A stretch of DNA of 64,000 bases, taken from NCBI RefSeq assembly GCF_029338515.1, contig NZ_CP119988.1, positions 3,658,001 through 3,722,000 of the forward strand. The letters are read 5' to 3'. This document shows positions 1-64,000 of this stretch, piece by piece (positions within the stretch are counted from its first letter, which is position 1; every line of letters starts with the position of its first letter). This DNA comes from Haloglomus litoreum. Lineage in GTDB: Archaea > Halobacteriota > Halobacteria > Halobacteriales > Haloarculaceae. The notes beneath the pieces were generated by a model, which saw nothing but the letters and a program-made list of their open reading frames with translations, was not told the origin of the DNA and did no database searches. The position numbers and the translations under genes are program-made.

Positions 1-45
1 CGTTTCGAGGTCGCTTCCGTCATCCGTTGTCTCGCGTACTGCCAT
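1..45 (-). CDS. N-terminal 15 residues of an unidentified protein (cut by window edge)
   Basis: Fifteen in-frame codons starting with ATG at 45 run off the left edge; the peptide begins MAVRETTDDG. The start is supported by an AT-rich TATA-like stretch on the minus strand at about 70-80, roughly 25-30 bases before the ATG, as expected for a leaderless haloarchaeal gene. It is divergent from the radical SAM gene. The product cannot be identified from this fragment. Confidence 0.45.
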   Translation of the reverse strand, partial: MAVRETTDDGSDLET

Positions 46-317
46 CACTCGTGTTCATACAATCGAATGCCTAAAAAGTTGTGTGTATGTCCGATTCAAG
101 TAGATAATACGATACGTACACCTTATATTTCGCGCATATGGTGTCAATTCGTGGTTCCAGGGGGTGCGTTCTGGACGGACGCCGACGGGGGCCGGCCACC
201 GACCCACACCTCGCCGGTTCCGGCGGTTCCCGGGCGCTCCCGTGTGCCGCCGCCGCACGCGGCTACCCGAGACGCACGACTTTTCACGTCGCTCCGACAA
301 CAGGGAGCAGACACACG

Positions 318-1310
318 ATGATATCCGAGGGGTGCGAACAGTGCGCGGACGGCGGGAAGATGGTGCTGTTCGTCTACGGCTACTGCGACCAGCGCGACTG
401 CTTCTACTGCCCCCTCGGCGAGAACCGCAAGAACGTGAATCAGGTGTACGCCAACGAGCGCCCCGTCGAGTCCGACCAGGACGTCATCGAGGAGGCCAGA
501 CGGATGGACGCGCTCGGCACCTCCATCACGGGCGGCGAGCCCCAGGAGGCGATGGCCCGCACCACCCGCTACCTCTCGCTGCTCAAAGAGGAGTTCGGTG
601 AGGACCACCACACGCACCTGTACACGGGCATCACGGGCGGGCGCGAGAACATGCGCCGGCTCTCGGAGGCCGGCCTCGACGAGATCCGCTTCCACCCGCC
701 GTTCGAACTGTGGGGTGACCTCCACGGGACCGAGTGGGAGGAGATCCTCTACATCGCCCGCGAGGAGGGCCTCACTCCGTCGTTCGAGATCCCGGGCATC
801 CGCGCGGAGCCGGAGTTCCTCGAGTTCCTCGACGAGGGGGCCGCCGAGTTCTGCAACATCAACGAGTTCGAGATGTCCGACGGGAACTACCGCCGGATGC
901 AGGAGGCGGGCTTCGAGCTGAAGGACGGCCACATGAGCGCCGTCGAGGGGAGCCACGACATCCTCGAGGTGATGGGCGACCACGAGCGCGTCTACTTCTG
1001 TACGAGCGTGTTCAAGGACGCCGCCCAGCACCGCAACCGCCTCAAGCGGATGGCCCGGAACATCCGCCGCCCGTTCGACGAGGTCACCGACGACGGCACG
1101 CTCGTCTACGGCAAGACCTGGCTCGACGAGGCCGAACTGGAGGCGCTCGGCGTCCCCGACGAGTTCTACACCGTCAAATCCGACCACGTCGAGCTGGCGT
1201 GGTGGCTGCTGGAGGAGATGGTCGAGGACGGCGACGCCGAGGAGGGCGAGATCGTCGAGCAGTATCCCACGTACGACGGGACCGTCGTCGAGCGGACGCC
1301 GCTGGCGTAG
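318..1310 (+). CDS. Radical SAM domain protein
   Basis: A 330-residue protein with the cluster motif CDQRDCFYC (Cys23, Cys28, Cys31), followed by PLGENRKN and the glycine-rich SITGGEP segment typical of radical SAM TIM barrels. These enzymes use a 4Fe-4S cluster to cleave S-adenosylmethionine. The first two cysteines are four residues apart, whereas the canonical spacing is CX3CX2C. An additional CEQC pair sits at residues 6-9. I chose ATG 318 because upstream in-frame codons give arginine/proline-rich sequence with no conservation and because a TATA-like ACTTTTCA lies at about 270. The substrate is unknown. No partner gene is adjacent. Confidence 0.82.
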   Translation: MISEGCEQCADGGKMVLFVYGYCDQRDCFYCPLGENRKNVNQVYANERPVESDQDVIEEARRMDALGTSITGGEPQEAMARTTRYLSLLKEEFGEDHHTHLYTGITGGRENMRRLSEAGLDEIRFHPPFELWGDLHGTEWEEILYIAREEGLTPSFEIPGIRAEPEFLEFLDEGAAEFCNINEFEMSDGNYRRMQEAGFELKDGHMSAVEGSHDILEVMGDHERVYFCTSVFKDAAQHRNRLKRMARNIRRPFDEVTDDGTLVYGKTWLDEAELEALGVPDEFYTVKSDHVELAWWLLEEMVEDGDAEEGEIVEQYPTYDGTVVERTPLA

Positions 1311-1392
1311 GGGTCGAATCCGCCGCAGCCGACATCGTACACACCAGTCCAGCGAGTGACGACGTTCCGTGCGACACCGAACCGGGTGGGAC

Positions 1393-1505
1393 TGAAAGGG
1401 GCCGGGCGCTGGGCGGTGCCCCGGCGACGCAAGCACTGCAGGCCGAGTGAAGCGAGGCCGAAGCGCACAGCGAGCCGCGGCGCCCCCAGCGCCCGGGGGC
1501 TTTCA
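1393..1505. repeat. Hairpin-bounded intergenic repeat element
   Basis: The 289-base gap between the radical SAM gene and the next gene holds an inverted repeat. The left arm starts TGAAAGGGGCCGGGCGCTGG at 1393 and the right arm (1483-1505) is its near-complement. Between the arms is GC-rich sequence with GACGCAAGCACTGCAGGCC at 1426-1444. The inner sequence recurs at about 54283-54330 in this window, so this is a dispersed repeat. No open frame worth calling lies in it. Confidence 0.6.
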
Positions 1506-1599
1506 AGGGGACCGCGGCGGTCACAGTATCACCAGCACTCACCATCGAACCACGCCCGGAGCGCGCCACTAATCAGCCAGAGGAACAACAGTACACGTA

Positions 1600-2046
1600 A
1601 TGCGAGAGTTCGAGCGGAAACAGCTCCTCGAACGCGTCGAGCGCGAGGGGGCCACGCTCGGTGCTGACATCCCCGACGAGATCGAGGTGCAGGGCGAGAC
1701 GGTCGAACTGCACCAGTTCGTCTTCGAGATCAAGCGCCGGGACACCGTCCCGCCGGGCGAGCGCGAGAAGGTCGAGGAGGCGAAGAAGAACCTCCGGCGC
1801 GAGCGCCTCCAGCGCAAGCAACGCCTGGAGGACGAGGACACGGACATGACGTTCGAGGAGGGGGAGGTGCTGGTCGAGTCCATCATCGGTATCGACCGGG
1901 CGCTCGAGGCGTTGCAGTCGCTCGGGCCGACGAGCATCGAACAGGAGGCGAAGGCCCAGGAAGCCGCGGACAAGAAGCGCTGGATGAAGTTCCTGAAGCA
2001 GGCGCTCGGCCGCGAGGACGATACGGGGAAACGCGGCGGCTACTGA
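1600..2046 (+). CDS. DUF5788-like small haloarchaeal protein
   Basis: A 148-residue charged protein starting MREFERKQLLERVEREGATL. It has a compact N-terminal segment (about 1-60, with the phrase IEVQGETVELHQFVFEIKRRD) and then a long Lys/Arg/Glu helix (about 60-95) of coiled-coil character. The overall pattern and length resemble the haloarchaeal DUF5788 family; this is recognition from memory of the pattern, not a search. No membrane segment, no catalytic motif. Function unknown. It is convergent with the ABC permease gene, 132 bases apart. Confidence 0.7.
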   Translation: MREFERKQLLERVEREGATLGADIPDEIEVQGETVELHQFVFEIKRRDTVPPGEREKVEEAKKNLRRERLQRKQRLEDEDTDMTFEEGEVLVESIIGIDRALEALQSLGPTSIEQEAKAQEAADKKRWMKFLKQALGREDDTGKRGGY

Positions 2047-2178
2047 CCCGCCGTGTCTACCGGACGGGGCATCGGAACCCGGAGCCGTCCGTACCCGTCG
2101 TGGGAGCGTCCGACGGTGGCGTGGCGGCGGGGGCGTGGCGCCCGACGGCGGGGGGCGTCCGACCCTGTGGGACGGCGG

Positions 2179-3021
2179 TCAGATCTCGAACCGCTGGAAG
2201 CGGAGGTAGCCGAAGGCGAGCGGGAGCAGTATCCAGGCTGCGAGGATGGGGAACCCGACCCAGCCCTGGGCGTAGGCGGCGCTCGCCTCGGGGTAGAAGG
2301 TGATCTCGCGGTACGCCGGGATGACGGTCCGGGCCGCGTGCATGAAGGCGGTCGAGGGGTTCAGCATCCCGACGAAGTTGAACCAGTCGGGCAGCCCGGC
2401 CTCCGGGATGTCCTGCCCGTAGATCGCCAGCTGGAGCAGCAACAGCGCGATGTCCCAGCCGATGATGAACAGGAAGTAGAGGCCACCCGCTCCGACGAAG
2501 GCGCCGAGCCGCGACCGCATCCCCGCGGAGAACCCCGTGGCGATGGCGACGTAGACGGCCCCGTAGACCAGCGTGAGGAGCGTGAAGAGGGTGAAGACGG
2601 CGCCGTCGAACGAGTCGTAGGTGACCAGGGCGATGCCACCGGCGACGGCGTACCCGGCCAGGACCGCGGCCGCGACGACGCCCGTGCGGCCGAGGAACTT
2701 CCCGAGCACGGCCTCCAGCCGTGAGTTGGGGAGGCTGAGGAGGAGACGGATGCTCCCGCTCTCGCGCTCGCCGACGATGGTGTCGTACGCGACCATGAGT
2801 CCGAACAGCGGGACGAAGAACACCGCCGGCTGCCGCATGCTGTTCAGCAGGGCTAGCGTGGTCGCTGGGGCGGTACTGCCGTCGTCTACGTACAGCGTCG
2901 GGAAGAACTGGAGGGCCGCGATGAGGGCCGCGAAGAGGGCGAACAGCAGGACCGACGCCAGCAGCGAGTACGACCTGACGGCGTCCTCGAAGTCCTTCCG
3001 GAGGACCGCGGGGAGGCTCAT
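2179..3021 (-). CDS. ABC-2 type transporter permease (NosY-like)
   Basis: A 280-residue integral membrane protein with about six hydrophobic segments, among them SLLASVLLFALFAALIAALQFF near the N terminus and FPILAAWILLPLAFGYLRF near the C terminus. The phrase YDTIVGERESGSIRLLLSLPNSR before the third segment is the hallmark of ABC-2 permeases of the NosY type, which export substrates or assemble membrane complexes with a separate ATPase. No ATPase gene is adjacent inside the window, so its partner is unknown. ATG 3021 is chosen over the upstream 3069 start because the extension is arginine-rich and reaches toward the divergent polX promoter. Confidence 0.85.
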   Translation of the reverse strand: MSLPAVLRKDFEDAVRSYSLLASVLLFALFAALIAALQFFPTLYVDDGSTAPATTLALLNSMRQPAVFFVPLFGLMVAYDTIVGERESGSIRLLLSLPNSRLEAVLGKFLGRTGVVAAAVLAGYAVAGGIALVTYDSFDGAVFTLFTLLTLVYGAVYVAIATGFSAGMRSRLGAFVGAGGLYFLFIIGWDIALLLLQLAIYGQDIPEAGLPDWFNFVGMLNPSTAFMHAARTVIPAYREITFYPEASAAYAQGWVGFPILAAWILLPLAFGYLRFQRFEI

Positions 3022-3108
3022 ACGCGCGCTTCGGCGACCCACGAGTAAAGCCTCCCGCTCCGGCACCACCCGTCCGAACTATCACGCCGGCGCGAGTCGG
3101 TCACGACA

Positions 3109-4860
3109 ATGACCCAGAACGCCGCCGTCGCGGACCTGCTGGAGGAGATGGCCGACCGGCTGGAGGCGATGGACGTGGAGTACAAGCCACGGGCCTACCG
3201 CCGGGCGGCGGAGAACATCCGTGGCCACCCGGCCGACGTGGCGGGCCTGGTCGCCGAGGGCGAGGACGCCGTGCGGGAGATCGAGGGCGTCGGCGACGCC
3301 ATCGCGGAGAAGGTCGTCGAGTACGTCGAGACCGGCACCATCGAGGAGCTGGAGGAGCTTCGCGCCGAGCTTCCGGCGGACATCGGGGCGCTCACCCGCG
3401 TCGAGGGGGTCGGGCCGAAGACCGTCGGCGACCTCTACCGCGAACTCGGCGTGGAGACGCTGGACGACCTGGAGGCTGCGGCCGAGGCCGGCGAGATACA
3501 GGACGTGAAGGGTTTCGGCCCGAAGACCGAGCAGAACATCCTGGAGGGCATCGCGTTCGCCCGGGAGAGCCATGGCCGCGAGTTGCTGGGCGAGGGTCGG
3601 CCGCTCGCCGACCGCATCATCAACCACCTGGAGGCCGAGAGTGCCGTCGAGCGAGCCGAGCCCGCGGGGTCGCTCCGGCGCTGGAAGCCCACCATCGGTG
3701 ACGTGGACGTGCTGGTCTCCAGCGACGAGCCCGGAACCGTGTTCGAGGCGTTCACCTCCTGGGACGGCACCGACCGCGTCATCGAGGCGGGCGAGGCCAA
3801 GGCGTCCGTCCGGGCCGACGGCCTCCGCGTCGACCTGCGTGTCGTCGACCCGGACGAGTTCGGGGCCGCGCTCCAGTACTTCACGGGGAACCGCGACCAC
3901 AACGTCCGGGTGCGCAACCGCGCCATCGAGCGCGGGCTGACGATGAACGAGTACGGCGTCTTCGACATCTCGGGCCTGAGCGAAGAGGAACGCGACGAGG
4001 CGGGGCCCCGCGCCGGCGAGCGCGTCGCGAGCGAGTCCGAGCGGGGGATGTACGCCGCCGTCGACCTGCCGTGGATCCCGCCAGAGCTGCGCGAGGACCG
4101 CGGCGAGGTCGACGCGGCCGCGGCCGGCGACCTCCCCGACCTCGTCGAGGGGCCCGACCTCCGGGGCGACCTCCACCTCCACAGCGACTGGTCCGACGGC
4201 AACAACACGGTCGCGGAGATGGCCGAGGCCGCCGCCGCGTTCGGCCACGAGTACATCGCCATCACCGACCACGCCACCGGCCCGGGGATGGTCGGCGGCG
4301 TCGGCGTGGAGGACGACGAGCTGCTGGAGCAGGTCGACGAGGTGCGCGCGGTCGACGCGGACGCCGACGTGGACGTGTTCACCGGCGTCGAGGCGAACAT
4401 CGACGCCGAGGGCGGGCTGAGCGTGGCCGACGACGTGCTGGACGAACTGGACTGTGTGGTCGCCGCCCCGCACGCCGCGCTGGATGGGGACGGGACCGAC
4501 CGCCTCGTCGCGGCCATCGAACACCCCGCGACGGACATCGTCGGCCACCCGACGGGCCGCCAGCTCAACCAGCGCTCCGGGCTCGACCTGGACTTCGAGA
4601 CGCTCGGGAAGGCCGCGGCCGAGCACGGCGTGGCACTGGAGATCAACGCCAATCCTCGCCGGCTCGACCTCCGTGGCGCGGCCGTCAAACAGGTCATCGA
4701 GCAGGGAGCCACCATCGCCATCGACACGGACGCACACCGGCCCGAGAGCTACGCGTACATCCGGTACGGTGTCCACACGGCCCGCCGGGGCTGGGCGGAG
4801 CCCGCGGACGTGCTGAACACCCAGCCCGCGAGCGGCGTCCGCCGGTTCCTCGGGCTGTAG
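3109..4860 (+). CDS. polX: DNA polymerase X family with PHP exonuclease domain
   Basis: A 583-residue PolX. Residues 1-150 hold the 8-kDa-like region with three helix-hairpin-helix repeats (IEGVGDAIAEK, VEGVGPKTVGDLY, VKGFGPKTEQNI). Residues about 170-310 are the nucleotidyltransferase palm with GSLRRWKPTIGDVDVLV, carrying the metal-binding aspartates. Residues 345-575 form the PHP domain with HLHSDWSDG, ITDHATG, APHA, GHPTG, INANPRR and DTDAH, so the metal ligands of the 3'-5' exonuclease look intact. The likely role is gap filling and end processing in base excision or break repair. Length matches bacterial/archaeal PolX. It stands alone, divergent from the permease gene. Confidence 0.95.
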   Translation: MTQNAAVADLLEEMADRLEAMDVEYKPRAYRRAAENIRGHPADVAGLVAEGEDAVREIEGVGDAIAEKVVEYVETGTIEELEELRAELPADIGALTRVEGVGPKTVGDLYRELGVETLDDLEAAAEAGEIQDVKGFGPKTEQNILEGIAFARESHGRELLGEGRPLADRIINHLEAESAVERAEPAGSLRRWKPTIGDVDVLVSSDEPGTVFEAFTSWDGTDRVIEAGEAKASVRADGLRVDLRVVDPDEFGAALQYFTGNRDHNVRVRNRAIERGLTMNEYGVFDISGLSEEERDEAGPRAGERVASESERGMYAAVDLPWIPPELREDRGEVDAAAAGDLPDLVEGPDLRGDLHLHSDWSDGNNTVAEMAEAAAAFGHEYIAITDHATGPGMVGGVGVEDDELLEQVDEVRAVDADADVDVFTGVEANIDAEGGLSVADDVLDELDCVVAAPHAALDGDGTDRLVAAIEHPATDIVGHPTGRQLNQRSGLDLDFETLGKAAAEHGVALEINANPRRLDLRGAAVKQVIEQGATIAIDTDAHRPESYAYIRYGVHTARRGWAEPADVLNTQPASGVRRFLGL

Positions 4861-4909
4861 GCGGCGCCGCCACGCTCTCGGCCGGAGTCGGTCGGCGTGG
4901 GGCGTCGGT

Positions 4910-5776
4910 TCAGGCCGTCCAGACCTCGCCGAACGCGTCGAAGAAGTCCGCGTCCGTCTCGACGAGCCGGTGAGCGACCCGGAGGGTCCGTGCCCGCTCG
5001 GCCACGTCGTCGACGTGGTCGGTCAGTCGGGAGCGGTACCCCTCGCGGCGGCGGCGCCCGACGTGGGTCCGCAACGACCGCGTCGACTCGGGGTCCTCGG
5101 CGACGACATCGCCGCTCACGGGGAGGTCGCGCTCGACCGGGTCCAGCACCCGCGCGAGTATCACCTCGTTCCGGGCCAGCGCCTCCAGCCCGCGCTCGAC
5201 CTCGTCGACCGGCGCCAGGCAGTCGCTGCAGACCAGCACCAGCGACCGCGACCCGATCTCGTCGGCGTACGCCTCCAGCGCCGCGCCGAAGTCGCCCTCG
5301 CCCGCGGGCGTGATCCCATCCACCTCGTCGACCAGCGACAGCACCTCGCCTCGGTTCGACCGACCGCGGTCGATGCGGCGCGGGCGCTCGTCGAACAGGG
5401 AGAACCGGAACTCGTCGTGGTCGCGGGCGACCAGGTACGCGAACCCCAGGCCCAGTTTCGCTGCGAACTCGAACTTGGTCGGAGTCGCCTCGTCGCCCGC
5501 GAACCCCATCGACCCGCTGGTGTCGAGCAGGACGTGGAGCGTGCGGTTGCGCTCGGCCTCGTACTCGGTCACGTAGAACTCGTCGGTGCGGGCGAACAGC
5601 TTCCAGTCGATGCGGCGCGTGTCGTCGCCGGGCGAGTAGCGCCGGTAGTCAGCGAAGGTCAGTCCCTCGCCCCGGTCGCGGGTCCGCTGCTCGCCCTGCC
5701 GTCGGTCGGCCACGTCCCGCTCGCGGGCCCGGGCGAACCGCTCCAGCTCGTCGAGGAACGAGGGGTCGATGGTCAT
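4910..5776 (-). CDS. DUF58 domain protein (vWA-like)
   Basis: A 288-residue soluble protein with the DUF58 signature IDWKLFARTDEFYVTEYEAE at about 76-95, followed by the von Willebrand A-like metal site LLDTSGSMGF at about 107-116. DUF58 proteins are always coupled to MoxR ATPases and are thought to act with them in chaperone-like or complex-assembly tasks. The gene is the last of the six-gene operon 12743-4910 and follows moxR by 28 bases. ATG 5776 is the first possible in-frame start after the moxR stop. Confidence 0.92.
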   Translation of the reverse strand: MTIDPSFLDELERFARARERDVADRRQGEQRTRDRGEGLTFADYRRYSPGDDTRRIDWKLFARTDEFYVTEYEAERNRTLHVLLDTSGSMGFAGDEATPTKFEFAAKLGLGFAYLVARDHDEFRFSLFDERPRRIDRGRSNRGEVLSLVDEVDGITPAGEGDFGAALEAYADEIGSRSLVLVCSDCLAPVDEVERGLEALARNEVILARVLDPVERDLPVSGDVVAEDPESTRSLRTHVGRRRREGYRSRLTDHVDDVAERARTLRVAHRLVETDADFFDAFGEVWTA

Positions 5777-5804
5777 CGGTCCCCCTCGACGGTCCGACGG
5801 CCCG

Positions 5805-6770
5805 TCATAGCAGCTCGTCGACGGCGTCGTCGGGGGTCATCCCGTCCCGTTCGGCGCGGAAGTCCACGATGATGCGGTGGCGGAGCACCGGCTTCGCCAT
5901 CCGCTCGATGTCGTCCTCGCTGACGTAGGCCCGGCCCTCGATGAGCGCGCGTGCCTTCGCCGTCACCACCAGCGCCATGCTCGCGCGGGGCGAGGCGCCG
6001 TACTCGATGTGGTCGGCCGCCCGTGTCTCGCGGACCAGCCGGACCGCCCGCTCCCGGATGTCGTCGGCGATCGGCATCTCGCGCGTGAGGACCTGGGCGT
6101 CCCGGATCTCGTCCCGGGTGAACACCTGCTCGACCGGGATCGTCCGGTCGACCCGGCTCGTGTAGCGGTCGACCACCTCCAGTTCCTCGTCCAGTTCGGG
6201 GTAGTCGACGAGGATCTTCAGCAGGAAGCGGTCGGTCTGGGCCTCCGGGAGCGGGAAGGTCCCCTCCTGGTCGATGGGGTTCTGCGTCGCCATCACGAAG
6301 AACGGCTCCGGGAGCGCCCGGGTCTCACCGCCGGCCGTCACCTGCTTCTCCTCCATCGCCTCCAGCAGCGCGGCCTGCGTCTTCGGGGTCGCGCGGTTGA
6401 TCTCGTCGGCCAGGACGATGTTGGCGAAGACCGGCCCCTTCTCGAAGACGAAGTCCCGGCTGCCGCCCTCCCCCTCGCGGATGATCTCGGTGCCGGTGAC
6501 GTCCGAGGGCATCAGGTCCGGCGTGTTCTGGATCCGCGAGAAGTCCAGATCGGTGACGTTCGCGAGCGTCCGCACGGTGAGCGTCTTCGCCAGACCGGGG
6601 TTCGACTCCAGCAGGGCGTTCCCGTCGGCGAGGACACAGGCGAGCAGGTCCTCGAGGACGCGCTCCTGGCCGACCAGCCGCTTGCCCACCTCCTCGCGGA
6701 CGCGCGCCAGTTTCGTCTGCAGTTCGTCGATGTCCAGTTCGAGGTCGTCCGTCGTGGTATCCTGACTCAT
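5805..6770 (-). CDS. MoxR family AAA+ ATPase
   Basis: A 321-residue AAA+ ATPase. The Walker A segment is ESNPGLAKT (about 51-59), Walker B is IVLADEINRA (about 109-118) and sensor 1 is FVMATQNPID. MoxR proteins work with DUF58 and vWA proteins, which are encoded on both sides here. ATG 6770 (MSQDTTTDDLELD) is chosen since the 60 upstream residues are low-complexity Ser/Thr/Arg sequence overlapping the upstream gene in another frame. It is 37 bases after its upstream neighbour and clearly co-transcribed. Confidence 0.95.
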   Translation of the reverse strand: MSQDTTTDDLELDIDELQTKLARVREEVGKRLVGQERVLEDLLACVLADGNALLESNPGLAKTLTVRTLANVTDLDFSRIQNTPDLMPSDVTGTEIIREGEGGSRDFVFEKGPVFANIVLADEINRATPKTQAALLEAMEEKQVTAGGETRALPEPFFVMATQNPIDQEGTFPLPEAQTDRFLLKILVDYPELDEELEVVDRYTSRVDRTIPVEQVFTRDEIRDAQVLTREMPIADDIRERAVRLVRETRAADHIEYGASPRASMALVVTAKARALIEGRAYVSEDDIERMAKPVLRHRIIVDFRAERDGMTPDDAVDELL

Positions 6771-6807
6771 GTGTGGCAGTCGGGGACCGTGGTTGCGTCT
6801 CGTCTCG

Positions 6808-7728
6808 TCACGTCTCGTCGTCCTCGGCACGGATGCGGAGGTTGTACTCCCGGATGATGTCGGCGTTCTCCACGTCGTCCGGGGAGTCGAAGCCGGCCTG
6901 CTGGGCGTCGTACGAGCCCTCGGCGGCGAACCCGCCGGTGTCGAAGCCACCGTCGCTGGCGGGTGCGTCGCCGGCCCCGCCGGTGCTCCCGCCGATGACG
7001 ACGTCCTCGGCCTCGTCGCCCTCGCTCACGTTCGTCTCCTCGCCCAGCACCGCGTCGCCGTCCTGCAGGCCGTCGTAGTCGCTGGACCCGCCCGGCGGGA
7101 GGTCGCCGTCGGTCGGCCCGCCCGGGCCGGCGTCGGGACCCAGGCCGAGGCCGAGACCGGCGGCGCTGACGACGACCGTCGAGACCGCCAGCACCGCGAC
7201 GAGGCCGGCGCCGGCCGAGACCTGCCGGGTCGAGATCAGGTCGCCGCTTGAGGCCGAGCGGAGCCCGTCGAGGACGTCGGCGTACAGGCGGCGGGCCATC
7301 CCTGTCTCCGCGCCGTCCGCGGCGGCGTCGCGGGCCGTCCGGAGCGCCTCCCGGACGGCCGGGTTCGCGGCCTCGAACTGCTCGACCAGCGGCTGCCGGG
7401 TTCGGAGGAGGAACTCGGCGATGGCCGCCACGACGCCCAGGCCGACCACGACGGCGAGGTCCAGCCGGGCCGGCCCCGGGAGCGTGACTCCGGCGACGGT
7501 CAGCGCGAGGTTCGCCGCCAGGAGGACGACCACACCGTCGACGACGGCGTGGACCGCCGCGGCCTTCCGGGCCTCCCACCGGACCTGCCGGACGGCCCGC
7601 TCGACGCGCTCCCTGAGTTCCCCGGCTGGGACCGCGTCGCCCGCCGGCTCGTCGTCGGGGTCGTCGGTCGGAGCGGCATCGTCGTTCGGGGTGGCTCCGG
7701 CGCCACCGTCCGGCGCATCGTCGGTCAC
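6808..7728 (-). CDS. Membrane protein of MoxR operon (DUF7502-like)
   Basis: A 306-residue protein starting at GTG (VTDDAPDGGAG). It has a disordered acidic N terminus, a helical segment, two close hydrophobic segments at about 60-105 (VVDGVVVLLAANLALTVAGV and a following valine/leucine-rich helix), a further one near 190 (GAGLVAVLAVSTVVVSAAGL), and a Gly/Asp-rich C-terminal half ending in ADIIREYNLRIRAEDDET. The GTG start overlaps the stop of the upstream gene as GTGA, a strong sign of coupled translation. It resembles a haloarchaeal family always next to MoxR; the function is unknown. Confidence 0.8.
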   Translation of the reverse strand: MTDDAPDGGAGATPNDDAAPTDDPDDEPAGDAVPAGELRERVERAVRQVRWEARKAAAVHAVVDGVVVLLAANLALTVAGVTLPGPARLDLAVVVGLGVVAAIAEFLLRTRQPLVEQFEAANPAVREALRTARDAAADGAETGMARRLYADVLDGLRSASSGDLISTRQVSAGAGLVAVLAVSTVVVSAAGLGLGLGPDAGPGGPTDGDLPPGGSSDYDGLQDGDAVLGEETNVSEGDEAEDVVIGGSTGGAGDAPASDGGFDTGGFAAEGSYDAQQAGFDSPDDVENADIIREYNLRIRAEDDET

Positions 7729-8441
7729 GAGTTCGACCCGCTGCTGCCGTCGTTGTTGTTCCGGCACTCCTCCAGCTCCCGTTTCAGCCGCCGGTTCTCC
7801 GCTTCGAGCTCGTCGTTCTCGGTCCGGAGCTCCTGGTTCTCGTCCTCCAGGCGGGTGTTCTCGGCCTCGAGGTTCCCCTTCTCGGTCTCGAGCGTCTCCA
7901 CCTCGGACTGGAGCGTGCTGGTCCGGTTCCGGAGCCGCGTGACGAGCCCGTCCAGCGAGTCGACCCGCCCCTCGAGGGTGTCCACGCGGTCCTCGAGGTC
8001 CGCGTTGGTCGACCGGAGCTGCTGTCGCTTCGTCTCCAGCTCGTCCACCCGCTCCTCGAGGTCCTCTTTCTCCGTCCGCAGCTGGACGAGCTGCGAGCGG
8101 GCGGTCTGCAGCGTCTCGCGGGTCTGCAGGAGCTCGTCCTCGGCCTCCCGCAACTGCTGTTCGGTCTCCCGGAGGTCCTCGGTCACCCGCTGCAGGTCGG
8201 ACTGCCGGGTGTCGATGCTCCGGTTCAGGCTCCGGAGCCGCCGCTCGGCCGCGGCCAGCTGCTCCTGCTTCTCGTCCACCTGCGTCGCCAGTTCGGCGTT
8301 CTGCTCGCGGAGCTGCTCGTTCCGGTCTCTGAGGTCCTCGACCGACTCCTGGTAGTAGAGGGTCGCCCCGGCGGTACCCGCCATGGTGGCGCCGACGAGG
8401 AGGACGAGGACCAGGTTGATGCTGCCACCGAGGAGCTTCAT
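7725..8441 (-). CDS. Membrane-anchored coiled-coil protein
   Basis: A 238-residue protein with an N-terminal membrane anchor or uncleaved signal (residues 8-29, INLVLVLLVGATMAGTAGAT) and then an almost unbroken coiled coil from about 33 to 225, with heptads such as LREQNAELATQVDEKQEQL. A short Asn/Ser-rich tail ends it. The topology suggests a rod of roughly 190 residues (about 28 nm if fully helical) on the outer face. It lies 58 bases after the vWA gene and its stop overlaps the next GTG start. Nothing enzymatic is visible; a spacer or scaffold role is inference. Confidence 0.85.
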   Translation of the reverse strand: MKLLGGSINLVLVLLVGATMAGTAGATLYYQESVEDLRDRNEQLREQNAELATQVDEKQEQLAAAERRLRSLNRSIDTRQSDLQRVTEDLRETEQQLREAEDELLQTRETLQTARSQLVQLRTEKEDLEERVDELETKRQQLRSTNADLEDRVDTLEGRVDSLDGLVTRLRNRTSTLQSEVETLETEKGNLEAENTRLEDENQELRTENDELEAENRRLKRELEECRNNNDGSSGSNS

Positions 8442-8499
8442 ACGCGGACCCAGCCCCGCGGTTCACAAATCTCTTCGGTGGCCAGTTCGGTCCCCGCCG

Positions 8500-10938
8500 T
8501 CAGTCGTCGGCAGCGGTGGCGGTCGAGGCGGTTCGCCGGCGGTACCGCGAGAGCCGCCGGGCCGCCACCTCGAGCAGGAACAGCAGGAGCGCGGCGGCGA
8601 GCAACAGCCACCCCCACTCCCGGCGGACCTCGCGGGTCCGGCTGGCGGACTGCCTGACCGTCTCGGCGATGGCCGCGGCCTCGCCCGCACGGAACTCCTG
8701 CCCGCCGGTCGTCCGGACGAGGCCGGCCAGCGCGTCGGACTGGCCGTACCCCTCGTACTCGCGGGGGTAGTTGACCGCGACGGTGGTCCCCAGCACGTCC
8801 CGGAAGCCCGGTTCCTCGGGGACCAGCGTCGCCTCGTACGTCTCGGGTGCGACCTGGCGGAAGCGCGGCGGGCCCTCGGGGCGCTCGCGACCGACGTACC
8901 GGACCGTCACCTGCTCGCCGACGCGGGCATCGGGGGCCGACACGACACCCCGGGCGTCGCGCTCCGGGTCGCCGACGACCCAGTTGACCGACTTCGACAG
9001 CAGGAGCGAGTCCGGCCGCTCCAGCAGGCCGTCCAGCGAGCCGTCGACGCCGTAGGCCGTGACCGAGACGACGCGGCCGAGCCCGTAGCGCCACTGGGCC
9101 AGCGCGGGGTCACCCTCGCCGGTGGCGACGAGGAACTCCGCGCCGGCCTTGACCGATACCTCGTTGGCCAGCCCCGGGTCAGACTCGGGCTCGACCCCCG
9201 CCGTGATGAACTGGTTCCGGTCGACGACGGTCAGCTTCCCGGCGGCGAAGGTCCGCGACTCCCCGCCGAACAGGAGCCGGAGCCGGTCGGTCTCGTCGGC
9301 TCGCAGGTACTGTCCGCCGGTGGCCGCGGCCACGTCCGACAGCAGCTCCTCGTTCACCCGCCGGCCGACACCGACGGTCACGACCTCCACGCCCTGCTGG
9401 TTCAGCCGCCGCGCGACCGCCCGGGTGGTGACGTCCTGGGCCTGGCCGTCCGAGATGACGATGACGGTCCCGGGCCCGTCGAGCAGGTCGGCGGCGCCCT
9501 GCAGGCCCACGCCGAGGTCGGTCCCGCCGCCGCTGCGCAGCCGCCGGACCTTCGAGCGGAGCTGCTCCCGGTTCGACCCCAGCGGGACGATGTTGTTGAC
9601 GAGGTGGGCCTGCCAGTTGAAGCCGACGAGTCCCACCTCGTTGCCGTCACCGAGCTGCTCCAGCACGTCGAGGGCGACCCGCTTCTGGGTCTCCATCCCC
9701 CCCTCCGAGCTACCGGAGACGTCGACCAGCAGCACCATCCGCGTCGTCCGACCGCCGCCCTCCCCGACGCTGACGGGGAGCATCGACCCCAGCGAGGAGT
9801 TCGCGTACCCGCCGTTGTCGTACGCGCTCCGCCCCCCGACCGCCACGAGCCCCGTCCCGTCGATGACCGCCCGCTGGAGGGCGGTCACGTTGCCCGCCTC
9901 GTCGGCGGGGAGGTCCTGCAGGACGACGGCCTGGTACGGGTCGAGGTCGTCCGGGACCTCGGGGCGGCTGGTCACGTTGTAGAGACGGTCGAGCAGTCCC
10001 TCCAGCGGGTACTCGTTGCGAGCGACGTACAGGACGCGTGGCTTCGGGACGACGCGGACGCTCCGCCGGACGACATCGTTCCCGTCGTGGACGTCGTCGC
10101 TGTCGACCCTGGCCACCACCTCGTGCGTGCCGACCTCGTCGAAGGTGTACGTGAACTCCGCGGCCCCGGCGCCCGATATCTGCTCCGTGAACACCGGGGT
10201 CCCGTCGGCCGTGACCGTGACGGTCGCGTTCTCCGAGCCCAGATCCGTCCCGCCGACACGGACGAGGAAGCTGTTACCGACCCCGGCGCTGGTCTTGGCG
10301 GGCCCGGCCAGCGTGACGTACCGCTCCGTCCGCGTGGTCGAGAGCCGCACCGCGTGGACGGTGGCGCCGGCGCCCGCGGCGACCTCGGCGGCCTCGCCCA
10401 GCGACCGGCCGCCCGTCACCTGCCCGTCCGAGACGACCAGGAGTTCCGCCCCCGGCTCGGTGTTGGCGACGACGGCGTCGCCCAGCCGCGAGGTGGTTCC
10501 CGAGCCGACGACCGACCGGCTGACGGGGACGCCCTCGGCCTCGATGGCGGCCGCGAGCGCGTCGACGTTCGCGTCGGTCACGGCCATCGAGTCGGACTCG
10601 TCGGCCAGCAGACGGACACGGGGGTCACCGGGTGTCTCGCGGGCGGTGACCGTGTAGGGGCCGGCGGCAGCGGCCACCAGCAGCGTCGCGAGGAGGACCC
10701 GCGAGGCCAGCAGCCCCAGCCGGCGCCGCCGGCTCCAGTCACCGCCCGCCCCGCGGACGTGGACCGTCAGTGCCACCAGTGCGACGAGCACGACCGGGAG
10801 CGCCAGCGCGACGAGCGGCAGCTCGACGCCGAGGGTCACACCCCGGATAGTGAACTCGGTCGCCTCGGTCCCGGGGAGGCCAGCCTGGAGCGTCCCGGAA
10901 CCGGGTACGCCGGCCGGAAGGGGATCGAGCGCGCCCAT
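8500..10938 (-). CDS. Large membrane protein with glutamine-amidotransferase-like and vWA domains
   Basis: An 812-residue protein related to BatA/BatB-type membrane proteins. Two hydrophobic helices lie near residues 38-60 and 72-92; one more near the C terminus (WGWLLLAAALLLFLLEVA). The region after the second helix contains LLADESDSMAV, a partial vWA site. Residues about 290-400 look like a class I glutamine amidotransferase-like fold (RVLYVARNEYPLEGLLDRL). A full vWA domain follows, with MIDAS DVSGS at about 410 and a later ISDGQAQDV. The upstream stop TGA overlaps this ATG as TGATG, so translation is coupled. An alternative GTG lies one codon upstream. Confidence 0.88.
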   Translation of the reverse strand: MGALDPLPAGVPGSGTLQAGLPGTEATEFTIRGVTLGVELPLVALALPVVLVALVALTVHVRGAGGDWSRRRRLGLLASRVLLATLLVAAAAGPYTVTARETPGDPRVRLLADESDSMAVTDANVDALAAAIEAEGVPVSRSVVGSGTTSRLGDAVVANTEPGAELLVVSDGQVTGGRSLGEAAEVAAGAGATVHAVRLSTTRTERYVTLAGPAKTSAGVGNSFLVRVGGTDLGSENATVTVTADGTPVFTEQISGAGAAEFTYTFDEVGTHEVVARVDSDDVHDGNDVVRRSVRVVPKPRVLYVARNEYPLEGLLDRLYNVTSRPEVPDDLDPYQAVVLQDLPADEAGNVTALQRAVIDGTGLVAVGGRSAYDNGGYANSSLGSMLPVSVGEGGGRTTRMVLLVDVSGSSEGGMETQKRVALDVLEQLGDGNEVGLVGFNWQAHLVNNIVPLGSNREQLRSKVRRLRSGGGTDLGVGLQGAADLLDGPGTVIVISDGQAQDVTTRAVARRLNQQGVEVVTVGVGRRVNEELLSDVAAATGGQYLRADETDRLRLLFGGESRTFAAGKLTVVDRNQFITAGVEPESDPGLANEVSVKAGAEFLVATGEGDPALAQWRYGLGRVVSVTAYGVDGSLDGLLERPDSLLLSKSVNWVVGDPERDARGVVSAPDARVGEQVTVRYVGRERPEGPPRFRQVAPETYEATLVPEEPGFRDVLGTTVAVNYPREYEGYGQSDALAGLVRTTGGQEFRAGEAAAIAETVRQSASRTREVRREWGWLLLAAALLLFLLEVAARRLSRYRRRTASTATAADD

Positions 10939-12743
10939 CACAGGTCACCCCGGTGCCGGAGCAGCGCCACCTCGGCAAGCAACGCCCCGAGTGCTCCCAG
11001 CGCGACCGCCGGCGAGAGGTCCAGCGGCCGCTGGACGACCTCCTCCCGCGAGCGTGCGACGCCGCCGGGGCCGGTCCGGAGCGCCGGAGCCGAGACGTTC
11101 GACTCCTCCGTGTCGAGCAGCGCGGCCGCCACCCGCCGGTCGCCGAGCCGGTAGTGGCCCGCGGCGTCCAGGGTGACCGAGCCGTCGGCCGCGGTCCGGC
11201 TCCCGTCCGGGGCCGTCACTGTCGTCCCGTTGGGGACCGAGAGGCGCGTCCCCGTCTCGTAGTTGGTCCGCGGGAGCGGCTCGCGCCCGGCCGCCTCGTA
11301 GACGAGCCGTTTCCACAGCACCGGGTACTGGTAGTTGAACTGGAACTGGCTGGCGCCCTGGAGGTAGCCGTAGTAGAGGGTCCGACCGTCACCGAGTCGC
11401 CCACGGGCGATGAGCGGCGAGTCGTTCGCCCGCACGAGGCTCCGGGAGCCGTTGCGCAACTCGGCGGTCAGGTACGACCTCGGGGGCGGGAAGCTGATGC
11501 CCCGGACGAGCGGGTCGTCGCTCGCCCGGACCGAGGGACTCGACCCGCGCCCGGTCGGCTCGACCGGCAGGAGCCCGCCGTACCCGACCTGCGCGAGGTC
11601 GTCCTGCGCGACGACGATGGTGCCGCCGCCCTCGCGCGTCACCGATTCGGCGGCCTCGCGCGTGCTCCGGAGCAGCCGCTGGCGGTCGACGCCCGCGAAG
11701 ACGACCACGTCGTACTCACCCTCCACGGCCGCCGGCGGCTCGGCGACCGTCAGCGAGACCTCGTCGAGCACCTCCAGCGCCGTCGTCACGTACCGGTCGC
11801 GGTCGTTGCTCACGAGCAGGACCCGAACCCGCGCGTCCTCGGGGCCGGCCACGGCGACCCGGTCGTCGAGCGCGAACCCGTCGCCGGGCGAGAGGCGCGC
11901 GGTCGCGTCGCCGGTCGGGACCGGCAGCGTCGCGGTCCCCACGTCGCCGGGCTGGAGCTCGAGCGTCTCGCGGGCGCCGCCCAGGCTGACCGTCCGCTCG
12001 ACCGGGCGGTCGGCGTAGCTCTTCACCGAGAGCGTGACGCTCGTGCGGCCGTACTCGGCGTCGACGAAGCCGACGTTGGTGGCGTCGCCGCCGACCGGCC
12101 GCAGGTCGACGGTGTACCCACGGCCGCGGGCGGTCGCGACCGCGTCGCGCCACGCGGCGTCGCCGGCGAAGTCGCTGACGACGACGATGCGTGCGTCCTC
12201 GTCGGCCACGGCGACCGCCTGCGAGACGGCCGCCCCGAGGTCGCCCGTGGCGTCCGTCCGCGAGAGGCCGTCGAGCACCTCGCGGGCGTCCGCCGCGCCG
12301 CCGCCCTGGAGCCGGACCCGTGGGGTCGCGCCGGCCGTCACGACGGACGTGGTCTCCGAGACCGACTCCCGGGCAACGCTCCGGGCCCGGACGAACCGGC
12401 TCCCCCCGCCCGCGTCCTCGACCGCCATGCTCGCGGAGGTGTCCAGCACGACCACCGTCTCCGTGACCGTCGCGGTCCCCGTGCTCGTGATGTACGGCGA
12501 GGCCAGCGCGAGCGCCACCAGCACCACGACCAGCAGCTGGAGGAGCAACAGGAGGTTCCGGCGGAGCGTCTCGAGCGCGGCGCTGTCGGTTCCACCCTCC
12601 TCCCCGGCCGCGAGGAACTCCAGCGTCGGCAGGCGCAGCCGCTGGGGGTCCGGCCGGACCAGGTACAGCAGCAGGATCGGCACGACCGCGAGGAGGGCGA
12701 GCAACCCGAGCGGGGTTAGGAACACGTCGGCGAGGCCGGCCAT
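10938..12743 (-). CDS. BatA-like membrane protein with vWA domain
   Basis: A 601-residue protein, first gene of the MoxR operon. N terminus MAGLADVFLTPLGLLALLAV is the membrane segment typical of the BatA/aerotolerance family, followed by YLVRPDPQRLRLPTLEFL, a second helix near 62-85 and the vWA MIDAS VVLDTSASMAVEDAGG at about 97-112. The C terminus has a hydrophobic helix (ALGALGALLAEVALL). It closely parallels the next gene, so the operon encodes two membrane vWA proteins plus MoxR and DUF58. ATG 12743 fits the first hydrophobic segment; the longer frame upstream is arginine-rich and unlikely. Confidence 0.88.
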   Translation of the reverse strand: MAGLADVFLTPLGLLALLAVVPILLLYLVRPDPQRLRLPTLEFLAAGEEGGTDSAALETLRRNLLLLLQLLVVVLVALALASPYITSTGTATVTETVVVLDTSASMAVEDAGGGSRFVRARSVARESVSETTSVVTAGATPRVRLQGGGAADAREVLDGLSRTDATGDLGAAVSQAVAVADEDARIVVVSDFAGDAAWRDAVATARGRGYTVDLRPVGGDATNVGFVDAEYGRTSVTLSVKSYADRPVERTVSLGGARETLELQPGDVGTATLPVPTGDATARLSPGDGFALDDRVAVAGPEDARVRVLLVSNDRDRYVTTALEVLDEVSLTVAEPPAAVEGEYDVVVFAGVDRQRLLRSTREAAESVTREGGGTIVVAQDDLAQVGYGGLLPVEPTGRGSSPSVRASDDPLVRGISFPPPRSYLTAELRNGSRSLVRANDSPLIARGRLGDGRTLYYGYLQGASQFQFNYQYPVLWKRLVYEAAGREPLPRTNYETGTRLSVPNGTTVTAPDGSRTAADGSVTLDAAGHYRLGDRRVAAALLDTEESNVSAPALRTGPGGVARSREEVVQRPLDLSPAVALGALGALLAEVALLRHRGDL

Positions 12744-12816
12744 CGGACGGAGACTCGGCGCCGACCGCCAAACGCCTTGTGACGCGCCGCGCCGGTCGGC
12801 GGTCGGACCGGCCGAC

Positions 12817-13558
12817 TCAGAGGGCGACCGTCTCGCCGTCGTCGGGCACCTCGACCTGTCCCTCGACACCGGCCTCGGCGAGCGCCGTGTGCAGGTCCTC
12901 GCGCGTCGCGAGGCAGTGGTTGATGCTGTCCATGTGGTCCGCGACGATGGTCGCGTCCGTCCACTCGCACAGCGCCACCACGTCCTCGGGCGTCATCGTG
13001 ATGGGTCGGCCCTCGGTGAACTGCGCGGCGCCGGCGTTCGCCACGACAACGTCCGGCTCGTGCTCGTCCAGCGTCTCCTGGACGGCCTCGTACGGTACGG
13101 TGTCGCCGGCGTGGTAGACGGTCGGCTCGCCCGGGGCGTCGAGCACGAACCCCGACACCGGTCCCATCTGCTCGGCCAGGTCGCCGTAGCCGTGCCGCGC
13201 CGGCGTCCGCGTCACGGACAGGTCATCCAGCGCCGCCGTATCGTCGACCGGGCGCGGGTCGAAGCCGTCGTCGGCCAGCTCGTCGGCGTCGTCGGGCTGG
13301 CAGAGCGTCGGCTGCCCGTCGGCCAATTCCTCGCGCGCCGCGTCGTCGAGGTGGTCACGGTGGAGATGCGTCACCAGCAGTGCGTCGTGGTCCAGCGGGG
13401 CGTCCGGCAACTCGACGAGCGGGTTTCCGCCGGTCGTTCGGCGAGTTCGGGATGGGCGGCATCTCCCCCGGCTCGGACAGCATCGGGTCGACGAGAAGTG
13501 TGGTGTCGCCGAGTTCGAGTCGGAGGGTCGCGTGGCGCAGGAGCTGGAGCGTGGCCAT
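12817..13558 (-). pseudogene. Metallo-beta-lactamase-fold hydrolase, frameshifted
   Basis: Two overlapping frames make one protein. Frame one starts at ATG 13558 (MATLQLLRHATLRLELGDTT) and reads to IPNSPNDRRK. The other frame continues with NPLVELPDAPLDHDALL, the metal site THLHRDHLD, later ARHG, AGDTVPY, VVANAGAAQF and ADHMDSINH. Homologous proteins read through a PNDRRNPLVELP-like junction. One extra base in the AAA run (plus-strand TTT at 13424-13426) breaks the frame. The remainder of the gene is clean, with all metal-binding histidines. It is either a very recent pseudogene or a base-call error. ATG 13410 could start a shortened protein, but that lacks the first strands. Confidence 0.8.
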
Positions 13559-13599
13559 ATCGGGCGGTCGAGTGCGTCGAGGATAGCGGTTGTGCCGAG

Positions 13600-13740
13600 G
13601 CAAGGCTACTCCGGAGGGCGAACCCAACGAGGAATTATCTATCAAACCACTATACAAATCATATATTCCGAATATAATATCTTAATTCGAAAGATTGGAA
13701 TAGTTTTTGAAATATTATCTCATTGATGGTCCGGTGAGGC
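13600..13740. promoter_or_regulatory. AT-rich intergenic island between MBL gene and small membrane protein gene
   Basis: The 334-base gap 13559-13892 contains the most AT-rich stretch of the window (about 13628-13722), including ATATTCCGAATATAATATC and several TATA-like matches on both strands. It lies in front of the plus-strand gene at 13893 and before the minus-strand frameshifted gene. It probably carries promoters, but exact boxes cannot be assigned because the ATG at 13893 is about 170 bases away. No open frame of interest is in the gap. Confidence 0.4.
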
Positions 13741-13892
13741 CGTGCTGAATACAACGCACATATCGGTCGAGATGGGGTGCCAGTGTCCGACCGAATTGTT
13801 CGATACGGCGGGGATATCAACCGCGCTGTAGAACGGCCGCCACACCCCGGTTCCGCCCAGCGCTTATCAGGTAGCATACACTACCGCCGCCC

Positions 13893-14237
13893 ATGGGGAG
13901 GTGGCTCAACCACTTCATCGGCACGCTGTTCAGCCGCCAGTTCATCTACGCCTACGCCATCGGCAGTGGTGTCACCACAGCCGGCTACGCCCTCTACCTG
14001 CTCAGGTACGGGCTGTGGGGGCGCCAGCAGGTCATCATGGCAGACCTCATGGGGCTGGGTGCCGTCATCGATTTATACGTTCGCGTCCTCCTGCCGATTT
14101 GGATCCCGCCCATCACGGGCCTCGAGGTGCTGGTCGTAGCTACCAACTGCTTCATCGCACTCTGGGTGCTCGCTTGGTGGTCGGCGAAGTACGCTGACGC
14201 AACCGGTGGGCGGAGAAGAAGCAGCCGCGGGTTCTGA
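13893..14237 (+). CDS. Small membrane protein of unknown function
   Basis: A 114-residue protein, MGRWLNHFIGTLFSRQFIY at its start, with about three hydrophobic segments: 19-38 (around GSGVTTAGYALYLLRYGL), 50-72 (LMGLGAVIDLYVRVLLPIWI) and 76-95 (LEVLVVATNCFIALWVLAWW). The C terminus is arginine/serine-rich. It is AT-richer than its neighbours, and the gaps on both sides are repeat-bearing or AT-rich, which may mean acquired DNA. No family recognised. Confidence 0.6.
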   Translation: MGRWLNHFIGTLFSRQFIYAYAIGSGVTTAGYALYLLRYGLWGRQQVIMADLMGLGAVIDLYVRVLLPIWIPPITGLEVLVVATNCFIALWVLAWWSAKYADATGGRRRSSRGF

Positions 14238-14508
14238 CTACCGAGACGCCAGCGACTCCAGCTGGCGGGCGGTGGCGCCAGCGCTCGACTCAATATACGC
14301 ACTCGCGACTGAGAGGCTCGGCCAACTCGAGGCAGTTACCAAAATCAGAACGAGTGGCGCGCCACGATTCCGTACTGAACTTGGTCTCTGTATGCAGCAC
14401 GCCGTTTCTGTCAACCACTGATAATTTCGACGAGTCAGAATTCAACAAACGCTCGGTGCGGCTAGCAACAGGACTCTGCATACGCGCGAGCGAAGCGAGC
14501 GCGTTCCA

Positions 14509-14556
14509 CCGCTGGCGACCGCTGGGAGCCAGCGGCATTTTTTCTGAACGTTTTTT
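14509..14556 (+). terminator. Hairpin plus oligo-T terminator
   Basis: A stem CCGCTGG (14509-14515) pairs with CCAGCGG (14529-14535) and is followed by two runs of six T (14538-14543 and 14551-14556). Oligo-T runs are the normal archaeal termination signal. It lies about 270 bases after the small membrane protein gene, the only plus-strand gene upstream of it here. Confidence 0.5.
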
Positions 14557-14575
14557 GCGGCGAGTGGTACCCGCA

Positions 14576-14600
14576 GACCGGCGGCTCCGCCGCCGGTCAA
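14576..14600. repeat. Perfect 9-bp inverted repeat in 408-base gene-free gap
   Basis: ACCGGCGGC and GCCGCCGGT flank a TCC loop, inside a wider repeat of GGTACCCG/CGGTACC. The whole gap 14238-14645 also contains short repeats such as GCGAGCGAAGCGAGCGC near 14487. Frames on either strand in the gap translate to low-complexity Arg/Ser sequence and are not called as genes. Confidence 0.45.
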
Positions 14601-14616
14601 GCGGTACCCGAGCCGT

Positions 14617-14640
14617 CAAAAAAGCTCGCGGTGAAAAAGC
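14617..14640 (-). terminator. Oligo-T terminator of glutamate synthase gene
   Basis: On the minus strand the gltB stop codon is followed within 30 bases by a run of five T and then a run of six T (complement of GTGAAAAAGC and CAAAAAAGC). This is a typical archaeal oligo-T terminator placed directly after the gene. Confidence 0.55.
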
Positions 14641-14645
14641 TCGTG

Positions 14646-17600
14646 TCAGTCGTCGGTCGAGGCCGCGAAGCCCTCGCCGGCGGCCTCGGCGTCGGGGCCG
14701 ACCGAGTCGGGCAGGTCCTCGCGGACGTCCTCTGCGCCCTCGCTGAGCGCGCGACTGTATGCCTCGGGCATCACCTTCACGAACTTCTCGAGCTCCTCCT
14801 CCCAGTGCTCGAGGACGTACTCGGCGCGGTCCGAGTCGGTGTGTGCGACGTGGTTCTCGACGAGGCGGCGCATCATGCGCCGGTCCTGCTCGCCGAGTTC
14901 ACGGGTGGTCTCGACCATGCCGTAGTTGACGCGGTCCTCGAAGTCGCCCTCGCGGTCGAGGACGTAGGCCACACCGCCGGACATCCCGGCGGCGAAGTTC
15001 TTGCCCGTGTCGCCGAGACAGACGACGACGCCGCCGGTCATGTACTCGCAGCCGTGGTCGCCGACCGATTCGACGACGGCCTTCACGCCGGAGTTGCGGA
15101 CGGCGAAGCGCTCGCCGGCCTTCCCGTTGATGTAGGCCTGCCCCTGCGTCGCGCCGTACAGCGCGACGTTGCCGATGACGATGTTCTTCTCGGGCTCGTA
15201 CGGCGCCGAGTTGGGCGTCTGGACGACCAGCTTCCCGCCCGAGAGCCCCTTGCCGACGTAGTCGTTGCCGCTGCCGGTCAGCGACATCGTGACGCCGTGC
15301 TTGCAGAAGGCGCCGAACGACTGGCCGGCGACGCCGTCGAAGTCGATGCGGAACGTGTCCTCGGGGAGCCCGTCGATGCCGTGCTCCTTCGAGATGTGGT
15401 TCGAGAGCGTCGCACCGACGGCGCGGTGCTGGTTGTCGATCTCCATGTCCAGATGGGCGGGCTCGCCCGTCTCGAGGGCGTCACCCAGTTCGTCCATGAT
15501 CTCCCAGTCGAGCTGCTCGTCGACCTCGTGGGTCTGGGGCTCGGTCTTGCGGCGCTGGTCGCCCGGCGGCTGCGCGATGACCGAGGAGAGGTCGAGCTTC
15601 CTCGCCTTCTCCTGTTTCACGTCCGTCCGCTGGGCCAGGTACTCCGGCCGGCCGATCATCTCGTCCAGCGACTCGAAGCCCAGCTCGGCCATGATCTCGC
15701 GCAGTTCCTGGGCCATGAACGTCATGTAGTTGATGACGTGGTCGGGCTCGCCGGGGAACCGGTTGCGGAGCTCGTCGCGCTGCGTGGCGACGCCGACGGG
15801 GCAGGTGTTCTCGTGGCACTGTCGGGCCATCACGCAGCCCGAGGTGACCAGCGACGCGGTGCCGAAGACGTACTCCTCGGCGCCCAGCAGCGCGGCGATG
15901 GCCACGTCGCGGCCGGTCTTCAGGCCGCCGTCGGCCGTCACGCGGATGCGGTTGCGCAGGTCCGTCGCGCGGAGCATCTGGTTGGCCTCGGCGAGGCCGA
16001 GCTCCCACGGCAGGCCCGCGTTCTTGATGCTCGTCTTCGGCGAGGCGCCCGTCCCGCCGGAGTGGCCCGAGATGTGGACCACGTCGGCGTTGGCCTTCGC
16101 CACACCCGCGGCGATGGTGCCGATGCCGGCCTCGCTCACGAGCTTGACGTTGATGTCGGCGTCCGGGTTCGCCGCCTTCAGGTCGTGGATGAGCTGCTTG
16201 AGGTCCTCGATGGAGTAGATGTCGTGCAGCGGCGGCGGCGAGATGAGGCCCACGCCCGGCGTCGCGTACCGGACGTGTGCGATCATCTCGTTGACCTTCT
16301 TGCCGGGCAGGTGGCCGCCCTCGCCGGGCTTGGAGCCCTGGGCCATCTTGATCTGGATCTCCTCGGCGTTCGTCAGGTAGTCCGAGGTGACCCCGAAGCG
16401 CCCCGAGGCGACCTGCTTGATGTTGCACTCCTTCTCCGTGTCGAAGCGCTCGGGCGGCTCGCCACCCTCGCCGGTGTTGGATTTGGCGCCGAGCCGGTTC
16501 ATCGCGATGGAGTTGTTCTCGTGGGCCTCCGGTGAGAGGCTCCCGAGGCTCATCGCGGCCGTCGAGAAGTGCTTCACGATCTCCTCGACCGGCTGGACGT
16601 CGTCGATGTCGACCGGGTCGCGGTCCGAGTCGAACTCCAGCAGGCCACGCAGGGTCTGGAGCTGCTCGGTCTGCTCGTTCATCAGGTCCGCGAAGTCGCC
16701 GTAGCGCTCGTAGTCACCGGTGCGGACCGCCTGCTGGAGCGCCCCGACGGACTGGGGGTTCCACTCGTGGAAGATGCCGTCCGAGCGGTGCTCGTACTCG
16801 CCCTGGCGCTCGAGGTCGGCCTCCTCGCCCCACGCGACCTCGTGGCGCTTCTGGAGGTCGGCCTCCACGTCCTCGATGCCGATACCCTCGGTGCGAGCGG
16901 TGGTGCCCTCGAAGTACTCGGCGACGAAGTCCGAGTCCAGGCCGACGGCCTCGAAGATCTGGGCACCCTGGTAGGACTCGACCGTCGAGATGCCCATCTT
17001 CGCCATCGTCTTCAGCAGCCCGTCCTCGACGGCGTGGACGTACGCGTCGACAGCCGCCTCCTCGTCGGCGCCGTCCGGGCCGGCGACGAGGTCGGAGATG
17101 GACTGGAAGGCCAGGTACGGGTTCACGGCGCCCGCCCCGTAGCCGATGAGCGTCGCGAAGTGGTGGACGGCACGCGGGTCACCCGATTCGAGAACCAGGC
17201 CCGCGCGGTTGCGCAGGCCGTTGCGGACGAGGTGGTGGTGGACGCCGCCGACCGCGAGCAGCGAGGGAACCGGGACGCGGTCCTCGCCGGCCGCGCGGTC
17301 CGACAGCACGACGATGTCGTGTTCGTCGGCGGCCTCGCTCGCCTCGGCGCGGAGGGCCTCGACCGCGGCCTCGAGGCTCGCGAACTCGTCGGGGTCGTAG
17401 GTGATGTCGACGACCGTCGAGGAGAGGTCCCCCTCGTCGCCGTCGAGGTCCTTGATGCTCGCCGTCTCCGCGTCGGTCAGCACCGGCGAGTCACAGACCA
17501 GTTGCCGGGCGTGCGCGGGCGTCTCGTCCAGCAGGTTGCGCTGGTTGCCCAGCCGCGTCTCCATCGACGTGACGACCTCCTCGCGGATGTAGTCCAGCGG

Positions 17601-19202
17601 CGGGTTCGTGACCTGCGCGAACAGCTGCTTGAAGTAGGTGAACAGCGGCCGGTTGAACTGCGACAGTACGGAGAGGGGCGTGTCGTCGCCCATCGAGCCG
17701 ACGGGGTCCTTCCCCTCGCTCGCCATCGGCTCCAGCAGGTGGTCCATCTCGTCGTACGTGTAGCCGTACATCGCCTGGTGGGCCCGCAGCCCGTCCACGT
17801 CGTCGCGGGGGGCCCGATCCTCGCGGTCGGCGATGTCGTCGATGTCGACCTGCTCGTCGTCGACCCACTCGCCGTACTTCTCGTCGAGGAGGCCGTCGAA
17901 GACCTCCTCGTCCGGGATGACCCGGCCCTCCTCGGGGTCCGCCAGGAAGAGCTGGCCGGGCTGGAGCCGGTCGCGCGTCTCGATTTCCGAGGGGTCGTGG
18001 TCGAGCGCGCCGGCCTCGCTGGCCATGACGAGCGTGTTGTCCGTCAGCACGTCGTAGCGGCAGGGGCGGAGCCCGTTGCGGTCGAGGACGGCGCCGATGC
18101 GGTCGCCGTCGGTCGCCGCCACGAGCGCCGGGCCGTCCCACGGCTCGACGAGCGAGGCGTGGTAGTCGTACCACTCCTGGCGCTCCTCGGGCACGTGGTT
18201 GCCGTCCTTGCGCCACGCCTCGGGGATGAGCATCCGCAGGGCGTGCGGGAGGTCACGGCCCCCCTCGACGAGGAGTTCGAGGGCGTTGTCGACGGACGCG
18301 GTGTCGGACTGCTCCGGGTCGTCGATGATGGGCTTGATCCGCTCGATGTCGTCGCCGTAGTCCTCGTGCGCGATGTCCGTCTCCCGCGCCCGCATCCAGT
18401 TGATGTTACCCTGGATGGTGTTGAACTCGCCGTTGTGGATGATGTTGCGGTACGGATGGGCGAGGTGCCAGGCGCCGAGCGTGTTCGTCGAGAAGCGGGC
18501 GTGGACCATCGCGAACGTCGACGCCATCCGCTCGTCGCCGAGTTCGGGGAAGTAGCCCGCCAGCTGGTCGGCCTTGAGGAGTCCCTTGTAGACGAGCGTC
18601 TTGCGGTCCAGCGAGACGATGTAGAAGCGCTCGGCGCCCGTGGGCTGTTCGTCCTCGAGGCGGTTCTCGATGGACCGCCGCCCGACGTACAGCGCGCGGT
18701 CGAATGCATCGGCGTCGAACGCCCCCTCGGGCCGGACGAACACCTGTGCGACCTGCGGTTCGCTCTCGACCGCGGTCTCGCCCAGCATCGAGTTGTCCGT
18801 CTCGACGCCGCGCCAGTGGAAGGTCTCGAGGCCCTGGTCGGCGAGTTCCTGCTCGACGACCGCCTGGAGGCTCGCCGCGGCCTCGTCGTCCTGCGGGAGA
18901 AAGACGGAGCCGACGGCGTACTCCCGGGCGGGCGGGAGGTCGACATCCAGTTCGTCGCGGAAGAACTCGTCCGGGATCTGGATGAGGACGCCCGCGCCAT
19001 CGCCGGTGTTCTCCTCGGCGCCGGTCGTCCCGCGGTGTTCGAGGTTCTCGAGGAGGTCGAGCCCGTCCGCCAGTACGTCGTGGCCGCCGTCGCCGTCGAG
19101 GTCGAAGACCACCCCGACGCCGCAGTTGGCGCGGTGGTCCTCGGGGTCGGCGAGGAGCGTCGCGTCGTCGTCGCTCGCGGACCCTGTCGTGCGTTCCTGC
19201 AT
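14646..19202 (-). CDS. gltB: Glutamate synthase large subunit
   Basis: A 1518-residue enzyme, the usual length of GltB. It makes two glutamates from glutamine and 2-oxoglutarate. The N-terminal amidotransferase nucleophile is Cys27 in HRANCGVGVVFDLDG, after a propeptide-like segment, as in bacterial GltB. The central and FMN-binding domains follow; the 3Fe-4S site appears as CVMARQCHENTC (CX5CX4C) in the last third, with GHSGGTGASPKTSIKNAG before it. The C terminus is the beta-helix GXGXG domain (GGVAYVLDREGDF). No small subunit gene is adjacent, so electrons probably come from ferredoxin; that is inference. A TATA-like TCTTATGC lies about 26 bases before ATG 19202. Confidence 0.96.
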   Translation of the reverse strand: MQERTTGSASDDDATLLADPEDHRANCGVGVVFDLDGDGGHDVLADGLDLLENLEHRGTTGAEENTGDGAGVLIQIPDEFFRDELDVDLPPAREYAVGSVFLPQDDEAAASLQAVVEQELADQGLETFHWRGVETDNSMLGETAVESEPQVAQVFVRPEGAFDADAFDRALYVGRRSIENRLEDEQPTGAERFYIVSLDRKTLVYKGLLKADQLAGYFPELGDERMASTFAMVHARFSTNTLGAWHLAHPYRNIIHNGEFNTIQGNINWMRARETDIAHEDYGDDIERIKPIIDDPEQSDTASVDNALELLVEGGRDLPHALRMLIPEAWRKDGNHVPEERQEWYDYHASLVEPWDGPALVAATDGDRIGAVLDRNGLRPCRYDVLTDNTLVMASEAGALDHDPSEIETRDRLQPGQLFLADPEEGRVIPDEEVFDGLLDEKYGEWVDDEQVDIDDIADREDRAPRDDVDGLRAHQAMYGYTYDEMDHLLEPMASEGKDPVGSMGDDTPLSVLSQFNRPLFTYFKQLFAQVTNPPLDYIREEVVTSMETRLGNQRNLLDETPAHARQLVCDSPVLTDAETASIKDLDGDEGDLSSTVVDITYDPDEFASLEAAVEALRAEASEAADEHDIVVLSDRAAGEDRVPVPSLLAVGGVHHHLVRNGLRNRAGLVLESGDPRAVHHFATLIGYGAGAVNPYLAFQSISDLVAGPDGADEEAAVDAYVHAVEDGLLKTMAKMGISTVESYQGAQIFEAVGLDSDFVAEYFEGTTARTEGIGIEDVEADLQKRHEVAWGEEADLERQGEYEHRSDGIFHEWNPQSVGALQQAVRTGDYERYGDFADLMNEQTEQLQTLRGLLEFDSDRDPVDIDDVQPVEEIVKHFSTAAMSLGSLSPEAHENNSIAMNRLGAKSNTGEGGEPPERFDTEKECNIKQVASGRFGVTSDYLTNAEEIQIKMAQGSKPGEGGHLPGKKVNEMIAHVRYATPGVGLISPPPLHDIYSIEDLKQLIHDLKAANPDADINVKLVSEAGIGTIAAGVAKANADVVHISGHSGGTGASPKTSIKNAGLPWELGLAEANQMLRATDLRNRIRVTADGGLKTGRDVAIAALLGAEEYVFGTASLVTSGCVMARQCHENTCPVGVATQRDELRNRFPGEPDHVINYMTFMAQELREIMAELGFESLDEMIGRPEYLAQRTDVKQEKARKLDLSSVIAQPPGDQRRKTEPQTHEVDEQLDWEIMDELGDALETGEPAHLDMEIDNQHRAVGATLSNHISKEHGIDGLPEDTFRIDFDGVAGQSFGAFCKHGVTMSLTGSGNDYVGKGLSGGKLVVQTPNSAPYEPEKNIVIGNVALYGATQGQAYINGKAGERFAVRNSGVKAVVESVGDHGCEYMTGGVVVCLGDTGKNFAAGMSGGVAYVLDREGDFEDRVNYGMVETTRELGEQDRRMMRRLVENHVAHTDSDRAEYVLEHWEEELEKFVKVMPEAYSRALSEGAEDVREDLPDSVGPDAEAAGEGFAASTDD

Positions 19203-19220
19203 GTCAACACCTCACCCGAC

Positions 19221-19233
19221 GCCGCATAAGAGG
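19221..19233 (-). promoter_or_regulatory. TATA-like box of gltB
   Basis: Minus strand reads CCTCTTATGCGGC, centred about 25 bases before the gltB ATG, the usual distance for leaderless haloarchaeal transcripts. Another AT-rich run (CCTTAACAGG) lies about 12 bases farther upstream. Confidence 0.45.
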
Positions 19234-19400
19234 GTTCCTGTTAAGGACTAATGGTTCACTAACCGCAACTAAGGTCCATAATACGCTTTGACGGTGTCCT
19301 AGGTGACGTGGCATGGTGGTGGCGTGCGTGAACAGCACTCACGGCCGCGTGGGAAAGAGGATGTCGTCTGCGGGCCGGCCGGATGTCGGGTCGAGAGACC

Positions 19401-19952
19401 TCAGTCGTCGGCGACCGGCTGGATGCCGACCTGCGAGCGGCGCTCGGCGACCATCGCCTCGAGATGCCGGATGCGGTTGCAGAGCCGCTCGAACCGGCCA
19501 TCTCCCGCCAGCCGACGCTCGGACTGCTCGAGCTGCAGGACGTTTCGCTTCACCCGGAGCGACCCGAGTTCGATGCGGAGCTCCTCGTACGTGCTGCGCT
19601 CGCGGAGCCGCTCGACGGTCCCCACGAGCGTCTCCCGGTCCACGGGCTTGAGCAGGTAGTCGTCGAACCCCATCTCCAGGATGTCCATCTCGGGGGTGAC
19701 CCCCGTCACCATCGCGACCCGCGCATCGAGCCCCCAGTCCCGGAGCGTCACCAGCACCTCGTCACCGGAGACGTCCGGCATGTGCCGATCCAGCAGGACG
19801 ACATCGATGCCGCCCTCGGCCAGTCGTTCCAGCGCGGGCTCCCCACCGTGGACCACCTCGACCTCGTAGTCGACCCGGAGCCAGTCCGCATACAGGTCAG
19901 CCAGCAGTGCGTCGTCCTCCACCACGAGGACCTTGGGATTGTTCGGCGCCAT
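19401..19952 (-). CDS. HalX-type response regulator
   Basis: A 183-residue two-component regulator. Receiver domain 1-120 has the acidic pair at Asp13/Asp14, the phosphoacceptor Asp55 (VVLLDRHMPD), Thr83 and Lys102 (LLKPV). The C-terminal 110-175 region is the helical HalX domain of haloarchaea (LRIELGSLRVKRNVLQLEQSE). No DNA-binding domain is present, so output is probably by protein contact. No sensor kinase gene is next to it. Confidence 0.92.
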   Translation of the reverse strand: MAPNNPKVLVVEDDALLADLYADWLRVDYEVEVVHGGEPALERLAEGGIDVVLLDRHMPDVSGDEVLVTLRDWGLDARVAMVTGVTPEMDILEMGFDDYLLKPVDRETLVGTVERLRERSTYEELRIELGSLRVKRNVLQLEQSERRLAGDGRFERLCNRIRHLEAMVAERRSQVGIQPVADD

Positions 19953-20071
19953 CCTGACTCACTCACGGCTACCACCCAGGGTATATTAATCCGGTAACAG
20001 CAGTTTCTGGCCCTGAAAAGCGTTCTCACGGCGTGAGAAGACCCCGGAAGAATCCGAGCGCCGGGGAGGGA

Positions 20072-22330
20072 TCAGTCGTCCGCGGGAGTCGGACCGCCGG
20101 CCTCGCCGGCCGCCGTCGCCGTCGGGCCGCCCTGCTCGATGGCCTCGATGAGCAGTTCGGAGATGTCGACGATCTCGATGTCGTCCTCGAAGTCCCCGGT
20201 CTTGCGCCCGTCCTCGTACATCGTCATGCACATCGGGCACGCCACGACGAACTTCTCGACGGCCTGGCCCGCCTCCGTATCTTCGAGTGCCTCGCGGAGG
20301 CGTTCCTCGGAGGCCTTCTCGTCCTCCTCGTGCTCGAGCCAGAGCCCGCCGCCGCCGCCACCGCAGCAGTAGGAGTTGTCGCGGTTGCGCGGCATCTCGT
20401 GCAGGTCACACCCCGTCGCACGGATCAGTTCGCGCGGCGCCTCGTACTCGTCGTTGTACCGCCCGAGGTGGCACGGGTCGTGGTACGTGACCGTGTAGTC
20501 CAGTTCCGTCCCGGACAGCCCGAGCGCGTTCCGCTCGACCAGTTCCTCGACGACCTGGGTCCAGTGCAGCACGTCGACCTCGCCGTTCTGGTTCCAGCCC
20601 TCCTCGATCTCGAAGGGCATCATCGGGTCGTCGGCGAACTCGTCGAAGTCGACCTCCGGGTACTCGTTCTTGAACGTGTTGTACGAGTGCGGGTCCGTAC
20701 AGACGATCTTCTCGAAGTCACACTCCTGGAACGAGTCGACGTGATGGCCCGCCAGTTCGACGTAGAGGAACTCCTCGCCGACACGCCGGATGTCGTTCCC
20801 GTCGTACTTCTCGTCGTCGAACAGGATACCGAACGAGACGCCCGATTCCTCGAGCAGTTTCGCCAGCGAGCGAGCCACCTTCTTGTTCCGGTCGTCGTAG
20901 CTCGGGTAGTCGCCGACGTACCAGAGGTACTCGACCTCCTCCTCGCGGGCGTCGGTGACGTCGAACTCCAGCTCGTCGGCCCAGTCGGCGCGCTTGCGCT
21001 GGCTGTTCCCGAACGTGTTGCCCTTCTGCATCACGTTCTGGAACACCTCCTGCAGCGAGGGCTGGATGTCACCCTGGTCGGTGAGCTGGCGGTTGAGCCG
21101 GGTGAACGACTTCAGATGCTCGATCTCGACCGGGCACGCGTCCATACAGGCCATACAGGCCATACAGGACTCCATCGTCTCCGCGTCGATGACGCCGCCG
21201 GACTCGGCGACGATCTCCTGCTCCTCGCCCGTCCGATCGACCTCCTCTCGGTACTGTTTGAGGTCGAGGATGACGTCACGGGGGTCGAGGTTGCGACCGG
21301 AGGCGTTCGCCGGGCAGACCGACGAACAGCGGCCACACTTCGTGCAGGCGTCCTGGTCCAGCATCTCCTTCCAGGAGAACTGGTCGATGGACTCGGCGCC
21401 CGTATCCGCATCGAGGTCGGCGGGGACACCGGGGAGTCGCTTGCCGGCCTTCTCGTCGCGCGTGACCACGTTCGCGAACGAGGAGATCATGTGGAACGGC
21501 TTCGCGTACGGCACCGCCGCCACGAAGAGGAACGCCAACAGCGCGTGCGACCACCAGCCGACCGGGTAGAGTGCCTCGGCCGCGCCGACGGACTCGCTCG
21601 GGCCCATCCCCATCGCCTGGAAGGTGCCGTTCAGGACGTCGGCGACGAACCAGCCGACGAACGAGACCTGCTCGAAGGAGATGAACTGGACGGCACCGTT
21701 CTCGACGCTCGCGGTGCCCAGGATGCGCAGACCCTCCTGGATGTAGCCACCGACCCCGAGCAGGAACAGCGACCAGACCAGGAACCCGTCCTCCCAGGAG
21801 GTGTGCTTGCCGTGCAGCCGGTCCTTCCGGGTCACGTAGCGCCGCCAGAGCGCGATGCCCAGACCGACGACGAACAGCAGGCCCATGAAGTCCATCACCA
21901 GCGAGTACGAGAGGTAGAAGTCACCGACGAAGAACGACTGGCGCTCGCCGGTGAACAGCATCGTGAGGTTCCGGAAGAAGTCGATGTCGATGGCGATGAT
22001 GGTCGTCCCGATCAGCAGGGTCAGGAAGCCCCACAGGATGAACGCGTGCATCACGCCGCCGACCAGATCGCGGTTGAACTGCTTCTCGTTGGAGCCCACG
22101 ATCTTCGCGGCCTCGACGATGCGTCCCGGGAGGTCGTCCAGCCGGTCGAACCAGTCCTCGGTGCCACGCCCGTACCGGGCGAACCGGTCGTACACCCCGT
22201 AGGCGAAGACGAAGATCGTCACAGCGGCGAGGTAGTAGAACACCACCTCACCCGTATGTGAGATCTTCCAGAACGTCGGCCGGGTGGTCACCCCGGAGTC
22301 GACGCCCGCCTGGAGTAGCGTCCACGTCAT
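20072..22330 (-). CDS. Membrane Fe-S oxidoreductase, HdrD/GlpC-like (probable ETF:quinone type)
   Basis: A 752-residue protein. Residues 1-300 contain about six membrane helices with histidines, like the NarI-type cytochrome b domain. Two 4Fe-4S motifs follow: CTKCGRCSSVCP and CMACMACMDACP. Then come two CCG (DUF224) domains, the first degraded (no CCG motif visible), the second with DPCHLGRY and NSYCCGGGGG. This layout matches proteins thought to pass electrons from electron-transfer flavoprotein to menaquinone during fatty acid oxidation; the partner is inferred, not seen here. ATG 22330 (MTWTLLQAG) is preferred to the longer frame. The gene stands alone. Confidence 0.85.
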   Translation of the reverse strand: MTWTLLQAGVDSGVTTRPTFWKISHTGEVVFYYLAAVTIFVFAYGVYDRFARYGRGTEDWFDRLDDLPGRIVEAAKIVGSNEKQFNRDLVGGVMHAFILWGFLTLLIGTTIIAIDIDFFRNLTMLFTGERQSFFVGDFYLSYSLVMDFMGLLFVVGLGIALWRRYVTRKDRLHGKHTSWEDGFLVWSLFLLGVGGYIQEGLRILGTASVENGAVQFISFEQVSFVGWFVADVLNGTFQAMGMGPSESVGAAEALYPVGWWSHALLAFLFVAAVPYAKPFHMISSFANVVTRDEKAGKRLPGVPADLDADTGAESIDQFSWKEMLDQDACTKCGRCSSVCPANASGRNLDPRDVILDLKQYREEVDRTGEEQEIVAESGGVIDAETMESCMACMACMDACPVEIEHLKSFTRLNRQLTDQGDIQPSLQEVFQNVMQKGNTFGNSQRKRADWADELEFDVTDAREEEVEYLWYVGDYPSYDDRNKKVARSLAKLLEESGVSFGILFDDEKYDGNDIRRVGEEFLYVELAGHHVDSFQECDFEKIVCTDPHSYNTFKNEYPEVDFDEFADDPMMPFEIEEGWNQNGEVDVLHWTQVVEELVERNALGLSGTELDYTVTYHDPCHLGRYNDEYEAPRELIRATGCDLHEMPRNRDNSYCCGGGGGGLWLEHEEDEKASEERLREALEDTEAGQAVEKFVVACPMCMTMYEDGRKTGDFEDDIEIVDISELLIEAIEQGGPTATAAGEAGGPTPADD

Positions 22331-22603
22331 ACGGCGGAAACGGATGCCTGTATGGTTAAGTCTTGTCAACCGCTCGCACCCGCTCCGTTGCCGTCTTTCG
22401 CGCTAAATTCCAGCACATCTTCCGCTGTAAAACCAGTAGCGAACGGGGGATTTATCTCGTGGGTCCCCGTGGCGGCCAGCCCCCACTCACGCGATGGAAG
22501 CGACCCCGTCCGTGCGGTCGCAGCGGGCGCCGGCTGTCCGGTCGGGGCGGCCCCGTCCGGCCGGGACTGGACGCGTGCCCGACGGTCGGGAACGGCCCCA
22601 CAG

Positions 22604-22613
22604 AACTAAATAG
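22604..22613 (+). promoter_or_regulatory. TATA box of HTH gene
   Basis: AACTAAATAG lies about 24-33 bases before ATG 22637, which fits a leaderless transcript. The rest of the 306-base gap 22331-22636 contains only GC-rich short repeats and no gene. Confidence 0.55.
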
Positions 22614-22636
22614 CGCGGTCGTTTCGGCACCAAATC

Positions 22637-23245
22637 ATGGACGAGAAGACGGAGGAGCTGCGGGATATCTTCGAGGAGGTGACCGGGGAGGAGACCGTCA
22701 CCGAGACCCAGGAGGAGTCGCCGGGGACGCTCGCGGGCGGGGACGACGAGGAGGTCGCCGAGCGGCTGGCCGCGGTGGTCGCACGGATGCGCGAGAAGTA
22801 CACGTTCGACACCGACCTCACGGACGCCGAGTACGCCCGCCTCGTCCGGGGCTACTACGAGGGCGAGGACGACACCGACATCGCCGGGGCACTCGATGTC
22901 GACCGTCGCGACGTGGTCCGGGCGCGGCTGGACGTCCACCTGGTCCGCGACCGCGACCGGGACGCGCCGTTCGAGCTGAAGCGGCTCCGGCGGCTGCTGA
23001 ACGAGGACCGCGGGACGAGCGAGATCGCCGAGGAGCTGGAGGTGTCGGCCTCGACGGTCCGACGCTACCGGCGCGTCGTCGAGACCGAGACCGAGATCCG
23101 CAGCGTCTCCGCCCGCTACCAGGCCGACTTCGAGGACGTCCTCACCGACGCGGGAATCAGCAACGTCATGACCAGCGACATGAAGGAGGACGGCCTCGAG
23201 GACGCCACCGAGGGCGCCGAGGCCGAGAGCGACATGTCGCTGTAG
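22637..23245 (+). CDS. HTH protein, conditioned medium-induced protein 4-like
   Basis: A 202-residue acidic protein. The centre (about 75-150) contains two homeodomain-like helix-turn-helix units: one around YYEGEDDTDIAGALDVDRRD and one around DRGTSEIAEELEVSASTVRR. The C terminus is a Met/Asp/Glu-rich tail. The pattern matches a haloarchaeal family described as conditioned medium-induced protein 4 in earlier annotation; I recall this without being able to search. Probably a DNA-binding regulator. It is followed, 66 bases on, by a membrane protein gene on the same strand. Confidence 0.7.
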   Translation: MDEKTEELRDIFEEVTGEETVTETQEESPGTLAGGDDEEVAERLAAVVARMREKYTFDTDLTDAEYARLVRGYYEGEDDTDIAGALDVDRRDVVRARLDVHLVRDRDRDAPFELKRLRRLLNEDRGTSEIAEELEVSASTVRRYRRVVETETEIRSVSARYQADFEDVLTDAGISNVMTSDMKEDGLEDATEGAEAESDMSL

Positions 23246-23311
23246 CTCCCCGGGCACCTCCGACCGTCTCCGCCACCGAGTTTTTGAGCCGCCCGTCGAT
23301 ACGGCCGAGCG

Positions 23312-24031
23312 ATGTCCCCGCCACGCACCCCCCTCCGCCACCCCGACCGCTACTTCAGCGAGCGGACGGCCAGCACAGGCCGCGGCATCGCCGTCAGCCT
23401 CCTCACCATGCTGGTCCTGCTGGTCGGTGTCTACACGCTGGGCTGGGTGTTCGCCGCCAACATCGACGGGACCGTCACCGTCGACAACCCCGCCTACCCG
23501 GGGGACGCGTTCTGCGACGGCGACTCACCGGGGGAGTTCACACCGCACGGCTGTGACGAGCCGAAGCGGGTCGAGCGGAACATCGACCACTTCATCTGGC
23601 AGGCCGTCGGGAACGTCGCCGGCCAGCTCGCCATCGGCCTGCCGCTCGTCCTGTTGCTGGTCGCCGGTGCGCTCCACGCCGGGACGTGGCTCGCGAACGG
23701 CGAGGGCCCGTTCGGCCGTACCCTCGCCGTCGCGGCCTGGGGACTGGTCCCGACGCTGGTCGGGATGGCGGCCACGCTCCTCGCGCTCTGGCTCACCTTC
23801 GACCCCATCACGGTCGGTGACGGCTACGACCCGGCGACGCTCCGTGACCAGGCCATCGCGCAGCTGGACACCATGCGGCTGGTCGGCCAGGCCAGCGGCG
23901 TCCTCACGATGGCCTGGGGAGGCGCCATCTGGGGATTCGGGCTGTCCCACGAACGCCACGTCTCCGGGGCCGCAGCCGCCGCGGTCGCCGTCGCCGTCGC
24001 GGTGCTGTTCCTGGGAGTGGGCCTGGTGTGA
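23312..24031 (+). CDS. Yip1-like membrane protein
   Basis: A 239-residue protein with five hydrophobic segments: about 30-50, 100-122, 133-155, 185-205 and 213-238. The N-terminal PLRHPDRYFSER phrase precedes the first segment, as in haloarchaeal Yip1-domain proteins. A loop of about 50 residues between segments 1 and 2 carries two cysteines (Cys71 region and GCDEPKR), perhaps a disulfide outside the cell. Function unknown. Confidence 0.75.
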   Translation: MSPPRTPLRHPDRYFSERTASTGRGIAVSLLTMLVLLVGVYTLGWVFAANIDGTVTVDNPAYPGDAFCDGDSPGEFTPHGCDEPKRVERNIDHFIWQAVGNVAGQLAIGLPLVLLLVAGALHAGTWLANGEGPFGRTLAVAAWGLVPTLVGMAATLLALWLTFDPITVGDGYDPATLRDQAIAQLDTMRLVGQASGVLTMAWGGAIWGFGLSHERHVSGAAAAAVAVAVAVLFLGVGLV

Positions 24032-24046
24032 CTCCCGTGTCGGGGG

Positions 24047-24592
24047 CTACCCGTCGTAGCCGTCCCACTCCTCCCGCAGCAGCCCGTACCGGTAGGTGTC
24101 GTACCAGGCGCCCTCGATGTAGATGGCCTCGCGCTCGACGCCCTCGCGGACGAAGCCCAGCTTCTCCATCACGCGCTGCGAGGGGCGGTTCGGCTCGAAG
24201 ACGCCGGTGTTGAGCCGGTGGAGGTCCAGCTCGTCGAACGCCCAGTCGATGGCCAGCGCGGTGCCGCGGGGGGCGTACCCCTCGCCGTGGTGGTCGGGGT
24301 GGATCCAGGCCCCCATCCAGGCGCTGGCGTTGACGTGGTCGATGCGCCAGACCCCGATGTGGCCGACGGGCTCGTCGGGCGCACAGATGCAGAACCCGGC
24401 GCCGTCGTCGTTGTCGGCGTACTCCTCGAAGGAGCTCTCGACGGCGTGCAGGTTCTTCGGCTCCGTGTTCCGCAGGAGCTGACGCACCTCCGGCCGGTTC
24501 GTCACGTCGCGGACGAACTCGTGGTCCTCCTCCTGGCGCGGCCGGAGCGTCACCTCCCCGTCGTCGGTCGCGCGGAAGACGGGCCCCGGCAT
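24047..24592 (-). CDS. GNAT family N-acetyltransferase (RimJ/RimL type)
   Basis: A 181-residue acetyltransferase starting MPGPVFRATDDGEVTLRPRQ. It shows the acetyl-CoA motif GAWIHPDHHGEGYAPRGTAL and the end motif EKLGFVREGVEREAIYIEGAW. Substrate unknown; RimL-like members acetylate protein N termini. It is the third of three overlapping paralogues; the stop of the previous gene overlaps this ATG as TGATG, so translation is coupled. Confidence 0.9.
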   Translation of the reverse strand: MPGPVFRATDDGEVTLRPRQEEDHEFVRDVTNRPEVRQLLRNTEPKNLHAVESSFEEYADNDDGAGFCICAPDEPVGHIGVWRIDHVNASAWMGAWIHPDHHGEGYAPRGTALAIDWAFDELDLHRLNTGVFEPNRPSQRVMEKLGFVREGVEREAIYIEGAWYDTYRYGLLREEWDGYDG

Positions 24593-25407
24593 CACCGCTC
24601 ACCTCCCTGGCCCGTCGCGCGCTCGTCCGTCTCGCCGTCGGCCGCGCTGCCGTCGCCACCGTCGCCGTCGGTCGCGAACGGCCGGTGATGACCACGCTCC
24701 TCGGCGGTCGCGCCGGGCGGGCTGCCGGGGAGGCCCCGGGTGGTGTCCGAGCGGTCGAACCAGTCCTCGGCCAGCAGCGAGTACGCCACCACGTCGACGT
24801 GCGCGCCGTCGACGCGTTTCGCCTCGCGCCGGGTCTCCCCGACCCGGAAGCCGACGTTCTCCAGGACCGCACGGGAGGCGTCGTTGCGCTCCAGCGCCCG
24901 GGCCCGGACCTTCGTCAGCCGGAGTTCCTCGATGCCGTAGGCGACCAGTTCCCGGATGGCGGCGGTTGCGTAGCCCTGCCCCCGGTACTCGGGGGCGACC
25001 GTGACCGACACCTCGCCGTGCCCGGCCGGCCGCTGGATGTCGAACAGCGAGACGTAGCCGACCGGCTGCGGGGTGAGCGGTTCGTCATCCGGGTCCGCGC
25101 TATCAGCGCCCTCGTCACGGTCGTCCGCGCCGTTCGCGACCGTTCCGCCGTCGGTCCCGAGCGCTTCGGTCGAATCGGGGTCGTCGTGGGGGACGATCAG
25201 GAACTGCGCGCCCTCGTCGTCCGTGTCGGTCTCGGAGACGTGCTCCTCGAACCACGTCTCGAGGTCGACATCGGACTCAGGTCGGGTGAACGTCACGCCG
25301 TGGCGGATCTCCGGGTCGTTCCGGAGCCGCGCGAGGAACTCGAGGTCCTCGCGTTCGATGGTGTACAGCGCCACCTCGTCGTTCTCGCGGAACGGGGCCC
25401 CCGGCAT
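24592..25407 (-). CDS. GNAT family N-acetyltransferase with acidic insert
   Basis: A 271-residue paralogue of its two neighbours, starting MPGAPFRENDEVALYTIERE. It has VAPEYRGQGYATAAIRELV and LENVGFRVGETRREAKRVDG. About 45 extra acidic, low-complexity residues (roughly 85-128, rich in Asp, Ala, Gly) split the fold, and the C terminus is a 60-residue Gly/Asp-rich tail. It is the longest of the three. TGATG junctions link it to both neighbours. Confidence 0.9.
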   Translation of the reverse strand: MPGAPFRENDEVALYTIEREDLEFLARLRNDPEIRHGVTFTRPESDVDLETWFEEHVSETDTDDEGAQFLIVPHDDPDSTEALGTDGGTVANGADDRDEGADSADPDDEPLTPQPVGYVSLFDIQRPAGHGEVSVTVAPEYRGQGYATAAIRELVAYGIEELRLTKVRARALERNDASRAVLENVGFRVGETRREAKRVDGAHVDVVAYSLLAEDWFDRSDTTRGLPGSPPGATAEERGHHRPFATDGDGGDGSAADGETDERATGQGGER

Positions 25408-25976
25408 CAGGCGTCACCTCCGCGGTCGAGGGCCGCGTCGGCGCCGTCCCACTCGCGGGCCAGCATCGAGTAGCGCGCGACGTCGACGTGCTCGCCGTCG
25501 ACGTACTTCTCCGCGGGCTGGATGCCCTCGAGCTGGAACCCGAGCCCCTCCAGCGTCGCGCGACTGGCCTCGTTCTCGACGGTGGCACGGGCCACGATGG
25601 TGTTCAGCCGGCGCTCGGCGAACAGGTAGTCCAGCATCAGCGCGGTGCCCTCGGTGGCGTACCCCTCGCCCTGGTGGTCGGGGGCGACCCAGGCGGCGAG
25701 TTCGGCGGTGCCGTGGTCGGGGTCGATGTCGAAGCCGATGACGTTGCCGACGGGCTCCCCGCCGTCGCGGGTGACGACGAGGAGGCCGACGCCGGAGTCG
25801 TCCTCGGCGTGCTGTTCGTGTCGCTTCTCGGCCTGCGAGCGGGTCTGCGGGAAGGCCGTCGTCAGTCCCCATCGGACCTCCGGGTCCATCGTGTGTTCGT
25901 GGAGGAAGTCGATGTCCTCCTCGTTCGGGGGGTGGAGGGCGACGGTCTCGCCGCGGCGGAACGCGGGACCTGGCAT
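25407..25976 (-). CDS. GNAT family N-acetyltransferase
   Basis: A 189-residue acetyltransferase, first of the three-gene overlapping set. It begins MPGPAFRRGETVALHPPNEE and has VAPDHQGEGYATEGTALMLD for acetyl-CoA binding and LEGLGFQLEGIQPAEKYVDG near the end. Each of the three ends in a conserved tail of the form D-G-x-H-V-D or similar, so they arose by tandem duplication. Confidence 0.9.
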   Translation of the reverse strand: MPGPAFRRGETVALHPPNEEDIDFLHEHTMDPEVRWGLTTAFPQTRSQAEKRHEQHAEDDSGVGLLVVTRDGGEPVGNVIGFDIDPDHGTAELAAWVAPDHQGEGYATEGTALMLDYLFAERRLNTIVARATVENEASRATLEGLGFQLEGIQPAEKYVDGEHVDVARYSMLAREWDGADAALDRGGDA

Positions 25977-26053
25977 GTCCCGAACTCCCGGTCGCAGTGA
26001 CTAAACGCTTCCCTGAAACTGAGACACGTAGTCATACTGAGAGGTCGCCGCCG

Positions 26054-26503
26054 TCAGCGCTCCTCGGCTGCCGGCGGCCCGGTGTCGTCCGTGCGTCCGG
26101 GTCCGACCCCGCCGCCGTCGTCGGTCCCGAACGGGTCCGTCGAGGCGGCCGCCACGGCGTATCGCTCGCGGGCCTCGGCGGCCGGAGTGTCGGTCTCGAC
26201 CAGTTCGGGGGCCCGCGTCGATGTCCCGTCGGGCGACCGCCGGGCAGCGTAGAGCATCACGATGCCGACGAGCACCGTCCCGACGGCGGTGACGGGCGTC
26301 GGGCCGAGGACGATGACCGCCGCGGCGCCGGTGAGGAGCGTCACGACCACCGCTGCGGCGACGGCGAGGCGGCGGCGGCGCCGTATCTCCTCGTGGTGGG
26401 CCGCCACCACGCGCTCGCCCACGCCCGCGGGAACGAGGCGTACGGTGTCGGGCCCGTCGCTGGGGAACCGCAGGCAGTCGACCCGGTCGAGGGCATCGCT
26501 CAT
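26054..26503 (-). CDS. Small two-helix membrane protein
   Basis: A 149-residue protein, starting MSDALDRVDCLRFPSDGPDT. An N-terminal soluble part ends in a basic run (HHEEIRRRRRL) before two membrane helices at about 50-70 and 73-92. The C-terminal 55 residues are polar, with Thr/Asp/Gly. Function unknown. ATG 26503 fits better than the upstream start because the extension has no conserved character. Confidence 0.65.
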   Translation of the reverse strand: MSDALDRVDCLRFPSDGPDTVRLVPAGVGERVVAAHHEEIRRRRRLAVAAAVVVTLLTGAAAVIVLGPTPVTAVGTVLVGIVMLYAARRSPDGTSTRAPELVETDTPAAEARERYAVAAASTDPFGTDDGGGVGPGRTDDTGPPAAEER

Positions 26504-26674
26504 GCTCCGGAACACGGAGGGCGAGCGCAAAAACGCCGGGGGACGAGCGGCTGGCTCACGGCCGGAGGGTAGCCGGGAACGGCGGAGCGGTTGGAGGGAG
26601 GCCGGTTGGAAAGCAGTGGGGTGGAGGGCGATTGGAGGGCGGTTGTCCGACCCGGGTCGCGTTCGAGTCGTCGG

Positions 26675-26980
26675 CTACCGTGCGTTCGAGTCGGTGCGCT
26701 CCTCGGCGGGCTCGCCCACCTCGTGGCCGTGCCCGAGCACGAGGACGAGCGCGTTCACGAGCAGGAGGGCGACGAACGTCGAGAACTCGCTGCCCGTGAG
26801 TCCGCCCAGCAGGAGCGGGACGTAGAGGAACGGCATGGCGACCGCGGACCAGAAGGCGGTCGCCTGGAGCAGCGGCCGGACGTGGTCGACGGCGGTGCGG
26901 AGGCCGCGGCGGAGGTGGTCGGCGATACGGGTCGGGGAGGCGTCGGCGGGGGGCCAGAGCGACGGGCTGTTCGTGGACAT
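26675..26980 (-). CDS. Small membrane protein of unknown function
   Basis: A 101-residue protein with two hydrophobic segments (about 40-60 and 66-86, the latter TFVALLLVNALVLVLGHGHE). The N-terminal 35 residues are soluble. A TATA-like TTATATGC on the minus strand at about 27012-27019 is placed 32-39 bases before ATG 26980. The family is not recognised. Confidence 0.7.
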   Translation of the reverse strand: MSTNSPSLWPPADASPTRIADHLRRGLRTAVDHVRPLLQATAFWSAVAMPFLYVPLLLGGLTGSEFSTFVALLLVNALVLVLGHGHEVGEPAEERTDSNAR

Positions 26981-27011
26981 CGTGCTTCACTCACCCCATG
27001 GCACGACACCA

Positions 27012-27019
27012 GCATATAA
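27012..27019 (-). promoter_or_regulatory. TATA box of small membrane protein gene
   Basis: TTATATGC on the minus strand, near the normal archaeal promoter distance from ATG 26980. Confidence 0.5.
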
Positions 27020-27042
27020 CCGCGAGAGCCTTCGTTTCGTTT

Positions 27043-27083
27043 CGGACCTTTCACCGCGGATGAACGGACCTTTACGGACCTTT
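27043..27083. repeat. Three copies of CGGACCTTT
   Basis: The nonamer CGGACCTTT occurs at 27043, 27065 and 27075, each followed by (T)C or (T)AC. It lies just upstream of the TATA box for the 26980 gene, inside the 281-base gap 26981-27261. No gene lies in that gap. It may be a regulator-binding site. Confidence 0.4.
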
Positions 27084-27261
27084 TACGAACACCTCAGAAA
27101 CAGTTAGAAGTTTTATCGAGCCCTCTGAACAGTCCTATCCGATATCTCCGACCGCTACCTGCTGCTATATATCCCTCCGGTACTCCCGCCGCCGTCCGGC
27201 GTCTCCCCGACGCGCCGCGCCGTGGCGGCGCCACAGGGTGTATCCCCCGCGGCCGGGCCGC

Positions 27262-27735
27262 CTATCCCAGCAGCGAGATCGCGACCGTCACCGCACCCGC
27301 GGGCGTCTCGACCGTCGCCTCGTCCCGGACGTGGTCGCGGACGGCCGCACGCCACGTCTCGACGCGCCGCTCGTGGCAGGAGCGATGGCGTTCGGGGGTG
27401 TACTCGGCGTCGGGGGCCGACCGGAGGGCGTCCTCGGTGGCGTCGACGCTCGGGAAGGCGGGCGCGTCGTCGTCGAGCAGTCGCTCGGGGGCGATATGGA
27501 GCGGCCGCGGCGCCTCGTCGTAGTCGCCCTCCGCCCCGGCGAGGTGGAGGCGGGCGCGCATCCGGCCCGCGAACGGCGGAGTCACCCGGAGGACGGCGCC
27601 CGCGTCCCGGCGGGCGTTGGCCTCCAGCGCCGCCAGCAGGTCCTCGGTGGTGATCGCCAGCGAGCGGATGCTGGTCGGGTCGTCCTCGGACACGTCCGAA
27701 CCGTCGGTCCGCCGGCGCTTCAGCGTGTCGCCCAT
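27262..27735 (-). CDS. Haloarchaeal protein of unknown function next to pantoate kinase
   Basis: A 157-residue soluble protein starting MGDTLKRRRTDGSDVSEDD. It contains [39 protein letters not shown], and a His/Arg-containing segment RHRSCHERRVETWRAAVRDH. No motif of known function recognised. It follows the pantoate kinase gene by 26 bases on the same strand, probably one transcript. Confidence 0.7.
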   Translation of the reverse strand: MGDTLKRRRTDGSDVSEDDPTSIRSLAITTEDLLAALEANARRDAGAVLRVTPPFAGRMRARLHLAGAEGDYDEAPRPLHIAPERLLDDDAPAFPSVDATEDALRSAPDAEYTPERHRSCHERRVETWRAAVRDHVRDEATVETPAGAVTVAISLLG

Positions 27736-27761
27736 CGCGGACCGCGGACGGAGCCGGACCC

Positions 27762-28658
27762 CTACCAGCCGTCGAGCGTGAGGTGCGCGCCGGTGGGGTG
27801 GATCCGGCAGACGGCGGGGTCGTGTCCGGCGTCCGAGAGGCCGGTCCCGAGCGCGAACACGGTCTCGCCGAGCATCGCCATCGACGCCGACCCGTCGGCC
27901 TCGCTCACGTCGAGGACGACATCCCGGACGCGGTCGGTGAGGAGTTCGGCCTCGCGGGCGAATCGACGCGAGGACCGGACGAACCGCTCGAGCGTCGGCT
28001 CCTGGACGAGCGCGGAGAGCGCCCGCTGACCGGCGTGGCTCAGCAGGTCCGTGTCGCCCGACAGGACCGCCTCGGTCGAGAGTTCCCCCAGCGTGACGTA
28101 CTCCACGCGCGAGCGGGCGGGGATGCCGTCCATGAAGCCCTGCCCGGGGGCACCGGGTTCCAGACGGACCGGGACCCCCCCGCGGGCCTGCGCGACCACG
28201 TCGCCCAGCCCGGTCCCAGCCTGCACCTCGGCACCGTGAGCGACCGTGACGAGTTCGTTCTCGGAGAGCTCGCGGTCGAAGACGGCGTTCGCGCAGAGGG
28301 CCGTCCCGAGCGCGAGCGCGCCGCTGACGCCGAACCCGGAGGCGAGCGGGACCTCCGAGCGGGCCCGCACGTGCGCGCCGTCGACGCGGAGCGCCCGCAG
28401 GACCCGCTTCGGTGCGGCGATGTCCAGCGACTCGCCGTCGAGCGTGACCTCGTACGTCCCGGGCGTCGCCGGTTCGACCCGGACGGTGACGCCGTCCGAG
28501 AGCGCGAGGCCGGCGCCGGTCGACCCGGCCTCCGTCGGGTCGTCGGCAGGTTCGGCCGTGAAGAAGCCCGTCACGTGCGCCGGGACGAACGCCGTCGGCG
28601 TGCGGTCGGCGTCGATGCCGCTCCCGACCTGCAACGGACGGTCGGCGGTGTCGCTCAT
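27762..28658 (-). CDS. Pantoate kinase (GHMP family)
   Basis: A 298-residue GHMP kinase. The phosphate loop is VPLASGFGVSGALALGTAL at about 113-131; a C-terminal region carries SMAMLGETVFAL. The archaeal pathway to coenzyme A uses pantoate kinase and phosphopantothenate synthetase in place of bacterial PanC/PanK; this gene matches the former by its N-terminal PAHVTGFFTAEP and loop. ATG 28658 (MSDTADRPLQ) is chosen; a GTG lies two codons upstream. Confidence 0.88.
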   Translation of the reverse strand: MSDTADRPLQVGSGIDADRTPTAFVPAHVTGFFTAEPADDPTEAGSTGAGLALSDGVTVRVEPATPGTYEVTLDGESLDIAAPKRVLRALRVDGAHVRARSEVPLASGFGVSGALALGTALCANAVFDRELSENELVTVAHGAEVQAGTGLGDVVAQARGGVPVRLEPGAPGQGFMDGIPARSRVEYVTLGELSTEAVLSGDTDLLSHAGQRALSALVQEPTLERFVRSSRRFAREAELLTDRVRDVVLDVSEADGSASMAMLGETVFALGTGLSDAGHDPAVCRIHPTGAHLTLDGW

Positions 28659-28917
28659 GGCCACGCTCCGGGGCCCGGCCTGTTAACGCTCACCCTCCGC
28701 ATCTCCGGCGAACAATCCACTGAAACCGCATTTTGACCTCGAAAGGGCAATTCTCATGAAGAAAATACAACTTTTATCGTCTAACTAGCATCTTCAGCGA
28801 TAACCAGACGCTACGAGCCACGGGACGGCTCTTGGCCCGCCGCCGGTGGCGCGACGACAGCGACGGGCCGTCCGGCGAAGGAACAGACACATACGGAGCC
28901 CCACCGTTCCCCCGTGG

Positions 28918-30432
28918 GTGCAGCCCTCCGAGGACACCATCACCGAGGGTGGCCTGGCGCGGCCGCTCTTCGGGCTGGCGTGGCCCATCGTCGTCACCCA
29001 GCTGCTGCAGGTGGCCTACAACATCGCCGACACGCTGTGGCTGGGGCGCCTCTCGGCGGAGGCGGTCGGCGCGCTGAGCCTCGCCTTCCCCCTCGTGTTC
29101 CTCGTCCTCTCGGTCGGCGGCGGGTTCACGGTCGCCGGGTCGACGCTGGTCGCCCAGCACACCGGCGCCGAGGCCGGCAAGACGGCGGAGGGAACCGACA
29201 CGACCGGCGATTCCGACACCGGCACGAGCGCGGGCGAGGTCGCCGGCCAGACGCTCGCGTTCGTCACGCTGCTGGCGACTGGCCTCGGGGCGCTGGGGTT
29301 CCTCGGTGTCGTGCCGCTCCTCTCGCTCCTGCCGGCCGACGCCGCCACCGCGAACGACGTCGTGCCGCTGGCCGCCGAGTACATGCGCGTGTTCTTCATG
29401 GGGACGCCGTTCCTGTTCGGCTTCTTCCTGTTCTCGGCGCTGATGCGGGGCTACGGCGACACGCGGACCCCGATGCTGGTGATGGCGCTGTCGGTGGCGC
29501 TGAACGTCGCGCTCGACCCCGTCCTCATCTTCGGCTGGTTCGGCGCGCCGCGTCTGGAGGTCGCGGGCGCGGCCTACGCGACGGTCATCTCGCGGGGACT
29601 GGCGACGGTCGTCGGGCTCTACATCCTGTTCCGGACGACCCGAGGGCCGGACGTCGCGCTCGAGCACCTCCGGCTCCAGTACGGGCGGGTCCGCGAGATC
29701 GTCGCCATCGGAACGCCCGCCGCGCTGGAGCAGTCGACCAGCGCGCTCGCGATGGTCGCGCTGACGGGGATGGTCGCCGCCTTCGGCCCGCCCGTGGTGG
29801 CGGCGTACGGGCTGGGCAACCGGCTCATCTCGCTCGTCTTCCTCCCCGCCATGGGGCTGGGGCGCGCGACGAACACGATGGTCGGGCAGAACCTCGGCGC
29901 GGGCAAGCCCGAGCGCGCCGAGCGCGCGGTCGGACTCGCGGTCGGTGCCGCGGCCGCCGTCATGCTCGGGGTGGGCGTCGTCGCGCTGCTCGCGGCGCGC
30001 CCGGTCGTGAGCGTCTTCATGACCACGGGCACGGCGACGGCCGAGGCGACCATCGACCTCGCGACCGAGTACCTCCGCATCCGGGCCGTCGAGTTCGCCT
30101 TCATCGGCGTCTTCCAGGTCCTGCTGGGCGCCTACCGGGGCGCGGGCAACACCCGCACCGCGCTCGGGTTCTCGCTCCTCGCGCTCTGGGTGGGCCGGGT
30201 CCCGATGGTGTACGGGCTGGCGTTCCTCGCGAGCATGGGTGCGACCGGCATCTGGATCGGGATGACGACCGGGCATATCCTCGGGGCGCTCGCCGCGGGG
30301 CTCTGGTTCACCCGGGGGACCTGGAAGGACGCGGTCGTCGACAGGCGGGAACCGGCCGGCGGCGCCACCGAGCCGACCGAGGCGGACCTCCCCACCGAGG
30401 AGGGCCGCACGGGCAGCGGGACCGAGCAGTAG
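28918..30432 (+). CDS. MATE family multidrug/toxin efflux protein
   Basis: A 504-residue membrane exporter with about 12 helices in two related halves. The start of the first (ITEGGLARPLFGLAWPIVVT) and LWLGRLSAEAVGALSLAFP are typical for NorM/DinF-like MATE proteins. Such proteins use proton or sodium gradients to expel organic cations. GTG 28918 gives VQPSEDTITEGG, matching the usual N-terminal length; a GTG at 28846 would add 24 basic residues. A TATA-like ACTTTTATCG lies near 28770, giving a leader of either 50 or 120 bases. Confidence 0.88.
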   Translation: MQPSEDTITEGGLARPLFGLAWPIVVTQLLQVAYNIADTLWLGRLSAEAVGALSLAFPLVFLVLSVGGGFTVAGSTLVAQHTGAEAGKTAEGTDTTGDSDTGTSAGEVAGQTLAFVTLLATGLGALGFLGVVPLLSLLPADAATANDVVPLAAEYMRVFFMGTPFLFGFFLFSALMRGYGDTRTPMLVMALSVALNVALDPVLIFGWFGAPRLEVAGAAYATVISRGLATVVGLYILFRTTRGPDVALEHLRLQYGRVREIVAIGTPAALEQSTSALAMVALTGMVAAFGPPVVAAYGLGNRLISLVFLPAMGLGRATNTMVGQNLGAGKPERAERAVGLAVGAAAAVMLGVGVVALLAARPVVSVFMTTGTATAEATIDLATEYLRIRAVEFAFIGVFQVLLGAYRGAGNTRTALGFSLLALWVGRVPMVYGLAFLASMGATGIWIGMTTGHILGALAAGLWFTRGTWKDAVVDRREPAGGATEPTEADLPTEEGRTGSGTEQ

Positions 30433-30524
30433 TCGGGACACCCGCGAACGGAGCCGTAATCGGAGCCTCTCGGAACGGAACCCGCAGGGACGGCGGCGCG
30501 GACGCCGACGCGCCGCGGGCCCGT

Positions 30525-31376
30525 TCAGCCGCCGTCGGTCCGGAGGCGCTGGCGCTCCCGCTCGCCGTCCTCGGATTCGACACCCGGCTCGACCGTCGAC
30601 TCGGTGCCGGTCACGCGCCGCACCGCGGCGGTCGCGTCGTCGTCGACGACGCGTGGGTCGGGCGCGACGCGGGTGACCGCCGGGGTCGCATCCGCGGCGA
30701 CGTGCCGTGGAGTGGCCTGCACCGACCCGGTCGTCGTCTCGCGGACCTCGGTCGGCCGTTCGAGGAAACTCGGGAGGACACGGGCGTCCGGGCGGTCGGC
30801 GGCGTGGGCGGCGACGTGGCGTGTCCTGACGGTCCCGTCGGGGTCGACGCCGAAGACGCCGGCGCGCTGCCAGCGCGTGCCGCTCGGTGGGTGGGCCGTC
30901 GTCTCCCCCCGGCGTGCGCGGCGCCGGGCTCGCAGCACCGCCGGCCGGAACAGGTAGCCGACGCCACCGAGGCCGAGTCCCCACGCGGCGTACAGTTCGC
31001 GCCCCTCGTCCACGACGACGTGGAGGTTCTCGGGGCCCGCACCATCCCGGTCGTCGCTCTCGACTGCGTCCACGGTCCGGACCCCGGAGCGGTCCAGGCC
31101 GAGCGCCCCGCACCACGCCGTCGCCGCTGCCGGGTCACCGTGCGTGACCGCGACGAACGCCACATCCCGGTTCTCCCGGGCGGTCTCCCGGAGCGACCCG
31201 AGCAGCCGCTCCCCGAACACGTCGCCGGTGTGACCCAGGAACGCGACCACCCGCGGCGTGCCGGGAGCCACGTGGGGGCACTCGGGCGCGGCGTCGCCGA
31301 TGGCCGGCACCTCGGCCGGGGCCGGGCCGTCCGGCCGACGGAGGCTGGCGAGCCGCGACCGCAGTGAGCCCATCAT
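30525..31376 (-). CDS. Thioredoxin-fold (AhpC/TSA-like) protein
   Basis: A 283-residue protein. Residues about 20-170 resemble a peroxiredoxin-like fold with VVAFLGHTGDVFGERLLGSL at the position of the reactive loop and LHVVVDEGRELYAAWGLGLG following. No CXXC is present and the usual peroxidatic cysteine is not evident. The C-terminal 110 residues are low-complexity and Thr/Val/Asp-rich, apparently disordered. So the redox activity is doubtful. Two adjacent ATG codons (31376, 31373) are possible starts. Confidence 0.65.
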   Translation of the reverse strand: MMGSLRSRLASLRRPDGPAPAEVPAIGDAAPECPHVAPGTPRVVAFLGHTGDVFGERLLGSLRETARENRDVAFVAVTHGDPAAATAWCGALGLDRSGVRTVDAVESDDRDGAGPENLHVVVDEGRELYAAWGLGLGGVGYLFRPAVLRARRRARRGETTAHPPSGTRWQRAGVFGVDPDGTVRTRHVAAHAADRPDARVLPSFLERPTEVRETTTGSVQATPRHVAADATPAVTRVAPDPRVVDDDATAAVRRVTGTESTVEPGVESEDGERERQRLRTDGG

Positions 31377-31483
31377 CGCGAACCGCTACAGAACGGAGCA
31401 CAAAGTGCTTGTCCCGCGTGTACGACGCCTGTCGGACGCGTGCAGGCGCGACAGCGTGGTTCGGGTTCCGCGCCGGAGTGGTA

Positions 31484-31495
31484 ACGGTTAAACGG
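31484..31495 (+). promoter_or_regulatory. TATA box of tRNA-Arg gene
   Basis: CGGTTAAACGGG is 24-35 bases before the first base of the tRNA, as expected. Confidence 0.5.
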
Positions 31496-31518
31496 GGGAC
31501 TCCGCTACCGGACGACGA

Positions 31519-31591
31519 GGGCCCGTAGCTCAGCGGACAGAGTGCCAGGTTCCGGACCTGGTTGTCGGGGGTTCGAATCCCTCCGGGCTCG
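31519..31591 (+). tRNA. tRNA-Arg, anticodon CCG
   Basis: A 73-base cloverleaf. The acceptor strands GGGCCCG and CGGGCTC pair over all 7 positions (one G-T); the D arm is GCTC...GAGT; the anticodon stem CCAGG/CCTGG holds loop TTCCGGA with anticodon CCG; the T arm is GGGGG TTCGAAT CCCTC; the discriminator is G. The CCA end is not encoded and there is no intron. It reads CGG arginine codons. Confidence 0.93.
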
Positions 31592-31685
31592 CTCCTGCGA
31601 CGAACGGACGTGAGGAGCGGAGCGGTCACGAGGGATTCGAATCAGGGAACGGAGCGAGCGCCAGCGAGCGGAGTGACTGTGGTGA

Positions 31686-31703
31686 GAATCCCTCCGAGCT
31701 CGC
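31686..31703 (+). repeat. Degenerate copy of tRNA-Arg 3' end
   Basis: GAATCCCTCCGAGCTCGC matches the tRNA 3' end at 31575-31592 (GAATCCCTCCGGGCTCGC) in 17 of 18 bases, 111 bases downstream. Another partial copy, AGGGATTCGAATC, occurs at about 31630. A repeat of a tRNA 3' end is the typical trace of an integration (att) site. Only 94 bases lie between the two copies, so any element has gone or the copy is a remnant. Confidence 0.45.
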
Positions 31704-31718
31704 GTTTCGCTCCGGAAC

Positions 31719-32240
31719 TCAGTCCAACAGTTCCCGCCGCACCTTCGTCAGCCCGTTGAAGCCCGTCATCAGCGCCCGGTCGCCGAGCGAGTCCTCGTCG
31801 GGGAGCAGGCCGACCTGCCGGGCGAAGGTGAGCCCGTCGTAGTAGATGGTGTTGTGACTCAGGAGCTTCTCGCCGTCGCGGACTTCGAACTCCATCACGT
31901 CGACGCCGCGGAAGTCGAGTTCGGCGCCGGTCGGCTCGATGCCCTGGAAGGGGCCGCCGTCGAACGTGCCGGTGAAGCGCCACTGCCCGATGGCGGTGTC
32001 CTCGTCGACGGCGTGGACGGTCTCGGTCTCGAAGGTCGAGTCCGGGACGGCCGCGAACAGCTCCGCGAAGAGGTCCCGCAGTGCCGCGCGGCCGTGGAAG
32101 GTCCCCAGGACGAGGAACTCCTCGACGAGGTCCTCGTGGACCATCTCGGCCATGGCGTCCGGGTCCCGGTCCCGGACGTGGCCGAAGTACTCCCGCGCCA
32201 GCTCGGCCGCCGGCCGTGGGTCGTCGCCGTTCCCACTCAT
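31719..32240 (-). CDS. SnoaL-like / ester cyclase family protein
   Basis: A 173-residue protein of the NTF2-like (SnoaL) fold. The conserved start ELAREYFGHVRDRDPDAMAE and the phrase FHGRAALRDLFAELFAAVPD are typical. Family members are hydrolases, isomerases or aldol cyclases; a substrate cannot be assigned. The start ATG overlaps the stop of the upstream Lrp-type gene by four bases (ATGA), implying coupling. Confidence 0.85.
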   Translation of the reverse strand: MSGNGDDPRPAAELAREYFGHVRDRDPDAMAEMVHEDLVEEFLVLGTFHGRAALRDLFAELFAAVPDSTFETETVHAVDEDTAIGQWRFTGTFDGGPFQGIEPTGAELDFRGVDVMEFEVRDGEKLLSHNTIYYDGLTFARQVGLLPDEDSLGDRALMTGFNGLTKVRRELLD

Positions 32241-32467
32241 TCCAGGCAGACGTACGTCTTCGTGTCCGTCACGCCCTCGATGGCACGGATGGCGTTCGAC
32301 GCCGAGTGGAGCACGTCGTACACCTCCTCGCCCTCGGCCTCGACGACGAGGTCGAAGTCCCCGGCGACGACGTTCGCCTCGGTGACACGCTCCAGTTCGA
32401 GCACCGCCTCCAGGGTCGACTCGGCGTAGCCGGCCTCGGCCTTGACCATGATGAACGCACGGACCAT
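32237..32467 (-). CDS. Stand-alone Lrp/AsnC ligand-binding (RAM) domain
   Basis: A 76-residue protein with the complete RAM fold and no DNA-binding domain. Typical phrases are AFIMVKAEAGYAESTLEAV and VVAGDFDLVVEAEGEEVYDV. Stand-alone RAM proteins may bind amino acids and modify Lrp regulators. A TATA-like sequence TTTAGGAT lies about 25 bases upstream of ATG 32467 (minus strand). Confidence 0.88.
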   Translation of the reverse strand: MVRAFIMVKAEAGYAESTLEAVLELERVTEANVVAGDFDLVVEAEGEEVYDVLHSASNAIRAIEGVTDTKTYVCLE

Positions 32468-32704
32468 ACCCGCAGTTCGACGACCGCCATCCTAAACTTT
32501 CGCCCGCTGAGGCCCGCGGTGTCCAGCGAGACATCGCCGTCAGGGAGTCGACCTGCGAGTCCACCGGCGCGTGGTCCCGCTGGGGGGTGCCCTGTCGGAC
32601 GGCGGCTGGAACGGATGCAGAAGGGATGGTGCAGAAGGGAGCGAGAGACAAGGGGTCGATTTCCGCGAGGGGCCCAGTGCAGCCACCGGGATCGGGGGTC
32701 CTCT

Positions 32705-35005
32705 CTAGCGGACGGAGTCGAGCAGCAGCTTCTGCTCGACGCGCTTGACCTCGTGCTGGACATCACGGACGGCGTCGATGTTGGCCGAGATGGAGGAGAC
32801 GCCCTCGTTGACGAGGAAGCGCGCCATCTCCGGCTTCGAGCCGGCCTGGCCACAGATGGATGTCGAGACATCGTGCTCGCGGCAGGTCTCGATGACCGTC
32901 GCGATGAGCTCCAGCACCGCGGGGTGGAGCTCGTCGAACCGGTCGGCGACGTTGCCGTTGTTCCGGTCGACCGCGAGCGTGTACTGGGTGAGGTCGTTCG
33001 TCCCGAAGGAGGCGAAGTCGATGCCGTGCTCGATCATCGACTCGACCGTGAGTGCGGCGGCGGGCGTCTCGATCATCACGCCCCAGTTCTGCTTCTCGGG
33101 GTCGATGCCGGCCTCCTCCATCAGGGTGCGCGCCCGGAGGACGTCCTCGGCGTCGTTGACGAGTGGGAGCATCAGTTCGACGTTGTCGTAGCCCATCTCC
33201 CAGAGCCGGCGGAACGCCTCCAGCTCGTGGGCGAACACGTCCGGCCGGTCGAGCGAGCGCCGGATGCCCCGATACCCGAGCATCGGGTTGTGCTCGTGGG
33301 GCTCGTCCTCGCCGCCCTCGAGCTGGCGGAACTCGTCGGTCGGGGCGTCCAGGGTGCGCACGCGGACGGGCCGGGGGTAGAACTCGTCGGCCACGCCCCG
33401 CACACCGCGGACGATCTCGTCGACGTAGGCGTCCTCGCCGTGGTTCTCGATGTAGTGCTCGGGCGTCTCGTTGGTCGAGAGGATCATGTGCTCCATCCGG
33501 AGCAGGCCGACGCCGTCGGCGCCGGTCTGTGCCGCCCGCTCGGCGGCTTCGGGGATGGAGACGTTCACCTTGACCTCGGTCGCGGTCATGGGCTTGACGG
33601 GGTTCTGCGGCCGCACCTCGTCCAGGCGGTCCTCCTTGGTGGTCTCCTCGTCGACGGTGCCCTCGGTGATGGTCCCCTTGTCGCCGTCGATGGTGATGAG
33701 CTGGCCGTCGCCCAGCACCTCCGAGCCGGTGCCGGTGCCGACCACCGCGGGGACGCCGAGTTCGCGCGAGACGATGGCGGCGTGGGAGGTCATCCCACCC
33801 TCGTCCGTGACGATGCCGGCGGCGCGCTTCATCGCGGGCACCATGTCCGGCGTCGTCATCTCGGTCACGATGATGTCACCCTCGCCGACCTTGTCAAGCT
33901 GGTCGAGCTTGCGGACGACCCGCGCCGCACCGCTGACGATGCCCGGCGAGGCGCCGAGACCCTTGAGGATGACGTCGTCGTCACCGTCGCCGCTCCCGTC
34001 ACTCACCGCATCGGCACCCGCCCCGGCGCTGGCGTCGCTGATGGTCGTGATGGGCCGGGACTGGAGCATGTACACCTCGTCGTCCACCATCGCCCACTCG
34101 ATGTCCTGTGGGTCGTCGTAGTGGTCCTCGGCGCGCTCGCCGATGTCGATGAGCATCTCGATCTCCTCGGCCTCCAGCACCTGCGCCTCGCGCAGTTCCT
34201 CGTCGACCTCGCGCTCGATGGTCGACCCCGTCTCGGGGTCCTTCTCCATCATCGTCTTCTTGTCCGCGATGGTGGCGTCGAGGATCTCGCCCGTCTCGCG
34301 GTCGATGACGTAGTTGTCCGGCGAGACGGAGCCGGAGACGACGGCCTCACCCAGCCCCCACGCGGCCTCGATGATGATCTTCGGTTCGCCCGTCGAGGGG
34401 TGCGAGGTGAACATCACACCGGACTTCTCCGCGTCGACCATCCGCTGGACGACGACCGCGATGTCGACCTTGTCGTGGGCGAAGCCCTGTTCCTGGCGGT
34501 AGTAGATGGCGCGCTGGGTGAACAGCGAGGCCCAGCATCGCTTCACGCGGTCGACGAGGTCCTCCTCGGTGATGTTGAGGAAGGTCTCCTGCTGGCCGGC
34601 GAAGGACGCGTCCGGGAGGTCCTCCGCGGTGGCCGAGGAGCGGACGGCGACGAACGCCTCGCCGTCGTCGAGGTCGGCGTAGGCGTCGAGGATACCCTGT
34701 CGGATGTCCTCGGGCATCTCCGTCTCGAGGATGAGTTCCTTCGCGTGGGCCTCGGCCTCCGCGAGCGCCGTGGAGTCCTCGGCGTCCACGTCGACGGCAG
34801 CGAACAGTTCCTCGTCGATGCCGGTCGACTCGATGAACTCGCGGTAGGTGCCCGCGGTCACGACGAACCCCGGAGGGACGGGGAGTCCAGCGGCGGTCAT
34901 CTCCCCGAGCGAGGCGCCCTTGCCGCCGACCAGATCGAGGTCGTCGGACCCGATCTCGTCCAGCCAGAGGACGAACTCGTTCGCACCCGCGTCCGGTGTA
35001 GCCAT
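32705..35005 (-). CDS. ppsA: Phosphoenolpyruvate synthase
   Basis: A 766-residue enzyme converting pyruvate, ATP and water to PEP, AMP and phosphate for gluconeogenesis. The N-terminal ATP-grasp part starts with DLVGGKGASLGEMTAAGLPV and includes FVAVRSSATAEDLPDASFAG. The swivel domain has the phosphohistidine motif GGMTSHAAIVSRELG. The C-terminal TIM barrel has GIDFASFGTNDLTQYTLAVD and SICGQAGSKPEMARFLV. Length and motifs are complete. The 237-base gap 32468-32704 below it holds no gene. Confidence 0.96.
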   Translation of the reverse strand: MATPDAGANEFVLWLDEIGSDDLDLVGGKGASLGEMTAAGLPVPPGFVVTAGTYREFIESTGIDEELFAAVDVDAEDSTALAEAEAHAKELILETEMPEDIRQGILDAYADLDDGEAFVAVRSSATAEDLPDASFAGQQETFLNITEEDLVDRVKRCWASLFTQRAIYYRQEQGFAHDKVDIAVVVQRMVDAEKSGVMFTSHPSTGEPKIIIEAAWGLGEAVVSGSVSPDNYVIDRETGEILDATIADKKTMMEKDPETGSTIEREVDEELREAQVLEAEEIEMLIDIGERAEDHYDDPQDIEWAMVDDEVYMLQSRPITTISDASAGAGADAVSDGSGDGDDDVILKGLGASPGIVSGAARVVRKLDQLDKVGEGDIIVTEMTTPDMVPAMKRAAGIVTDEGGMTSHAAIVSRELGVPAVVGTGTGSEVLGDGQLITIDGDKGTITEGTVDEETTKEDRLDEVRPQNPVKPMTATEVKVNVSIPEAAERAAQTGADGVGLLRMEHMILSTNETPEHYIENHGEDAYVDEIVRGVRGVADEFYPRPVRVRTLDAPTDEFRQLEGGEDEPHEHNPMLGYRGIRRSLDRPDVFAHELEAFRRLWEMGYDNVELMLPLVNDAEDVLRARTLMEEAGIDPEKQNWGVMIETPAAALTVESMIEHGIDFASFGTNDLTQYTLAVDRNNGNVADRFDELHPAVLELIATVIETCREHDVSTSICGQAGSKPEMARFLVNEGVSSISANIDAVRDVQHEVKRVEQKLLLDSVR

Positions 35006-35277
35006 TTGGTCGTTACCTTGCCAGCCCCGGTGATAGGTGCTTCGTTACTCCCGCGTCAGCTGGCTCGCCCGGAAGTGCCGAATTCGGAGGGAACGGGACT
35101 CATCAACCGGAAGTAGCTTCCGACTCCGGTCAATTCGATCGGCCACGCGTTTATTTGGCACGGTGCCACCGTTAGGCCGACTGTAACTTTCCCCGTCACC
35201 CCCCACAGCCAACCGCGAGACCCGACTGTCCCGGACGATTCCACTGGCCGGGCGTTCACACCGAGGGCGGCCCGACC

Positions 35278-35391
35278 TCACCACGGAAGGATCTCCGGCA
35301 CGCCGATTCCGGCCGCGGACAGCACGACGAACGACAGGAGCAGGTACACCAGCAGCACCAGCGCGTTGCGCTTGTGGGCCCCGGGCGCCAT
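35278..35391 (-). CDS. Possible 37-residue single-helix membrane peptide
   Basis: ATG 35391 opens MAPGAHKRNALVLLVYLLLS and a continuing hydrophobic stretch, ending GIGVPEILPW, with a stop at 35278. An AT-rich run (GGCAATATAATTCCGG) lies just upstream but nearer to the start than a normal TATA box. It follows the mini camelysin-like gene by 55 bases on the same strand, so it may belong to the same transcript. It is small, so it could be chance. Confidence 0.4.
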   Translation of the reverse strand: MAPGAHKRNALVLLVYLLLSFVVLSAAGIGVPEILPW

Positions 35392-35446
35392 CCCCGGAAT
35401 TATATTGCCGATGAGAGCGGGTGGAATCCGGGGGCGCATTCGTCGA

Positions 35447-35731
35447 TCAACTCGACCCCGTGGAAGCCCCGTCGCGGGATCCAGATTCCGGTGTTGACGA
35501 GTCGGTCGGTGTCGGTGTTGACGAGTCGGTCGGTGTCGGTGTTGACGAGTCGGTCGGTGTCGGTTGTTCGGCAGCTGCGACCTCATTATCATCCTCAAGT
35601 CCGGACGCGTCGATCGTGACCTCGACCTCCTCCTCGTCGCTGAGGACCGCGTAGCTGTACCCGCCGGCGAGACTCAAGCCGAACACGAGAGCCAGGACGA
35701 GCACGACCAGGAGCCGCCGCCGATCAGGCAT
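35447..35731 (-). CDS. Mini camelysin-like membrane protein with Thr/Pro/Ser repeats
   Basis: A 94-residue protein. Residues 8-28 form an N-terminal helix (LLVVLVLALVFGLSLAGGYS) and YAVLSDEEEVEVTIDA follows, which recalls the SipW-type cleavage region seen in the big camelysin proteins upstream (ALFNDTESF...). The tail consists of three copies of an 8-residue unit TPTPTDSS, encoded by an exact 24-base tandem repeat at about 35491-35562. Thr/Ser-rich repeats often are O-glycosylated. Its ATG lies inside the end of the signal peptidase gene (8-base overlap), so they are co-expressed. Confidence 0.65.
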   Translation of the reverse strand: MPDRRRLLVVLVLALVFGLSLAGGYSYAVLSDEEEVEVTIDASGLEDDNEVAAAEQPTPTDSSTPTPTDSSTPTPTDSSTPESGSRDGASTGSS

Positions 35732-37376
35732 CGCCACCACCTCCACCGACGAGCGGGAGCCGACGATAGACGAACCGGATCGGCTCGACGACCGCGTAGC
35801 CCACGTAGTAGAGCAGGACGAACGGCACGGCGATCAGCGGATTGCTGGACAGCGGGCGAGGTCCGCCGCGGTCGCCCCCGCCCCCGGTCGCTGTGGCCTC
35901 GGCCGCTGTGGTGTCAGCCTCCGCGTCGGTGGCCCCGGTTGCGGCGGTATCGGCCTTCGCGGTGGCGGCGGGAGCGTCGGCCGTTCCGGTGTGCGTTCCG
36001 GTGGACGGGCCAGCGTCGTCCGCCGTCGGATCGTCGGCGACCGGAGACCTGATGTCGGTCGACTCGTCAGCGGCCGTGATGGCCGGTTCCGGGTCGCTCG
36101 CGGCAGGCATGATCGCCGGTTCCGGGTCGCTCGCGGCAGGCATGATCGCCGGCGTCAGCTCGCACCGGCTGGCGACCGGTCTCGGCGCCGGTGGGTCGGT
36201 GGCCACCGCCCCGGGAGCCGCGCCGTCGGGCGATCCCTCGCCGGTGGCCGTATCGGACCCCATCCGGGGTGCGCCAGCCCCCGCGTTGCGCGTGACCGTA
36301 CCCGGGTCGTCGGCGACCCGCGTGACGGCCCGCTCGGCACCGCCGTCGTGCGCTACCGCGGTGCGCCGAGGGGACGGCCCCGCGGACGGCTCCGCGGACG
36401 GCTCCGCCGATGATTCAGGCGCGGAGCCGGGCGCCTCCGCAGCCGGCCGGTCGGCGTCCTCGGCCGGCGGCGAGCCGCCGAACAGGTACATCGCGCCGAC
36501 GAGGACGAGCGTCGCGCCCACGGTCGTCGCCGCGGTCACGGACCAGACCTCGCGAGTCATGTACGCCACCCAGACGGCATACGCCGTGAACAGGAGCAGC
36601 ACCCCGACGGTCAGCCGGAGGTCCATCGGAGTGAGCGTGATGCCCCCCGCGGCCTCGTCGGGCTCGGCGCTCGTCTCGCCCACGGCGGCCGCAGCACCGC
36701 CCCCCCCGCTCTCGGCAGCCCCGCCCCGACCGGCGGGCTGGTCCGGGTGGTCGTCGGGGTCGTCCGCCCCGGTCGCGGCCGTGCCGTCGGCCGCCGTGTC
36801 GTCCCCGCCCCGGGTAGAGCGAGCGAGCACGTAGGCCTCCGAGAGCACCAGCAGCGCCAGCGGCGCGACGATCAGGGTGAGCATGCCCGTCGTGGTCCCG
36901 GCGAACTGGACGACGTAGCCCATCAGCGGGATGACGAGCAGGTAGCCGCCGACGGTCATCACCTCGCCGACGACCTGCTCGGCCGACACCAGCGAGGGGT
37001 CCGGGTCCTCGTTCGCGTCGCCCGCGGTGCGGAACGCGAGCCCCTGCTCGGTCTCGACCACCTCGATCACGCGATGGGTCGTCGGGCGGGACTCGCCGCT
37101 CCGCCGGAAGGTCACGACGTCGCCCGTGGCGATGCGCTCGGGCGGCACCTCATCGACGACAATCACGTCGCCGGGACTCATGGCCGGCTCCATGCTCCCC
37201 GAGAGCACGACGTAGCTCGCGTCCGCGCCGACGACCGCTGGCACGGCGTAGACGACGAACGGGACGACGAGCGCGATCAGGAGGAGGACGCCGAGGACGT
37301 TGGCGGCGGTCCGCCAGGTCGCTCGGGTCGGTCCGGTCTCCGTCCCCGTCGGGGGGGCTCGCTCGTCAGTCGTCAT
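35724..37376 (-). CDS. S26 signal peptidase with long C-terminal extension (SipW-type)
   Basis: A 550-residue membrane protease. A helix at about 25-45 is followed by YVVLSGSMEPAMSPGDVIVV with the catalytic Ser, and GDVVTFRRSGESRPTTHRVI with the His used in place of Lys in archaeal/ER (S26B) enzymes. Three more helices follow (to residue ~300), then about 180 residues of Ala/Thr/Ser/Pro-rich sequence with the direct repeat ASDPEPAIMPA twice, and a last hydrophobic segment near the C terminus. Ordinary archaeal signal peptidases are only about 150-300 residues. Its location directly after six SipW-type substrates strongly suggests a dedicated enzyme. It overlaps the upstream gene by 11 bases. 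Confidence 0.85.
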   Translation of the reverse strand: MTTDERAPPTGTETGPTRATWRTAANVLGVLLLIALVVPFVVYAVPAVVGADASYVVLSGSMEPAMSPGDVIVVDEVPPERIATGDVVTFRRSGESRPTTHRVIEVVETEQGLAFRTAGDANEDPDPSLVSAEQVVGEVMTVGGYLLVIPLMGYVVQFAGTTTGMLTLIVAPLALLVLSEAYVLARSTRGGDDTAADGTAATGADDPDDHPDQPAGRGGAAESGGGGAAAAVGETSAEPDEAAGGITLTPMDLRLTVGVLLLFTAYAVWVAYMTREVWSVTAATTVGATLVLVGAMYLFGGSPPAEDADRPAAEAPGSAPESSAEPSAEPSAGPSPRRTAVAHDGGAERAVTRVADDPGTVTRNAGAGAPRMGSDTATGEGSPDGAAPGAVATDPPAPRPVASRCELTPAIMPAASDPEPAIMPAASDPEPAITAADESTDIRSPVADDPTADDAGPSTGTHTGTADAPAATAKADTAATGATDAEADTTAAEATATGGGGDRGGPRPLSSNPLIAVPFVLLYYVGYAVVEPIRFVYRRLPLVGGGGGDA

Positions 37377-38502
37377 CGTCCACCTCCTCGAACTCGGCGT
37401 TCTCCTCGACGAACTCCAGTTTGGCCGTGCTCGAAACCGAGAAACTGTCGTCCGTGTCGAGCTGTTCGTCGGCGATCTCACAGGGCCGGGAGGGAGCGCC
37501 CCCGGCACCTCCGCCGTTCCCGTTCCCGCCGCCGCCCGTCGTCCCGCCCGGGTCGTACAGCTGGACGGCCGCGTCCGGGTCGTTCCTGAGCGCGGTCCCC
37601 GACGTCCGGTCGTCGTCGTCCCGGTAATCGTAGATGGTCATCCGGGGTCCACCGTTGTACCCGAAGAACAGCGTGACGAAGTCCACCTCGACGTCCGTCT
37701 CCCAGTCGACCGACGTGGGGTTGTTCGGATCGGCGTTGTTGACGCTCGTGACCGCGGGGTTGATGGGGCCGGCCGAGTCCGTGCAGAAGCCGATGTTGCT
37801 GATGGCGTGCTCGTTGGTCGGCGTCTCCGCCGGGGTCGGCGTCGGGGTGGCACAGCCCTGCGGGTCGTACGGGTTCGCCGGTGAGTCGTCGTTCCGGCAC
37901 TGTCCGGCGAAGAACTCGAAGTCGAAGTCCGCCGTCTCGAAGCCGGCACCGCTCGTCGTGTACTCCCACTCGACGAGCAGGTAGCGGGACGCGTCGCCGT
38001 CGAGGCAGCCGTCGTCGCCGAACCGGAGCTTCGTCCCCGGCTGCTCGGCGAGGTCGCGGAGCGTCCGGCCGTCGATGTCCTCGCCGTCGCTGTCGTGGAC
38101 GAACTCGCCCGCGACCCCCTGGGCATCGGCGTAGCTGATCGTGAGTTCCAGCACGTCGGCGAGTCCCGCCTCGGACGGGCAGGTCGGCCGGAGCCAGACG
38201 TGGCCCGGGTTGTTCGCGGGGCCCGGAAGCGCGAGCTTCAGGAGCCCGCTGCCGTCTCTATCCGAGGGCTGGAGCTTCGCCGTCAGGCTTCCGCCGTCCG
38301 TCTCGGCCTCCCCGTCCTCGATCCCCTCCCACGTGACCGCCAGATCGAGGGAACCGCTTCCGAACAGGCCACCGAAGGACTCCTCGTCACGCAGGATCGC
38401 GGCGCTCCCGACGCCACCGGCGACCCCCAGCCCGCCGACGCCAGCCGCCGCTGCCAGTACCTTTCGGCGGGCGATGCCCCTATCCCCGTCGTGCTCGCTC
38501 AT
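37366..38502 (-). CDS. SipW-type secreted protein, divergent camelysin member
   Basis: A 378-residue protein with signal region IARRKVLAAAAGVGGLGVAG and LRDEESF, a diverged form of the FNDTESF motif in its five relatives. The mature part starts GSGSLDLAVTW and contains NNPGHVWLRPTC and the closing DFDFEFFAGQCRNDD, matching the beginning and end of the camelysin/TasA beta-sandwich. A C-terminal domain with Cys pairs, a Gly/Asn-rich linker and an acidic tail is extra. It overlaps the signal peptidase gene by 11 bases, so it is the member most tightly linked with the protease. A candidate base, anchor or minor subunit; that role is inference. Confidence 0.75.
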   Translation of the reverse strand: MSEHDGDRGIARRKVLAAAAGVGGLGVAGGVGSAAILRDEESFGGLFGSGSLDLAVTWEGIEDGEAETDGGSLTAKLQPSDRDGSGLLKLALPGPANNPGHVWLRPTCPSEAGLADVLELTISYADAQGVAGEFVHDSDGEDIDGRTLRDLAEQPGTKLRFGDDGCLDGDASRYLLVEWEYTTSGAGFETADFDFEFFAGQCRNDDSPANPYDPQGCATPTPTPAETPTNEHAISNIGFCTDSAGPINPAVTSVNNADPNNPTSVDWETDVEVDFVTLFFGYNGGPRMTIYDYRDDDDRTSGTALRNDPDAAVQLYDPGGTTGGGGNGNGGGAGGAPSRPCEIADEQLDTDDSFSVSSTAKLEFVEENAEFEEVDDDD

Positions 38503-38873
38503 GTTCCCCCCCGGGCCGTGTACTCCCAGCGGTTCGGCCCTGCTTCGGTGTTCGGTGACACTCCCCATAAATCTCCGGACTCCCCGGGTAGGGGACAGGT
38601 CCGGCGGCGATCCGCCCCCCGCGACCCGCCGGGAAGCCGACGAGACCAGCAGTCGGCGGCCCAGCAGCCGGGTCCCGCGGCTCGTGACGGTGGTGGCGTG
38701 CTGGCACCCTGCCGGGGGCCGTTCCGGGACCGGCCGTCTGTTTTGCTCGCCATCAGTTCAGTCCAGGCCCACCGGCGGAGTCGAACCGCCGTCGCGCACC
38801 CGCGTGGGGACCGCCGGACGCGCAGGGCGACCGGCGTCGTGGTGGAACCAGGGAGACGCATCCGTCCCCCACC
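38503..38873. other. 371-base gap with tRNA-like element and no gene
   Basis: Between the secreted proteins at 38874 and 38502. It holds the first tRNA-like element (38768-38808) and GC-rich sequence. Frames in the gap give arginine/proline-rich, unconserved translations. Nothing else is supported. Confidence 0.5.
38768..38808 (-). repeat. tRNA-like T-arm element, copy 1
   Basis: On the minus strand GGCGG TTCGACT CCGCC forms a perfect 5-bp T-arm with a canonical T-loop; GGTGGG follows and CCCAC lies upstream at 38804-38808. The core 38768-38792 (25 bases) is identical with four other copies in this gene array. This copy is 65 bases after the stop of the preceding gene. Confidence 0.8.
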
Positions 38874-40355
38874 TCACTGGTTCCGGCTCTGTTCCGTGTA
38901 GTACCGGAGGTCGAACCCGAGCGAATCGCTCTGGATCTCGTTGCCGACCCCCGTCGGAACTCGCCACTCGAAGCCGATGCACAGCGTGCCGCCGTCGCCG
39001 GGAAGCTCGCGGGAGCCATCGTCGTACGGCTGGCCGTCCAGTTCGATCCGCCGTCCGCCGTCGATGGGCTCCCCAGCGCTCTCGAACAGGTCCGCGACGG
39101 TCGCGTAGCCCGACGCGGGGTAGATCAGCCGCTCGCCGTCGTCGAGCGCGTTGTCGCAGTCCCGGTCGTACCAGAACCGGACCTCGACGGCATCCGGCAG
39201 TTCGCTGTTCCCGTCGCTGTCGACGGTACTTTCGGGTTCGGTCATGCCGTTCTCGGCGCCGGTCAGGTTCAGCACGTCCAGCCAGAGGTACGCCGGGTTG
39301 TGGCAGTTGTGGAGGCTGAACGTGATCTCCCCCGTGTCGCCGGGTTTCACGTCCGAGAGCTCGATCAGGTGGTCCTGCTCCGGATACGCCTCGCTCCGGA
39401 AGACCTCGGGGACATCCAGGTTCGACCCGCTCCGGACGCTGCAGCCCGAGCAGATCGTAATCGGTGACGCGTTTACCGGGTCCGTTCCGTCCAGAAGGTC
39501 GACCGTGTTATCCGGGTGGCCGTCGAACGCACGCCACTCGTCGACGGTCCCGTCGATGCCCTCAGTGCCGTACAGTTCCGCCGCCTCGTTGAACGCCGGG
39601 ACGACCGTGACGCAGAAGCCATCGGACAGGGGCCCGACGGCACCCCCGTCGGTGTAGCCCGCGTCCCAGAGGTGGTTGCTGAATCCCGGGTCGACGGAGT
39701 AGCTGTCCCGACCGCTCGGCGGGTCGTCCGTGACGAGCCAGCTCGCCCCGCTGTCGAGCCCGTAGTAGTCGAACGACGCCGCGCCGCCGTCCCCGCCGCC
39801 GGAGCGACTGCCGTGGACCACCACCAGGCTCACGTTCCCGGTGTCGACGTTCCGGTAGACGAAGACCGAACTCGTGTTCGGGTCCTGGATGGCGTCCCTC
39901 TGCGAGGCGAACACCGAGCCCTCGTAGTCGTAGTAGTCCTCGATGGGAACGGTGTCCTCGACGGCGTCGATACAGTACGTCTCCCCACCCTGGACCAGCA
40001 GGAACTCGTCGGCATCGCAGTCACAGCAGACGCCGGGGATCTCGTCGGCGCTGGCCGTGGCCCCCGGACCGCCGTACTGGACCTCGTTGAACGACTGCAG
40101 GCCGTCGCCGTCGTGGTCCGGGTAGGCGTTGACCGCGTGCGTACCGACGTCGCCGGTCCCGGGGTGTGGCCCGCTGTAGGTCTGCTGCCAGTCCACCCGC
40201 AGGTCGAGGTCGCCCGCCGCGAGCGTGTTGCGCGCGAACGATTCGGTGTCGTTGAACAGGGCGCTCGTCCCCAGCCCGGCCCCCAGTCCAGTGACACCCA
40301 CGGCTCCCGCAGCGGCGAGTACCTTCCGTCGCGTGATGTCGATGTGCTCCGTCAT
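38874..40355 (-). CDS. SipW/TasA-type secreted protein
   Basis: A 493-residue protein. Signal region: ITRRKVLAAAGAVGVTGLG, then GTSALFNDTESF. Mature start: LAAGDLDLRVDWQQTY. The camelysin core elements are ELSDVKPGDTGEITFSLHNC, HNPAYLWLDVLNLTG, VEVRFWYDRDCD and the last strand VGNEIQSDSLGFDLRYYTEQ. A region of about 230 residues (about 85-310) with several cysteine pairs (CCDCDADE; CSGCSVR) is inserted before the core. It lies between the relatives at 37366 and 40429 in one directional array. A predicted fibre subunit or adhesin. Confidence 0.82.
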   Translation of the reverse strand: MTEHIDITRRKVLAAAGAVGVTGLGAGLGTSALFNDTESFARNTLAAGDLDLRVDWQQTYSGPHPGTGDVGTHAVNAYPDHDGDGLQSFNEVQYGGPGATASADEIPGVCCDCDADEFLLVQGGETYCIDAVEDTVPIEDYYDYEGSVFASQRDAIQDPNTSSVFVYRNVDTGNVSLVVVHGSRSGGGDGGAASFDYYGLDSGASWLVTDDPPSGRDSYSVDPGFSNHLWDAGYTDGGAVGPLSDGFCVTVVPAFNEAAELYGTEGIDGTVDEWRAFDGHPDNTVDLLDGTDPVNASPITICSGCSVRSGSNLDVPEVFRSEAYPEQDHLIELSDVKPGDTGEITFSLHNCHNPAYLWLDVLNLTGAENGMTEPESTVDSDGNSELPDAVEVRFWYDRDCDNALDDGERLIYPASGYATVADLFESAGEPIDGGRRIELDGQPYDDGSRELPGDGGTLCIGFEWRVPTGVGNEIQSDSLGFDLRYYTEQSRNQ

Positions 40356-40362
40356 CGTCCAC

Positions 40363-40374
40363 CCCCTGTCGGGG
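40363..40374 (-). promoter_or_regulatory. Start-proximal hairpin masking Shine-Dalgarno-like sequence
   Basis: CCCC GACA GGGG on the minus strand, 8 bases before ATG 40355. The 3' arm is part of AGGGGGTG, which can pair with the anti-Shine-Dalgarno end of 16S RNA. Confidence 0.5.
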
Positions 40375-40378
40375 AAGA

Positions 40379-40415
40379 CCCACCGGCGGAGTCGAACCGC
40401 CGTGCTCCGAGTGGG
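40379..40415 (-). repeat. tRNA-like T-arm element, copy 2
   Basis: Same 25-base core as copy 1 at 40379-40403. The closing stem is GACCCAC with GTGGGTC, seven full base pairs. It begins 14 bases after the stop of the upstream gene. Confidence 0.82.
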
Positions 40416-40428
40416 TCGAGTTCGTTGT

Positions 40429-42420
40429 TCAGTTGATCTCTGCGCCGCCCTCTTCTCGCGTCGAGACGCCACCCATGTTCTGGAGCGTCACCTGGACTTC
40501 AGGCTCGCCAGAATCCTGGACTCCGCTGGAACCAGCGTCGTCGTCCTCGGAGAATGTCTCGTACCCGCTGTCCTCCGTGGCAAGTACATCGACATCTGAA
40601 GAACCGCTGATGCTGATGCCGTCGAAGGTCACGGAGAAGGGGGCCCCATCGGCGTTTCCGTCCCCGTTGTAGTCGACGTAGTCCTCGAAGGCGACGGCAC
40701 CGACTTTGTTGTTCGTCAGGGTCCCCCCTTCGACTGAGACAGTCGCACTCGTCGGAAGGTTCCACGCTGCGACACCGTACTCGGAGTCCTTCACTTCATT
40801 ATCGAGAACGTCGGCATCAACGCCACTCTGGATCGAGGAGAGGAACAGTCCCCAGTTCTCCGAACTGCCAGTGGTCGACGAGAGGAGGTTGTCCTGAATC
40901 GTAAACGGCGAAGCGTTCGAGAAGTGCAGATTGTGCCAGATGCCGAGGCGGGATGATTCGATATCGTTGTCCTCGATCAGTGCGGCACCTCCACTGTTGG
41001 CGTTGTAATACGTGTTCGTCTGGATTCCTATACGCACATCACGCATGCAATTTCCAGCAATCTCCGGATACGAATTGAATATTGGAATTATTCCGCGGTC
41101 AGTATTCTGGAAGAGGCACCCCTTTGCTACGCCACCTGTGGCCCCGCTGTTGGGCCCCCAGAAGTACAGTCCAAAGGGAAGATTCCGGAAGATGGTATTG
41201 CGGACAGTCATGTCGCCGTTCCTGCCGGGGCCGGTATTGAGGACACCGTAGCCCGCGTTCACCTCTGCACCGTTCAGACTGGTCCCACCGGTGAGCTCCG
41301 GACTGTCTCCATCAACGACGACTCCGTCGATGACGACCCCGTCCGACTGGACATCGAGGACGATTCCAGCCGAATCATCCGTAATCGGGTAGATGGTCGC
41401 ACTAGGACTGCCAGCATTGTTCGCGGTCTTCCCGCTAGTCCCGGCGGTAGGGCCCTTGATGGTGATGGGCTTGTCGATGGTCACGCCTCCACGGTAGTCG
41501 CCGGGAGGGAGGGAAAGGGTTCCACCGGACGGCGTCTCATCGATAAGTCCCTGGAGGTCGTTGAACGGAACGTCGTTATTCCGGGTCTGCTCGGCGACGA
41601 ATTCCAAGTCGAAGGAAAGTTCGTCGCCCTGAACCTCGTTGCCGACCTCGGCCGGAAGTTCGAGGAGGAGATACATGAACAGCCGATCCGGCTCGTCACC
41701 CGATGAGCTGGGGTCGCCGGACCCGATTGCGAGCGGCATTCCGCTCCCGTCGACGATAGTTACGCCGCCATCGAAGCGTTCGTACACCTGCGAGAACGTC
41801 GTGTAGTCGACGGTACCGCTCACCGCTCCGTACTCCGGTCCCGGGATTGCTGCCGGCATCTGGTACGATACCGTCTCGACGCTGTCACTGTCGTCGTTCG
41901 TCTCCGGCAGCAGGTTGGCGAGGTCTTCCCGGGTCCCGGTGCCGTCGGTCGGTCCATCGAACGACTGCCAGAGTGTCGTGAGGAGCAGGTCGTCGAGTTC
42001 GCCGCCATCCGAGGGGTCCGTGTTCGTCTCCGGTTCCGGATTGGCATTCGGTCCGGTCCCTTCGTTGCTATCGAGCCCTCCGGAAAACACCTGAACGTAG
42101 CCGGGGTTCCCCTGCACGATCATCTCGAAGCAGTAGACGTAGTAGTCTCCCGGCTTCACGTCCGACAGTTCGATTACAGCCTTCGGTGTATCCCCGTCTT
42201 TCGTCACGGTCGGGCCAGGAGCGTCCGCGTAGTTCGACGCGATTAGCTGGCCGTTGACCTGCAGATTCAGCGTCCCCGCCTGGATCGAGTTGTTCAGGAA
42301 CGATTCCGTGTCGTTGAACAGGGCACTCGTGCCCAGCCCAGCGCCCGCACCCGCGGCTCCCACCGTGGCGAGCCCCGCAAGCGCCTTCCGTCGCGTGAGT
42401 TCGAAGCTTCGATCTGTCAT
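40429..42420 (-). CDS. SipW/TasA-type secreted protein with right-handed beta-helix
   Basis: A 663-residue protein. Signal: LTRRKALAGLATVGAAGAG, then SALFNDTESF and IQAGTLNLQVNG. The camelysin core (about 45-290) has ELSDVKPGDYYVYCFEMIVQ, NPGYVQVF and VGNEVQGDELSFDLEFVAEQ. From about 300 on, the phrase LSLPPGDYRGGVTIDKPITI and repeated turns such as VVIDGVVVDGDS and DNDIESSRLGIWHNLHF show a parallel beta-helix of the NosD/pectate lyase class. Such folds bind polysaccharides or act as long adhesive stalks. It is a display version of the fibre subunit. GC is lower than in its neighbours. Confidence 0.85.
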   Translation of the reverse strand: MTDRSFELTRRKALAGLATVGAAGAGAGLGTSALFNDTESFLNNSIQAGTLNLQVNGQLIASNYADAPGPTVTKDGDTPKAVIELSDVKPGDYYVYCFEMIVQGNPGYVQVFSGGLDSNEGTGPNANPEPETNTDPSDGGELDDLLLTTLWQSFDGPTDGTGTREDLANLLPETNDDSDSVETVSYQMPAAIPGPEYGAVSGTVDYTTFSQVYERFDGGVTIVDGSGMPLAIGSGDPSSSGDEPDRLFMYLLLELPAEVGNEVQGDELSFDLEFVAEQTRNNDVPFNDLQGLIDETPSGGTLSLPPGDYRGGVTIDKPITIKGPTAGTSGKTANNAGSPSATIYPITDDSAGIVLDVQSDGVVIDGVVVDGDSPELTGGTSLNGAEVNAGYGVLNTGPGRNGDMTVRNTIFRNLPFGLYFWGPNSGATGGVAKGCLFQNTDRGIIPIFNSYPEIAGNCMRDVRIGIQTNTYYNANSGGAALIEDNDIESSRLGIWHNLHFSNASPFTIQDNLLSSTTGSSENWGLFLSSIQSGVDADVLDNEVKDSEYGVAAWNLPTSATVSVEGGTLTNNKVGAVAFEDYVDYNGDGNADGAPFSVTFDGISISGSSDVDVLATEDSGYETFSEDDDAGSSGVQDSGEPEVQVTLQNMGGVSTREEGGAEIN

Positions 42421-42429
42421 CGTATACCC

Positions 42430-42441
42430 CCCCTGTTGGGG
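42430..42441 (-). promoter_or_regulatory. Start-proximal hairpin masking Shine-Dalgarno-like sequence
   Basis: CCCC AACA GGGG on the minus strand just before ATG 42420; the 3' arm lies in AGGGGGGGT. Confidence 0.5.
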
Positions 42442-42445
42442 AAGG

Positions 42446-42483
42446 CCCACCGGCGGAGTCGAACCGCCGTACGCCAGCGTGGG
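42446..42483 (-). repeat. tRNA-like T-arm element, copy 3
   Basis: Core 42446-42470 identical to the other copies. Outer stem GCCCAC with GTGGGC (6 bp). The 5' side reads CCCACGCTGG, shared with copies 4 and 5. It lies 14 bases after the stop of the upstream gene. Confidence 0.82.
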
Positions 42484-42497
42484 CTGGATGGTGGTGG

Positions 42498-44240
42498 CTA
42501 CACCCCGTCCGTCGGCGCGTCCGGCGTCGGATTATGGCGGCACTGCTCGGTGTAGAAGCCGAGATCGAACGTGACGGAGTCGGACTGGATCTCGTTTCCG
42601 ACGGTCGCCGGGAGCCACCACCCGAATCCGATGTAGTGGGTGGTCGACGGCTGGAAGCACTCACGATTCCCGGTCCCGGCGACTTCGTCGAAGTCGGTTA
42701 CTAGGTCCCCGTCGAGTGGAATCCCCCCTCCCGAGGATAGCGTGGACAGGTCCGAGGCCAGCGTTCCGGTGTGGAACACCTCCTCGCCGAGCGCCACCCC
42801 GGCGACCACGTCGTTGACGACATCCGCGAGGTTGGAGAAGTTCGCGTTGTAGTGGTTCGCCGGCGAGGATGCCACCCGGTCCCGGAGGAACTCGTCGAGC
42901 GTCGTGCCCGCGACGTTCTGCGGGTCACCGATGCCGACAGTGACGATGCGCGACGGGTCGTCGGTGCTGTCACCCGAAGGCGTCTTGATGTTATCCGCGA
43001 CGAGTTCGGTCTCGTCGAGTTCGCCGCTCGAAACCGTTCCGTCCTTGCTGTTGGTGGCGTTGTCGTACGCCTGATCGCCAGCGTCGGCCGACCAGTTGTT
43101 CGCGCGGGGAGCGGTCAGTGACGCCGCACCACTGGACGTATAGGTGGTGTTGACGTAGTTCGGCCCACCGTCGGTGAGGAGGACGATGACCTGCTCGGCA
43201 CCAGCGCGACCAGCGTTGTCGAGGTGCTGGTCGGCGATGTCGAGCGCCGGTGGCATCGGCGTGTTGTTGCCACCATTAGGCGTTCCGGACGGGAAGTCGA
43301 ACGACGACGAGCCGAGCGTGCTCGTGACGCTCACGCCGTCGCTATCGCCGAAGGTGATGCCCCCGACCTCGACGTCGCCAGCCCCCAGCAGGTCGTCCAC
43401 GAGGGTGTTGCCCGCCGACCGGAGCGAGTTGTACTCCGAGGAATTGAGCGATCCGGACCGGTCCAGGAGCACCATCACGTCCAGTTTGCCCCGCGTCGTG
43501 TCGAGGACGTTGTCGCCGTCGGTGTCGTACCACCAGACGGTCTTGATGTTCTCGGCCAGCTCACCGCCCGGGCTATCGTCGACCTCTCCCTCTGGCTCGG
43601 TCTCCCCGTTCTCGCTCTCCGAGAGGTTCCCACCCTGGAGCCAGACCCAGCCGGGGTTGTCACAGAGGTGGAAGCTGAGCGTGAGTTCGCCGAAATCACC
43701 CGGCTTCACGTCGCCCAGGTTGACGAGTGGCGCGGTACTCCCGTCGTCGAGTTTGGTGTCCGCGTTGTCCGTCCGGTTGCCCGTCGGGTCGAGGTCGTCG
43801 GGCGTGTCCGCGCCGTCCCGGCACGGGACGTAGTCTTCCTCTACGCTTCCGGCGTCCTGCGTTCCATCGCCGTCGAAGTCCGGGAACGCCTCGATGGCAG
43901 TATTCGCCATGTAGGCATCGAGATTGTCCTCGTGAACCCAGAGGACGGGATCCGTGGGATACGGCAGCCCAACGTAGTTCGACGTGTCTTCCGGTTCGGA
44001 TCGAGTGACGGTGAGTCCGTCTGTCGGATCACCAAATCCGACCGCCTGCGGGTAGGAGTAGTGCTCCTCCCAGTCGACCTTCAGGTCGAGTTCGCCGGCA
44101 GTGATCACGTTCTCCTCGAACGATTCGGTGTCGTTGAACAGGGCGCTCGTGCCGAATCCGGCACCGGCACCCGCAGCCCCCACGGCCCCCAGCGCACCGA
44201 GGACCTTCCGTCGCGTGATATCCATCTGTCGGTCGCTCAT
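42498..44240 (-). CDS. SipW/TasA-type secreted protein with inserted vWA domain
   Basis: A 580-residue protein. Signal ITRRKVLGALGAVGAAGAG, GTSALFNDTESF, TAGELDLKVDWEEH. The first part of the camelysin fold has NLGDVKPGDFGELTLSFHLC and DNPGWVWLQGG (about 174-204). A von Willebrand A domain starts near 253 with MIDAS LLDRSGSLN (Asp260, Ser262, Ser264) and continues with IVTVGIGDP near 420. The final camelysin strand, VGNEIQSDSVTFDLGFYTEQ, closes the protein. So the vWA domain sits inside the fold. vWA domains often bind proteins or surfaces in a metal-dependent way, so an adhesin role is likely. Confidence 0.86.
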   Translation of the reverse strand: MSDRQMDITRRKVLGALGAVGAAGAGAGFGTSALFNDTESFEENVITAGELDLKVDWEEHYSYPQAVGFGDPTDGLTVTRSEPEDTSNYVGLPYPTDPVLWVHEDNLDAYMANTAIEAFPDFDGDGTQDAGSVEEDYVPCRDGADTPDDLDPTGNRTDNADTKLDDGSTAPLVNLGDVKPGDFGELTLSFHLCDNPGWVWLQGGNLSESENGETEPEGEVDDSPGGELAENIKTVWWYDTDGDNVLDTTRGKLDVMVLLDRSGSLNSSEYNSLRSAGNTLVDDLLGAGDVEVGGITFGDSDGVSVTSTLGSSSFDFPSGTPNGGNNTPMPPALDIADQHLDNAGRAGAEQVIVLLTDGGPNYVNTTYTSSGAASLTAPRANNWSADAGDQAYDNATNSKDGTVSSGELDETELVADNIKTPSGDSTDDPSRIVTVGIGDPQNVAGTTLDEFLRDRVASSPANHYNANFSNLADVVNDVVAGVALGEEVFHTGTLASDLSTLSSGGGIPLDGDLVTDFDEVAGTGNRECFQPSTTHYIGFGWWLPATVGNEIQSDSVTFDLGFYTEQCRHNPTPDAPTDGV

Positions 44241-44246
44241 GGTTGA

Positions 44247-44258
44247 CCCCCTTCGGGG
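44247..44258 (-). promoter_or_regulatory. Start-proximal hairpin masking Shine-Dalgarno-like sequence
   Basis: CCCC GAAG GGGG on the minus strand, 6 bases before ATG 44240; the run AGGGGGTC could pair with 16S RNA when open. Confidence 0.55.
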
Positions 44259-44262
44259 AGAG

Positions 44263-44316
44263 CCCACCGGCGGAGTCGAACCGCCGTGCGACGATGGCAT
44301 CGCGGACCAGCGTGGG
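44263..44316 (-). repeat. tRNA-like T-arm element, copy 4
   Basis: Core 44263-44287 identical to the other copies. The 5' half CCCACGCTGG is separated from the T-arm by a further short stem-loop. It starts 21 bases after the stop of the upstream gene. Confidence 0.82.
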
Positions 44317-44337
44317 TTGAATCGCGTGCGTGCATGA

Positions 44338-46038
44338 TCAGTCAGGGTTCGGTCCGGTACCGTCGTTGTTCCGGCACTGCTGGGTGTAGAACCCGAGATC
44401 GAACTCCACCGAGTCCCCCTGGACGACGTTGCCGACGCTGGCGGGGAGCTCCCAGCGGAACCCGAGACAGTACGACTCCTCCGCGACGAAGCACTCGCGG
44501 CTGGCGGCGTTGTCGGGGTCCTCGTCGTCGAGCGTCCCCTCGTCGCCGACCTCGATGAACTCCGAGACGGGATCCGCGTCGAGCGCGATGCCGTCACCGT
44601 CCGTCAGTTCGGCGAGTGCCTGGGCGAGCGTCCCGTCGAAGAACACCTGTTCGGGCGCGAGAACGTTGGCGAGGGTGCTGAACACCGTCGGGATGTCCAG
44701 GGGATCGTCGACGTCGAAGAAGTACGGCGGGTCGCTGGTCGAGCCGGCTCCGGGCCCGGCCATCCCCTGAAGCGTGTTCACGCCGTTCGCCCCGGTGTCG
44801 ACCGCGATCGCGTAGAGGTCCGTCGGAGGATTCTCGGTGAGGTCGGCCTTTGCGTCGTCTGCGGCATCGGAAGGGGTGATGAACTCGTTGCCGTCGGTGC
44901 CCTCGAAGGCGTTCCCATCCGAGAGGACGATGTTGTCGTACTCGACTCCCGAACGCCCGTTATCGTCCAGCTCCTCCTGTGCGAGGTTCACCCCCTCGCC
45001 GATGTACGTCCCCTCGGCGATACTGACGGAGGCATACGGGTCCGGGTTCCCATCATCGACAGTCGGCGAGGGGTCGGCGGTGACGACGTTGGCGAGCTTC
45101 TTTCGGAGCCCTGTGAGGGCCGCCTCGACATCGTTCAGGTCCGAGGTGAGGCCCTGCAGGATGCCGACCCGTGGGATGTCGTCCGTGCTCCCGTCGAAGT
45201 ACGCCACGCCGACCTGGGCGTCCGCGCCCGTGTCGTCGAGGAAGTCGACGAACTGTCGGGTCCCCTTCTCGACGAGGTCGATCTTCGTGGTCTCACTGTA
45301 CGTGCTGCCGTTGATCGTGATGGAATCGTTCGAGACGACACCACCGTACTGGTTGTACAGCATCGACCCCGAGAAGTCCAGAGTGAGCATGATGTCCGCC
45401 GTCCGGCCGTCGCCCGGAACGTTATTGCAGTCATCGTCGTACCACATCTCCACCTGGATGTTCTCGGCGAGTTGGCCGCCGTCGACACCGTCGTCTCCCG
45501 ACTCTGACGGCACCGGCGTCCCCGGTTCCGGTTCGGGGTGTGCCCCGTCGTCCTCGTCGACGTTGGCGGCCTGCATCCAGATGTAGCCGGGATTGTCACA
45601 GAGATGGAGGCTGAAGGTGATCTCGCCAGTGTCCCCGGGTTTGACGTCCGATAGCTCCACGAGCGAGTCCTGTGTCTCGTTGCCGTCGAAGTCGTAGTCG
45701 TCGTCGAACCCCGGCGTGTCGCAGGTGAGGAAGTCGACGAGGTTCGCCTCCGTGTACTCGACCGCGTACGGCTCGGTCGGGTGGAGGACCGACTGGCGTC
45801 CGTCGCCGTCGTGGTCCGGGTGGGCGTTGACGTAGACGGGGTCGCCGGCCCCGTCGTACGTCTGCTGCCAGTCGACCAGCAGATCCAGCTCCCCAGCCGT
45901 GATACTGTTCCCCTCGAACGATTCGGTGTCGTTGAACAGCGCACTCGTGCCCAGTCCAGCCCCGGCTCCGGCTGCGCCGACGGCCCCCACGGCCGCCAGC
46001 ACCTTCCGCCGCGTGATGTTCATTCGTCGGTCGCTCAT
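44338..46038 (-). CDS. SipW/TasA-type secreted protein with inserted vWA domain
   Basis: A 566-residue close relative of the protein at 42498. Signal ITRRKVLAAVGAVGAAGAG, GTSALFNDTESF, TAGELDLLVDWQQT. Camelysin elements: VELSDVKPGDTGEITFSLHL, CDNPGYIWMQAANV, and the last strand VGNVVQGDSVEFDLGFYTQQ. The inserted vWA domain starts near 215 with MIDAS LTLDFSGSMLY (Asp221, Ser223, Ser225). Compared with its neighbour the vWA insert is diverged while the N-terminal signal region is almost the same. Predicted surface adhesin. Confidence 0.86.
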   Translation of the reverse strand: MSDRRMNITRRKVLAAVGAVGAAGAGAGLGTSALFNDTESFEGNSITAGELDLLVDWQQTYDGAGDPVYVNAHPDHDGDGRQSVLHPTEPYAVEYTEANLVDFLTCDTPGFDDDYDFDGNETQDSLVELSDVKPGDTGEITFSLHLCDNPGYIWMQAANVDEDDGAHPEPEPGTPVPSESGDDGVDGGQLAENIQVEMWYDDDCNNVPGDGRTADIMLTLDFSGSMLYNQYGGVVSNDSITINGSTYSETTKIDLVEKGTRQFVDFLDDTGADAQVGVAYFDGSTDDIPRVGILQGLTSDLNDVEAALTGLRKKLANVVTADPSPTVDDGNPDPYASVSIAEGTYIGEGVNLAQEELDDNGRSGVEYDNIVLSDGNAFEGTDGNEFITPSDAADDAKADLTENPPTDLYAIAVDTGANGVNTLQGMAGPGAGSTSDPPYFFDVDDPLDIPTVFSTLANVLAPEQVFFDGTLAQALAELTDGDGIALDADPVSEFIEVGDEGTLDDEDPDNAASRECFVAEESYCLGFRWELPASVGNVVQGDSVEFDLGFYTQQCRNNDGTGPNPD

Positions 46039-46044
46039 GGTTGA

Positions 46045-46056
46045 CCCCCTTCGGGG
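46045..46056 (-). promoter_or_regulatory. Start-proximal hairpin masking Shine-Dalgarno-like sequence
   Basis: CCCC GAAG GGGG before ATG 46038, identical in sequence and distance to the hairpin at 44247. Confidence 0.55.
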
Positions 46057-46060
46057 AGAA

Positions 46061-46148
46061 CCCACCGGCGGAGTCGAACCGCCGTCCCGCGGCGAGGCCG
46101 CGTCACGGGCCATCGGCAAGAGCCGACGACGACGTGTGCCAGCGTGGG
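46061..46148 (-). repeat. tRNA-like T-arm element, copy 5 (longest)
   Basis: Core 46061-46085 identical to the other copies; outer stem ACCCAC with GTGGGT. Between the stem halves are two extra hairpins, TCGGC TCTT GCCGA and GCGGC CTC GCCGC, giving an almost tRNA-sized structure of 88 bases. It is not a real tRNA because no proper anticodon loop or D arm can be drawn. Confidence 0.8.
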
Positions 46149-46169
46149 TCAGGGTATATGACGACTACG

Positions 46170-47558
46170 CTACGGGAGCGTGGTCGTCAGGCCGTTGTTG
46201 TTGTCCGACGTGAAGTTGTCATCCCCGGAGTACACGCCGCTGGTCGGGATGCTGACGTAGGGCTGCTCCCCACCGGCGCTAGCATTAACCCCGAACTTGT
46301 ACTCGTCCGTAGTGCCCTTGTCCAGGGCCGAACGTGGGACGACGACGGTGAACATGTTTCCACTCTTGGACATCGAGAAGCCGGATGGAAGTGCCGACCA
46401 ACCTGCCGAAGTGTCCTTCACCCACTCTGGAACGGCCTCGTCGACCGCGGAGTATCCGAAGGGTGAGTCCGGGAATCCTCCGTCGGGATCCCAGGCCAGC
46501 TGGAAGTCGTAGATGTCGTCGTCTTCGGAATCGGCGTTAAACGCGATAGAGAAGCTCGTGCTGGCAAAGCCTGGGTCTGCCAGACTGTACTCACTGTCTG
46601 CCGGCTCGTCGAATTCGATACAGTACACGACCTGCTCGGCACCGTAGGCGACATCGACGTTCAGGACCCCGTCGGGAATCGGCTGGTCGATACCGTCAGG
46701 ATTGACGTAGTCCGCCGAGTACGATTCGTCCTTGCACGGGTTCTCGGACCCGTCGTTGTGCCGGGCCTGCTCGGCGTAGAACGAGAGGTCGAACGAGAGG
46801 GTGTCACCCTGGATGATGTTCTCGACGGAGATCGGGACCTCCCACTCGAAGCAGATGCAGGGGTTGGTGACGTCCGAGTTCCCGGTGGAGTTGGTCGTCC
46901 CGTCGTAGGCCGCCTGCGAACCGGGCGTGGGATTGGCCACGCCGGTCCCATCAAGCGGGATTCCGGCCTGTAGGGCGGTGAGGAGTTCGCGGAGCGACCC
47001 GGAGAAGATCTCGGCCCCCGTCGAGTTCAGCGAGCCGTCCGACTCGTCGATGTCGCAGTACGACATCGTGACGTCGATGTTCTCCTCCAGTTCGCCTTCG
47101 CCGTTGTTGTCCTGGGGTTCGGGCTCGGTGTAGGGGCCGTCCCCACCTGGACCCTGCTCCGCCGTGCCGGTCAGTTCGCCGCACGCCCACATGTACGCGG
47201 GGTTGTCGTCGATGGTGAAGCAGAAGTACGAGTGACCGCTGTCACCGGGCTTGATGTCGTCGAGGTCCTGACTCATCGACGTGCCGTCCCCGTTGACAGT
47301 GGGAACATCGGCCGAACTGCCGTTGACCGTTTCGGTGAAGCTGTTGATCGTATAGCTCCCCGCCATTCCCTGGTCCTCGTGGACGACGTAGTCGACCGCG
47401 AGGTCCAGCTCCCCCGCGGTCATCATGTTCTCTTCGAACGATTCCGTGTCGTTGAACAGGGCGCTCGTGCCCAGTCCAGCCCCCGCCCCCGCGACTCCCA
47501 CTGTGGCGAGTCCCGCGAGCGCTTTCCGCCGCGTGAGTTGGTAGCGCTTGTCTGACAT
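46170..47558 (-). CDS. SipW/TasA-type secreted protein, first of array
   Basis: A 462-residue protein, promoter-proximal in the array. Signal LTRRKALAGLATVGVAGAG, GTSALFNDTESF, TAGELDLAVDYVVH. The camelysin core (to about 285) has DLDDIKPGDSGHSYFCFTID, DNPAYMWACGEL and the strand IIQGDTLSFDLSFYAEQARH. A C-terminal beta-rich domain of about 170 residues follows (VLNVDVAYGAEQVVYCIEFD), not recognised. Its signal is closest to that of the beta-helix protein. A likely major subunit since it is first in the transcript; that is inference. Confidence 0.82.
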   Translation of the reverse strand: MSDKRYQLTRRKALAGLATVGVAGAGAGLGTSALFNDTESFEENMMTAGELDLAVDYVVHEDQGMAGSYTINSFTETVNGSSADVPTVNGDGTSMSQDLDDIKPGDSGHSYFCFTIDDNPAYMWACGELTGTAEQGPGGDGPYTEPEPQDNNGEGELEENIDVTMSYCDIDESDGSLNSTGAEIFSGSLRELLTALQAGIPLDGTGVANPTPGSQAAYDGTTNSTGNSDVTNPCICFEWEVPISVENIIQGDTLSFDLSFYAEQARHNDGSENPCKDESYSADYVNPDGIDQPIPDGVLNVDVAYGAEQVVYCIEFDEPADSEYSLADPGFASTSFSIAFNADSEDDDIYDFQLAWDPDGGFPDSPFGYSAVDEAVPEWVKDTSAGWSALPSGFSMSKSGNMFTVVVPRSALDKGTTDEYKFGVNASAGGEQPYVSIPTSGVYSGDDNFTSDNNNGLTTTLP

Positions 47559-47574
47559 GGTCTTGGCGTCCGGG

Positions 47575-47587
47575 CCCCCCGATGGGG
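47575..47587 (-). promoter_or_regulatory. Hairpin before first gene of array
   Basis: GCCCC ATC GGGGGGC on the minus strand, 16 bases before ATG 47558. Similar to the start-proximal hairpins of the later genes, but without a tRNA-like element. Confidence 0.4.
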
Positions 47588-47692
47588 CGCGCCGGACCTG
47601 TCCATGCCATTCACCCCCACCCACTAAGCTAATGACCGGGGTATCGAGAGAAACGGCGCGTTCGGGGCTGCTAACGCGACATTCGAACGCAT

Positions 47693-47738
47693 CGATTCGC
47701 TCGTTGAAATCGTCGAAGCGATGATTGAACCCGTCGAA
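47693..47738. promoter_or_regulatory. Three TCGAA motifs at 20-21 base spacing
   Basis: TCGAA occurs at 47693, 47713 and 47734 in the 364-base gap between the first secreted-protein gene and the divergent regulator. The spacing equals two helical turns, so a protein could bind all three on one face. Candidate TATA boxes lie on either side: CATTAGCTTAG (minus, about 47622-47635) and GCTTTATGCC (plus, about 47841-47850). No gene lies in the gap. Confidence 0.4.
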
Positions 47739-47922
47739 CGACTGGACGGATGAGACCTAGCGACCGATTAAGCCCGATGCTGTCGGGGGGTTCCCGGTTC
47801 GATGGAACGTGATACGAACCGGGTATGTGACCCTACCCAATGCTTTATGCCCTCCCGCCGGGTGCTGGAAGCCACCCAACGGCCGAGACCGAGCGGCCGA
47901 GCAAGCCCAGGGGAGGGGGACC

Positions 47923-48471
47923 ATGGGAGTACTATCAAGATACGGAGACGCCATCGACAGGAGCGAAGTGTACGAGATCCTCCGCAACGACCGTCGTCGC
48001 GCGACGATCGAGGTCCTGCGGAAGAAGCTGGGGTCGGTGTCCCTGCGCGCGCTCTCGGAGGCCATCGCCGAGCGCGAGACGGGGGAGTCACCGCCGCCGC
48101 GGAACGTCCGGGAGAGCGTCTACAACTCGCTGCACCAGACGCATCTCCCGAAACTGGACGAGCGCGGGGTCATCGAGTACGACCGCGACCGCAAGACCGT
48201 CCAGCTCGAGGACGGCGCCCGCGAGGTGTACGTCCACATGGAGGTGGTCAACGAGTACGGCATCACGTGGGCGGACTACTACCGCTCGCTGGGCGTGCTG
48301 GCGCTGATGACGATCGTGGCCGGCAGCCTGGGGACGCCGTTCCTCGAGTCCATCGATCCGGTCTTCATCGCGAGCTTCTACCTGGTGCTGTTCGCGCTCT
48401 CGGCCGCCCGGCAGCTCTGGGTGAACCGCTGGCTCTACCTCCGGGCGCTGCTCCCCGAGGGCGGGCAGTGA
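47923..48471 (+). CDS. Membrane-anchored winged-helix regulator (DUF7344-like)
   Basis: A 182-residue protein. The N-terminal 100 residues are a winged helix: SEVYEILRNDRRRATIEVLR, ALSEAIAERETG, VYNSLHQTHLPKLDERGVIE and YDRDRKTVQLEDGA, typical of haloarchaeal DUF7344. Two hydrophobic segments close the protein (SLGVLALMTIVAGSLGTPFL and VFIASFYLVLFALSAAR). So it can bind DNA while held in the membrane. It is divergent from the secreted-protein array and precedes the STT3-like gene by 22 bases. ATG 47923 is preferred as the extension is unconserved. Confidence 0.85.
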   Translation: MGVLSRYGDAIDRSEVYEILRNDRRRATIEVLRKKLGSVSLRALSEAIAERETGESPPPRNVRESVYNSLHQTHLPKLDERGVIEYDRDRKTVQLEDGAREVYVHMEVVNEYGITWADYYRSLGVLALMTIVAGSLGTPFLESIDPVFIASFYLVLFALSAARQLWVNRWLYLRALLPEGGQ

Positions 48472-48493
48472 GCCGGGGCGCCCGAGGTCGGCG

Positions 48494-50542
48494 GTGACCG
48501 GCCCCGTCGGTCGGCGCCGCGGCGCACTTCTGGCCAGCCTCGGGTTCCTCGCGCTCGTGCGGCTCCTGCCGCTCCCGTCCGTGTTCCGGGACGGGAGCGT
48601 CGTCCTCCCGTCGAACGACCCGTACTACTACCGGTACTGGGTGGACGTGATGCACGCGGGCGGCGCCCCCTGGGACCTCCCGGCGGCGGTCGCAAACGGG
48701 GAGCCGCTACTGGTCACGGTCCTGTGGCTGGTGTCGCTCCCCGTCGCCGGCAGCCAGTGGGCCACGGGCGCGGTCCTGGCGTGGTACCCGGTCGTCACGA
48801 CGGTCCTGACGGGCTACCTCGTCTACCGGCTGGGGACGTACGTCAGCGACGACCACCGGGTCGGGCTCGCGGCGGTGCTGTTGCTGGCGACCGTCCCCGC
48901 CCACGCGATCCGGACGGTCGTCGGGTTCGCCGATCACCATGCCTTCGACTACCTGTGGCTCACGATGACGGCCTACGCGCTGACGGTCCTGCTCGACCGC
49001 CCGGCGCGCGACCGGACCACGTGGCTCCTGTCGGGCGGCCTCGCGGTCGGACTCGCCGGGCAGGTCCTGGCCTGGAACGCGGGGCCGCTGCTGATCGTGC
49101 CGGCTGGACTGGCCGTCGCGGTGGGGGCGTTCGATGCCGTCGGACGGGCGACAGGACGCCCATCGTCGCTGGTCCCCGTCGTGGTGGGGGTCGGCGGCGG
49201 CGCGGGGCTCGTGCTGTTGGCGCACGCGGGTCTGGGCTGGCAGTCCACGGCGACGGCGGCCAGCCTGGGACTCCTGCTGCTCGGCACGCTGGGTGTGCAC
49301 GCCGCGACCGAGGCCGTTCGGCGTGCAGGGGCCGGGCCGGGCGCGCTCGCCGGGGTCGGGCTGGCCGGACTCGTCGCCACCGGGACTGCCCTGTGGCTGC
49401 TCGCTGGGGGGGTGCCCACCGTGCTCGAGGGGGGACTCGCCCGACTGACAGCCCGGAGCCCCATCGGGGAGGTCGCCGGACTCGGGACGGCCTTCGGGCC
49501 CGTTCTCGGGCCGCTGATCCTCCTTGGCTTCGCGCCGTTCCTCGCGCTCCCGGGGATCGCACTCGCGGTCCGTCAGCTCCGGCGACGGCGGGACATCGCC
49601 TGGGTGCCTGTCCTCGTCTACGTGCTCTACTTCACCGGTCTCGCGCTGGTGCAGCGGCGCTTCGCCGGCGAACTCGCCCCGACCCTCGCCGTGGTGGGGG
49701 GGTTCGGTTTCGTCTGGGTGCTCGCCTGGTTCGAGCTGATCACCCCCCCAGCCACGCTCCGGCCCACGGACCGCGAGGACCCGCCGGCCGAGGGGATACT
49801 CCATCCGCCGGACCGGACCCGCCTCGCACTCCTCGGCGGGATCGGGTCGATCGTCCTCGGGACGGGGACCCTCTTCACCGGCATCATCTCGGAACGCCTC
49901 AGCATCGACCCGGAGGCCGTCCGGGCCGCGAAGTGGATGCGGGCGTACGCTGGCGAGCGGGGCTGGGTCTATCCGGAGACGTACGTCCTGTCCGAGTGGG
50001 ACCGGAACCGGATGTTCAACCACTTCGTGAACGGACAGGCGGAGTCGTACGCCTACGCCGAGCAGGTCTACGAGGCGTTCCTGTTCTCGAGCGACCCGGA
50101 GACCTGGTACGGCCGGCTCGACGGGCGGGTCGGCTTCGTGGTCACGACGGACCTCGACGACCTCGGCAGTGTCGCCTCCCGCCGGACGTACACCCGATTG
50201 CATCGGTTCCTCGGGAGTGCCGCCGGCGGGACCGACGGCCTCGGGCACTACCGGGCCGTCTACGCGAGTCCCGACGGCGGGGTCAAGGTGTTCACGCTCG
50301 TCCCCGGCGCGACGCTCGCGGGCCGCACGGACCCCACCCGAGAGCGGGTCCGAGTCTCGACCACGGTCGAACTCGAGGGCGCCACCGACGCCGGATTCGA
50401 CTACGTCCGCGAGACGACCACCGACGAGGACGGGGCGTTCTCCGTCCGGGTCGCGCACCCGGGCCGCTACGCCGTCGGGGACGGGACGGTCGTCGTCACC
50501 GAACGGGCGGTGACGGCCGGCGAGACGATCGCCACCGAGTGA
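48494..50542 (+). CDS. STT3/AglB-like membrane glycosyltransferase, atypical
   Basis: A 682-residue membrane protein with about 11-13 helices in the first 460 residues. It has the first STT3 acidic motif SNDPYYYRYWVDVM and the second GFADHHAFDYLW, as in oligosaccharyltransferases that link lipid-bound glycans to asparagine. The soluble C-terminal domain should carry WWDYG, the sequon-binding motif; in its place is LSEWDRNRMFNHF. So the acceptor is probably unusual, or the enzyme transfers something else. It is next to six secreted proteins and probably modifies them; this is inference. GTG 48494 is the first start after the regulator. Confidence 0.75.
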   Translation: MTGPVGRRRGALLASLGFLALVRLLPLPSVFRDGSVVLPSNDPYYYRYWVDVMHAGGAPWDLPAAVANGEPLLVTVLWLVSLPVAGSQWATGAVLAWYPVVTTVLTGYLVYRLGTYVSDDHRVGLAAVLLLATVPAHAIRTVVGFADHHAFDYLWLTMTAYALTVLLDRPARDRTTWLLSGGLAVGLAGQVLAWNAGPLLIVPAGLAVAVGAFDAVGRATGRPSSLVPVVVGVGGGAGLVLLAHAGLGWQSTATAASLGLLLLGTLGVHAATEAVRRAGAGPGALAGVGLAGLVATGTALWLLAGGVPTVLEGGLARLTARSPIGEVAGLGTAFGPVLGPLILLGFAPFLALPGIALAVRQLRRRRDIAWVPVLVYVLYFTGLALVQRRFAGELAPTLAVVGGFGFVWVLAWFELITPPATLRPTDREDPPAEGILHPPDRTRLALLGGIGSIVLGTGTLFTGIISERLSIDPEAVRAAKWMRAYAGERGWVYPETYVLSEWDRNRMFNHFVNGQAESYAYAEQVYEAFLFSSDPETWYGRLDGRVGFVVTTDLDDLGSVASRRTYTRLHRFLGSAAGGTDGLGHYRAVYASPDGGVKVFTLVPGATLAGRTDPTRERVRVSTTVELEGATDAGFDYVRETTTDEDGAFSVRVAHPGRYAVGDGTVVVTERAVTAGETIATE

Positions 50543-50667
50543 TTCACGGCCGCACGGAGTGATGGGCGGCGGGGCCCGGGCACCGGAGCGGAGCGCCGCG
50601 AGGGCCACCTCCCGCCGGGTGACGCCACATCGCCGTCGTCCCCAAACTGGGGAGAGCCGGTCGAGCA

Positions 50668-50713
50668 GTCGACCCTGGCCGCCACGACTCTGCGGGTCAC
50701 CACCAGGGTCGAC
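50668..50713. repeat. Perfect 11-bp inverted repeat
   Basis: GTCGACCCTGG (50668-50678) and CCAGGGTCGAC (50703-50713) form a strong hairpin in the 251-base gap after the STT3-like gene. There is no oligo-T run, so termination is uncertain. Confidence 0.45.
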
Positions 50714-50757
50714 GCCCGCCGGTCACGCCATCTACACGCACGGCGTCGGCCGCATCA

Positions 50758-50770
50758 CGCGACTTATCCG
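50758..50770 (+). promoter_or_regulatory. TATA-like box of DUF5786 gene
   Basis: GCGACTTATCCGT lies 24-36 bases before ATG 50794, consistent with a leaderless message. Confidence 0.45.
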
Positions 50771-50793
50771 TCCCTGTCCCGACCCACGAGTGT

Positions 50794-50976
50794 ATGGGCT
50801 TTGGCAGCTACGACGAATCCGAGCAGGAGAACCAGCAGCAATCCACCGACGAGGACGACGTCGAGGCCGTCAACGTCCACGAGCACGACCACGACGGCGA
50901 GGTCAGCTTCGAGAACGACGCCGACACGGACGAACTCGTCGACCGGCTCCAGGAGATGAAAGGCGGGGACGACTGA
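50794..50976 (+). CDS. DUF5786-like small acidic protein
   Basis: A 60-residue protein, MGFGSYDESEQENQQQSTDE at its start, with a conserved VNVHEHDHDGEVSFENDADT centre and VDRLQEMKGGDD end. This length and layout match a small haloarchaeal family, DUF5786, recalled from memory. The HEHDHDG run could bind metal. Function unknown. Confidence 0.8.
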   Translation: MGFGSYDESEQENQQQSTDEDDVEAVNVHEHDHDGEVSFENDADTDELVDRLQEMKGGDD

Positions 50977-51087
50977 CGGACCGGCCGGTTCGACACTGTT
51001 CCTATCCACCGAGACGAGGCGTGCCCCGTCGCGGTCCAGCGCCGCGGATGGGTGTTCTCCAGGAAGCGGCGAGGCCCCGCCACCGAC

Positions 51088-60101: not shown

Positions 60102-60125
60102 GCCCCCCACCGGGGCAGTTCGCAT

Positions 60126-61589
60126 ATGCCGGATACAGCCAAGTACCTCATCCACGCACGCATCAGCGCCGACGGAGTGGTCGAACGGAACGACGTCGTC
60201 GGGGCGGTCTTCGGCCAGACCGAGGGCCTGCTCGGCGACGACCTCGACCTCCGGGACCTCCAGGAGTCCTCGAAGGTCGGCCGCATCGACGTCGAGATCG
60301 ACTCCGAGGGCGGCCAGTCCTTCGGCCACCTGACCATCGCCACCAGTCTCGACAAGGTCGAGACGGCCATCCTCGCCGCCGGCCTCGAGACCATCGACCG
60401 GGTCGGTCCCTGCCGGGCTGACCTGGAGGTCACGAGCATCGAGGACGTCCGGGCCGCCAAACGCCGCGAGGTCGTCGACCGGGCGAAGGAACTGCTCGGC
60501 GAGGCGTTCGAGGGCTCGATGATGACCTCACAGGAACTCGTCGAGGAGGTCCGGCGCTCCATCCGCGTCGAGGACATGGCCGAGTTCGAGGGACTCCCCG
60601 CGGGCCCCAACGTCGGCGGCAGCGACGCCGTCATCGTCGTCGAGGGACGCGCCGACGTGGCCCAGCTGCTCGGGTACGGCATCAAGAACGCCGTCGCCGT
60701 CGAGGGGACGAACGTCCCCGAGGAGGTGGCGGACCTGACCCGCCACAAGACGGTCACCGCGTTCCTCGACGGTGACCGCGGCGGCGACCTCATCCTGAAG
60801 GAACTCGTCCAGGTCGGGGAGGTCGACTACGTCGCCTTCGCCCCGGAAGGCCAGTCCGTCGAGGACCTCTCGCGCCACGAGGTGATGGCCGCGCTCCGGG
60901 ACAAGGTCCCGTACGAGACCATCGCCGACCGCGAGGCCGGTGCCCACGAGGTCGCCGCCACGGACGGGTCGAGCCGGCCCGCACCCGACGCGAACGACGG
61001 GGCGGGGACCGCGCCCACACCGGAGACGCCGGAGACACCCCCGACGCCACGGTCACCGGCGCCCGGGACGGCCACCGAGACGACACCCGAGGCCGGGCCG
61101 GCCGTCGACCCCCGGGCGGACGCAGGCGACGTGTCAGCCGCTGCCGAGCCCGCCGAACCGGAGGAGCCGCCGTCCACCGACGAACCGGACGCCGCCGCGG
61201 TCCCCGACGCCGGCGAGGCCGAGGGTGACGACGGGGACGCGACCGATGCCGACGACGAGGACGCCGGCGACGACGGGGACGCCGAGCCGGAGACCCTCCG
61301 GGGGCACGTCCGGGCGACCGTCGATACGGGCGAGGTCCGGCTCCTCGACGGGGAGATGGCGGCGCTCGCGGTCGCCCCCGCCGACGAGGCGTTCGACCGC
61401 GTCGAGGCCGCCGAACCGGTCCCGACAGTGGTCGTCCTGGACGGCGAACTGAGCCAGCGACTGCTCGATATCTGTGCACAGCGCGGCGTCGACCAGGTCG
61501 TCGCGGCCTCGCTCGGCGAACTGGTCAAGCGACCGACCGGCGTCCGCGTCCGGACGCTGTCGGACCTACTCGAGGTCGCGGACGAGTAG
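60126..61589 (+). CDS. dnaG: Archaeal DnaG-like primase
   Basis: A 487-residue protein. The N-terminal domain [20 protein letters not shown] is archaea-specific. The Toprim domain (about 170-255) has [19 protein letters not shown] with the catalytic Glu, and [17 protein letters not shown] with the metal-binding Asp. An acidic Pro/Thr/Asp-rich linker of about 130 residues (270-400) follows, then a C-terminal domain ([34 protein letters not shown]). Archaeal DnaG makes RNA primers in some species and associates with the exosome in RNA decay. ATG 60126 is the accepted type of start; a longer GTG frame from 59967 would add a His-rich extension. Confidence 0.95.
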
Positions 61590-62258
61590 CACGCCGTCGG
61601 TCGACTCCGCGTTCTCTCCGGAGCCGTCGCTGGCGTCCGCGTCGTCGCTGGCGTTCGGGTCCGAACCAGCGTTCGTGTCGTCCTCGCCGTTGCCACCCAG
61701 GCCGGTGTCGCTCCGGTCGGCGCGCTCCGCGTCGCGCGCTCCGTCGCGCCCCTCGCCACCGTCGTAGTACCCGGGGAGCTCCCGGACCTCGCGAAAGCCC
61801 AGGCTGGCGTAGAACGCCCGCGCGTCGTCGTTGTCGACCCGGGTTGTGAGCCGCAGCCGCTCGCACCCCGTGTGCCGAGCCGCCAGCGCAGCCAGCAGCC
61901 GGCCCCCGTGCCCCCGACGGCGGTGGCCCGGAGCGACGGCCAACTCCGCGACGTACACCGACGGCTCGTCGACGGTGAACAGTGCGTACCCGACGACCTC
62001 CGGTCCGGTGACACCCGTCCCGACCGCCCCGACCGCCCCGGCTGTCCCGTCGGATTCCCCCGGTTCCCCGGGGGCGGCCGGTCCGTCGAGCGCGACGAGC
62101 GCGAGGCCCGCGCGGACGCCGCTCCTGAGCAGCGCCCGATGCGGGTCGGGAAAGGCCGCCGCCTGGATGGCCAGCAGCCGCGGCAGGTCGGCCTCGCTCG
62201 CGGTCCGGATACCAGATCCGGCCGCATCGGGGGGCGCCCCCGCAGGGTCGCCGCTCAT
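61566..62258 (-). CDS. GNAT family N-acetyltransferase
   Basis: A 230-residue protein. The N-terminal [20 protein letters not shown], acetyl-CoA motif [20 protein letters not shown] and [16 protein letters not shown] show a RimI-type GNAT. A 50-residue Gly/Asp/Ser-rich stretch precedes the last residues [10 protein letters not shown]. Its stop lies within the end of the convergent dnaG gene (24-base overlap). The start overlaps the stop of the DUF92 gene by four bases (ATGA). Confidence 0.88.
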
Positions 62259-63598
62259 ACCAGTCCCAGTGCGAGTGCGAGTCCCGCTCCCACGACCGCG
62301 CCGGCGAGCGTGGCGAACAGGTTGACACCCTGGTTGCCGAGCACCGGCCCTTCGAGCGTGGCCCCGAGCAGGCTGTCGGCGAGCGTGCCGGCGAACCCGC
62401 CCACGACGACGACGGCGGTCGCGACCGGGCCCAGCTCGAAGAAGACCGCGGCGATGCCCGCGATGATGCCCGCGCCGACGAGGCCCGCGACCTGCCCCTG
62501 CCACGTGACGGCGCCGTCGGTGCCGGGCTCGACGCGTTCGAGCGTGGTGACCAGCCGGGGCCCGTCGTACAGCCCGCCGATCTCGCTGGAGAGGGTGTCG
62601 GCCATCGCCGTGGCGACGCTCCCGGCGAACGCGTACCGGAACAGTTCGGGCGGCACGCCGACACGGGTCGAGGCCGCGAACAGGACGACCGCGACCAGCG
62701 CCACGGCGGAGTTCGCGAGGACGTTGCCGCCGCCACGTGCGCCCTCGTTGTCCTCGGCGATGCCGCGTGCGGCCTTCTCGTCGTAGCGGAACTTCGAGGA
62801 GAGGCCGCCGAGGCCGAAGAAGGTGATGAGCAGCGCGAACCAGCCGTAGCCGCCGAGAACGATGGCCAGGAGCGCGAGCAGCACGCCCGTCAGCATCCCC
62901 GAGAGCGAGGCGGTGCCGAGCGCGAACGCGACGTAGCCCAGGAGCGCCGAGACGCCGATACCCACCCCGACGCGGACGGCGGGCGCGGCGATGCCGAGTT
63001 CGAGGAAGCCCCACAGCAGGAGCGCCACCGACACCAGGACGAGCGGGTCGTCGCGCTCGAACAGTGCCGCGCGCAGCAGCGCCGCCCCGAGCGCGGCGAC
63101 GGCCGCGAGGAAGGCGACCAGCGGGAACGCGAGCCGCCCACCGGCGATCTCCCCCACGGCGAGGAAGCCCGCGGCGGCGGCCACCACCCCGCCGAGGGTG
63201 AACCCGGCGGTGACCGCGAACGGGTCGGTCGTCCGGAGCCGCACGAGTTCGGCGGCGACGTTGCCGACCACCAGGGCAGCCACGCTGCCGACGAACGCCG
63301 TCGGCGGAAGGCCGACCTGCCGGAGCGGGACCAGCAGCGCGAGGCCCGCACAGGCGAAGGCAAAGGCCGCGAGCCCGAACAGCCGGCCCTCCTCGTAGTC
63401 GCCGGGGCGCGCCAGCAGGTCGAACAGCGGGCCCTCGTCGACGACGTACAGCGCGGCCAGCCCGACCGCGACGAAGGGGAGTGCTGCGGCCCCGGCGGTG
63501 GTCAGGGGGTCGAGCCCCCGGCCCACGAGCAGCGGCACCACCAGCGCCAGCGAGCCGACGAGGGCGTACGCCCCCGCCCGCCGCACGTTCCCCGTCAC
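62255..63598 (-). CDS. DUF92 family membrane protein
   Basis: A 447-residue protein with about 12 helices. The C-terminal half contains the DUF92 signature (ITFFGLGGLSSKFRYDEKAA; GNVLANSAVALVAVVLF; ATAMADTLSSEIGGLYDGPR; GTLADSLLGATLEGPVLGNQ). The N-terminal half is an extra membrane domain. In plants a DUF92 member, VTE6, is a phytyl-phosphate kinase, so an isoprenoid phosphate kinase role is possible. Start is GTG 63598. It is coupled by ATGA to the GNAT gene. Confidence 0.88.
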   Translation of the reverse strand: MTGNVRRAGAYALVGSLALVVPLLVGRGLDPLTTAGAAALPFVAVGLAALYVVDEGPLFDLLARPGDYEEGRLFGLAAFAFACAGLALLVPLRQVGLPPTAFVGSVAALVVGNVAAELVRLRTTDPFAVTAGFTLGGVVAAAAGFLAVGEIAGGRLAFPLVAFLAAVAALGAALLRAALFERDDPLVLVSVALLLWGFLELGIAAPAVRVGVGIGVSALLGYVAFALGTASLSGMLTGVLLALLAIVLGGYGWFALLITFFGLGGLSSKFRYDEKAARGIAEDNEGARGGGNVLANSAVALVAVVLFAASTRVGVPPELFRYAFAGSVATAMADTLSSEIGGLYDGPRLVTTLERVEPGTDGAVTWQGQVAGLVGAGIIAGIAAVFFELGPVATAVVVVGGFAGTLADSLLGATLEGPVLGNQGVNLFATLAGAVVGAGLALALGLV

Positions 63599-63709
63599 GA
63601 CCCGCCCGTTCCCGCGACGCGCACTTAACGCTCCCGAACAGGCCGGTCCGGAGAACCAGCTTCCGAAGGGGTGTCCCGCGGACCGGTCCTCGAACGGGGC
63701 CCGGCCGCC

Positions 63710-64000
63710 TCAGGCCACCAGCTTGGCGTACTCGACCTGTTTCGGCTCGTAGCCGTTCGCCTCGTAGAACGCCCGCGCACGGTCGTTGGCCCACTCGGTC
63801 CCGAGCGTGATGAACTCGCAGCCCTCGACCTCGGCAAGCCGCTCGACCCGTTCGAGGAGCGCCGTCCCGTGCCCCTCGCCTCTGAACCCCGGCTTGACGT
63901 ACAGGTCCGGGATGGCGAGGTAGCTGTCGTGCGTGCGCGTGGCGCGGGTGTCGGCCTCCGCGGAGACGTAGCCGACGGCGGCCCCGTCGGTTTCGAGCAG
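63710..64000 (-). CDS. GNAT family N-acetyltransferase (C-terminal part; cut by window edge)
   Basis: The last 96 codons of an acetyltransferase. The fragment has YLAIPDLYVKPGFRGEGHGT for acetyl-CoA binding, GTEWANDRARAFYEANGY and the end EPKQVEYAKLVA, typical of RimI-type GNATs. The N terminus is beyond 64000. It reads toward the DUF92 gene, about 110 bases away. Confidence 0.85.
   Translation of the reverse strand: MLETDGAAVGYVSAEADTRATRTHDSYLAIPDLYVKPGFRGEGHGTALLERVERLAEVEGCEFITLGTEWANDRARAFYEANGYEPKQVEYAKLVA

Follow-up and report, generated by a model that had tools for sequence, protein, structure and literature searches.

A SipW-type operon with a repeated element at its gene junctions

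The window, a 64,000-nucleotide stretch of the Haloglomus litoreum genome (contig NZ_CP119988.1, positions 3,658,001 to 3,722,000), carries on its minus strand an array of genes for proteins with SipW-type signal peptides, together with a signal peptidase gene:

46170..47558, minus strand: gene 1, secreted protein with SipW-type signal peptide (TIGR04088)
44338..46038, minus strand: gene 2, secreted protein with SipW-type signal peptide (TIGR04088)
42498..44240, minus strand: gene 3, SipW-type signal peptide protein with a VWA domain (TIGR04088, PF00092)
40429..42420, minus strand: gene 4, SipW-type signal peptide protein with a NosD-like repeat region (TIGR04088, weak TIGR04247)
38874..40355, minus strand: gene 5, secreted protein with SipW-type signal peptide (TIGR04088, PF12389)
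37366..38502, minus strand: gene 6, N terminus related-looking by eye, no family match
35724..37508, minus strand: signal peptidase I with SipW-like domain (TIGR02228 9.4e-30, NF046067 4.3e-28)

TIGR04088 matches in five of the six genes, with a SipW-like peptidase nearby, identify these as SipW-dependent (TasA/CalY-like) fibre genes. Among relatives of the genes downstream of the repeated element described below, 50 of 72 have a SipW-type signal peptide and some match the NCBIfam "fimbrial" models TafA, TafC, TafE and TafF, so that, judged by its sequence, the window operon looks like a TasA/Taf-like secreted-fibre operon of the SipW type.

The junctions of this operon share a 23-base core (GGCGG-TTCGACT-CCGCC-GGTGGG), found on the minus strand in five exact copies at 38768, 40379, 42446, 44263 and 46061, with 0 copies expected by chance (100 shuffles). 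In all five, a CCCAC strand upstream of the core pairs with its GTGGG, and the CCCAC..GTGGG spans in the window range from 37 to 88 nt. The initial annotation had described the same positions, pairing and size range, while giving the core two bases too many (25). The elements and the hairpins that adjoin them are as follows, with matches to R1, a covariance model built from 14 short-linker junction elements:

46061..46148, minus strand: tRNA-like element copy 5, junction of genes 1 and 2; 88 nt, two extra hairpins in linker; R1 2.9e-4
46036..46058, minus strand: hairpin (C4-5/G4-5) and gene 2 start region, directly 3' of copy 5
44263..44316, minus strand: tRNA-like element copy 4, junction of genes 2 and 3; one extra hairpin; R1 6.9e-7
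44238..44260, minus strand: hairpin (C4-5/G4-5) before gene 3
42446..42483, minus strand: tRNA-like element copy 3, junction of genes 3 and 4; minimal form; R1 3.7e-10
42418..42443, minus strand: hairpin (C4-5/G4-5) before gene 4
40379..40415, minus strand: tRNA-like element copy 2, junction of genes 4 and 5; minimal form, 37 nt; R1 4.7e-11
40353..40376, minus strand: hairpin (C4-5/G4-5) before gene 5
38768..38808, minus strand: tRNA-like element copy 1, 3' of gene 5, next gene start 265 nt on; R1 1.0e-7

All five elements lie 3' of a gene's stop codon. Copies 2 to 5 directly precede the start of the next gene, the C4-5/G4-5 hairpin following the element at once and the start codon coming after it. 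At these four junctions (40353-46058) the G-run before the start codon is held within the hairpin.

A minimal acceptor and T-arm fold conserved by compensating changes

Each element consists of an acceptor helix of 5-6 bp and a T stem of 6 bp closed by a canonical T-loop, the T-arm being stacked on the acceptor-like helix as in a t-element (tRNA-like element). Minimal copies measure about 37-45 nt, with a linker of 8-12 nt and no anticodon arm, and the long window copies have their inserted hairpins placed 3' of a GG in this linker. The next outer acceptor pair is G-C in copy 3 and A-T in copies 2 and 5, as previously annotated; it is unpaired in copies 1 and 4, which counts against the t-element reading, as does the lack of an adjoining hairpin at copy 1. 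In the window copies the acceptor strand is not followed by CCA, which fits the expectation for a tRNase Z substrate. Terminators were rejected as an identity for these structures, which have no T-run on their 3' side, and an Rfam scan of the window elements returned no family match.

It is scarcely credible that the elements are true or decayed tRNA genes. ARAGORN does call copy 5 a tRNA-Gly, but the length, short linker and missing anticodon arm of the minimal copies speak against this identity, and the Rfam tRNA model RF00005, for which 43 tRNA hits in the genome pass the cut-off, picks up 0 elements even at E<=10. The ARAGORN call (tRNA-Gly, gcc, at window 46058-46149) is false, and may sit in relatives' annotations.

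Comparison across relatives revealed strong covariation in these helices. In an independent pattern scan, only CCCAC/GTGGG, the loop and its two closing pairs were specified. The three T-stem pairs that follow were unconstrained, and of the 74 archaeal matches 73, 73 and 74, respectively, can form them, by pairs of several types; permutation gives means of 56-70. The bacterial matches agree with the archaeal pairing. With the T-arm alone as bait, an acceptor complement was present in 40/47 cases vs. 27 (max 37) with shuffled strands, and in 32/47 the complement had GG behind it at offset 2-3, vs. 9.0 (max 16). Some T-arm matches (e.g., L019 and L037) have no good acceptor partner. Among 119 distinct aligned R1 hits, 99.1% of cells are paired and 9 of 11 pairs have changed on both sides, with 0 of 500 shuffles reaching any measure and slid registers giving 29-59%; this alignment is fitted to the model, and the pattern scan and T-arm-only bait are the cleaner tests. 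The compensating changes include G-U pairs. What the initial annotation had called modest covariation within the window is thus strong once relatives are compared, and the compensating changes for which it had looked to homologous loci are abundant there.

These changes also bear on the proposal that the elements are recombination or integration sites for cassettes at the DNA level, either attC-like or att sites copied from tRNA. Repeats between cassette-like genes, and inverted-repeat ends with variable inserts, would suit such sites, but helices that keep their pairing even through G-U pairs, an orientation that follows transcription and an occurrence before 5S rRNA (see below) speak against this alternative, which the initial annotation had raised. 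The integron attC core sites RYYYAAC/GTTRRRY are moreover absent, the elements ending in CCCAC/GTGGG, and the T-loop/acceptor core (<=2 mismatches) occurs only 8 times in the H. litoreum genome, 0 of them at RF00005 tRNAs. We regard recombination sites as very improbable.

The linker GG, 2-3 nt past the acceptor strand, is a further fixed feature: it is present in 64 of the 74 archaeal matches and 14 of the 15 bacterial ones to a pattern that did not require it, and in 100/119 of the aligned hits vs. 28 when shuffled. In the tRNA elbow, the D-loop residues G18 and G19 pair with the T-loop residues U55 and C56, and it is on this elbow pair that the RNA of bacterial RNase P stacks. Given this docking, the linker GG is most simply understood as a mimic of G18-G19, which would contact the T-loop in the same way.

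Equivalence to the t-element upstream of 5S rRNA

R1 also matches the same genome at G000:C1:3943130-3943172 (8.6e-6), with 5S rRNA directly after: the element reads CACCGACACTGGTATCGCGACGGTTCGAATCCGTCGGTCGGCG and is followed by TTAAGGCGGCC, the 5S start. Its layout, CCGAC-acTGG-n5-CGACGG TTCGAAT CCGTCG-GTCGG, is that of the junction elements, and the model recovers an element directly before 5S rRNA in several other genomes as well. The fibre-operon elements thus share one sequence-structure profile with the 5S-adjacent element of their own genome, which also encodes an archaeal RNase P RNA and a tRNase Z. Holzle 2008 (RNA 14:928) and Holzle 2012 (Biochimie 94:940) are said to be the references for the Haloferax t-element upstream of 5S rRNA, the latter reportedly having looked for further tRNA-like elements in Haloferax.

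The t-element before the 5S rRNA of H. volcanii is a tRNA-like structure processed by tRNase Z (PMC4326828), and a crRNA placed between two t-elements is freed in vivo by the action of RNase P and tRNase Z (PMC4326828; PMC4946936; also PMC3296008). The 3' cut by tRNase Z is published for the 5S element only (PMC4326828), and the 5' cut by RNase P for the t-elements of constructs (PMC4326828, PMC4946936). The fibre-operon elements resemble the Haloferax element in architecture, in being found by the same model and in that the RNA of interest begins directly after them; they differ in occurring as several copies that punctuate a protein-coding operon, some with extra linker hairpins and most followed by a hairpin and a start codon. 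Similarly, each inner fibre cistron lies between two t-elements like the crRNA of the synthetic t-element/crRNA/t-element constructs (PMC4326828, PMC4946936), but these are engineered and short, whereas the fibre cistrons are natural mRNAs of 1-2 kb.

Site and context also bear on the suggestion that the elements are binding or modification sites through which tRNA-handling proteins, such as T-loop methylases or pseudouridine synthases, regulate the operon. The T-loop sequence and linker GG would suit such proteins, but this offers no reason for a position between cistrons or for a site right before 5S rRNA, and we consider it quite improbable.

Distribution and context across haloarchaea

The initial annotation had proposed searching other haloarchaeal genomes with a covariance model, and of 392 genomes in the order, 191 have an R1 match at E<=0.01, a count that mixes mRNA and rRNA sites because the model also hits 5S elements. 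Of 148 genomes drawn from the phylum, all 11 with an R1 match at 1e-4 belong to the order. Among 97 relatives, 18 have matches to a T-arm pattern, often 2-5 of them spaced 1-2 kb apart, and nearly all of 80 haloarchaeal cases come after a stop codon and ahead of a gene in the same orientation.

The C4-5/G4-5 hairpin after the element is likewise strongly conserved across the order, with a hairpin of at least 4 bp starting no more than 8 nt (mostly 1-3) after GTGGG in 70/80 haloarchaeal cases vs. 31 (max 43) when shuffled. Such hairpins leave some room for a reading in which the elements are never cut, and instead serve as stable structures that shield mRNA ends, impede exonucleases or, by way of the adjoining hairpin, adjust how the next cistron is translated. 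The predicted folds of the window elements are stable (-21 to -53 kcal/mol) and the conserved hairpin holds a G-run just 5' of the start codon, both in favour of this reading; a plain hairpin would suffice for such roles, however, leaving the TTCGANT loop, the fixed linker GG and the match to the 5S element unexplained. We consider uncut structures unlikely, though the least so among the alternatives.

A second SipW array in the H. litoreum genome, at about 278-285 kb (L009; G000:C1:278000-286000), uses the same T-arm with the acceptor GTCGGG/CCCGGC, in which both strands have changed relative to the window's. Elements at loci L094, L096, L105, L129, L140 and L141 precede DUF1102-type or other "MKRR.." secreted proteins, showing that element use is not restricted to TIGR04088 genes. 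Conversely, some SipW arrays of the order (e.g., in genomes G067 and G005) have other junction sequences and no element, which makes the element dispensable for the fibre system as such. In G067 (L074, L075), an array of about seven genes without T-arms has junctions that share another repeat (CGTTATTC..TTCGGCnCTTTGCAAAGG..CCCGGGTG).

Kindred elements in bacteria and phages

The same pattern identifies elements whose T stems are perfect or nearly so and whose linkers carry GG, both in contigs of Lactobacillales, Streptococcus and Planctomycetaceae, including one Planctomycetaceae contig with four, and in 50 IMG/VR contigs. In many cases the element directly follows one small gene and precedes a second. 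Some long-linker viral matches may be tRNAs, either ordinary or decayed. The element-bearing stretch of Streptococcus phage Javan227 has no annotated feature, and in Mycobacterium phage Indlulamithi only the genes flanking the element are annotated, as hypothetical or membrane proteins. Kindred GG-linker mini-tRNA elements (L108, L111, L112, L116, L132, L135, L142, L147, L155, L175, L186, L187 and L257-L306) occur in bacterial (pro)phages and mobile regions (Lactobacillales, Streptococcus, Mycobacterium phage Indlulamithi, Planctomycetaceae), close to genes or in the gaps that separate them. Rfam gave no family match among the bacterial elements scanned, and literature searches on bacterial or phage mini-tRNA elements found nothing fitting.

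Proposed processing of the fibre operon message

We propose that the junction elements are intercistronic t-elements at which the polycistronic fibre mRNA is cut into single cistrons, and put the probability of this reading at roughly 0.76. The predicted cutting is drawn from the equivalence to the 5S element; processing by RNase P and RNase Z, as the initial annotation had suggested, is the reading best supported by our analysis, in which R1 recovers the 5S t-element, a published tRNase Z substrate (PMC4326828). The junction element is a minimal tRNA mimic, its 5-6 bp acceptor helix resting on the T stem, and its linker GG could dock on the T-loop. The predicted cuts, by RNase P immediately 5' of the CCCAC strand and by tRNase Z about 2 nt 3' of GTGGG, would turn the long transcript into single cistrons, with the upstream cistron ending soon after its own stop codon. 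Each downstream cistron would start with the short C4-5/G4-5 hairpin that begins 1-3 nt past the element; this hairpin could shield the new 5' end, e.g., from 5'-3' decay, and set translation start. The purpose may be separate stability and stoichiometry for the fibre subunits.

In mitochondrial polycistronic RNAs, tRNA folds between genes mark the cuts. The fibre operon similarly has tRNA-like folds between genes, but mitochondria use real tRNAs while these are non-coding minimal mimics. RNase P sites in bacterial operon mRNAs are, as far as is known, irregular, whereas the fibre operon has a conserved dedicated element. What the bacterial processing (Li and Altman 2003, cited in PMC11143913) has in common with the predicted processing here is RNase P acting between cistrons. 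A broader proposal is evenly balanced in our estimation: a minimal tRNA-elbow mimic (acceptor, T-arm and linker GG, ~37-45 nt) might serve prokaryotes generally as mRNA punctuation, in the fibre operons and 5S precursors of haloarchaea and also, whether through independent origin or through transfer, in bacterial (pro)phage operons, with tRNA enzymes cutting messages into cistrons.

A covariance model is now at hand for an element group without an Rfam match, and the element itself is a naturally tested minimal tRNA mimic that can be used in RNA engineering. tRNase Z and RNase P gain defined candidate mRNA substrates in many haloarchaea. If cut as predicted, the junctions would show that tRNA punctuation of mRNAs also occurs naturally outside mitochondria: tRNA enzymes would set the operon's division and a hairpin would wait at each new 5' end, suggesting a route to separate mRNA stabilities for the fibre subunits of one operon.
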